Virus record (IMG/VR): IMGVR_UViG_3300024346_000237
Span: 1-36,014 of that record
From: a virus
Length of the DNA: 36,014 nt
Direction: 5' to 3' (one strand)
Position numbers and translations under genes: made by a program. Of the stretch, positions 1-36,014 are shown piece after piece (position 1 is the stretch's first letter; each line of letters starts with the position of its first letter). A model generated the notes under the pieces. That model ran no database searches and was not told the origin of the DNA. It saw nothing but the letters and a program-made list of their open reading frames with translations.

Positions 1-3
1 GTA

Positions 4-285
4 ATGGGGAGCGGATTAAAAAATAAAAAGAAAAACAATTTGCCAGATAATTATATTGCAAATAAAGAAGAAGCTTCTGCGTACAAGTGGTGCTTACATA
101 ACAATATAAGAATAGGTCTTCAAGCAATAGATTACGTTCAGAACCCTGATAAATGGAAGATAGCCATAAGTATAGGGGAAAACTATAAAGCTTTTCATTT
201 GTCCCCTAGTGTATATACAAAAGACAATGTATGGCCGGAGTATTATAAAGCATGCTTATATTATTACAATAAACACAATAAATAA
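4..285 (+). CDS. conserved phage protein of unknown function
   Basis: This gene encodes a 93-aa soluble protein with a lysine-rich N-terminus and a tyrosine-rich C-terminal half. It has no signal peptide or membrane segment. The core around residues 22-35 (EEASAYKWCLHNN) resembles, from memory, small proteins found near nucleotide genes in marine phages, but I know of no function. The ATG at position 4 is the first start visible. The frame stays open to the window edge, so the true start could lie upstream. Its stop codon shares one base with the ATG of the next gene (TAATG), so the two are co-transcribed and probably translationally coupled. Confidence 0.7.
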   Translation: MGSGLKNKKKNNLPDNYIANKEEASAYKWCLHNNIRIGLQAIDYVQNPDKWKIAISIGENYKAFHLSPSVYTKDNVWPEYYKACLYYYNKHNK

Positions 286-1100
286 TGAATATACAAGAAG
301 AGTACAACAAATTAATGTCAGAAGTCTTATATCAAGGCAAAAAGAAAAGTGATCGCACTGGCACGGGCACGCTAAGCGTATTTGGTAGAACAATAAGACA
401 CGATATGAGCGAGGGCTTTCCTTTACTTACTACAAAGAAAGTTTGGTTCAATGCTGCTTTAACAGAAATTCTATGGATTTTACAAGGCAGAACAGATGTA
501 ACTTACTTGCAAAACCACAAAGTGCACTATTGGGATGCTGATTATGAAAGATCAGGAAGAACAGACAACACTTTAGGACCTGTATACGGGAAGCAATGGC
601 GCGATTTCGGCGGCGTAGATCAGCTTAAAAACCTTTTGGCAGATATTAAGTCTAATCCTGATTCAAGACGTCTTATAGTGAGCGCATGGAACCCCATTGA
701 AATGCCAGATATGGCTTTACCGCCTTGTCATTACGGTTTTCAAGTTTATATTAATGATGGTGTTATAGATTTAATGTGGCAACAACGTTCTGTAGATATA
801 TTTTTAGGTCTGCCTTATGATATTGCAATGTATGGATTACTATTAGAGTTCTTAGCTAAAGGTAATGGTTTAAAAGCAGGCTCATTAATTGGACAACTTG
901 GAGATTGCCATCTTTATAGCAATCATATAAAGCAAGCATCAGAGCAATTAGAAAGATATATGTATGAGTTACCAACAATTCAGGTAGAACACGGTTTATA
1001 TCTTGACAACGATGCTATCTTTATGCCAGTACATAATTCCGTATCTTTAATTAATTACAAATCACACCCTGCAATCAAGGCTCCTTTGTCTGTAGGATAA
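285..1100 (+). CDS. thyA: thymidylate synthase family enzyme, possible dCMP (hydroxy)methylase
   Basis: This 271-aa protein has the full thymidylate synthase fold and length (E. coli ThyA has 264 aa). Visible motifs are DRTGTGT (23-29), GFPLLTTKK (44-52), E61, the phosphate-binding RR at 128-129, the catalytic loop PPCH with nucleophile Cys148, QRS.D (167-171), the GD.H.Y.NH motif near residues 206-214, and a C-terminal APLSVG tail. The family transfers a one-carbon unit from methylene-tetrahydrofolate to C5 of a pyrimidine deoxynucleotide. The odd residue is Asp179 in LPYDIA. Thymidylate synthases carry Asn here (E. coli Asn177), which recognises uracil, while T4 dCMP hydroxymethylase carries Asp, which recognises cytosine. 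The fold assignment is secure but the substrate is open: dUMP, or more likely dCMP. The symbol reflects homology only. The gene is coupled to the upstream gene by a one-base overlap. Confidence 0.93.
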   Translation: MNIQEEYNKLMSEVLYQGKKKSDRTGTGTLSVFGRTIRHDMSEGFPLLTTKKVWFNAALTEILWILQGRTDVTYLQNHKVHYWDADYERSGRTDNTLGPVYGKQWRDFGGVDQLKNLLADIKSNPDSRRLIVSAWNPIEMPDMALPPCHYGFQVYINDGVIDLMWQQRSVDIFLGLPYDIAMYGLLLEFLAKGNGLKAGSLIGQLGDCHLYSNHIKQASEQLERYMYELPTIQVEHGLYLDNDAIFMPVHNSVSLINYKSHPAIKAPLSVG

Positions 1101-1111
1101 AACCAAGCAAT

Positions 1112-1909
1112 ATGTTTTACATCTACCATATCCCCGGTAAGAAGATAGGCGTAACACGTAATTTAAATAAACGCGTTACTGAACAACAAGGCTATAAAAA
1201 AGGCGAATACGAAGTCTTAGAAGAGTCTGAAGATATAAGCTATGTATCTAAAAAAGAATTAGCTTTACAAAGAGCCTACGGCTATAAAGTAGATAGGCAA
1301 TTATATTCTGAATTAAATAAAATCAAATCTAATAAAATGAAACTAAACGTAACGGAACAAACAACAACTTTCCCTATGCCTTTAAATAAGCTTAAAGGAC
1401 ATTTGATGGACAACAAAGGACTTAAGTGGGAAACATCATTAGGTGAGTTTAAAATTTCTAAAAAAACAATTGAATGGCTATTGCATAATGCTAGGCCTAG
1501 TATGTACAACAACGATAGATGTTTTATTTATAATAAAGCATATCACGAGGCGTTTATAGCTGAACCAGCCTTAGAACCTACTCATACTAAGTTTGAATTA
1601 ATTAGACAATGGGCTCAAGAACGTGGAATATATGATAAAGGAGATACAAAAACGCAGTATATTAAATTACTTGAAGAAACTGGTGAATTGGCTAAAGCAA
1701 TTCTTAACAATGACAGACCAGAAATTATTGATGCTATTGGGGACTGCGTTGTGGTTCTTACTAATCTTGCCAAGCTCGCTAATCTTAATATTGAAGATTG
1801 CATCGATAGTGCTTATAACGAAATATCTGCAAGAAAAGGAAAAATGATTAATGGCACTTTTGTTAAAGAAGAAACTCTTAAACATAAAGAAATAAACTTT
1901 CACTTATAA
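1112..1909 (+). CDS. GIY-YIG-like domain fused to MazG NTP pyrophosphohydrolase
   Basis: This 265-aa protein appears to have two domains. Residues 1-62 look like a compact GIY-YIG nuclease module: YIYHI at 3-7, IGVT at 12-15, basic residues R16 and R21, and Glu49 in the position of the usual acidic metal ligand. Residues 158-245 are a MazG-type all-alpha NTP pyrophosphohydrolase, with the metal-binding pattern EETGE (188-192) and E204..D207..D211. The middle (75-155) is not recognised. MazG enzymes hydrolyse (d)NTPs to NMP and pyrophosphate, which fits the neighbouring ThyA-family and RNR genes. The GIY-YIG part has a poor first motif and may bind DNA without cutting it. The ATG is 11 bases after the previous stop, and the end overlaps the next start by one base. 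Confidence 0.85.
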   Translation: MFYIYHIPGKKIGVTRNLNKRVTEQQGYKKGEYEVLEESEDISYVSKKELALQRAYGYKVDRQLYSELNKIKSNKMKLNVTEQTTTFPMPLNKLKGHLMDNKGLKWETSLGEFKISKKTIEWLLHNARPSMYNNDRCFIYNKAYHEAFIAEPALEPTHTKFELIRQWAQERGIYDKGDTKTQYIKLLEETGELAKAILNNDRPEIIDAIGDCVVVLTNLAKLANLNIEDCIDSAYNEISARKGKMINGTFVKEETLKHKEINFHL

Positions 1910-2199
1910 TGTCTACTAAAAAAGAAATTACATTTCGCGATCCGGTTATAGAAAGCGTTGTAGATAAGTTTGTTGAAAGATCTAACGTAGGTTTTAAAAA
2001 GTATGGTGTTACTCTTGATCAAGATCCTGGCGATCTTAATGTTTGGATGACACACTTGCAAGAAGAACTTATGGATGCGGTTAACTATATTGAAAAGCTT
2101 AAACGTGTTACCACTGAAGTTTTACAAGATAAGCTTGTAGAAAAGTATGAAGCGTCTCATGACGGTCATATGTTAGACAATGATGACTTATGGCAATAA
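1909..2199 (+). CDS. MazG-like / all-alpha nucleotide pyrophosphohydrolase-like protein
   Basis: This 96-aa helical protein contains HLQEELMDAVNYIEKL at 49-64. The E52/E53 and D56 pattern is the half-site of MazG-like and dATP/dGTP pyrophosphohydrolase-type phage proteins. The upstream part (RS..GFKKYGVTLDQDP) is typical of small phage members of this group. A second acidic motif is not obvious, so the active site may be completed by a dimer partner or may be degenerate. It directly follows another MazG domain protein (TAATG overlap), and its last bases overlap the endonuclease gene. A role in clearing or converting NTPs is inferred from family and context. Confidence 0.7.
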   Translation: MSTKKEITFRDPVIESVVDKFVERSNVGFKKYGVTLDQDPGDLNVWMTHLQEELMDAVNYIEKLKRVTTEVLQDKLVEKYEASHDGHMLDNDDLWQ

Positions 2200-2648
2200 A
2201 AAGAAGGAGTAAAAAAAGAGGTCCGGTAAGAGCAAAGAAAGTATCATTTGATGGTATTGACTTTGCGTCGGGGCTTGAAAAGTATATGTATATGGTTTTG
2301 AAAAAAGCTAAGATACGATCTAAGTATGAAGGAGAAACATTTGTTTTGTTAAATGGTTTTCATTTTGAAAACGAGGTTTATGAGAAACAATCAAATGGCA
2401 AAGGTGATTATATAAATAGAGGTAGTAAAAGAATATTACCTATTAAGTATACACCAGATTTTATAGGCGATGACTTTATAATAGAAACCAAAGGTAGGGC
2501 AAACGAATCATTCCCAATGAGATGGAAGTTGTTTAAAAAATTAGTAGGTGAACAATTTCCTAACATTACTTTATATAAGCCACAAAATCAAAAAGATTGC
2601 GACAGAACTGTAGAATTAATATTAGAAAAAAGAAATGGAAAGAAATAA
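2190..2648 (+). CDS. T7 endonuclease I-like Holliday junction resolvase
   Basis: This 152-aa protein carries the PD-(D/E)XK signature of phage T7 endonuclease I (gp3) in order: SGLEKYM with Glu30, YTPDF with Asp90, and IETKG with Glu99 and Lys101. These correspond to T7 Glu20, Asp55, Glu65 and Lys67. T7 endonuclease I resolves branched DNA during replication and packaging and degrades host DNA, and a similar role is expected here. The N-terminus (residues 2-17) is strongly basic, which suits DNA binding. The start ATG lies inside the end of the previous gene (10-base overlap), and the reading frame runs into the next small gene with a 14-base overlap. Confidence 0.9.
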   Translation: MAIKRRSKKRGPVRAKKVSFDGIDFASGLEKYMYMVLKKAKIRSKYEGETFVLLNGFHFENEVYEKQSNGKGDYINRGSKRILPIKYTPDFIGDDFIIETKGRANESFPMRWKLFKKLVGEQFPNITLYKPQNQKDCDRTVELILEKRNGKK

Positions 2649-2805
2649 ACCAGCTAATATTAAGCAACAAAAAGCCATATCAAAATCAATGTACCAGAAA
2701 AGAAAGGTAGATCAATTTGTTAAATGGAGTTTTAAAATAAAGAATAAGGTCTACTGGCGTGAATTAGTTGACTTACAAAATCAATTAGGAATTAAAGTAG
2801 AATAA
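2635..2805 (+). CDS. small basic hypothetical protein (56 aa)
   Basis: This 56-aa protein begins MERNKPANIK and ends QNQLGIKVE. It is lysine/arginine-rich with a central KRKVDQFVKWSFKIKNK stretch and no membrane segment. I do not recognise the family. Support for it as a gene comes from its position: it overlaps the end of the endonuclease frame by 14 bases, stays open without interruption, and stops two bases before the next ATG in a region where every other base is coding. Confidence 0.6.
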   Translation: MERNKPANIKQQKAISKSMYQKRKVDQFVKWSFKIKNKVYWRELVDLQNQLGIKVE

Positions 2806-2807
2806 TT

Positions 2808-2948
2808 ATGAGAGACTTTGAATTAACAATAGGACTTTATCCAGGCATTTTGTTAGGAATTAGAACCTATGCGCAGCCAAACTCAACGTTACATGTGTTA
2901 TATTTACCATTCGTAGATATATGTTTAGAGTTATTTGACGATGAATAA
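2808..2948 (+). CDS. small hypothetical protein (46 aa)
   Basis: This 46-aa protein is MRDFELTIGL at the start and ELFDDE at the end, with a hydrophobic middle (GILLGIRTY, then LHVLYLPFVDICL) that is too polar for a confident membrane call. I do not recognise it, although short proteins of this style (beta hairpin, acidic end) occur in marine phage nucleotide clusters. It starts two bases after the preceding stop and overlaps the next gene by eight bases, as expected for a tight phage operon. Confidence 0.55.
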   Translation: MRDFELTIGLYPGILLGIRTYAQPNSTLHVLYLPFVDICLELFDDE

Positions 2949-3102
2949 TGACAAATCCGCCACTATAGAATGGTGGGTAGATGATATGCTTACAGAAATG
3001 AAAGCACTAAAAAATAAGGGGGTCACTAAAAAAGACCTCCTTTTATACCTCGACTCGTGGGAGTCAACATTAAGAACAATAAAAACAATAACAAACGACT
3101 AA
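2941..3102 (+). CDS. small hypothetical protein (53 aa) upstream of nrdB
   Basis: This 53-aa protein has a tryptophan-rich helix (IEWWVDDMLTEMKAL), a turn at KNKGVTKKD, and a second helix (LLLYLDSWESTLRTIK). It is probably a small helical protein; the function is unknown. It overlaps the previous gene by eight bases, and its TAA stop shares one base with the ATG at 3102. That shared base is the main reason for placing the nrdB start at 3102. Confidence 0.6.
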   Translation: MNNDKSATIEWWVDDMLTEMKALKNKGVTKKDLLLYLDSWESTLRTIKTITND

Positions 3103-4073
3103 TGGGATTATTTACACCGAGAATTGAGTACAAGCCTTTTGAATATCCAATCTACTTTACTGAAGGTTGGTTAAAACAAGCGCAAGCATTTTGGTTACAC
3201 ACTGAGATTAGCATGTCAGGAGATGTTAAAGACTGGAACGAAAAGCTAACAGCTGAAGAAAAAAGTTTAGTAGGTAACATACTACTAGGCTTTGCACAAA
3301 CAGAATGCGCAGTATCTGACTACTGGACACAAAAAGTAGTTGGTTGGTTTCCTAAGCATGAAGTACAACAAATGGCCATGATGTTCGGTTCTCAAGAAAC
3401 AATCCATGCAGTTGCTTATTCTTATTTAAATGAAACACTTGGACTTGAAGACTTTAAAGCTTTTTTACAAGATGAAGCTACAATGGATAGGTTTAATAAC
3501 TTGGTTGCGTATGAAGGAACGGATACGAAAGGTATTGGTACATCTTTGGCAGTCTTTTCCGCCTTTGCGGAGGGAGTAAGTTTATATTCTGCTTTTGCAG
3601 TATTATATAGCTTCCAGCTAAGAAACCTTTTGAAAGGTATTGGACAACAAATGAAATGGAGTGTAAGAGATGAATCATTGCATTCTAAAATGGGTTGCCA
3701 GCTATTCAGACATATGTGTGAAGAAGACAAAGAATTATTAAACATTTGCAGAGAAGATGTTGTAGTCGCAGCAACTTCAATGCTACAAGCAGAAGAAAAT
3801 TATATTGACAGAATGTTTGAAGCAGGAGACGTAGAAGGTATTAAAGCTTACGATCTCAAACAATTTATTAGAAAAAGACTTAACGAAAAACTTGTTGAAC
3901 TTGGATACGTCGACCTTGGGTCCTACTTTGCATTTGACGAAAAAGGATCAAAAAATCTCGACTGGTTTTATCACCTTACAGGTGGCGTTACTCACACTGA
4001 CTTTTTTGCTACTCGTCCAACGGATTATAGCAAAGCGGGTGAAGGAGAAGACTTTGAGGACATATGGAATTAA
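3102..4073 (+). CDS. nrdB: ribonucleotide reductase class I small (beta) subunit
   Basis: This 323-aa ferritin-like protein houses the dimetal centre and radical that start ribonucleotide reduction by NrdA. By alignment with E. coli NrdB the metal ligands are Glu68 (E. coli Asp84), Glu99 and His102 in ETIH, Glu157, and Glu191 and His194 in RDESLH. Tyr106 sits exactly where the radical Tyr122 is. The spacing from Glu68 to Glu99 is 31 residues, as in E. coli, so the Asp-to-Glu change in the first ligand is reliable. Trp31 matches Trp48. An upstream GTG at 3057 would extend the frame by 15 residues, but that part is Asn/Lys filler inside the preceding gene; the ATG at 3102 gives the natural MGLFTPRIEY start and a TAATG overlap. 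Confidence 0.95.
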   Translation: MGLFTPRIEYKPFEYPIYFTEGWLKQAQAFWLHTEISMSGDVKDWNEKLTAEEKSLVGNILLGFAQTECAVSDYWTQKVVGWFPKHEVQQMAMMFGSQETIHAVAYSYLNETLGLEDFKAFLQDEATMDRFNNLVAYEGTDTKGIGTSLAVFSAFAEGVSLYSAFAVLYSFQLRNLLKGIGQQMKWSVRDESLHSKMGCQLFRHMCEEDKELLNICREDVVVAATSMLQAEENYIDRMFEAGDVEGIKAYDLKQFIRKRLNEKLVELGYVDLGSYFAFDEKGSKNLDWFYHLTGGVTHTDFFATRPTDYSKAGEGEDFEDIWN

Positions 4074-4285
4074 CTAAATTAAATAAAATGAAAGAACAGA
4101 CTTTATTAGAAATGAAAAACAAAATTGAAATGCTTGGCGGCTTAGTACAGCAAGTGATTCAAGAAATGAGTAACCTAAAAGATTTATCTATAGGTAGCTT
4201 AGAAACAATCAAAAGAATGCCTGGATATAAAGAAGCTATAGACCAGTTAATAGAAGAGTCGAACAACAAAAAAGAAGATAAGTAA
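4064..4285 (+). CDS. hypothetical helical protein between nrdB and nrdA
   Basis: This 73-aa protein is predicted to be almost entirely helical (KEQTLLEMKNKIEMLGGLVQ and later ETIKRMPGYKEAIDQLIEE), with a charged C-terminal tail NNKKEDK. It has no cysteines, so it is not the glutaredoxin that often sits in phage RNR operons. I do not recognise it. It overlaps the end of nrdB by ten bases and shares one base with the nrdA start, so it should be made together with both reductase subunits. Confidence 0.7.
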   Translation: MELTKLNKMKEQTLLEMKNKIEMLGGLVQQVIQEMSNLKDLSIGSLETIKRMPGYKEAIDQLIEESNNKKEDK

Positions 4286-6057
4286 TGAGCTGGAACAACG
4301 ACTGGGTTAAAGGAGTAGACTATCCCTCTTGGGGAAACACTGAGGTGTATAAAAAAACAATATCTGGGGGGTATTTAATGGCTGGCGAAACACCAAAAGA
4401 CGCTTATATGCGAGTAGCAAACACTGTTGCAAAGCGGTTATATAAGCCAGAATTGGCGGATAAGTTCTTTCAGTACATATGGAAGGGGTGGCTAAACTTA
4501 GCTTCACCAGTACTATCTAATACGGGTACGGATAGAGGTTTACCTATATCATGCTTTGGTATTGATGTAGGGGACAGCATTGCCGATATTGGTCAAAAGA
4601 ATTTAGAAATGATGTTGCTTGCAAAGCACGGAGGAGGAGTTGGTATAGGTATAAATATGATCCGTCCAGCTGGTGCTAAAATCACCGGTAATGGTACGTC
4701 AGACGGAGTAGTTCCTTTTTGTAAAATATATGATTCAACTATATTAGCTACTAATCAAGGAGCGGTTAGACGAGGGGCGGCTAGTGTTAATATTAACATT
4801 GATCATAAAGATTTTGAAGAGTGGTTAGAAATTAGAGAACCAAAAGGAGATGTAAATAGACAATCGCTTAACCTACACCAATGTGCAGTTGTTGGAGACA
4901 AGTTTATGAGAAGACTTGAAGAAGGCGACGCTGAGGCTAGAAGAAAGTGGAGTAAACTATTACAAAAAAGAAAAGCTACAGGAGAACCATATGTGTTATT
5001 CAAAGGCAACACAAACAAAGCAAACCCTGAGGCATATAAAAGAAATGGATTAAAAGTACATATGACTAACATTTGTAGTGAGATTGCATTACACACAGAT
5101 GAAAATCATAGTTTCGTATGTTGCTTGTCATCATTAAATCTTACAAAATATGAAGAGTGGAAAGATACTAATCTTATTTATGACGCGATTTGGTTCCTTG
5201 ACGGAGTCCTTGAAGAGTTTATACAAAAGGCTAAAGGCCTTAAAGGATTTGAAAACTCAGTTCGTTCTGCAGAAAAAGGAAGAGCGCTTGGCCTTGGAGT
5301 CCTTGGGTGGCACACTTACCTCCAACAAAACGGAATACCTTTCGAAGGGCTTCAAGCTCAATTTGAGACTAGGAGAATATTTAGCCAGATTAAAATCGAA
5401 AGCGAGAGGGCATCGAGGGCACTTGCCGAGGTATACGGAGAACCTCTTTGGTGTCGTGATACTGGATTTAGGAATACTCACCTTAGGGCTATTGCACCTA
5501 CTGTATCAAATAGTAAACTATCTGGGAATGTGTCTCCAGGCATCGAGCCTTGGGCTGCAAATGTATTTACAGAGCAGTCTGCAAAAGGTACGTTCATACG
5601 TAAGAACAAAGAATTAATAAAAGTTCTTAAAAAAGTAGGTATTGACACAGAGGAAACGTGGAATAAAATACTTGAAGATGGTGGAAGTATTCAGGGCATA
5701 AATATTTTAGATGATTGGGGATATATAAATAAAAAATTAGTATATTTACCAGATACATCAGAACAAGATATGTTAAATGGTTATGACGCTGTTAAAGATG
5801 TATTTAAAACGTTCAAAGAAATAAACCAGTTGGAATTAGTTAATCAAGCTGGTATACGTCAACAATATATAGATCAGTCAGTAAGTTTAAACTTAGCTTT
5901 CCCGTCTACTGCAACACCAAAGTGGATTAATCAAGTTCATTTTGAAGCATGGAAAAAAGGAGTGAAGACTTTATACTACACAAGAACTGAATCAGTATTA
6001 CGAGGAGATATTGCTGCAAAAGCTATGGATCCAGATTGCCTATCGTGTGATGGGTAA
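4285..6057 (+). CDS. nrdA: ribonucleotide reductase class I large (alpha) subunit
   Basis: This 590-aa catalytic subunit reduces ribonucleoside diphosphates to deoxynucleotides. Active-site residues are visible: Cys90 in LPISCFG (E. coli Cys225), the NICSE triad Asn262, Cys264 and Glu266 (E. coli Asn437, Cys439, Glu441), the redox partner in FVCCLSSLN (Cys280 most likely), the radical-transfer tyrosine pair in TLYYTRTE, and a C-terminal shuttle CLSC at 585-588. The N-terminus starts directly in the helical domain, so the ATP-cone of cellular NrdA (E. coli, 761 aa) is missing and dATP feedback through that site is not expected. The gene follows the 73-aa gene with a one-base overlap, and its stop is followed by terminator hairpins. 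Confidence 0.95.
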   Translation: MSWNNDWVKGVDYPSWGNTEVYKKTISGGYLMAGETPKDAYMRVANTVAKRLYKPELADKFFQYIWKGWLNLASPVLSNTGTDRGLPISCFGIDVGDSIADIGQKNLEMMLLAKHGGGVGIGINMIRPAGAKITGNGTSDGVVPFCKIYDSTILATNQGAVRRGAASVNINIDHKDFEEWLEIREPKGDVNRQSLNLHQCAVVGDKFMRRLEEGDAEARRKWSKLLQKRKATGEPYVLFKGNTNKANPEAYKRNGLKVHMTNICSEIALHTDENHSFVCCLSSLNLTKYEEWKDTNLIYDAIWFLDGVLEEFIQKAKGLKGFENSVRSAEKGRALGLGVLGWHTYLQQNGIPFEGLQAQFETRRIFSQIKIESERASRALAEVYGEPLWCRDTGFRNTHLRAIAPTVSNSKLSGNVSPGIEPWAANVFTEQSAKGTFIRKNKELIKVLKKVGIDTEETWNKILEDGGSIQGINILDDWGYINKKLVYLPDTSEQDMLNGYDAVKDVFKTFKEINQLELVNQAGIRQQYIDQSVSLNLAFPSTATPKWINQVHFEAWKKGVKTLYYTRTESVLRGDIAAKAMDPDCLSCDG

Positions 6058-6064
6058 AAAAAAA

Positions 6065-6085
6065 TCACGGAGTAGTTACCCGTGA
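6065..6085 (+). other. small hairpin after nrdA
   Basis: TCACGG at 6065-6070 pairs with CCGTGA at 6080-6085 around a nine-base loop, a few bases after the nrdA stop. There is no U-tract directly after it, so it is more likely a 3'-end stabilising hairpin than a terminator by itself. Confidence 0.5.
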
Positions 6086-6112
6086 CTTTAGTTAGTTTAG
6101 TTGTTCATATTA

Positions 6113-6144
6113 AACGCCGTTGATTAATTTCTTCGGCGTTTTTT
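6113..6144 (+). terminator. intrinsic terminator of the nucleotide-metabolism operon
   Basis: AACGCCG at 6113-6119 pairs perfectly with CGGCGTT at 6134-6140, followed by a T-run (TTTTTT including stem bases) and AT-rich DNA. This is a standard rho-independent terminator for the plus-strand operon. It lies at the point where plus- and minus-strand genes converge. Read from the minus strand the hairpin is followed by TTTAAT, so weak termination in both directions is possible. Confidence 0.8.
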
Positions 6145-6601
6145 ATATTATGCTATACACTGTTTTATTTTTGTTTCTCGAAGCTTTTAAATTGCGCTTT
6201 CTGTTTTTCCCAGGACCTACGTAACTAACGTGAACCCAGTCAGGATTTTCATCCGTTCCAAATTCCCATATAAGTTGGTCGTACTCAAGGTTATCTTTGA
6301 TGTAATTAAACATCTCTGCGTTCGTTTTAAAGCCGTGTGTGTCATCCAAATCCATTGCCTGACCATAACAGTGCTGAGAATTTTTAGAGCCTCCTATGGC
6401 TTTGTTTAGTTCTGGTGAGCGAAAGAAAGAATTAATCCTAATTGGACCTCCAGCCCATTTTCTTAGTGGTTCAAATACATGATAAGCTAGATCCCTAGCA
6501 TTTTTAACTTCATAAGCGCCAGGTTTGTTTTCAATGCCTAACCTTTGTGCTGTGTTTGAAGCTGTAAATTCTTTAAAAGATATATGATCACTAATTATCA
6601 T
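6143..6601 (-). CDS. endolysin, peptidase M15A-type
   Basis: This 152-aa protein has the D-Ala-D-Ala carboxypeptidase-like / peptidase M15A zinc site: SQHCYGQAMDLD with His77 and Asp84, WEFG with the likely catalytic Glu113, and WVHVSY with His124 as the third ligand. RINSFFRSPELN (55-66) is the usual M15A substrate-side motif. It should cleave peptide cross-links in peptidoglycan during lysis. There is no signal peptide, so release depends on a holin, and a 54-aa membrane protein overlaps its start by ATGA. The C-terminal tail (residues 130-150) is strongly basic, which is common in endolysins of Gram-negative hosts and may help reach the outer membrane. Confidence 0.9.
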   Translation of the reverse strand: MIISDHISFKEFTASNTAQRLGIENKPGAYEVKNARDLAYHVFEPLRKWAGGPIRINSFFRSPELNKAIGGSKNSQHCYGQAMDLDDTHGFKTNAEMFNYIKDNLEYDQLIWEFGTDENPDWVHVSYVGPGKNRKRNLKASRNKNKTVYSII

Positions 6602-6762
6602 TTTTTACGTCTTTTATATATTTCAATCCACTTGCTAATAGTATACCCAATGGAGGCTATTAACAATACAATCTTCAATCCCATTTCTACATTAGAGAAT
6701 GATACGAGTAATGACACGGTGTTTATCATGTATATTTTTAAATCTTCCATTAGTGGTTTCAT
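6598..6762 (-). CDS. small membrane protein, candidate holin
   Basis: This 54-aa protein starts MKPLMEDLKI and ends EIYKRRKK. It has a hydrophobic stretch around residues 12-24 (INTVSLLVSFSNV) and a clearer membrane segment around 29-43 (LKIVLLIASIGYTIS), then a basic cytoplasmic tail. The stop overlaps the endolysin start as ATGA. Small size, one or two membrane segments, basic tail and position directly before an M15 endolysin together suggest a holin. The upstream frame is closed by a TAA three codons before this ATG, which fixes the start. Function is inferred; the gene itself is well supported by the overlap. Confidence 0.75.
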   Translation of the reverse strand: MKPLMEDLKIYMINTVSLLVSFSNVEMGLKIVLLIASIGYTISKWIEIYKRRKK

Positions 6763-6802
6763 TGGTGCATATTATATTTTTACACTTAATTAGTTTATTT
6801 TA

Positions 6803-9800
6803 CTATTGCCTTCCTGTTTTTCTTCCAACACTTCTACCCGCCGCTCTTCCTAATGTTCTTCCTTTTTTAGTAGATTTTTTAGCTTTTTCAATTTCTGGAT
6901 CTTTTAAGCCTAAGTCCCAAGTGTTATATCCTAAAAATAAAGCTGCTCTTTGCCAAGTTTCTGCTTCTTGTTGAGTCGCCGCTTTTAAGTTTGATGCCTT
7001 TGTAAATATTCTATCTAACGGGACATTAAGTGCGGCTGAAGTTAAACTTCCGGCAATGCCATAATAAGGGTGGTTTGGGTTATCGTATCCAATTTCATCT
7101 AAAATCTTTTTATTGTACTTGTAAGATTTCATTGCACTGTGTATTTTTCTAGCCTTAATTCCAATTGCTGGAGAAACATTTAAAAGTTCAATTATTACTT
7201 TTGTGTCGTCACCAGTCCAGCCTTTATCGTTTTCTTTTTTCCAAGTAATCAATGCGTTTTTTAATGATGCTATAGTTGCACCTCCGATACCCGAGCCTCT
7301 TAAAACTCCATCAAGAACACTATTTATTGCTCTTTCTGTTTTTGTATTTATTAATCTTTGGTCATCTTCATCATCGTCATCAAGTCCTGTTAAAGCAAAT
7401 AACGCATTTTGAAAAAACGAAAATATCATATTTTGTATTGTAGAGTAATAAACTATTCTTGATAAATTAGCCTTTCTACTTCCTCTACCGTTTATTAAGT
7501 CTAAAGCGGCTTTTTTGGTGAGCCTTGTCATTTGCATAGGAGTATTTTGGAATGCTAAAAATAGCCTACCAACTACACTAACTTGTTGGTTTGAAAGTAA
7601 ATCTTGTCTTGAAGACTGCTGTGTTTTTTCAGCAAGCTCTTGAAAATCTAAAAACGCTTGTTCAGCAGCATTCGCTGATGACATTCCTTCTTTTAAATAT
7701 TTTTGCTCTCTATTGTATAAAAATGGAGCTCCCCCTGTTGCGATAGCAAAGTTGTCTCCGTATTTGGTTAAAGAAAATCCTTTTTCAAGAATGTAAGACA
7801 ATAAAGCTTTATTTTTATTTTTGCTGCCTTGCATTCTAGCCGCTAATTCAGATTCATTAATATCCGTTTTTAAGCCTTGTCTGCGCTCTTTCATCCAATC
7901 TGAGTTAAATATTTTAACCCAATATTCTGCATATTTTTTTGGATCAGCTAACAGTTTAGCTTGAGCAATAGGATTGTTTTCTTCCCAGTTTGTAAAGTTA
8001 ACTATAGATAGTTGTTGCAACAGTGCCGATCTAACATTAAAGAACATGGTCGTTGCCACAGAACCCCTAACCCAATTTAAATATTTATTTGCTAACTGAT
8101 TAGATCCTATTTCTCTCGCTTGACCTTTTTTAATTCTGTAAAGCATATCTTCTAAGGCAGACCTTAAATTTGGACCGTAGGCTGCTTCTATTTTATTTAA
8201 ATTATCTTCAGAAAATATAATATCAGCATTTACAATAAACTCTTCAAATATTCTAGCCCTACCAATTTTGCTTAGTATTTCTTGAAGATCCATTTCAATA
8301 GTGCTAGCCGTCCAATCATCCGCAGGCTCTAGCCAGCTTTCTTTTTTGTTTGGCACGTTGATTAACTCTTCCGCAAATTTTAAAAGCTTGGGATTTTTTA
8401 TTACAGATTCAAGCAACCCTTTTTTATCAGCGGCATTTATACCTGGTATGTCATAACCAAGCTTGGTCCACATATATACTCTTACTGCAGCATCATTATT
8501 GTAATATTTATAAGTGCTTTCTGCTCTAAGTTTTTTGTTTATACCTTTATTTGCTTTTATTAAATTGTAATAAGAACTTTTAATTAATTGTCTTTCGGAG
8601 TTTAAATTATAATTAGCTCTTGCTAGTGGTTTTAAAAGTTTTTCTTCAAAAAATTTCATATCAGCATCACCTTGCTTACCAGAACCTAAAAAGTTGTACA
8701 ACATACCAACTAAATCATCCGCTGAAGGCGGCACAAAAACTTTAAGTTTTCCTTTTTTCTGGCCAATTAATTTTGCTGTAGCTTTTGAAATAATTGTTTT
8801 AGCTGCAATACCTTTCTTTCTTTCAAGCATTTCGTTAAAAGTGCTGTTCATTGATTTTGCAGATTTAGAAGGTCTTATATTAGCCGAGCTAGATCTGTCA
8901 AAATTATCAAAGGTAATATCCTCTTTTCCTTGTGTTATGTATTTTGTAGTTAACCCTGGGAATTTTGATTTTATATAAGAATTATAATACCTATATAAAG
9001 GATCCATTCCTAACTCAAAATCAACCGGAAACTTTTGCGTTAATTTTCCTTTAGTTAAAATATTATCAAATTCTTTTGGAACCAAAGCAACCCTTGAGCT
9101 ATTAAGCGCGCTTTTTATTTGACCTATTGTAATGCTAGAGTCTATCCCCATTACGTAAGAAGCTATCGCCCTTGCTAAGTAGGAACTAGGAGTAACATGC
9201 TCATATACATAATAAGATGATTTCAAACCGGGTATTTCAACTATATACTCAAGATTAGCGGCTATTTTAAGGGTCGACCCCATTGTAGACAATAATGCTT
9301 TAAGAGTTATTCCTAATTCTTTAACGCTCATTGAATTTAAACCGCTATTTTCAGATTGCATAGAATCTTTTAAAAAATTAATTAAATCTAAAATTTCTTT
9401 TTTTGCATCCTCAGATCTGTCGTTTCTTTCTTTAATATTCATTTTAGAAGGATCCACAATTTCATCCATAGAAAAAGCGCTTGCTCTTTGCGGATCAAAT
9501 TTACCTTTTACATTTTCTTCATTATAATATATAGACTTACCTCCAACAACTTCTTTTAATTCAAAACCGGCTATTTCTTCTTCGGATAATCTATTGTTTT
9601 TTTCAATAAATTCCCTGTGCAAGGTTGTATTGTTAAACAAATAACTATTTTTACCATTTGCAAAAGCCCTTCCTAATAAAGAAAGCGTTTTTTTAGCTGC
9701 TTCAACTGGTGTAAGCTTTTTACTATCAATAAACCAATTATTAACTTTATTTAAAATTTCTACTGCTTGATAAAAATTTAATTTAGGGTCTACTTCTTCA

Positions 9801-12800
9801 GCAGTTAATTTAAGTAATGAATTTATATTATCTGAAGCCGTTTCTTGCTCAAAAATAAGGTTGTTTATAAATGTAGCAAATTTTTCGCCTTTAGACCCTT
9901 TTTTTATTTGAGCTATTTTCTTTTGATAAATTTTCCAAGCTCTTCTTGTATAAAATTTTTCAAAAACATTAAAAATTTCTTGTTTAATTTCATCTCTTAT
10001 ATTAGAATTTGCATAAACTTCATCCCAAATATTATTAATAAAATCGGTTGTAAAAGTTCTATTACTAGAAAATAATTTAAAAGAAAATTCATTAACAGAA
10101 GCATTGTCCGCTCCTAAAAATTCAAACTTTTCTAAATCATTCATTTTATCCTTAAGTAAAATTCTTAATCCTGATTTTGAAAGTTTAATGTTGCCTCTTT
10201 CAATGCTTTTCGCCACTGTTTCTGCAACACTACCGCTAAATTCTATCCCATACACAGAAGCATACTCACCTATTGTTTCAGAAATTGGGCCGCCTTCAAT
10301 AATGTCTTCTTGTAATATTTCAAATCCAACCTCCGCGGCTAATTGCCTTGACAATGAGTCCAGCGCGTTTACTTTTATCTTATTTCTTAAAGCTCCGTCT
10401 TGAAAATGATAATCAACGTATTCGTTTTCTTTTAATATTTCTTTTATTTTTGGGTTTCGAATAATCATTTCAGGACCCGAAGTTAATCCTCTACCAACTG
10501 CGTTATCTCTGTCTATTTTAAGCTTATTGCCGTTTGCATCAACCCAATCATATTTATAGGTGCTTATTCTTGTTGGAGCAATCCATTCGCCATTAACTCT
10601 TTTTAATATGCCTTTTCTAAAAAATGGATGTTTAGATAAAAATGTAGTAGTAAAATTATCTAATATATTTTCTCTATTTTTTATTAAAAATTGCTCTAAG
10701 TCTTGCTCCTTAATATATTTTGCAATAGGTTTTCTTAAAGATTCAGCTAAATCTGCTTTGATATTATTTATATATTCAGCAGAAGTTCTATTTTTTGATT
10801 GCCCTTTTGTAAAATCCTTAGAAGCTAAAGAAGCAAATTTTGTAACCGAAGAAGTTATTTCTTGAATTAACTCTGATGGAAATATTATTTTTTCTTTTAG
10901 CTTTGGTTTTATTTTTTTTGGTTTTTCTTTTGCAATTTCTTCAGAAACCAATATTGCATCTTCAGCTGTTTCTGTAGCAACAACATCTTTAACTTCTGTA
11001 ACATCGGATTTAAACGTGCTTGCTTCGTCTTTACCTAAAAGCTGGTTTGCTAAAGTAATACTTCTTGCTGCTAAATATTTATTTATATACGCAGCTAATG
11101 GCACACCTTTGTTTTCTTCAGGTTTATATTTTAAAGCCAACCCCATAACCCCATAGGTGGGGTCATCTAATATACTAGCTACTAAATCTTCTTTATAGGT
11201 TGTAAAACCAGGTCTATCTCTATAACGCTGAGCAATTTTGTTAGCCATAGGCTTATACTCGTCCATTATTTCATATATACCAGCGATGCCTTGTTCGTCG
11301 TATATTTTTTGAACTTTATTAGAGGCGTCTTCCGCAAGAGAAAACATGATTTTGTCAGTGTCATCATCCATTGCAATTTTAACGCCTGACTTTAAATAAG
11401 CTTTGCTGTAATTTTTTAAATAATCAAATACATTTTCCGTTGTATTTAATTTAGCAAATAAATTAAAATTAGGAGAAACTATTTTAGCTACATTGTTAAA
11501 TAAATTTCTTATTTCATAGTTAGTGTTGAAATCATCTAAACTAAGAGCGCCAAGTTGAATGGCATCGGATATAGCTACAAAAGTTTCCTCTATATTATAT
11601 TCTTTTTTTATTTTTTCTTTTTCAATATAATCCTCAAAATTTAATTTAGATTTTTGCGATTGCAATTCAATTTCTTCATAAGAAATATCATTGCCATTTT
11701 TATCAAAATAATTAGTATATAAATCAAATCGGCTTTGCAAATCCTTTAAATTCTTTTCAGATATATTCCCAGCTTGTTGTTTTTCTTTTAATGTATTAGT
11801 TATTGTTTCTTGAAAGCTATTTAAGCTAGTCCTAAGGCCTTCGTTGACGCTAGATAGTTTTTCGCTTGTCAATTTAATATGGAGTAGCTCGTGTACAGGT
11901 GAAACAGCCGCATAAAGGCCTGCTGATTTATTTTCAGATATTTGCCTAAACACATTTTCTGTATTTAAATAAATATTTTTACCATCAACAAAAGCGTTTG
12001 CGTTCATGATCTCCGCAGCCTCGTCTTGCTTCATTCCTTTATTGACGGCTTTTTGGAATAACTGAACTGCTTCTAACGCATTAATCTCTATTACATTACC
12101 GCCTTTTGGCATTAATTCTTTTATGAGCTCTTTGTTGTAATTGTATAAAGAAATAGCAAAAGCTTGATCAGCATCATTACTTTCTTCTAATTTTTGATTT
12201 AAAATATTGCCTTTTTCAAAATCAAGTGTTTTATATTCTTGCGATGCCTCATTAAAAAGTTTATTTTTTAATTGAGGGTCTAAGCTTGACGAAGCAATCT
12301 CTTGTATTGCTTTTATTTTTTTTCTTTGCTTATTTGCAATATTAAAAACTTCTTCAAATTGCTTTTGAGAAAGCTTATTAACCTTATGTAAATTAAGCGC
12401 ATCTTTTATGCCTGCCTCCTCTAATATTTCATTTCGCCTTGCGTTAAGCTTTTTTCTATCTGATTTGGCTACTGAATTATTATTTAAATTTTCGGTAATT
12501 GATATTAATTCGTTTCTTAATTTTCTATTTTTGTTAATATCGTCTAAAGTATTTAATTCGCTTTTAGCAATATTATATATATTATTTGTGTGCGCTGGTC
12601 CACCAATAGCCGCCGAAGTTATTGCTGTTTTTACAAAAAACTCTTTATTTATACCCTGTACAAGGCTTTTGTCTTCTTTAAGTATAGATATATCAGATAG
12701 ATTCTGAGCAAGTTGCGTTAAGGTTTCTTCGGCTTCTTCTATTGCTACCCCCTTTAAAACTTGAGTTCCAGCAAATGAAAGCTTTTTAAGAATATTTTTA

Positions 12801-14566
12801 TTCGCAACTTTAGCAAAGTCACCAATACCATTAACTATTCTTAAAGAACCAAAACTTTCAGCGGCGGCTTCTGCTGTGCCGTAAATAAGAGCGCTAGCTG
12901 CCATTTGCAGCGAAGAGTAATTTAAATTATCTTGATAAAAATTTATTTGATCTTGAATTTGTTTTCTTTCAAATTCATACTCAGCGGTTAATAATTTTTC
13001 TTTTAACAAAGGTACTGCAGTAACTGCATCTTTTTTAGCAGAAGCAATATCCGCATATTTGCCCCCTCCTGAAGTTGTGAAAAATATACCTCTTGACAAG
13101 TTTGTCAACGCTTTTTTAGTAGCAATTTGAACGGCTTTACTTGCTCCTTTTGTTATTATTCCTCCCGCTCCAGGGAGTAAAGCAGCCGCAATGCTTAAAC
13201 TATTATCAGCTAAAGTTTCTGCGGCGAACGTAGAAAAATTATCTAAACTTAAATCTTTAAAATCAACCGTCTTTACAAAATCTTTTTCAATGTCTTGAGA
13301 CAACGACCTGTAATAGTTGATAGCATCGTCTTGAAGTATTTTAGCTTTGGTGTCTAATAAAATGTTATCATCATTAATTAAAGCTTCCAAAGCTGTAGCC
13401 CCTAGTACAGCTGCCCCAGCGCCGGCTTTTTCTAATTGTTTAAAAAATCTTTGGCCTATACTATATTCAAGCTTTAATGCTTTTAAACCAGACGCTATAT
13501 CATTTGAATTTTCAATAACAGGTTTTAATTCTTGAAGATTTTTATTAAAAGAGTCTAACTCTTGCAAAATAGATTGTCTTTCAACATTATATTCCTCAAA
13601 ATTAATTTTACTTTCTGCATTTTCAATTTTTGCAACAATATTTTTATATTGCTCAATAACTTTTGGAGAATGCTCAGAGTAGCCCAAATCATTTATAATT
13701 GGACCGCCATAAAGTTCTTCTAGTTCTTTTAGCTCAGCAATAGCTTTATTTCTTTCAGCAAATTTAGGCTCAAATTTATTTTTAAAAGAAGTTTGTTTTT
13801 CTTCTATTAATTCACTGTTGTCGAATAAATCTACTACATTTTTTTCTTTATTTTCTAGAACCCCTTGCACTTGCATGCGTTCTTCTTCCGTAAGATCTTT
13901 AAAAAAGTTTTGAGCCTTATTATACTTTAAAGAAGATAATATAGAATTCTTAGCGTCTTCATTTATATTTAAAGAACCAGTATTTTCATAATTTTTGTAC
14001 TCTTCAAGTTTTCCGCTTGACTTTAAGTAATTTTCTAAATCTTCTTCGTAAGTATTTAGGTATTTTTTAGTAGGAGCTGCGCCTGGCCCAATTGCAGGAA
14101 AGTATTCAAAAGGCCTTTCAATTTTGGAAATATTAAAATATTTTTCAGCAAACGTGGATTGAATTTCATCGTCGGAAACGGAAACAGCGTTAAAATAATT
14201 TTTTGATAATTCCGCTTTTTCGCTTTCTGTAAATACTTTTTTTACTTTTTCAGTATATTTTCTGCTTAATTCTTGGCGGTCTTTGTATGGTAATTTCTTT
14301 TTTTCCTCTAAGCTAATTTCTTGCAAATCCAAAGAACCATCTTCCAATGCTAACTCCGTATCTGGAGCTGTTGTTCCGCTCGGAACATTTGCACCCTCCA
14401 CCGCATTGTTGTTTTGGGTGATCAGCTTTCCCTCCTCCTTAACAGGATCAGGAGATTTAACTTTAATTCCAGCTTTATTTATATACTCTTCAATAGATAA
14501 ATTAGACGCTTGCGCCGCCTTATTTATTTGATCTAATGATACGTCTTGATCGTTATATTTAAACAT
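6803..14566 (-). CDS. giant (2587 aa) ejection / large polyvalent virion protein
   Basis: This gene fills more than a fifth of the window. The protein is mostly helical and lysine/glutamate-rich. Parts seen: a disordered, charged N-terminus (to about 60); hydrophobic Ala/Gly patches near 376-396 and 450-476; a zincin motif HELLH at 892-896; a segment at about 1095-1180 that reads like sigma-70 region 2; a hydrophobic, aromatic segment near 2335-2395 (FLAFQNTPMQMTRL onward); and an Arg/Gly/Lys tail (TLGRAAGRSVGRKTGRQ). It follows 206- and 465-aa proteins and precedes the lysis genes, the place of T7 gp16. Phage proteins of this size are packaged in the particle and injected with the DNA, often with several enzymatic domains. 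A lytic transglycosylase motif was not seen. The overall role is inferred from position and size. Confidence 0.85.
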   Translation of the reverse strand: MFKYNDQDVSLDQINKAAQASNLSIEEYINKAGIKVKSPDPVKEEGKLITQNNNAVEGANVPSGTTAPDTELALEDGSLDLQEISLEEKKKLPYKDRQELSRKYTEKVKKVFTESEKAELSKNYFNAVSVSDDEIQSTFAEKYFNISKIERPFEYFPAIGPGAAPTKKYLNTYEEDLENYLKSSGKLEEYKNYENTGSLNINEDAKNSILSSLKYNKAQNFFKDLTEEERMQVQGVLENKEKNVVDLFDNSELIEEKQTSFKNKFEPKFAERNKAIAELKELEELYGGPIINDLGYSEHSPKVIEQYKNIVAKIENAESKINFEEYNVERQSILQELDSFNKNLQELKPVIENSNDIASGLKALKLEYSIGQRFFKQLEKAGAGAAVLGATALEALINDDNILLDTKAKILQDDAINYYRSLSQDIEKDFVKTVDFKDLSLDNFSTFAAETLADNSLSIAAALLPGAGGIITKGASKAVQIATKKALTNLSRGIFFTTSGGGKYADIASAKKDAVTAVPLLKEKLLTAEYEFERKQIQDQINFYQDNLNYSSLQMAASALIYGTAEAAAESFGSLRIVNGIGDFAKVANKNILKKLSFAGTQVLKGVAIEEAEETLTQLAQNLSDISILKEDKSLVQGINKEFFVKTAITSAAIGGPAHTNNIYNIAKSELNTLDDINKNRKLRNELISITENLNNNSVAKSDRKKLNARRNEILEEAGIKDALNLHKVNKLSQKQFEEVFNIANKQRKKIKAIQEIASSSLDPQLKNKLFNEASQEYKTLDFEKGNILNQKLEESNDADQAFAISLYNYNKELIKELMPKGGNVIEINALEAVQLFQKAVNKGMKQDEAAEIMNANAFVDGKNIYLNTENVFRQISENKSAGLYAAVSPVHELLHIKLTSEKLSSVNEGLRTSLNSFQETITNTLKEKQQAGNISEKNLKDLQSRFDLYTNYFDKNGNDISYEEIELQSQKSKLNFEDYIEKEKIKKEYNIEETFVAISDAIQLGALSLDDFNTNYEIRNLFNNVAKIVSPNFNLFAKLNTTENVFDYLKNYSKAYLKSGVKIAMDDDTDKIMFSLAEDASNKVQKIYDEQGIAGIYEIMDEYKPMANKIAQRYRDRPGFTTYKEDLVASILDDPTYGVMGLALKYKPEENKGVPLAAYINKYLAARSITLANQLLGKDEASTFKSDVTEVKDVVATETAEDAILVSEEIAKEKPKKIKPKLKEKIIFPSELIQEITSSVTKFASLASKDFTKGQSKNRTSAEYINNIKADLAESLRKPIAKYIKEQDLEQFLIKNRENILDNFTTTFLSKHPFFRKGILKRVNGEWIAPTRISTYKYDWVDANGNKLKIDRDNAVGRGLTSGPEMIIRNPKIKEILKENEYVDYHFQDGALRNKIKVNALDSLSRQLAAEVGFEILQEDIIEGGPISETIGEYASVYGIEFSGSVAETVAKSIERGNIKLSKSGLRILLKDKMNDLEKFEFLGADNASVNEFSFKLFSSNRTFTTDFINNIWDEVYANSNIRDEIKQEIFNVFEKFYTRRAWKIYQKKIAQIKKGSKGEKFATFINNLIFEQETASDNINSLLKLTAEEVDPKLNFYQAVEILNKVNNWFIDSKKLTPVEAAKKTLSLLGRAFANGKNSYLFNNTTLHREFIEKNNRLSEEEIAGFELKEVVGGKSIYYNEENVKGKFDPQRASAFSMDEIVDPSKMNIKERNDRSEDAKKEILDLINFLKDSMQSENSGLNSMSVKELGITLKALLSTMGSTLKIAANLEYIVEIPGLKSSYYVYEHVTPSSYLARAIASYVMGIDSSITIGQIKSALNSSRVALVPKEFDNILTKGKLTQKFPVDFELGMDPLYRYYNSYIKSKFPGLTTKYITQGKEDITFDNFDRSSSANIRPSKSAKSMNSTFNEMLERKKGIAAKTIISKATAKLIGQKKGKLKVFVPPSADDLVGMLYNFLGSGKQGDADMKFFEEKLLKPLARANYNLNSERQLIKSSYYNLIKANKGINKKLRAESTYKYYNNDAAVRVYMWTKLGYDIPGINAADKKGLLESVIKNPKLLKFAEELINVPNKKESWLEPADDWTASTIEMDLQEILSKIGRARIFEEFIVNADIIFSEDNLNKIEAAYGPNLRSALEDMLYRIKKGQAREIGSNQLANKYLNWVRGSVATTMFFNVRSALLQQLSIVNFTNWEENNPIAQAKLLADPKKYAEYWVKIFNSDWMKERRQGLKTDINESELAARMQGSKNKNKALLSYILEKGFSLTKYGDNFAIATGGAPFLYNREQKYLKEGMSSANAAEQAFLDFQELAEKTQQSSRQDLLSNQQVSVVGRLFLAFQNTPMQMTRLTKKAALDLINGRGSRKANLSRIVYYSTIQNMIFSFFQNALFALTGLDDDDEDDQRLINTKTERAINSVLDGVLRGSGIGGATIASLKNALITWKKENDKGWTGDDTKVIIELLNVSPAIGIKARKIHSAMKSYKYNKKILDEIGYDNPNHPYYGIAGSLTSAALNVPLDRIFTKASNLKAATQQEAETWQRAALFLGYNTWDLGLKDPEIEKAKKSTKKGRTLGRAAGRSVGRKTGRQ

Positions 14567-14583
14567 TTAGCACTATTTAATTA

Positions 14584-15981
14584 TTATTGTTTTATTACTG
14601 GCAACTCGAAAACGTCAGGATGGTTAGCGCCTATAGCAATTTTGATTTTTTGCTGTATACTAGGCAATGTTTCGGTGAACATTAAATCTTGTACATAATT
14701 ATCGAATCCTTTAGTGGGATTATACACCTTGTAACCCGTAATTTTACCGGCACCATATATTGGAGACGCTGTTAAACCATATTGAGTAATTTTAGATTCA
14801 AATTCCTCAGTAGCTAAATCTTTAAAAATTTTAGCTCCTGGGTTTGTAACATTTTCAAAAATGGTGCCACTTTTAAGTTTATCTAAGAAAAATTTTGCTT
14901 GTTTAACTTCCTTTGTCTCCCCTGCCGGTGTGTCTGTTTTAGCGGTAGGTTGTAATGGCGGAAATGCGTTTTTAAATAAATCAACATAACTATCCGCAAC
15001 AAATTGCTTTAAATTCTCAATAGCTTCCTCATCGGTGGTTACCCCAAACTTGTCCTTAGCAATATTTATTATTTCAGACTTTGTTTTGTCTTTATAAGTT
15101 TGATCTTGTATTGGCCCTGTTTTTAGTTGGCTATTTGACAATGAGTCAAATAAGAAATCATCCCCGGTATCTTTGTTATTTAACCTCTGCTCTATTTTGC
15201 CTTTTAATAATAGCTGTTTGCCTTCATTGAAATCATAACCTATTTTGCCGTCTTTAGTTACTTTTGTTGAAGCTGCAATTTTATCAGCCTCATTAAATAA
15301 GTTTTCGTAGTCAGCAGAAGCGGTGTAGATAAAATTATTAACTAAATTTTCTAAACCCTCACTGTCAATTTGTTCTTTTTTGCCATTAAGCTCATACTCA
15401 TATAACCCCTCGCCAACTGGTTTTGAGGTTTTTAATATAGCCGCAGCTTTTTCTTTTAACTCCGGGTCATTTACAGGGCTAAAACTTCCGTCTTTATAAT
15501 CTTCAGCAATCACACCTAATACTTGGGTATCGCGTAATAGTGTTTGTTTTAATTTTGCAGGCTTGGTAATTAAATCGTTTCTATCAGTAATAAACTGCAT
15601 CTTTTGATTAAGATCTAACGGTCCCGCTTCAGTTTCTTCTTTAATAGTGTTAACATAATTTAATCTATATGAATCAGATATGTTTTTAGCACCGCTTTCC
15701 CAACTTTTTAAATAGCCAGCATTAGAAATATCAAAACTCTTAAGGCCGGCTTCAAGATTTTTTTCAGCTTGTTTGTTTGCTTCTTCTTTCTGTTTTGCGT
15801 CTTCAGCGGCAGCTTTTTTAGCAGCTTCAGCAGCGGCTTTTTCTTTTGCTACTTTAGATGCTACGGCTTTGTTTAGACCAGGAGTAAATCCTTCTGAAAA
15901 AGATTTTCCGTAATCTACGAACTGTTTGCTTTGCCCAGCAGAAACTCTGCTAGCTAATTCTGGATTGTATGTATTTGCCAT
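14584..15981 (-). CDS. probable internal virion / ejection protein (465 aa)
   Basis: This is a helical, soluble protein of 465 aa. Residues 40-75 form an Ala/Lys/Glu-rich coiled-coil-like stretch (KVAKEKAAAEAAKKAAAEDA), after an N-terminal part that reads SRVSAGQSKQFVDYGKSF. The rest has no motif I recognise. It lies 12 bases after a 206-aa Gln/Ala-rich protein and 17 bases before the giant protein, matching the middle member (gp15-like) of the T7 ejection trio by order only. The leader is A-rich (AAATATAAAAAAAT before ATG) with no Shine-Dalgarno sequence. It is unlikely to be an enzyme. Confidence 0.75.
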   Translation of the reverse strand: MANTYNPELASRVSAGQSKQFVDYGKSFSEGFTPGLNKAVASKVAKEKAAAEAAKKAAAEDAKQKEEANKQAEKNLEAGLKSFDISNAGYLKSWESGAKNISDSYRLNYVNTIKEETEAGPLDLNQKMQFITDRNDLITKPAKLKQTLLRDTQVLGVIAEDYKDGSFSPVNDPELKEKAAAILKTSKPVGEGLYEYELNGKKEQIDSEGLENLVNNFIYTASADYENLFNEADKIAASTKVTKDGKIGYDFNEGKQLLLKGKIEQRLNNKDTGDDFLFDSLSNSQLKTGPIQDQTYKDKTKSEIINIAKDKFGVTTDEEAIENLKQFVADSYVDLFKNAFPPLQPTAKTDTPAGETKEVKQAKFFLDKLKSGTIFENVTNPGAKIFKDLATEEFESKITQYGLTASPIYGAGKITGYKVYNPTKGFDNYVQDLMFTETLPSIQQKIKIAIGANHPDVFELPVIKQ

Positions 15982-15993
15982 ATTTTTTTATAT

Positions 15994-16614
15994 TTAATCC
16001 AATCCTCCTGCGAAGAATTGAGCAGCGCCGCCTGCCATTTTTCCTAATCCGCCGACCAATGCTTGAGTAGCTTGCTGCCTAGCTTGATCAGCTCTTAATT
16101 TATTTTGTGAAGATATATCTAATAATGTAGAAGTTCTTCCAAATTCACTTTGTTGTACGTCCATTGCGCCAGCGGCTTCTTGAAGGTTTAATTGCTGCTG
16201 AGCTTGGGCATAAGCCATTTGGTTGGCTGATTCTTGGGCGCCTATAGAAGCTGATGCTTGTATTAAATTTTGTGATTGTTGATTAGCCATAGCTTGAGCC
16301 AATGCGCTGGCACCCATGCCTCCTCCTCCACCTCTTAAAGCATCCAAGGTATTAGCTAAGCTTTGCTGTTGTTGCTGTGAAACAAACTCTGCTTGTTGCG
16401 TATTTACGCGCAAATCTTCTAAAGGATTGTCTATGTTGGCGTATTCATTTACAAAATTAAATTGCTCGTATTCACCGATCCTTTGCTGTAATTTTCTGCC
16501 GGCTTCCTTTTGGGCTCGTCTTCTGGCTCTGCCGCCAAACAAACTTCCGGCAAAGCCTGCAAGTCCTTCTACGGCTTCGCCTATTCCGCCTATTTGATCT
16601 GAATTTAATGCCAT
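15994..16614 (-). CDS. probable internal virion protein, Gln/Ala-rich (206 aa)
   Basis: This 206-aa protein has a glycine-rich hydrophobic N-terminus (IGGIGEAVEGLAGFAGSLFGG, residues 8-28), a basic patch RARRRAQKEAGRKLQQR, long Gln/Ala-rich helices, a GGGGG hinge near 95-100, and a hydrophobic C-terminus (LVGGLGKMAGGAAQFFAGG). T7 gp14 (196 aa) has the same build: hydrophobic ends and a Gln/Ala-rich helical middle. Gp14 forms the outer-membrane part of the ejection channel. Size, composition and position before the 465- and 2587-aa proteins support a similar role; sequence homology to gp14 is not claimed. Confidence 0.75.
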   Translation of the reverse strand: MALNSDQIGGIGEAVEGLAGFAGSLFGGRARRRAQKEAGRKLQQRIGEYEQFNFVNEYANIDNPLEDLRVNTQQAEFVSQQQQQSLANTLDALRGGGGGMGASALAQAMANQQSQNLIQASASIGAQESANQMAYAQAQQQLNLQEAAGAMDVQQSEFGRTSTLLDISSQNKLRADQARQQATQALVGGLGKMAGGAAQFFAGGLD

Positions 16615-16624
16615 TTTTTATATT

Positions 16625-16948
16625 TTAATTACTACTTACAAATATTTCTGAGTTAACAGCAAAAAGTTCCGCATCCTCAGTTGAGTTATTTACAAATTCT
16701 ACTTCCGCATAATAACCCACTAATCCAGAAGTATTTATTTCGTTGTCTTTACTAAAAAATATATAGCTATCATTGCTTAATAACGTTGTATCACCTAAGG
16801 TTGAATCACACGTTACAACACTACCCACTATAGAAGTGCTTGGACCTATTTGTTTAATAGGCTCTTCTCCTTCAATATAATAAACCACATCCCCAACTTG
16901 CAAAGATGTGTTTAAAGTAAAATTAAAATTTAATGTGGTAGTTGACAT
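16625..16948 (-). CDS. small virion-associated beta protein (107 aa)
   Basis: This 107-aa protein is rich in Ser, Thr, Asn and Val and is probably all beta (TTTLNFNFTLNTSLQVGDVVYY at the start). It has no membrane segment or enzyme motif. It sits between the large nozzle-like protein and the ejection trio, so a small tail or adaptor component is plausible. I do not recognise the family. Confidence 0.65.
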   Translation of the reverse strand: MSTTTLNFNFTLNTSLQVGDVVYYIEGEEPIKQIGPSTSIVGSVVTCDSTLGDTTLLSNDSYIFFSKDNEINTSGLVGYYAEVEFVNNSTEDAELFAVNSEIFVSSN

Positions 16949-16998
16949 AGTACTATTATTACGATTTTTAAAACATTATTAATTAACTAACTAAGCTA

Positions 16999-19900
16999 TT
17001 AAGTTATAGTAAAGCTAGTAGGTTTACCTAAACCTTGAACAGAGAATTCCTTGCTGTCAAGATTTTCATCAGTGGTTGCAATACCTTTTATATTATTAAA
17101 CCATTTGCCTTCTTTTCCTTTGAAATATATAACTTCTCCTGATTGCAGGTCTGTTTCAATTGAACTAGCTTTCCAGCCATCAATTGCAGTTGTATTACCT
17201 TGAGATCCTTCGTATGTTATTGTTTTAAAGTTTTTAACTACAGATGGTTCGTTGTTAAATATAAATTTTACTGATGACCCTCTTTGATCTCCATAAAAAT
17301 TATTTATACCGATGGAATGATGTTTCCAAATATTGCCTTTTTTAAATGTAAAATAATTGCCATTTAAATAAGCTCCGCCTTCGGGAATAAAACTTAATCT
17401 AGTAGTCCATCCCTTTACAGATTCTGAAAATGCTATAGTGTCAAAGTAATCATCTGGTAAATCTAAAAGCGGATCCTCAGGCTTTTTAAAAGCCAATATG
17501 TATTGTCTTGTGTGTATATCGTATGATCCAATAATTCTATCATTGTTATTCTTAAAAGCGTTCCTGAAATAAGAAGACATACCGTTATTAGATATTACGG
17601 TTAGACCGTCCATGGAAAGCCTCAATACTGCTCCTCTTTGTTTATCCGCAAAATATGCTTGGTAACCATAAGAGGCAAAAGATTCTGGGTTTTTAGAAAT
17701 GCCAAACTCGCCGCCGTAAGGCACAGCTTGCCCTAACACGTTATTTGAAGAAACTACATTGGTAGATCCATCCGCATTATATAATGAATCTTTATCTGCT
17801 TGTATTCTGAACACTTTGTTTTCGCAAAAAGCTATAACATCAGTATCTCTTGAATGCAGCAATTGAATGGATCCATACGCTGGGTCTAGGTCTTTTGTAA
17901 TTGGTTCTCCTGTAGAAAACTGGTTTAAGTTATTTACAGAATTTCTTGAATTATATAATCCAGACCATATAAGTCCTGACGCGTTGTTTCTTAATTTATA
18001 TTCTCCTGGTATTGTAGTTGAAACTCTAACTTGTTTATCTAAATATATAGCGTTGTAATCGTCCGCTATTCTATTAGACTCTAAACCATTACCAAAATTA
18101 AAACAGTTAAACCAGCGCAATGTATGTCCCTCTGTGGCATCATATTCCGATATTGGGTACGATTCTTCGGTTTCATAATAAATATCTAGTAGGTCATTAT
18201 CTACTTCTGTTTCAAAAATTGCCGGACCGCCTCCGCTTCCAGCATATGAAGTATTATAGCAAACGAATACTTCTATATCTTGCCCTCCAAAAACAGGGGT
18301 TGCATATACAGTTACTTTACCTGTGGAATCATTAAATAACGTAGAATTAATTATATGCCAATGGTCCGAAGACAACAACGTAGTGCTGCCACAAGTAACG
18401 TCAGAAGGTATGTGGCTACCCTCAAGCAAGTCATCGTTAGTAGTGGGAAAATTCATTTGTTTTACATGGACCTTCCCGTCTTTAAACCAGTAGTCAAATT
18501 TTTCATTATTAACTGATATAGCACCTATATATAAACCTCCTGATACTTCGGTATTAACTGTAATAAAATCATCTGGCTCTATCAAAGAAGAAACGCCAGC
18601 TATCCCGGAAGAGCTCAATAATTCTTCCGATATTATATTGTCTCTTAATATTTTAATAAAAAATCTATTATCTAAGACGCCTTCGTCGGAAATGCTTGAT
18701 GGTTTGCTCGATTCAACATCTAATACTTTGTAACGTGCATTTTTATTATTTAAGGGCAAATTAGTATTTGCTCCTTTCTTTAAATTTATATAGTCACCTG
18801 CTTCAAATTTATTTATTTCATAACTAGGTACAGAAAGCCATATAGTAGTGGGGTCGTCTAAATCATCGTATGCTTTGTCAATGATGAAATTATAATAAGG
18901 CTTCGAAAGTTCTTTTACATAAAACTTAAACCTATCCACTCCAGCTGGCGGAGATCCTGCCATTTTCAAATTAAACGCTTTTCCTTTGCCTTCATCGCCT
19001 AATGGTATTTTCTTTAATCCAAAACCGCTAGAAACAATTGGAGACTGCCTACCGTATGAGTCTTCAAATAAAATGCCAAATTCATATTCTCTATTTGATT
19101 TTATTGACCTCAAAGTATTAGAAGTTCTATCAACAAGACTAACCTCAGAAAAACCAGGAGTATATCCTTCAAGACTAAAACCAGAAGAATAGTTTCCAAA
19201 AATCAACCTATTTGCAGTTATTTCTAATGCTTTAGCCTTTGCAGGGACCGCATCATATTGGCGTAATATCTGATTACTTGGAAGAACCGAATAAATGTTT
19301 TCCTTGTCAATTATTAAGTTGCCTAAAAAACCATCAGCGGAAATTGTTTTGTATATATATATATTTGTATTATTTGCTTCCTTATATAATATATCTATTT
19401 CTGCAATATCGTTAATATTATACTCTATTCCAGAAAGAAACAAACTTGTTATGCTGTTATACATTTGATTGTTAAACCCTGTTTCTAAGTTGTAATCCAA
19501 AAATTCTTTAGGATAAAAAGCAACTTCAGAAAATGGAGCCATAACGGAATATTGTCCATTATTGAATTTCCATCTATAAGAAAACCTAACCATCTTTTCT
19601 TCATAGATAGGCTCTATATATTTTTTAATAACATAACTCACTGCATCTGTATCTGCATTAACGTTTTTATAATTTAACTCTAAAGTTAAAGTTAAATTAG
19701 ATGTCAAGGTCTGGCTTATAAATAATGCTTTTGCTTCGTAGTATTTTTTTGTAGTAGGATCTACATAAGTGAATATGATTACATCTCCTGCGGAAACATT
19801 ATTTATAACGTCTTGACTAGTTGTAACAACATTAAATGTTTCTCCAATCTTAACTTCTGATAAATCGAACGTAAATAGAGGCCCTACGCTGAAGTCGTCG

Positions 19901-20472
19901 TATGTTGGAAAATTAATATTAGGAGCAGAAGTGGGCTTTTGTTTAATTACAGTAATATCAGATTCTACAAGATCTTCGTTGTTTAGCTGTGTGTTGCCAT
20001 CAGTTCCAGTATTGTTGCTGCCGTCAAATAAATTTAAATCAATTAATTTTGGCTCGTTCTTATTGTCTGTAAATGCTAAATAATTTTCAATGCAAGCAAT
20101 GCCTGTGATTATTGGTTCATCAATTGATTCATCAAATTTAAAAACCGTATTACCCACATCTTTAATTAGCGTTGTAATAATGGAATTTTCGTATGAAAAC
20201 AAATAACTATTATTGACATCTTTAACTAACCAATAGATTTTATTAGAGGTATTGTCGACTATACTTCCGACTAAAATAGCATCGCTAGTTAATAGTTCAT
20301 CATTGTCAATTTCTTCGTTGCCAAGAATATTTTGTATAGCTCCAATATTGCTGCCCTCAGTACTAGCTAGTTGAATATTAAAAGCATCTCTATACTCACC
20401 ATTTGGTATTAAACGTTCATCTAGGTCTTTATTCATTCGACCCGCATTGAATAGGTGCTTAATTTCTGGCAT
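16999..20472 (-). CDS. large tail nozzle / stabilisation-type protein (1157 aa)
   Basis: This 1157-aa beta-rich protein opens with GRMNKDLDERLIPNGEYRDA (residues 11-30), a signature I associate with large tail-tip proteins of crAss-like and uncultured marine podoviruses. Many WxVKD- and YxLAFK-like strands suggest a beta-propeller-type domain followed by beta-sandwich parts. T7 gp12 and P22 gp10 are the functional analogues: they close the tail tube and hold tail fibres. The gene ends in the tail/ejection part of the cluster, four bases after the 363-aa connector-type protein. No receptor-binding or enzymatic motif was seen. The family name is inference from the N-terminal motif, length and position. 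Confidence 0.75.
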   Translation of the reverse strand: MPEIKHLFNAGRMNKDLDERLIPNGEYRDAFNIQLASTEGSNIGAIQNILGNEEIDNDELLTSDAILVGSIVDNTSNKIYWLVKDVNNSYLFSYENSIITTLIKDVGNTVFKFDESIDEPIITGIACIENYLAFTDNKNEPKLIDLNLFDGSNNTGTDGNTQLNNEDLVESDITVIKQKPTSAPNINFPTYDDFSVGPLFTFDLSEVKIGETFNVVTTSQDVINNVSAGDVIIFTYVDPTTKKYYEAKALFISQTLTSNLTLTLELNYKNVNADTDAVSYVIKKYIEPIYEEKMVRFSYRWKFNNGQYSVMAPFSEVAFYPKEFLDYNLETGFNNQMYNSITSLFLSGIEYNINDIAEIDILYKEANNTNIYIYKTISADGFLGNLIIDKENIYSVLPSNQILRQYDAVPAKAKALEITANRLIFGNYSSGFSLEGYTPGFSEVSLVDRTSNTLRSIKSNREYEFGILFEDSYGRQSPIVSSGFGLKKIPLGDEGKGKAFNLKMAGSPPAGVDRFKFYVKELSKPYYNFIIDKAYDDLDDPTTIWLSVPSYEINKFEAGDYINLKKGANTNLPLNNKNARYKVLDVESSKPSSISDEGVLDNRFFIKILRDNIISEELLSSSGIAGVSSLIEPDDFITVNTEVSGGLYIGAISVNNEKFDYWFKDGKVHVKQMNFPTTNDDLLEGSHIPSDVTCGSTTLLSSDHWHIINSTLFNDSTGKVTVYATPVFGGQDIEVFVCYNTSYAGSGGGPAIFETEVDNDLLDIYYETEESYPISEYDATEGHTLRWFNCFNFGNGLESNRIADDYNAIYLDKQVRVSTTIPGEYKLRNNASGLIWSGLYNSRNSVNNLNQFSTGEPITKDLDPAYGSIQLLHSRDTDVIAFCENKVFRIQADKDSLYNADGSTNVVSSNNVLGQAVPYGGEFGISKNPESFASYGYQAYFADKQRGAVLRLSMDGLTVISNNGMSSYFRNAFKNNNDRIIGSYDIHTRQYILAFKKPEDPLLDLPDDYFDTIAFSESVKGWTTRLSFIPEGGAYLNGNYFTFKKGNIWKHHSIGINNFYGDQRGSSVKFIFNNEPSVVKNFKTITYEGSQGNTTAIDGWKASSIETDLQSGEVIYFKGKEGKWFNNIKGIATTDENLDSKEFSVQGLGKPTSFTIT

Positions 20473-20476
20473 GTAG

Positions 20477-21568
20477 CTAGTGTTTTATTTGTTTACTTTT
20501 GCCCCTCATAACTTGAGTAAGCTCTTTTAGCTTTAAGTTAGAAATCCTTATTTTAGCATTTCTCATTGCTGCTCTTCGCTCTTTCTTAAATCTATTCACT
20601 ATGTATTCAGGCATATTAGCCTTAGAGGCTATTATTGCGTGAGCTATGTATTTGTATATTGCTTCTTCAGCTAATTTGTCTACTTTCATTTCAGCATCTG
20701 TGCCTAATCCGTCTGAAATATATTTTAAAGTAATAATTTTGCCAGATAGATTACTGCTGAAACCAAATTGTCCATTAGCTTCGTCTATAACAAAGACACC
20801 ATTAACTTGTGAAGTTTCAGGGTTTAAACCATATCTTTGACCAAGACCCATTACTCCGGCTCCATTACCTGGATTAGAGTAATTGTCATTATTTGGATAA
20901 CCAATAGTAGCGTTGCCGCCTATATTGTTAAAGTTTTCTTGTGTAATAGAATTACCTACTAGTAAAGAATCATCATTATCATACAAGTAGTTTGCTTCAT
21001 CATCTTGTAATATTGCCTGTGAAGGTCTTGATGTATCTTTAGACGGGTATATAATCCTTTCTAAGCCATTTGAATCAACCCAAGCTAGTTGCACGTAGTT
21101 TACGTAGTCTTGTGGCATTGGTATTGTTAAATTAGCCCCTACTTCTATTTCTTGTATTTTTTCTACTTTAAAAATATCATAGCTAAACTCTTGAATTGCT
21201 CTTTTAGCATGGAACACTACGTCAAGTTGTCTTGCTGTAGTTATTATTTTATCATCACCAACATAAGATACTATGAAGTTAGATATAATGTCCTCTAACG
21301 AAATGTATCTGTAGCTACCGTGGTTTTTATTCAATAATACAACTTTTATTTCAGATCCGCTGTCAGGGCTAACATAAAATGTTATTACCCCGTTCGAGTA
21401 TGAATAATTGTCATCTTCTATTTCGCTGCCATTAAATAATACAATAAAATTTAACTTTGAAGTAGGTAATGGGTCAAACGTAATTGTAAATTGCGCAGTA
21501 CTCCCATCTCCGGTAAATATTTCGGAAAGAGAATAATATTGTCTAGCTGTTTGAGTTATGAGTCCCAT
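20477..21568 (-). CDS. tail tube / connector protein, T7 gp11-like by position (363 aa)
   Basis: This 363-aa protein has a beta-rich N-terminal domain (FTGDGSTAQFTITF, residues 18-31, then VSPDSGSEIKVVLLN), which looks like a small immunoglobulin/tail-spike-base type fold. Next comes a segment with QLDVVFHAKRAIQEFSYDI and IPMPQDYVNYVQL, and then a helical, basic C-terminus (ERRAAMRNAKIRISNLKLKEL). Helical gatekeeper proteins such as T7 gp11 and P22 gp4 have AKRAIQEF-like helices and a P..Y..Y/I motif; I therefore call it tail tube or head-tail connector. It lies between the 232-aa connector candidate and the nozzle protein with gaps of only a few bases. Confidence 0.7.
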   Translation of the reverse strand: MGLITQTARQYYSLSEIFTGDGSTAQFTITFDPLPTSKLNFIVLFNGSEIEDDNYSYSNGVITFYVSPDSGSEIKVVLLNKNHGSYRYISLEDIISNFIVSYVGDDKIITTARQLDVVFHAKRAIQEFSYDIFKVEKIQEIEVGANLTIPMPQDYVNYVQLAWVDSNGLERIIYPSKDTSRPSQAILQDDEANYLYDNDDSLLVGNSITQENFNNIGGNATIGYPNNDNYSNPGNGAGVMGLGQRYGLNPETSQVNGVFVIDEANGQFGFSSNLSGKIITLKYISDGLGTDAEMKVDKLAEEAIYKYIAHAIIASKANMPEYIVNRFKKERRAAMRNAKIRISNLKLKELTQVMRGKSKQIKH

Positions 21569-21571
21569 TTA

Positions 21572-22270
21572 TTAAGATTTTTCTTGAGTTATTTTTTTTG
21601 TTTCTTTAGCGTCTGCTAATTGAGAAATACTTGGATCTTTTATAGTTAATCCAGCATACATTAATATTTTAATTACCAATGTAGTCTCATCTGATTCGTG
21701 CAGTTCAAAATTTTGAGAATTAGACGCATTATAAAGAGCATCCCCATTTACTTTTGTATAAGCCCATTCAACTGAAACAGGCTTTCTAACGTATGTGCAA
21801 TAAACACTTGAAGTTATTGTTGTTGGATATATATTTATTCCAAATCCACCTGATGCGTTTGCAGTATTCTGTATATATACTGGGTTTGAGGTGGTTGGTT
21901 GAGTTAATTTAGACGCTTGGTAATTTAGTAGTTCTTTAATATCAACTTTTTCTACTTCAACACTGTTGTAAACAACCGTACCTAACTTATGAAAATCAGA
22001 CGGAAAGCTGAAATAGTCGCTTAAATGGAAAATGTTTGCTTGTGTTTTAAATTTACTTACTTTTTCATCAACAAGATTATACAGTTGAGCATATTCTGTA
22101 TTGTTATCTTTTAATCTCATATATTGATTAAGATCAAAAAAATATTGCTCAAATATTTCTAATTGAGCTTGATTTGCAAAAAGATTAAACTCTTGCGGTG
22201 TTAAATAACCTCTTTGCTCTTTGTTCAGAATAGCAAGCACTCTTTGGTAAACTGTATCTATACTTATCAT
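21572..22270 (-). CDS. head-tail connector / structural protein (232 aa)
   Basis: This 232-aa protein starts MISIDTVYQRVLAILNKEQRGYLTP; the RGYLTPQEFNLFANQAQLEIFEQYF region (20-44) is a helical motif I recall from structural proteins of marine and crAss-like podoviruses placed between capsid and tail tube genes. The rest has beta strands (VYCTYVRKPVSVEW) and a helical C-terminus. Its probable job is a ring protein between portal and tail. It has an AT-rich upstream leader and follows a terminator at 22290-22316, so a promoter may lie in the short gap. Confidence 0.7.
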   Translation of the reverse strand: MISIDTVYQRVLAILNKEQRGYLTPQEFNLFANQAQLEIFEQYFFDLNQYMRLKDNNTEYAQLYNLVDEKVSKFKTQANIFHLSDYFSFPSDFHKLGTVVYNSVEVEKVDIKELLNYQASKLTQPTTSNPVYIQNTANASGGFGINIYPTTITSSVYCTYVRKPVSVEWAYTKVNGDALYNASNSQNFELHESDETTLVIKILMYAGLTIKDPSISQLADAKETKKITQEKS

Positions 22271-22285
22271 CTTGTTTATTATTAT

Positions 22286-22316
22286 TTATAAAAGTAAGGC
22301 CGCATTTAAACGGCCT
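22286..22316 (-). terminator. intrinsic terminator after the MCP-linked gene
   Basis: On the minus strand AGGCCG (22316-22311) pairs with CGGCCT (22302-22297) around an eight-base AT loop, followed by TACTTTTAT. It lies between the 282-aa gene and the 232-aa gene and would separate the head genes from the tail genes in part. Confidence 0.6.
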
Positions 22317-22338
22317 AACCTCTATAAAATATTACGCG

Positions 22339-23187
22339 TTATTTTAGCCTTTTTTCAACAGACTGGTAAACTTCTATACCTTCATCTGTTTTGAAATAAG
22401 CAGCTAAAGCTGAGTATGGATTTTCATCAAAAGGAACCGTAATTAATTTCCTGCCAGTTGATGCCCAAGTAAATGTTCTGTTGTCTTGGGATAAATCAAT
22501 AATTCTGTCTTCTACAGCTTTAATAGCAATATTTCTAATATTTATATTTTCGTCATTAGCTAATTCTAAGAACAAAATAGGATCTTTCTTGGCGAACAAT
22601 AATAAATCTCTTTTAAGCTCTTTAGAACTCATCTTAGATACCCTAGATCCTAATTCTGTACGCAGTATAGCTTCAGCCTGGTCAATTTCCATTGATTTAG
22701 CAGCCATTAATGCGTCTAGCTCTAGTTCCAGCATGTCCAATTCGTCTTCCGCATCTTCCTCTGCGTCAAATTCTTCGAACAATCTTCCTTTTTGAGGGTG
22801 GTATAAAGATAATAGCTTCTGTAACGTTTGTTTTTCTTTTGGTACAACTAAAGTTCCGTCCTGGAAAACTATATGAGCCAGTCTAGCTGGTCCTTTAAAT
22901 TCGTCTACAAACGGAGTATTTTGGTTTAACGTATATTTAATTTCTCGTTCAAAACCTTGGTTTTCATCAAACCAAAAAATACCTTTGCTTTTTATTGTAT
23001 AAGTTAAAGCATTTCTATTCCCTTTTAAATAATACGTTCGGTCTTTTACTTCCCACGTATTAATTTTTTTATTTGGAGCCTCTTTTACAACAGCGGGTTC
23101 CATTGCTGGTGTTTCAAATGTTTGTTCAACAACTTTTTTAGCGCTAGGCACAGAAGTTGATTTTTTTGGTGTAGTCTGTTTTGCCAT
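22339..23187 (-). CDS. MCP-linked structural protein of unknown function (282 aa)
   Basis: This 282-aa protein has a low-complexity N-terminus (Lys, Ser, Pro, Val; 1-40), a beta-rich part (WEVKDRTYYLKGNRNALTY, 46-64; ARLAHIVFQDGTLVVPKEK), a very acidic helical stretch at 135-162 (FEEFDAEEDAEDELDMLELE), and a helical C-terminal region with LLLFAKKDPILFLELANDE, reminiscent of a HEAT-like repeat pair. I do not know its function. It sits directly after the major capsid gene, between two terminators, so it is expressed as a separate unit or by read-through. Possible roles are head decoration or head assembly. Confidence 0.7.
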   Translation of the reverse strand: MAKQTTPKKSTSVPSAKKVVEQTFETPAMEPAVVKEAPNKKINTWEVKDRTYYLKGNRNALTYTIKSKGIFWFDENQGFEREIKYTLNQNTPFVDEFKGPARLAHIVFQDGTLVVPKEKQTLQKLLSLYHPQKGRLFEEFDAEEDAEDELDMLELELDALMAAKSMEIDQAEAILRTELGSRVSKMSSKELKRDLLLFAKKDPILFLELANDENINIRNIAIKAVEDRIIDLSQDNRTFTWASTGRKLITVPFDENPYSALAAYFKTDEGIEVYQSVEKRLK

Positions 23188-23216
23188 GATATAATATAAT
23201 TAAAAAGTAAATAAGA

Positions 23217-23249
23217 GTAAGAAATACCCTCGTCAGTACAACGAGGGTA
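23217..23249 (-). terminator. intrinsic terminator after the major capsid gene
   Basis: On the minus strand TACCCTCGT (23249-23241) pairs perfectly with ACGAGGGTA (23233-23225) around a seven-base loop, followed by TTTCTTACTCTT. The nine-base-pair stem lies 18 bases after the capsid stop. A partial terminator or mRNA-stabilising hairpin directly behind the capsid gene is typical for highly expressed capsid messages, as with T7 gene 10. Confidence 0.8.
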
Positions 23250-23266
23250 GATCCTACAGGGTTATG

Positions 23267-24649
23267 TTAGTTTAAGATCATGAAGTTATTCGCTCCTTGA
23301 ACTACTAAACATCTTTCAGATAAGTAGTGTACTTCCATTGCATCAAGATCAGATGTGAAAGCTCCTCCAACTGAACCAGTTGTCCAAGACTTCATTTTTC
23401 TGTCATCAGCTTCTGAAGCTCTGTAACGTACGTGTAAGAATGGTCTCTTGATGTTCTTACCTAATACTTTGTCATAAACAGTAGAAGTTCCAGCAGGTAC
23501 TAAAACCCCTCTAATGTCTGTAACAAGTCCTCTAGTAGAAGCATCGTTTAAGTATTTCCAGTCAGTTTTGTAGAAGTCGTAAGAACCTCTTCTGAACCCA
23601 GAAAAACCTAAGTTAAGCGCCATATCTTCGCTGTTAGAGAATACTCCGTAAGAAGTACCACCTGCGCCGTAAGAGTTTTGAGCAGCAAGCATATCGTCAA
23701 TGTTTAAAGAAACCTCTCTGTTTAAGAAAAGCATGTTCTCTTCAATTGCTCCTTGCTTGTCTAATTTCTTAAGGATTTCATCAAAGTCAGATAAATCTTC
23801 AGCAGCGTCGTTTCCATCAATACCAGCGGTTACGTGCCCTCTATCTTCGATAGCGGCAAATAAACCTTCAGTACCAACAGCTCCAGCTCCGATTGCTCCA
23901 GAACCAGGAGCTGCAATTTCTCCTTCTACAACAGCCATTTCTAAGTAATCTTCGAAACGAGTTCTTGTATCTCCTTCAGCTTTTAAGTACCATAAGTATC
24001 CAGTTTGTCCAGATTCTCCTGTAATTTCAACCCATCCAATTTGTGATGCATCAGATCCAGATACTTCGTATTTGTCTTTGATGATAATTGGAGAATTTGT
24101 TAAAGAAAGAAATTCTGGAGTAACAGCTCCCTGCATTCCTTGTGTTCCTTTAGCAAATTCAGAACCAAACACAAAAAGGTTAACGTTTCCGTCAGCAAAA
24201 TCGCTATCAGTAGAGAATAAAGCTTTGTCGTAACGCTTTAAAGTTGCAGTTGTAGCGTCTACAGCTGAAACGTAAGCTTTTGCAGTTGTTGTTCCATCAG
24301 AAACCACTACAGTTTGTCCTGCTCTTACAGCGTGATTAGCGCCTAAAGTAACAATACCTGTTGCAGCAACAATTGGTTTTGCTTCGTAAGACAAGTGTAA
24401 TCTTCCTTGCTCTGACCATACTACTTGGTCGGAAGTCATTGGCATTTCAGCACCTACCATACGTAAGAAAGAAGAAACAGTACGATCGCCGTATCTTTCT
24501 ACTTCACTTTCGTATAATTCCGGTAGGTATTGTTGAGCCCATCCGGCTGTGCCAGCTGACGTAAAGTCAAAATAATTTGTTGATAATGTTTGTTTTGTAG
24601 GGGACGCATTACTTAAAATTAAGTTAGCGCCTGCGCTTGGTGTAGCCAT
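23267..24649 (-). CDS. major capsid protein (HK97-type, inferred)
   Basis: This 460-aa protein lies between an acidic scaffold-like protein and a terminator, has balanced Gly/Ala/Ser/Thr-rich composition, and has codon use richer in GC than its neighbours, all as for a highly expressed capsid gene. The N-terminal part contains QYLPELYESEVERYGDRTV (39-57) and FLRMVGAEMPM, which fit the N-arm and spine region of marine phage capsids. GTEGLFAAIEDRGHV and LKKLDKQGAIEENMLFLNRE fit the A- and P-domain helices. The C-terminus (MEVHYLSERCLVVQGANNF) fits the last beta strands. An insertion-like Gly/Thr-rich domain at about 95-150 is probable. HK97 fold is inferred, not shown. Confidence 0.85.
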   Translation of the reverse strand: MATPSAGANLILSNASPTKQTLSTNYFDFTSAGTAGWAQQYLPELYESEVERYGDRTVSSFLRMVGAEMPMTSDQVVWSEQGRLHLSYEAKPIVAATGIVTLGANHAVRAGQTVVVSDGTTTAKAYVSAVDATTATLKRYDKALFSTDSDFADGNVNLFVFGSEFAKGTQGMQGAVTPEFLSLTNSPIIIKDKYEVSGSDASQIGWVEITGESGQTGYLWYLKAEGDTRTRFEDYLEMAVVEGEIAAPGSGAIGAGAVGTEGLFAAIEDRGHVTAGIDGNDAAEDLSDFDEILKKLDKQGAIEENMLFLNREVSLNIDDMLAAQNSYGAGGTSYGVFSNSEDMALNLGFSGFRRGSYDFYKTDWKYLNDASTRGLVTDIRGVLVPAGTSTVYDKVLGKNIKRPFLHVRYRASEADDRKMKSWTTGSVGGAFTSDLDAMEVHYLSERCLVVQGANNFMILN

Positions 24650-24667
24650 TTTAAATTTTTTTAAATG

Positions 24668-25840
24668 TTATTTTTTAAGTTTAATTTTTAACTTAGAGCT
24701 GCTATCGCCTGTAATAGCTCTTACCTTCATTCCCCCAGCTTCAATAACCCCGTTGCTTGCTTTTCTAGGATTCATATTTATGTTTTTAGAATCGTTAGAA
24801 ATTTGTTTTATAGCATCGGCTTTGCCTTGTTCATAAAAGTGAGTTGCTAGGCTGTCAGCGTTATTAGCCGCAAAAATAGCTTTGTGATAACCAGAAGCGT
24901 CCGCAATCATATTGTTTTCGTCTAAGAACTTACTTAAGACATTATTTAGATCGCTTTGTACCTCTTTTGTTTTCGCTACATCTTTAACTTTAAACCTATA
25001 TTTACTTTCTCCAACCTTAAAATCAAAACCTTTGAATTCTTGATTAAATACTTTTTCAGTCTGTTGTTTAAAATGATTAAGCTGTTTTTCTTGAACTTGC
25101 TGAACTTCGCTTTGCTCTTTGTTATATCGATTAAAAAACTCAACCGCTTTTTGTTGATCAGACGATAACTTTGAACCCAACTTGACTTCATCGTAATATT
25201 TCGCCTTTGTCTCTTCTAAAAACTGTTTTGCTTTTGCAACCTCTTCTTTATATGCGAGTTTTTTTCTTCGGATGTCTCGCTCCTCGTCTATGTCCTCATC
25301 AAACGAAAAATTGTCTTCTAATAAAAAGTCAATCTCTTCTTGATCTAAATGGGACTTGGTTTGTTTGTAATACTCTTTTAATAAAGTATCGGAATCTACA
25401 TTTGAGTAATCCGCGTTTAACCTAACGTAATCCTCTAAAGATCCACCTGTTTCATTCATAAAGTCTACAACTTTTTGAATATTTTCAGGAAGTTCAATTC
25501 CAGTATCTTTTACTTCTTGAATTACCTCTTGCTCTGTTACTTCTTCTTTTGCAACATCTTCAGGCTTTTCTGTGTCTTCAATTAATTCTAAAGCAGAATC
25601 TTCTACTTCTTCATTAACTTCTTGCAGTTTTTCTTCGGCTTGATCATCGACTTGCTCATCGGCTTCGACTTGCTCTTCTTGCTGTACGGCATTGTCTTCT
25701 GTTTTTGGTTTGCTTAAATCTACTCTGTAAGTACCGTCATCAGCTTTAGTATCTATTCCTGCTGACTCTAGAACTTGTGTTTCTTTTTCTGCTGCTGTTG
25801 GTGTTTCATCAACAACAACTTTTGCGGTTTCTTCTGACAT
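24668..25840 (-). CDS. scaffolding-like protein (390 aa)
   Basis: This 390-aa protein is placed between portal and major capsid genes. Residues 1-115 are extremely acidic and low-complexity (Glu, Asp, Val, Gln), the middle (170-260) is a coiled-coil-like Glu/Lys region, and the C-terminus ends with basic KLKIKLKK. An acidic disordered N-terminus, helical centre and small basic capsid-binding tail form the classical scaffolding architecture. No protease domain was seen, so removal of the scaffold may not involve self-cleavage. The A-rich leader lacks a Shine-Dalgarno sequence. Confidence 0.8.
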   Translation of the reverse strand: MSEETAKVVVDETPTAAEKETQVLESAGIDTKADDGTYRVDLSKPKTEDNAVQQEEQVEADEQVDDQAEEKLQEVNEEVEDSALELIEDTEKPEDVAKEEVTEQEVIQEVKDTGIELPENIQKVVDFMNETGGSLEDYVRLNADYSNVDSDTLLKEYYKQTKSHLDQEEIDFLLEDNFSFDEDIDEERDIRRKKLAYKEEVAKAKQFLEETKAKYYDEVKLGSKLSSDQQKAVEFFNRYNKEQSEVQQVQEKQLNHFKQQTEKVFNQEFKGFDFKVGESKYRFKVKDVAKTKEVQSDLNNVLSKFLDENNMIADASGYHKAIFAANNADSLATHFYEQGKADAIKQISNDSKNINMNPRKASNGVIEAGGMKVRAITGDSSSKLKIKLKK

Positions 25841-25873
25841 GATATGATATTATATAAGTTATGCAGTATGATT

Positions 25874-28291
25874 TTATCTTGGCTCAAACTGCCCTAAGCC
25901 AAATCCTCCTAATGTGTCAAATCCTGCGGATTCAAAATCTTTTGGAGCTTTATTATTTTTCCTTTGATCTATTAATTCTGATTGCTGAGAAGCTTGTATT
26001 TTAGTCCGTTTATCTTTACGATCTTCTTTGTACTTCTCTTTATCATTAATTACTTGCAAATCCACTTGCTTAAGCTGCATATTAAGGTCGAACTCATGCT
26101 GCATAAGCTCCTTCTTAATAGCCGCTTCTTTTTCTAGCATCTGCGCCTTTAATTCGTATTCCGCGCTTGTGAGTTGAATTTTAGATTGCGTAATAGCTTG
26201 ATTTTTTTGAACGTCTGCCTGTGCAGCGGCTTGAGCAGCTTGCGCGTTTGATTGCGACTGCATTTGGATATTTTCCTGTTGGATTTTTCTATCTTGGTCA
26301 AATTTCTTTTTACGTCTTACTTTTAATAATTGATTAGCTAGTTTTAAATTTTTAACTTCCCTAACATCAATAGCATCCTCTAAATATATTTGTTCTCTAG
26401 ACAATGCCATCTGTATATTATTTTCTAGCAACTGCTTTTCTTCGTCGTCTGGAGATAACTCTAAGAATATTCCAAAATCGTGAAGGTGTAAATTTGACAA
26501 TTCGCCAAGGGTTCCAACGTTAAATTTTCCAATGCTTTGAATAAAATTGTTTTTTGTATTAGCATTTTCTAATACATCAGATATTCTAAGCGATATAGCT
26601 TCTGCTGTTTTCAATGTTAAATATAACCCAGCTTGCATAATGTGTCTTGTAGCTGTATTTGAATTTGCAGCAGCAAGTTTTTGCAAACCTACTAAAGCAT
26701 TTGAATCAGGTGTGCTTCCATCTCTTGCTTCGTTTAATCCTGTAACATCTCTTATCATTTGCAGATAATAGTTATAAGAATTAATTAAACTAGATATTTT
26801 AGCTCCTGAAGCGGATGATTGTAATTCTCGAACAGGCATAGATCCTCTGTTCATATCTCCATCTTGGGTCATTGATCTACCAATAACAGAACCGGTTTGG
26901 AAATACATATTTAATGCTTCCTGCGGGCTGTAGTTACTTCCGTTGCCTAAATCTATTTCGGATAAACCATCAGCATCTAAATAAACTCCGTCTGGTACCA
27001 TCCTTGAAAGAACTTGTTGTAGCTTCAAGTGTGTGATTTGAATCATATCAGCAAACGTAGTCATTCTACTAACTAATGACTCAACTTGGCCCTTATACAT
27101 TCTAGGAGCCACTATGTTGTAACTCATCTGAACCTTAGTAGTATCAGTTTTAGGTCTTGTCATATTTTCAGCAAGCTTCCATTCTAGCATTTTATTAGAA
27201 CCAATAACCTTAGCCCCTTCATATAATACTTCAATAGATCTGCTTACTTTCTCGAACCTAGATCTTTCATCTTTAGGAGGGTTAAAGCTATCATCTTTTT
27301 GAATCGCTTTCATTGCTCCTGTTGCTGTTTCTTTAACTTTGAATACTTGATTTTTAAAAGTTTTGTATTCAAAATATAAAACAAATACATATGACTTGTC
27401 TTGTTCGTCAGAAGCTCCATAGGATTTATTATACATCAAAGTACCAGATCCTGTGTGCTCTATTTCTTCTAAGTCTTCTTTTGTTAAATTTGGATATTCT
27501 TTTTTAAGATCAATTAAACTAACTCTCCTTATTTCACCTACATAATAAATATCATCAAAATATGGCGAATCTGTATAAGAATAAACAATATCTGAAGGAT
27601 CAACATACTTAACTGTAATACCTTCAGCTGTATTAAAGCTGTTCTTAGCACAAGCCATTCCTATAACCGCAATGTCATAGTCCAGCCTTTTCTTTAGTAA
27701 CTGATATTTGTTATGATCAAAAACATTGTTTATTGCTTCTTCTGAAGCTATTTCTATTGATTGCTTGTAATCAAGCTGCATATGAAGGTCCAGTTCTTCC
27801 GTACTTTCTGGAAGTGTGTTTTTATCATTTTCATATACATTAATGCCAAGTTGCGCTTGTATTTGATCTGATATTTCACGGGATTGCATATCTCTTATAA
27901 TCGACTCTACATACTCAGTTCTTTTTTGTATAGAACTTGGATCCTGAGAGTATGCTTTAATATCATAACTTCTTTCCCCTATACCATTAACTACTATATC
28001 TACGAATTTAGGTATAATAGGTACTGGTTTCCAATCTAAATTAAGATAAGATAAATCGCCATTAATTGACAACTCATCCTTATATTTTTGAATTGATTGT
28101 TCGCCTCTGGCATATAATCTTAATCTATGAAAATTATCTCTATTAGCGTAAAAACGCGCTGTACCTGAATCTCTTTTGAACCATTCAGACTCAATTGCTC
28201 TAGCTACCTCAGTTCCGTAGGCTAAGCTGGCTTTTTCTGAATCTGAGACCGTTTGGCTCGGAAATACACCTCTTGGTAATGTTTTTGACAT
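25874..28291 (-). CDS. portal protein (805 aa)
   Basis: This 805-aa protein follows TerL directly. LYARGEQSIQKYKDEL (59-74) and LNLDWKPVPIIPKFVDIVVN (83-102) resemble portals of crAss-like and marine podoviruses. The stem and wing region contains VKYVDPSDIVYSYTDSPYFD and VGEIRRVSLIDLKKEYPNLT. The C-terminal 140 residues are Gln/Lys/Glu-rich helices typical for the barrel and crown of long portals. The protein forms the dodecameric ring through which TerL packages DNA. The C-terminal end GGFGLGQFEPR is exposed and disordered. The stop of TerL and this ATG are adjacent. Confidence 0.88.
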   Translation of the reverse strand: MSKTLPRGVFPSQTVSDSEKASLAYGTEVARAIESEWFKRDSGTARFYANRDNFHRLRLYARGEQSIQKYKDELSINGDLSYLNLDWKPVPIIPKFVDIVVNGIGERSYDIKAYSQDPSSIQKRTEYVESIIRDMQSREISDQIQAQLGINVYENDKNTLPESTEELDLHMQLDYKQSIEIASEEAINNVFDHNKYQLLKKRLDYDIAVIGMACAKNSFNTAEGITVKYVDPSDIVYSYTDSPYFDDIYYVGEIRRVSLIDLKKEYPNLTKEDLEEIEHTGSGTLMYNKSYGASDEQDKSYVFVLYFEYKTFKNQVFKVKETATGAMKAIQKDDSFNPPKDERSRFEKVSRSIEVLYEGAKVIGSNKMLEWKLAENMTRPKTDTTKVQMSYNIVAPRMYKGQVESLVSRMTTFADMIQITHLKLQQVLSRMVPDGVYLDADGLSEIDLGNGSNYSPQEALNMYFQTGSVIGRSMTQDGDMNRGSMPVRELQSSASGAKISSLINSYNYYLQMIRDVTGLNEARDGSTPDSNALVGLQKLAAANSNTATRHIMQAGLYLTLKTAEAISLRISDVLENANTKNNFIQSIGKFNVGTLGELSNLHLHDFGIFLELSPDDEEKQLLENNIQMALSREQIYLEDAIDVREVKNLKLANQLLKVRRKKKFDQDRKIQQENIQMQSQSNAQAAQAAAQADVQKNQAITQSKIQLTSAEYELKAQMLEKEAAIKKELMQHEFDLNMQLKQVDLQVINDKEKYKEDRKDKRTKIQASQQSELIDQRKNNKAPKDFESAGFDTLGGFGLGQFEPR

Positions 28292-30502
28292 CTATTTTAT
28301 TATTTTTGAAAAAGCTCCTTTGTTATCATATCTTTTAAATCCAAAATTTAATTTAGTGGCAGTTTTTACAGTTTGCGGAGCATACTTATGTTTATTACAA
28401 GCCATTATAGCAAGACCAGAACTAATAGCGGCATCAAACTTTGTTCTATTATTTATATCAAATTTTGCCCAATCATTTAAAGTACCGTTGAAATACATAG
28501 TTCCATAATTTCCATTTTCAAGAGAACCCACATACGTTTCAATATAGTACTCAATTGCAGCGGCATGTGCTTGCTTTATATCTTCACTAGAGTTAGGGAT
28601 TCCACCTATTTCTTTTTCCGTGTTAGATAATTTAGACAGTAATTTATCAGGTCTGTTCATTGAAAACCCTCTATAACCTCTTCTCTTCAAATAATACAAG
28701 AGCCTAGGTTTGTTGTTTTCTGCTAATAAAGGCATTCCGTAAAACACTAACGCCATAAGAACATCTTCAAAAAATATATCAGCAGTTTGAGGTCTAGCAA
28801 CGTATTCTAAAAAAAACATATTAGCGGGTACTTCTTCGGTCATAGAAAAAGCGGTTAAACCGTGCAACGCTCCCTTAGATCCTCTGCCATCTGTTGTTCC
28901 TGAAATATCATAACTATCACAACCAAAAGCTCCTAATTCGTTGTTCCCAGGATACTTAGCTCCATTCTTTAGTATTACGCGATTTTGTAAGTTTAAAGGC
29001 GGAACCCAAGATATGTTAAATCTTCCGTTTTTGTCAGGATAAAAAATAACTCTAGTATCTTTTATTCCGTTCTCCCAAGCAAAGTTACCTTTTGTAATAA
29101 CATTAGAAATACCTATGCCTTCGTTATAATCTATTTGGTCATACAGCTTAGTAAGATTAAATATAGAATTTTTAGCTTCGTCCCTGAACGCATGCTCGGT
29201 TGTTCTTGGGAATTGCCTGTAAAATTCATTCAAACCATCTTGGTCTGATTTTAAACCCTCTACTTCATTTTCCCAATGCTCTACAACGCCTACATCTATT
29301 GTGTCCCCGTAAGGCCCTCTAACTGCTTCTCTAGGCGTGTCGAAGACAGGTAATCCATAAGAATCAATGAATCCTTCGTAGTTCCACTCCATAGGAATGA
29401 ACAAAGAATATAGTCCTGAGCTAGTCTGTCCATTGCGGTTTCTTTTAGTAACATCTGATGATTCATAAAGCTTCTTAAAATTATTTCCTCCTTTATCTAA
29501 TGAGTTTGATGTTGAACCCATCATACACTTACCTATAATTCTACTACCTAGTCTTAGGGTAGTTTTTGTAACCCTCCAGTTGTTTAGTATATTGTCAGGT
29601 CTTTCCCATTTTCCACTTTCATCATGCACCAGCATCCTAAGCTTTTCACCATCATAACTGTTGTCACCTGTGTTTTTCCAGTCAATTGTTGTATCTAATC
29701 CTTCTAATGATTGTCTTTGTTCTTTTGACGTGATGGACTTTCTTGTAAGCTTACTGGCGGGGACGCGGTAGGCAAGCTCGGTCTTGGGCCTGTCCATACC
29801 GTCTTGGATTGGTTTAAAAAAGAATGGGTAGTTGATGGATATGGGGACCACCTTGTCTGTAAACATCTTTTTTGCATCTCCTCCACTTTTAGATAGTATT
29901 CCGAAGCGGGCATCACTTGAGATTGTTGCCTGATGTACTGTCTCTGCTGAGGACATAAAACTAAATCCTGACCTCCTATTCTTAAGGTAACACATTCCGT
30001 AGCAACGTTGATCTGCCTTGCAAGCTTCCCAGAATATAAAGAATAATCTATTGGCCTCACGAAAGTTTGGCTGTCCAACATCAATCTTGGTCCACTGCAA
30101 GTACATATAGTGAGACCCAGTAACATAAACGTCCAATCCTTTATTCTTAAACCAAAAACCTTCATCTCTTCTTTTAAATTCTTCTTCTATATAATCAACC
30201 CACTTGCTTTTAAATTCGTCTGGATATGTTTCCCAGTCAAATATAGTCTTAATACTTTTAAGCTCTTTAGGATACTCCTGTGGGGTCCAGTGATCGTGTT
30301 TGCTATACACATTACGGGCTTTTGGTAAAGCAATAGTTAGATTTTGTATTTCGTATATATCACCAATTTCGCCTGTCTTGCTTATTACAACAATATCGTG
30401 CTCAGCATCATATCCATACTTCCAGCCTTTCTTTTTATTTATTCTATTAATTGTAGTAAGCTTTATTGGCTCTACAATTTTAAATAATGTTTGCTCGTAC
30501 AT
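28292..30502 (-). CDS. terL: terminase large subunit (packaging ATPase and nuclease)
   Basis: This 736-aa motor protein has an N-terminal ATPase and a C-terminal RNase H-like nuclease. Walker A is a deviant form at 174-181 (LKNRRSGFS, in place of GxxGxGKT), Walker B is LRMLVHDE at 288-295 with the catalytic Glu295, and a coupling motif candidate is MMGSTSN at 327-333. The nuclease part has GCDSYDISG with Asp529, followed by DGRGSKGA (538-545). The linker FPRTTEHAFR (431-440) is typical of this TerL group. It pairs with the portal immediately downstream. Codon 260-150 of the gene covers a patch with higher GC than the rest of the gene. Confidence 0.9.
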   Translation of the reverse strand: MYEQTLFKIVEPIKLTTINRINKKKGWKYGYDAEHDIVVISKTGEIGDIYEIQNLTIALPKARNVYSKHDHWTPQEYPKELKSIKTIFDWETYPDEFKSKWVDYIEEEFKRRDEGFWFKNKGLDVYVTGSHYMYLQWTKIDVGQPNFREANRLFFIFWEACKADQRCYGMCYLKNRRSGFSFMSSAETVHQATISSDARFGILSKSGGDAKKMFTDKVVPISINYPFFFKPIQDGMDRPKTELAYRVPASKLTRKSITSKEQRQSLEGLDTTIDWKNTGDNSYDGEKLRMLVHDESGKWERPDNILNNWRVTKTTLRLGSRIIGKCMMGSTSNSLDKGGNNFKKLYESSDVTKRNRNGQTSSGLYSLFIPMEWNYEGFIDSYGLPVFDTPREAVRGPYGDTIDVGVVEHWENEVEGLKSDQDGLNEFYRQFPRTTEHAFRDEAKNSIFNLTKLYDQIDYNEGIGISNVITKGNFAWENGIKDTRVIFYPDKNGRFNISWVPPLNLQNRVILKNGAKYPGNNELGAFGCDSYDISGTTDGRGSKGALHGLTAFSMTEEVPANMFFLEYVARPQTADIFFEDVLMALVFYGMPLLAENNKPRLLYYLKRRGYRGFSMNRPDKLLSKLSNTEKEIGGIPNSSEDIKQAHAAAIEYYIETYVGSLENGNYGTMYFNGTLNDWAKFDINNRTKFDAAISSGLAIMACNKHKYAPQTVKTATKLNFGFKRYDNKGAFSKIIK

Positions 30503-30771
30503 TATTTGCTCCTCCTTTCAGCAAAACCTTTAAATGAAGCTTCCTCTTCTTTAGGTTTGTTATCTAAAATATTTTTTTCGTCTTCAATTCTATTAAGTAT
30601 TTCAAAAGCATCAAATATTGCGAGCTTCTTTGTTGCAGCAGCATTTTTTAATCTATCAGCACTAATATCATCATCTGAATCTACAATCTGCTCCCGCGCT
30701 ACTTTTATTAATTCCTCAACAGCCTTATAGCCTGCTTGGATTATATTCGACTTCATTTCCTTTGCGGTCAT
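30502..30771 (-). CDS. small helical protein, candidate small terminase subunit
   Basis: This 89-aa protein is all-helical: IIQAGYKAVEELIKVAREQI (10-29), then DRLKNAAATKKLAIFDAFEIL (39-59). The KNAAATKKLAIFDAFEIL region recurs, from memory, beside TerL in marine phages. A helical DNA-binding oligomer upstream of TerL suggests TerS, but a clear HTH is not visible. It shares one base with the TerL start and overlaps the preceding gene by 47 bases; a start at Met6 (30756) would shorten the overlap to 32 bases. Confidence 0.65.
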   Translation of the reverse strand: MTAKEMKSNIIQAGYKAVEELIKVAREQIVDSDDDISADRLKNAAATKKLAIFDAFEILNRIEDEKNILDNKPKEEEASFKGFAERRSK

Positions 30772-31318
30772 ATTTTATTGAAATTGATTTAAGTGGTATT
30801 CTATATAATCTTTTGCTATCTACAATAAACTCATATTCGGAGTGTGGGGTAAAACCGACCAGCTCTTCTTTATTAACAAAATCTGACCCATCAACATATT
30901 TAACAATACCCATCAATGGGATCTCGTGGTCAATGTCTAGCAAATCTTCTTTTAAACTTTTTAAAGGCTGTACAAAACAAAATCCTTCCATAGCAGCCCA
31001 CTGGTCATTTACTTTTCGCAAAAATATTTGGTCTTGGCCGCATAAATATGTGTCCTCATTAAAAAAACTTTTGCTGTTTTTTTCTTGACCGTGAATATCA
31101 TAAAACCTTCTAAATATATTATGATGAACTATTAATTCATCTCCTGGTTTTATGCTTGTATTGTAACCAATAGGTACAGCTTTTACTATTGCTTCTCTGC
31201 TGACAAATTTGTGATCTTCTATAGAGGTATTTAATATTAGCTCTGATCCTTCAACGTCTTTTTTATTATTGTATCTATTACTTTTTGGTTGTATAATAAA
31301 TTCAAGAGGGCTATTCAT
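30725..31318 (-). CDS. GroES-like-barrel candidate, unknown function (197 aa)
   Basis: This 197-aa beta-rich protein has an N-terminal half that reads like a GroES-type barrel: VSREAIVKAVPIGY (39-52), then IKPGDELIVHHNIFRRFYDI, and a return strand with EGFCFVQPL. The spacing from V..VP to the PGDELIVH turn is like that of co-chaperonins (GEVLAVG followed by VGDIVIF). Residues 130-197 form a second small beta part (MGIVKYVDGSDFVNKEE) that repeats a similar idea. I do not recognise a named family. If real, this would be a second co-chaperonin-like protein beside GroES at 33609. It is equally possible that it is a capsid-decoration or head-completion protein. Confidence 0.6.
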   Translation of the reverse strand: MNSPLEFIIQPKSNRYNNKKDVEGSELILNTSIEDHKFVSREAIVKAVPIGYNTSIKPGDELIVHHNIFRRFYDIHGQEKNSKSFFNEDTYLCGQDQIFLRKVNDQWAAMEGFCFVQPLKSLKEDLLDIDHEIPLMGIVKYVDGSDFVNKEELVGFTPHSEYEFIVDSKRLYRIPLKSISIKYDRKGNEVEYNPSRL

Positions 31319-31532
31319 AATCTAAATTATATTCTACGCTTAAACCCATGTTTTTGTTAAAAGCTTTCCAAGCAAGTATGTCGTTGTCTTTTTTTATGTA
31401 TATGCAAAAAGAATCGTCTTCGTCTATTATATCACATATTGTATGTCCTCCATATACTGTTTGACCAACCGAGTAGTGCATTGCATCTATTTTGTAGTCT
31501 CTGCCTACGCTTATTTTTCTTATTGTATTCAT
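31311..31532 (-). CDS. conserved small phage protein (73 aa)
   Basis: This 73-aa protein begins MNTIRKISVGRDYK, continues with AMHYSVGQTVYGGHTI, and ends FNKNMGLSVEYNLDYE. It is a mixed alpha/beta small protein that I recall from several marine phages without a known function. It is soluble, with two cysteines that do not form a motif. Its end overlaps the next gene by eight bases. Confidence 0.65.
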   Translation of the reverse strand: MNTIRKISVGRDYKIDAMHYSVGQTVYGGHTICDIIDEDDSFCIYIKKDNDILAWKAFNKNMGLSVEYNLDYE

Positions 31533-31564
31533 TTTATTATATTGTAGTATTTCTTATAAACTGC

Positions 31565-32020
31565 TTATTCTTTTTTTACAGCGGATCCAAAATAATATCC
31601 AAAAATTGATAACGCCACACCCTCAACAATACCTATCATATGTATAAATATTTCTTTGTTAGTTTCAGGTACTTTTGTTGTAACAACGGTATATACCAAA
31701 AAAGCAAACGCAGCTAATCCCACAACACCAGTTAAAGACATCATCCAATCTTTCCCTCCCGCTGTAACAATTGCTGCTTCTCTTTTTCTTGCAGAGTCCC
31801 TGTCTTCAACCTCAGCTTTGTATAGTTCAATGAGCTGGCTGTGTGCTTGAGCTTTTTCTTCTTCGCTCATATCCGGATCATTATCTATAAGATTTTTAAT
31901 AACCCCCAGTACGCCACTGTCTGGTAAGACTTTTGAGGCGGTTTTAGCAAAGCCTGGTATAACATTTAATATTACTTTACCTAAACCAGTTTCTTTAAAA
32001 GGTTTTTTATCTTTGCTCAT
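31565..32020 (-). CDS. membrane protein, 3TM-holin-type candidate (151 aa)
   Basis: This 151-aa protein has a charged/amphipathic first half, an EVEDRDSARKREAA helix (70-83), and two clear membrane segments at about 92-114 (WMMSLTGVVGLAAFAFLVY) and 127-147 (IHMIGIVEGVALSIFGYYFG), ending KKE. The EDRDSARxRE helix followed by two membrane helices is characteristic of the gene-transfer-agent/3TM holin group. N-terminal hydrophobic VILNVIPGFA could supply the third. It lies far from the endolysin gene, so it may be a second holin or a differently used membrane protein. It shares one base with the preceding gene's stop. Confidence 0.7.
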   Translation of the reverse strand: MSKDKKPFKETGLGKVILNVIPGFAKTASKVLPDSGVLGVIKNLIDNDPDMSEEEKAQAHSQLIELYKAEVEDRDSARKREAAIVTAGGKDWMMSLTGVVGLAAFAFLVYTVVTTKVPETNKEIFIHMIGIVEGVALSIFGYYFGSAVKKE

Positions 32021-32319
32021 TATTTATTTGCTTTTCTACCAGGTCTTTTTTTTCCTGCGGCAGCTTTTGGTATGTCTTTAAGCTGTTTCCCGGCTTTTTT
32101 AATAGCCTTAGTGACATCTTTGCTTTCTTCAACTACAGCTGCTATTCTATCTTCTGCTTCGTGTAAAGCTTCATTGATTTTATCCGACGTGTTTTTTGCC
32201 ATTTTATCAGCAAAGTCTGGGATATAGTTGTTGTTGTTGTCCTTAAATAATCCTTTCTTTTTAAGGTATACTCCAATTAGGATCAATCCTGCTGCTATTA
32301 GTATAATGGTTACTTTCAT
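32020..32319 (-). CDS. membrane-anchored, lysine-rich protein (99 aa)
   Basis: This 99-aa protein has one N-terminal membrane segment (TIILIAAGLILIGVYL, 3-18), followed by an Asn/Asp stretch DNNNNYIPDF (27-36) that resembles a calcium-binding loop, a helical middle (DKINEALHEAEDRIAAVVEE), and a basic tail GKKRPGRKANK. It might be an i-spanin-like or membrane-remodelling protein because it sits beside the holin candidate, but there is no firm evidence. Confidence 0.6.
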   Translation of the reverse strand: MKVTIILIAAGLILIGVYLKKKGLFKDNNNNYIPDFADKMAKNTSDKINEALHEAEDRIAAVVEESKDVTKAIKKAGKQLKDIPKAAAGKKRPGRKANK

Positions 32320-32321
32320 AT

Positions 32322-32480
32322 CTATTTGTTTTTATATGGAAAAATCTTATTTAAAGCGTCTTGCCTTCCTTCGCATCCACAAGGTATGTTCAGCCCCTTA
32401 GACATCTTATCTACCATAGTTTGTATACCTGAAGCTTTCGTTATTTTAGCAATACTATCGCCAAGACCTTTTGATTTCAT
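32322..32480 (-). CDS. small conserved phage protein with CGC motif (52 aa)
   Basis: This 52-aa protein starts MKSKGLGDSIAKITKASGI and ends with PCGCEGRQDALNKIFPYKNK. The pattern GLGD.I.KIT.A.GI followed by a CGC..R...LN..FP end occurs, from memory, in many marine phage small proteins, often next to virion genes. The two cysteines could bind metal or form a disulfide. Its start overlaps the preceding gene as ATGA. Confidence 0.65.
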   Translation of the reverse strand: MKSKGLGDSIAKITKASGIQTMVDKMSKGLNIPCGCEGRQDALNKIFPYKNK

Positions 32481-32770
32481 TTTTTTCTTTTTAAAGATTT
32501 TACGCGTCTTGGTTTTCCAGCTGGTTGCCCTAAACTTTTCTTTTCTTTTATCTTTTTTGCTTTTTCAGCAGAAGACATTTCAGAAGCTGTTTTAGGTGTT
32601 GCTGAAGATATTCTTTTCTTAGGTCTGCAATAAGGAACTCCTCTACCGTCGCCTTTAGATCTACCGCAAGGTTTACCCGAGCGAACATCTATCCACTCTT
32701 CTTTAAACCATCTTTTTAAGCTGGCTCCTTTTTTACTTTTTCTTACCGCCACTGCCCCAATTTTTAGCAC
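32477..32770 (-). CDS. small basic DUF5872-like protein (97 aa)
   Basis: This 97-aa protein is very basic. SLKRWFKEEWIDV (17-29), SGKPCGRSKGDGRGVPYCRPKKR and the following SS.TPKTASEM form the pattern I associate with DUF5872, a short domain seen in phages and large DNA viruses. Two conserved Cys residues and the Lys/Arg content suggest nucleic-acid binding. The start overlaps the previous small gene by 38 bases; a GTG at about 32754 would be an alternative start. Function unknown. Confidence 0.75.
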   Translation of the reverse strand: MLKIGAVAVRKSKKGASLKRWFKEEWIDVRSGKPCGRSKGDGRGVPYCRPKKRISSATPKTASEMSSAEKAKKIKEKKSLGQPAGKPRRVKSLKRKK

Positions 32771-32867
32771 CGACTTTGCGGCATTTAGCTATTGCGCCGG
32801 AAGCATAGGCTGATGGAAAAACTTTATAACGTTTTTTTACTTTGTGGTAACATGCATCTTTCGCCAT
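32733..32867 (-). CDS. tiny basic protein (44 aa) with YKVFPSAYASG motif
   Basis: This 44-aa protein starts MAKDACYHKVKKRYK, continues VFPSAYASGAIAKCRKVGA, and ends KNWGSGGKKK. The pattern CY.KVK.RYKV.PSAYASGA..KCRK.GAKNWG is a compact motif that I recall from phage and other large-virus small proteins next to DUF5872. Two cysteines and a net positive charge of about +12 suggest binding of nucleic acid or DNA-like polymers. Three bases separate it from the preceding 95-aa gene. Confidence 0.7.
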   Translation of the reverse strand: MAKDACYHKVKKRYKVFPSAYASGAIAKCRKVGAKNWGSGGKKK

Positions 32868-32870
32868 AAC

Positions 32871-33158
32871 CTAACAGTTCCATTTACGTCTTGCTGCTTT
32901 ACCTCTTTCTGAAGTCCAGCTTTTAGATCTTGCACAGAATGCTTTTCTGCGTTTCGCATCTTTGCTTCCTGGTTTTAATTTAGAAGGGGGAGTTGTAACA
33001 GCTGTTTTTAATTTACTTCCAGGATTATCCTTTCTGTATTTAGCAACGCCTTTAGCTGTCATTCCGCCTCCGGCTTTAGCGCCAGTGCCTCCTTTTTTGT
33101 TTACTTTAGCGTAGTAGCCAAGTGATTTTTTCTTTGATGGAGCGTTTTTGGTGGCCAT
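32871..33158 (-). CDS. small basic DUF6321-like protein (95 aa)
   Basis: This 95-aa, strongly basic protein carries GGGMTAKGVAKYRKDNPGSK (30-49), SKDAKRRKAFCARSKSW and RGKAARRKWNC at the C-terminus. The pattern MTAKGVAKYR..NPGSKLKTAV...KPGS..AKRRKAFCARS.SW is that of DUF6321, known mostly from phage and algal-virus proteins. It is probably a nucleic-acid-binding or condensing protein, possibly a virion component; the role is not known. Confidence 0.75.
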   Translation of the reverse strand: MATKNAPSKKKSLGYYAKVNKKGGTGAKAGGGMTAKGVAKYRKDNPGSKLKTAVTTPPSKLKPGSKDAKRRKAFCARSKSWTSERGKAARRKWNC

Positions 33159-33168
33159 AGTAGTTTAG

Positions 33169-33612
33169 TTATCGTTCTTTATCTTTAATCATATCATCTA
33201 AAGCTTTGTTCATTACTTTATCTGTATATGTTTTGTTGTTATAAAATACATTTCTGCTAGTAACAGGAACATCTTCTTCCCCTAAAAGTATTTTATATAT
33301 TCTAGTTATTAAATGCTTGCATTTAAAAGAAGTGGTATATATTGTATATTTTTGCGTTGTATGATTTCTTTGTCTCCACACTTCAATCCAACCGTTTCTT
33401 CTAAGGCGTTCCCAACGGTTTTTATCCCAAGCATAAGTATATACTCCTTCTATAAATTCATTACGAGTAAATTTATTTTTACAATCTAAGTAGATAAGCA
33501 ATTCAAGATCTGAATCGCTCAACTTATTAGTTTTACAGGCCCATTTTCTAACGAGCCTGTAATACTTAAATAAATTTATATCTCTTAAATCTGAAGCCTC
33601 TAGTCTTCTCAT
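33169..33612 (-). CDS. winged-helix-like DNA-binding protein (147 aa)
   Basis: This 147-aa protein starts MRRLEASDLRDINLFKYYRLV. Helices LSDSDLELLIYLD (31-43) and TRNEFIEGVYTYAWDKNRWERL (49-70), followed by the hairpin NGWIEVWRQRNHTTQKYTIYTT, give the layout of a winged helix: recognition helix and two-strand wing with Arg/Lys. It resembles MarR-type folds and, from memory, a conserved marine phage family. It could be a transcription regulator or a small-terminase-like DNA binder. It overlaps the groES stop by four bases (ATGA). Confidence 0.7.
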   Translation of the reverse strand: MRRLEASDLRDINLFKYYRLVRKWACKTNKLSDSDLELLIYLDCKNKFTRNEFIEGVYTYAWDKNRWERLRRNGWIEVWRQRNHTTQKYTIYTTSFKCKHLITRIYKILLGEEDVPVTSRNVFYNNKTYTDKVMNKALDDMIKDKER

Positions 33613-33866
33613 TCAACTATAACCACGTCAGGTTGTCTTATAACTTTGTAAAGACTTCCCTTATATTCTATTCCGTGTCCAGCGTGTCTGTCATAGTATA
33701 TAATATCATTTTCGCTAACACCTAATGTGTTTTCTCCAACGCTTACTACTTTACCTTTTAAATAGCGAATATCGCTAGTATGTTGGTCCATAATAAGTAA
33801 ACCACTTTCAGACTTCTGCTCTTCTTTTATTTCTGTAATTACAATGTAGCTATTAATTGCTTTCAT
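33609..33866 (-). CDS. groES: phage co-chaperonin GroES
   Basis: This 85-aa protein is a short GroES. It has a first strand (YIVITEIKEEQ, 7-17), a mobile loop with SGLLI at 21-25 (the LLI tripeptide matches the IVL contact that binds GroEL, and T4 gp31's loop), LKGKVVSVGENTLGVSENDI (36-55) for the GEV..VG and DxI turn, and a C-terminal strand (KVIRQPDVVIVE). E. coli GroES has 97 and T4 gp31 111 residues; the roof hairpin is short here. It overlaps groEL by 14 bases and follows it, reversing the bacterial order. The partner is very likely the phage GroEL beside it, but binding of host GroEL cannot be excluded. Confidence 0.88.
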   Translation of the reverse strand: MKAINSYIVITEIKEEQKSESGLLIMDQHTSDIRYLKGKVVSVGENTLGVSENDIIYYDRHAGHGIEYKGSLYKVIRQPDVVIVE

Positions 33867-35415
33867 TAACTCTTACATTTGAAATTACACAATCAGTTGA
33901 CATAATCGTTGCAGCAACAGACGCAGCGTTAATCAGGGCTGTTTTAGTTACCAATACAGGATCTATAACGCCTGCTTTAATCATATTAACTTCTTTACCA
34001 GAAATAACATCTATACCTCGACCTTTTGGAATAATGTTAACTTTTTCAATACCAGCGTTCTCTAAGATAATATAATACGGAGCGGTTATAGCTTTCATAA
34101 ACGTAGCCTCCACGTCTCCTTTAGCATTGATCTTATTACTAGCATCAAGCAAAGCAACACCTCCGCCTGGAACAATACCCTCTTTAAGCGCAGCCTTAAC
34201 GGCGTAAATAGCGTCCTCAACACGGTCTTTTTTCTCTTTTAATTCAACAGCGGAATTAGCACCTACTTTAATTATACCTACTGCTCCTGCGAGCATCGCA
34301 AGTCTTTGTTCAAGTTTTTTCTTAATATAAGGGTTTTGCTCATCTAAGATTTTCTTTTGAACACTAGCAACTCTTTCGCTAGCCGCTTCAGGCATTTCAT
34401 CAATAGTAATTACTGTAGAGTTACTATCTGTAACAGCTTTTATTGCTCTTCCTAAAATATCAGGCTGTATCATATCAAGATCGTCACCTAGTTCTTCATT
34501 CATAACAGTAGCTCCCGTTATAGATGCTATATCTTCTATAGTGTCTTTTTTAGTAGCACCGAACCCAGGTAAGTCTACAATATTTACTTTAAGATTTCCT
34601 TTTATTTTGTTAGTCAGTAGCGCAGACATCGGTTGCTGTTCAACTGTAGCTATGATCAACAAAGAGGATTTTTCTTTTATAACGTGTTCTAAGACGTTTT
34701 GTATTTTTCTGATGTTAGGTATTGGAGAAGCCACAATAAGCACGTACGGAGCTTCTAAAGTAGCTTTATTCGTGTCTGAGTCAGTAACAAGGTGTGGGGA
34801 CTTAAGGCCTGAATCAAATTGTACTCCATCTACGATTTCAACGTACGTTTGTTCAGATTCAGATTCCTCCATTAATACCACACCATCTTTACCTACTTTA
34901 TTGTAAGCTTCAGCAATAATATTACCTAGCTCTTTATCATTGTTTGCCGATATACTAGCTACCGAGTTAAGCATATTACCGCTTATATCAACCGCTTGTT
35001 TTTCAAGATGTTTTATTATCTTTTTAACACTGCTATCAATTCCAGCTTTAATATCCCTAATAGTAAAATTAAGGTCTGCTTCTTTAAATGTGCTTATTAT
35101 TGAATGAGCTAAAACAGTTGATGTTGTTGTACCATCTCCAGCTTCTTTCACTGTTTTTTGAGCCGCTTCTTTAATTAGAGTAGCCCCAATGTTTTCTACC
35201 GAATCCAGCAACACAACACTATTAGCAACCGTTACCCCATCTTTTGTCACAACAGGTCTACCCATTGCATCTTCATAAATAACACACTTACCAGAAGCTC
35301 CTAAAGTAGACTTAACTGCATTGGTAAGTTTATCTATACCCGACATTATTTTGTCCCTAGCTTCATTGCTAAAATTTATATTTTTAACAATTTCACTGGG
35401 TTGATTGTATTCCAT
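33853..35415 (-). CDS. groEL: phage chaperonin GroEL
   Basis: This 520-aa protein is a full-length group I chaperonin (E. coli GroEL has 548). ATP-site motifs are present: TKDGVTVA with Asp59 (E. coli Asp52), the DGTTT loop with Asp94 (E. coli Asp87), the second-half VEDAIYAVKAALKEG (E. coli Asp398 region), and PGGGVALL. The apical domain retains the LLIIA and LPGFG.TKK sequences. The C-terminus ends INSNVRVNESN-like without the flexible GGM tail. The early expected role is folding of the major capsid or giant ejection protein. It is divergent from bacterial GroEL and read with the phage neighbours, so it is not host contamination. A pentanucleotide repeat sits in its leader. Confidence 0.93.
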   Translation of the reverse strand: MEYNQPSEIVKNINFSNEARDKIMSGIDKLTNAVKSTLGASGKCVIYEDAMGRPVVTKDGVTVANSVVLLDSVENIGATLIKEAAQKTVKEAGDGTTTSTVLAHSIISTFKEADLNFTIRDIKAGIDSSVKKIIKHLEKQAVDISGNMLNSVASISANNDKELGNIIAEAYNKVGKDGVVLMEESESEQTYVEIVDGVQFDSGLKSPHLVTDSDTNKATLEAPYVLIVASPIPNIRKIQNVLEHVIKEKSSLLIIATVEQQPMSALLTNKIKGNLKVNIVDLPGFGATKKDTIEDIASITGATVMNEELGDDLDMIQPDILGRAIKAVTDSNSTVITIDEMPEAASERVASVQKKILDEQNPYIKKKLEQRLAMLAGAVGIIKVGANSAVELKEKKDRVEDAIYAVKAALKEGIVPGGGVALLDASNKINAKGDVEATFMKAITAPYYIILENAGIEKVNIIPKGRGIDVISGKEVNMIKAGVIDPVLVTKTALINAASVAATIMSTDCVISNVRVNESN

Positions 35416-35437
35416 TTAATTTAATTTAATTTAATTT
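35415..35437 (-). repeat. TTTAA pentanucleotide tandem repeat in the groEL leader
   Basis: Four exact TTTAA units lie at 35415-35434, followed by a partial TTT. They start within the groEL start codon and fill most of the gap to the upstream gene. On the mRNA this reads as (AAUUA)-type repeats directly before the start codon, giving an unstructured A/U-rich leader. It could affect translation, or it may be a slippage tract. Confidence 0.7.
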
Positions 35438-35444
35438 GAAAAAA

Positions 35445-35702
35445 CTATACTTCTTCTACTTCAGCTTCTTCTACTATTTCTTCGTAAGTTCCATCTTTAA
35501 TATTGATGCTTACTTTTCCAAATTCTTCTTCAAGCTCTTTTTGTAATTCCGCCAACTTAGCTTCGACGCCTGCAACTTCATGCAACATCTTGTGTTTTTG
35601 TAATTCAATCCCTCCTAGCTGAGCTTGAGCGTTTTGGATTAAACCTACAGTTTCTTGTAAGTTTTTTAACTGTTCTTCTGAAATTTTGTTTGTTTTTGAC
35701 AT
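35445..35702 (-). CDS. coiled-coil protein of unknown function (85 aa)
   Basis: This 85-aa protein has a long coiled-coil helix from residue 9 to about 60 (EEQLKNLQETVGLIQNAQAQ onwards) with a Gly-Gly break at 30-31, then FGKVSINIKDGTYEE, a short beta hairpin, and an acidic tail EEAEVEEV. The FGKVSINI.DGTY element recurs, from memory, in many marine phage small proteins. Two helices around a GG turn could make it prefoldin-like, which would fit the chaperonin genes next to it. This is speculative. Confidence 0.7.
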   Translation of the reverse strand: MSKTNKISEEQLKNLQETVGLIQNAQAQLGGIELQKHKMLHEVAGVEAKLAELQKELEEEFGKVSINIKDGTYEEIVEEAEVEEV

Positions 35703-35784
35703 TTTATAATATTAAATAAGTTACTTATGGTATATATATTACATTATTTTAACATTTCTTAAAGCAGCAAAAGTGTCACTAAAT

Positions 35785-36014
35785 TTATTCTTCAGCTATA
35801 ATTTCTTCTTCTAAAACTGTAATTTCCGGTATCTGGACATTGAATCTTTTAGTAATGGTCACAGGGTTTGCAATCTTGTCTAATTGATCATCTAAATTAG
35901 CTTTTAAGCTATCTAAATCCATTTTAGACTCTAGCCAAGCTACCACGTCCACTTCGCTTAGTTCGTCAAAAGGAGTAAATCCTTCCTCGCTAGGCGCTTC
36001 TAAAGATTCTACAC
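35785..36014 (-). CDS. partial phage protein, start beyond the window
   Basis: The last 75 codons of a gene are read on the minus strand, ending at the TAA at 35787-35785; the start lies past the window edge. The visible part contains PFDELSEVDVVAWLESKMDL and LDDQLDKIANPVTITKRFNV, ending in an acidic tail (LEEEIIAEE). The pattern LSE.DVV.WLE...  D.L...L..Q.. ..NP resembles small proteins I recall from cyanophage tail or structural clusters. No function is assigned. The 82-base gap to the next gene is AT-rich without a clear signal. Confidence 0.65.
   Translation of the reverse strand, partial: VESLEAPSEEGFTPFDELSEVDVVAWLESKMDLDSLKANLDDQLDKIANPVTITKRFNVQIPEITVLEEEIIAEE

Follow-up and report, generated by a model that had tools for sequence, protein, structure and literature searches.

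Does a viral protein with every outward mark of ThyA still produce thymidylate, or has a single residue redirected it from uracil to cytosine? This question is raised by the gene located at positions 285-1100 (plus strand) of the window, the whole stretch of 36,014 bases that was analysed and that constitutes an entire IMG/VR record. The record is evidently a fragment, many related contigs with the same gene reaching about 50-70 kb. Its closest terminase relative is found in the uncultured podovirus MW202828 (64%), followed by the Flavobacterium elemo phages (44%) and the Cellulophaga phages phi13:2 and phi38:1 (36-37%). These terminase similarities point most probably to a host among marine or aquatic Flavobacteriia.

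Several other features of this virus can be described. Downstream on the same strand lie the genes of the small (3102-4073, PF00268, E=4.5e-54) and large (4285-6057, PF02867, E=1.1e-91) subunits of ribonucleotide reductase, assigned to deoxynucleotide supply and conserved in position in 68 and 61 loci respectively; the start of the former was shifted to the ATG at 3102 after comparison with relatives. The minus strand carries at 6803-14566 a single open reading frame of 2,587 amino acids with a HELLH-type metallopeptidase-like motif, probably encoding an ejected virion protein. The same strand encodes a phage GroEL (33853-35415) with an adjoining GroES-like protein (33609-33866), and another GroES-like protein is encoded close to the terminase gene (30725-31318), an arrangement that matches the elemo and Cellulophaga relatives. 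Related genomes of 60-70 kb (L082-L097; G001, G003, G030, G042) encode a primase-helicase resembling T7 gp4, an HTH protein of DnaA-like type, ERF, a PD-DExK nuclease and a sigma-like factor.

The thymidylate synthase homologue and its selector residue

The 271-residue product of the 285-1100 gene is covered over its full length by the PF00303 profile (E=6.6e-90), and in NCBIfam it matches models of thymidylate synthase, with TIGR03284 scoring well above its cut-off; the initial annotation had foreseen that databases would call this protein ThyA. The AlphaFold model has a pLDDT of 85.5, and the best PDB matches, 1njc among them, are all thymidylate synthases, the similarity to the solved enzymes being 39-45%. 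The catalytic nucleophile Cys148, encoded by the TGT codon at 726-728 and equivalent to E. coli Cys146, is present, as are the arginine pair (Arg128/Arg129) and the His209/Tyr211 pair, all of which had been correctly described as intact. These residues are invariant in the window clade together with His149, Arg168, Ser169, Asp171, Trp83, Tyr101 and Glu61, and an active enzyme is therefore to be expected.

The anomaly concerns the pyrimidine selector. Asp179, encoded by the GAT codon at 819-821, corresponds to Asn177 of E. coli, Asn229 of L. casei and Asp179 of the T4 dCMP hydroxymethylase gp42, with which it was aligned as predicted. The surrounding LPYDIA motif occupies residues 176-181 and not 177-182 as first reported, the position and codon of the aspartate itself being exact. 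In phmmer alignments, Asp179 faces the asparagine of the solved thymidylate synthases and the aspartate of PDB entry 1njc, which is the L. casei N229D mutant and bears the title 'thymidylate synthase, mutation, N229D with dCMP'. Asparagine is indeed the residue of thymidylate synthases: it is found in 80 of 80 cellular homologues, in every bacterial homologue recovered from a genome scan and in all sampled viral homologues of the Asn type, the non-redundant Asn-type set compared here numbering 125. The window protein departs at this position from the dUMP-specific thymidylate synthases (EC 2.1.1.45), which have the Asn selector. Aspartate is present at all 81 loci (the window record and 80 others, with 60-98% identity) of a set gathered by sequence similarity and without choosing on the selector residue. 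This fixation rules out a one-base sequencing error between AAT and GAT. No closely related enzyme was found in cultured phages, where the best matches stay below 60% identity, and the aligned enzymes of the T5-like phage slur09, Vibrio phage nt-1, Sinorhizobium phage ort11 and Arthrobacter phage Qui all have asparagine.

The selector residue governs the preference for dUMP or dCMP (PMC8670742, PMC6400193). In the passages of PMC8670742 that cite Liu and Santi 1992, replacement of Asn177 by aspartate is described as turning thymidylate synthase to dCMP, with 5-methyl-dCMP as the product. The literature thus agrees with the initial statement that such mutants prefer dCMP. A protein of this kind could nevertheless still be a thymidylate synthase acting on dUMP, if other residues of the pocket compensated for the aspartate. 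Candidates exist: the window clade has Tyr82, Tyr178 and Met182 where all 125 Asn-type sequences have Ile, Phe and Ser, and Gly184 is fixed. The resemblance to solved canonical enzymes and the intact catalytic residues would suit this explanation, and so would the absence of kinase and glycosyltransferase genes described below. The invariance of the aspartate within the clade and the behavior of the mutants reported in the two sources cited above, for the first of them through its citation of Liu and Santi, argue against it. So does the association of Asp-type, and not Asn-type, synthases with MazG/PRA-PH genes presented in a later section. Retention of dUMP as the substrate is accordingly regarded as improbable.

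Phylogenetic placement and nature of the product

A maximum-likelihood tree of 54 proteins was computed with the selector column excluded. The window clade (support 100/100) is joined to Asn-type marine viral thymidylate synthases (99/95). Five changes between Asn and Asp are the most parsimonious number on this tree, and at least three are forced by well-supported branches. The Asp-type enzymes of the Xp12 lineage, for which AXL1 and PaMx28 served as proxies of Xp12 (MT664984) and Xoo-sp2, lie far from the window clade, with about 4 changes per site along the intervening branch (100/100). MG189906, an unrelated phage, was set aside. A larger tree of 68 proteins including T4 gp42 agrees in outline; gp42 stands on a very long branch, and other well-supported branches hold the window clade with the Asn-type enzymes. 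Placement in such a PF00303 tree, proposed at the outset as a check, lends no support to a kinship with gp42, the window protein grouping instead with Asn-type marine synthases. Membership of the gp42 lineage is supported neither by the tree nor by the residues at the positions of T4 Ser94 and Asp145. This topology, in which the clade joins Asn-type marine viral ThyA far from the Xp12 lineage and is not placed with gp42, points to a switch separate from those of both lineages, and the position of the clade among Asn-type enzymes suggests that its direction was from Asn to Asp. Asp-type synthases also occur in many more viral lineages (L158, L168, L173, L181, L197, L203, L208, L391/L392 and others); some of them are placed among Asn-type enzymes, which suggests repeated switches, and in several the gene next to the synthase encodes a dCMP deaminase or a DUF6378 protein.

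If cytosine is the base recognized, the one-carbon unit added to it can be considered from the active site. The initial annotation left the choice between 5-methyl- and 5-hydroxymethyl-dCMP, with T4 as the parallel. In the T4 enzyme, Asp179 recognizes cytosine and protonates N3, and Ser94, Tyr96 and Asp145 are required for full hydroxymethylation (PMC6400193). The positions of the water-activating Ser94 and Asp145 are occupied by Pro99 and Leu145 in the window protein, which retains the residues of methyl and hydride transfer, Trp83, Tyr101 and His149 (W80, Y94 and H147). With Trp83 and His149 kept and the Ser94/Asp145 pair missing, methylation is the better guess and 5-methyl-dCMP the likely product; the methyl half of the earlier proposal fits better and the parallel with gp42 is less apt. 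A dCMP hydroxymethylase of the gp42 kind, giving phage DNA with 5-hydroxymethylcytosine, shares the aspartate and might be helped by the C-terminal tail, which is 1-2 residues longer in most of the window clade and might loosen the closure of the active site. This possibility appears unlikely in view of these TS-like residues, of a tree that does not place the protein with gp42 and of the genomes examined, in which neither a glycosyltransferase nor a dNMP kinase was recognized. As for the sugar, Ser169 and the arginine pair favor deoxyribose over ribose substrates (PMC5175136), and their conservation predicts a deoxyribonucleotide as the substrate, unlike that of MilA.

The MazG partner gene and its recurrence

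The gene directly downstream of the synthase (1112-1909, plus strand) encodes a fusion protein of 265 residues, predicted to be a dCTP pyrophosphatase. Its C-terminal part is a MazG nucleotide pyrophosphohydrolase domain, covering residues 158-253 (1583-1870) and matched by PF03819 (E=7e-8, 33.1 bits for a cut-off of 22) and PF01503 (E=3.7e-5). Its weak N-terminal part is T5orf172/GIY-YIG-like, the PF10544 match (E=0.0026) being below the cut-off; this half (1112-1580) also contains a conserved YHxP..KIGxT motif. The fusion gene directly follows the synthase in 80 of the 81 loci, on the same strand and mostly after a gap of 10-20 nt, and in these 80 loci the EExGE and DxIGD motifs, of the catalytic EExxE and ExxD type, are kept. 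MazG/PRA-PH proteins are also present in related phages devoid of the synthase, the elemo phages. Simple inheritance of the window MazG from such relatives was rejected, the elemo PRA-PH protein being only weakly similar to it and the MazG adjoining the Asp-type synthase of another lineage being 61% identical.

This association extends beyond the window clade. PF03819 adjoins the synthase in 12 of 27 Asp-type records outside the clade, whereas the 23 Asn-type records show no such neighbor (p=1.5e-4 ignoring kinship, a value that overstates the case since the PRA-PH and MazG families overlap and members of the same lineage do not count as independent). Among 101 open reading frames beside Asp-type synthases, PRA-PH was matched 12 times and MazG 10 times, while among 135 beside Asn-type synthases both fell outside the 25 commonest families, corresponding to at most 2 matches each. 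The linkage recurs in the window clade, in a clade of 259-residue enzymes (L122 and kin), in L144/L174, L181 and L197, and in the Xp12 lineage, where a PRA-PH protein adjoins the Asp-type synthase of AXL1 and PaMx28. Three Xp12-like loci (L110:1582-2742, L132:1659-2702, L152:1032-1913) encode a PRA-PH domain joined to a P-loop segment that bears a GRHGKDT-type motif, and comparable PRA-PH/P-loop GKDT fusions are found beside other Asp-type synthases (L391:1849-2772, L392:1384-2490). For the L391 protein, the family of deoxynucleotide monophosphate kinases was a marginal match below cut-off (E=0.0099), and these proteins are possibly dCTPase-kinase fusions serving modified nucleotides. In the MetaGPA study, PRA-PH co-occurs with thymidylate synthase in contigs of modified DNA, Asp177 marks such contigs and E. 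coli position 147 is the other residue that differs in them (PMC8670742). The clade-wide aspartate, its separate origin, the literature on the selector and the linkage of Asp-type synthases to MazG/PRA-PH together make it very likely that the substrate choice of the window enzyme has been switched to dCMP.

A predicted route to 5-methylcytosine and its known counterparts

The reading favored here, to which fair confidence is given, is that of an Asp-switched ThyA making 5-methyl-dCMP with a MazG dCTPase as partner, and of phage DNA containing 5-methylcytosine. The exchange of Asn for Asp would allow the enzyme to bind and protonate cytosine in place of uracil and to transfer the methyl group from 5,10-methylene-tetrahydrofolate to dCMP, yielding 5-methyl-dCMP and dihydrofolate. 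The downstream MazG-type enzyme would convert dCTP to dCMP, thereby feeding the methylase and clearing the unmodified dCTP. Host kinases would then raise 5-methyl-dCMP to 5-methyl-dCTP, and its incorporation by the replicase would leave cytosine partly or wholly replaced by 5-methylcytosine. Modified cytosine in the phage DNA, also implied by the initial annotation, is probable on these grounds. Such DNA would resist many restriction enzymes, and the methylated base would probably act as a disguise.

The main weakness of this pathway is the kinase. A scan of four large related genomes for P-loop motifs picked up the primase-helicase and apparently incidental sequences but no dNMP kinase, unlike the situation in T4 and, probably, in several other Asp-type lineages; phosphorylation of the modified nucleotide would thus depend on kinases of the host. 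The retention of His149 also speaks against it, position 147 being altered in the MetaGPA modified contigs. Among the conserved neighbors of the synthase gene no DHFR was seen, no DNA polymerase gene was recognized by eye among the conserved open reading frames of the related 60-70 kb genomes listed above, and GC content gave no discrimination.

The missing kinase leaves room for a rival route to thymidylate, in which a host dCMP deaminase would convert 5-methyl-dCMP to dTMP, bypassing dUMP and producing no modified base. Enzymes that deaminate dCMP can take 5-methyl-dCMP as a substrate, and a dCMP deaminase gene adjoins the synthase in several other Asp-type lineages. However, a dCMP deaminase (PF00383) was found in none of 46 window-clade records, most records of the clade being fragments, and a phage-encoded conversion of the product to dTMP was rejected on this count. 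The Xp12 lineage, moreover, has a deaminase beside its Asp-type synthase, yet Xp12 DNA bears 5-methylcytosine (PMC7653180) 'in place of all cytosines' (PMC9206674). Deamination is thus considered very improbable. An independent supply of dTMP by a second thymidylate synthase or ThyX of the same phages was also sought, and neither was present in these 46 records.

With methylation for incorporation into DNA retained as the preferred reading, a wider proposal can be advanced tentatively. The phages of this clade, a widespread one infecting marine Flavobacteriia, would have derived a natural dCMP methylase from an ordinary ThyA, independently of T4 and Xp12, and joined it to a MazG dCTPase, building a wholly 5-methylcytosine genome with host kinases and replicase. 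The pair formed by an Asp-type synthase and MazG/PRA-PH would have arisen several times and would constitute a general signature, readable from sequence, of pre-replicative cytosine modification. If this is true, replacement of cytosine by 5-methylcytosine, so far known in Xp12 and suspected in its relatives, would be a frequent trait of uncultured phages of marine Flavobacteriia, and it would have evolved more than once, by the same substitution that was originally engineered in the laboratory. The restriction resistance of such phages would find an explanation, bisulfite analysis and the calling of modified bases in marine viromes would be confounded, and automatic 'ThyA' annotation would conceal a different chemistry. 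One residue and a neighboring gene would provide a signature testable directly in existing metagenomes.

Known systems share some of these features. T4 gp42 has the PF00303 fold and Asp179 in common with the window protein but appears to belong to another lineage; the window protein lacks Ser94/Asp145, has His149 and not Thr, and possesses the full C-terminus of a thymidylate synthase. T4 also encodes a dNMP kinase, and several other Asp-type lineages have a probable one fused to PRA-PH. The MetaGPA synthases (PMC8670742) share the aspartate at E. coli position 177 and the co-occurrence with PRA-PH, whereas they also differ at position 147, in association with hydroxymethyl and carbamoyloxymethyl cytosine, where the window clade keeps its histidine. 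The CMP hydroxymethylases MilA and BcmA (PMC5175136) have the Asp selector as well, but Ala and Lys replace the Ser169 and Arg kept by the window enzyme, for which a deoxy substrate is expected. The dCMP methylase of the Xp12 lineage, represented by AXL1 gp63 and PaMx28 ThyA and credited with dCMP methylation from the Xp12 literature, shares both the selector and the adjoining MazG/PRA-PH gene, and AXL1 DNA withstood most restriction enzymes tried (PMC9206674). It is not of the same clade and is very distant on the tree, its catalytic cysteine is followed by proline (CP) where the window clade has CH, and its neighbors include a dCMP deaminase and a DHFR, both lacking beside the window enzyme. 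The closest engineered equivalent is the L. casei N229D enzyme (PDB 1njc/1njd), with the same scaffold, the same aligned Asn-to-Asp exchange and the other catalytic residues kept, reported as a deoxycytidylate methylase in the work of Liu and Santi 1992 as cited in PMC8670742. What is a laboratory mutant there is a natural and fixed state here, accompanied by Tyr82, Tyr178, Met182 and Gly184. In its likely mode of action the window enzyme resembles the Xp12 methylase and this engineered mutant, while representing a separate lineage.
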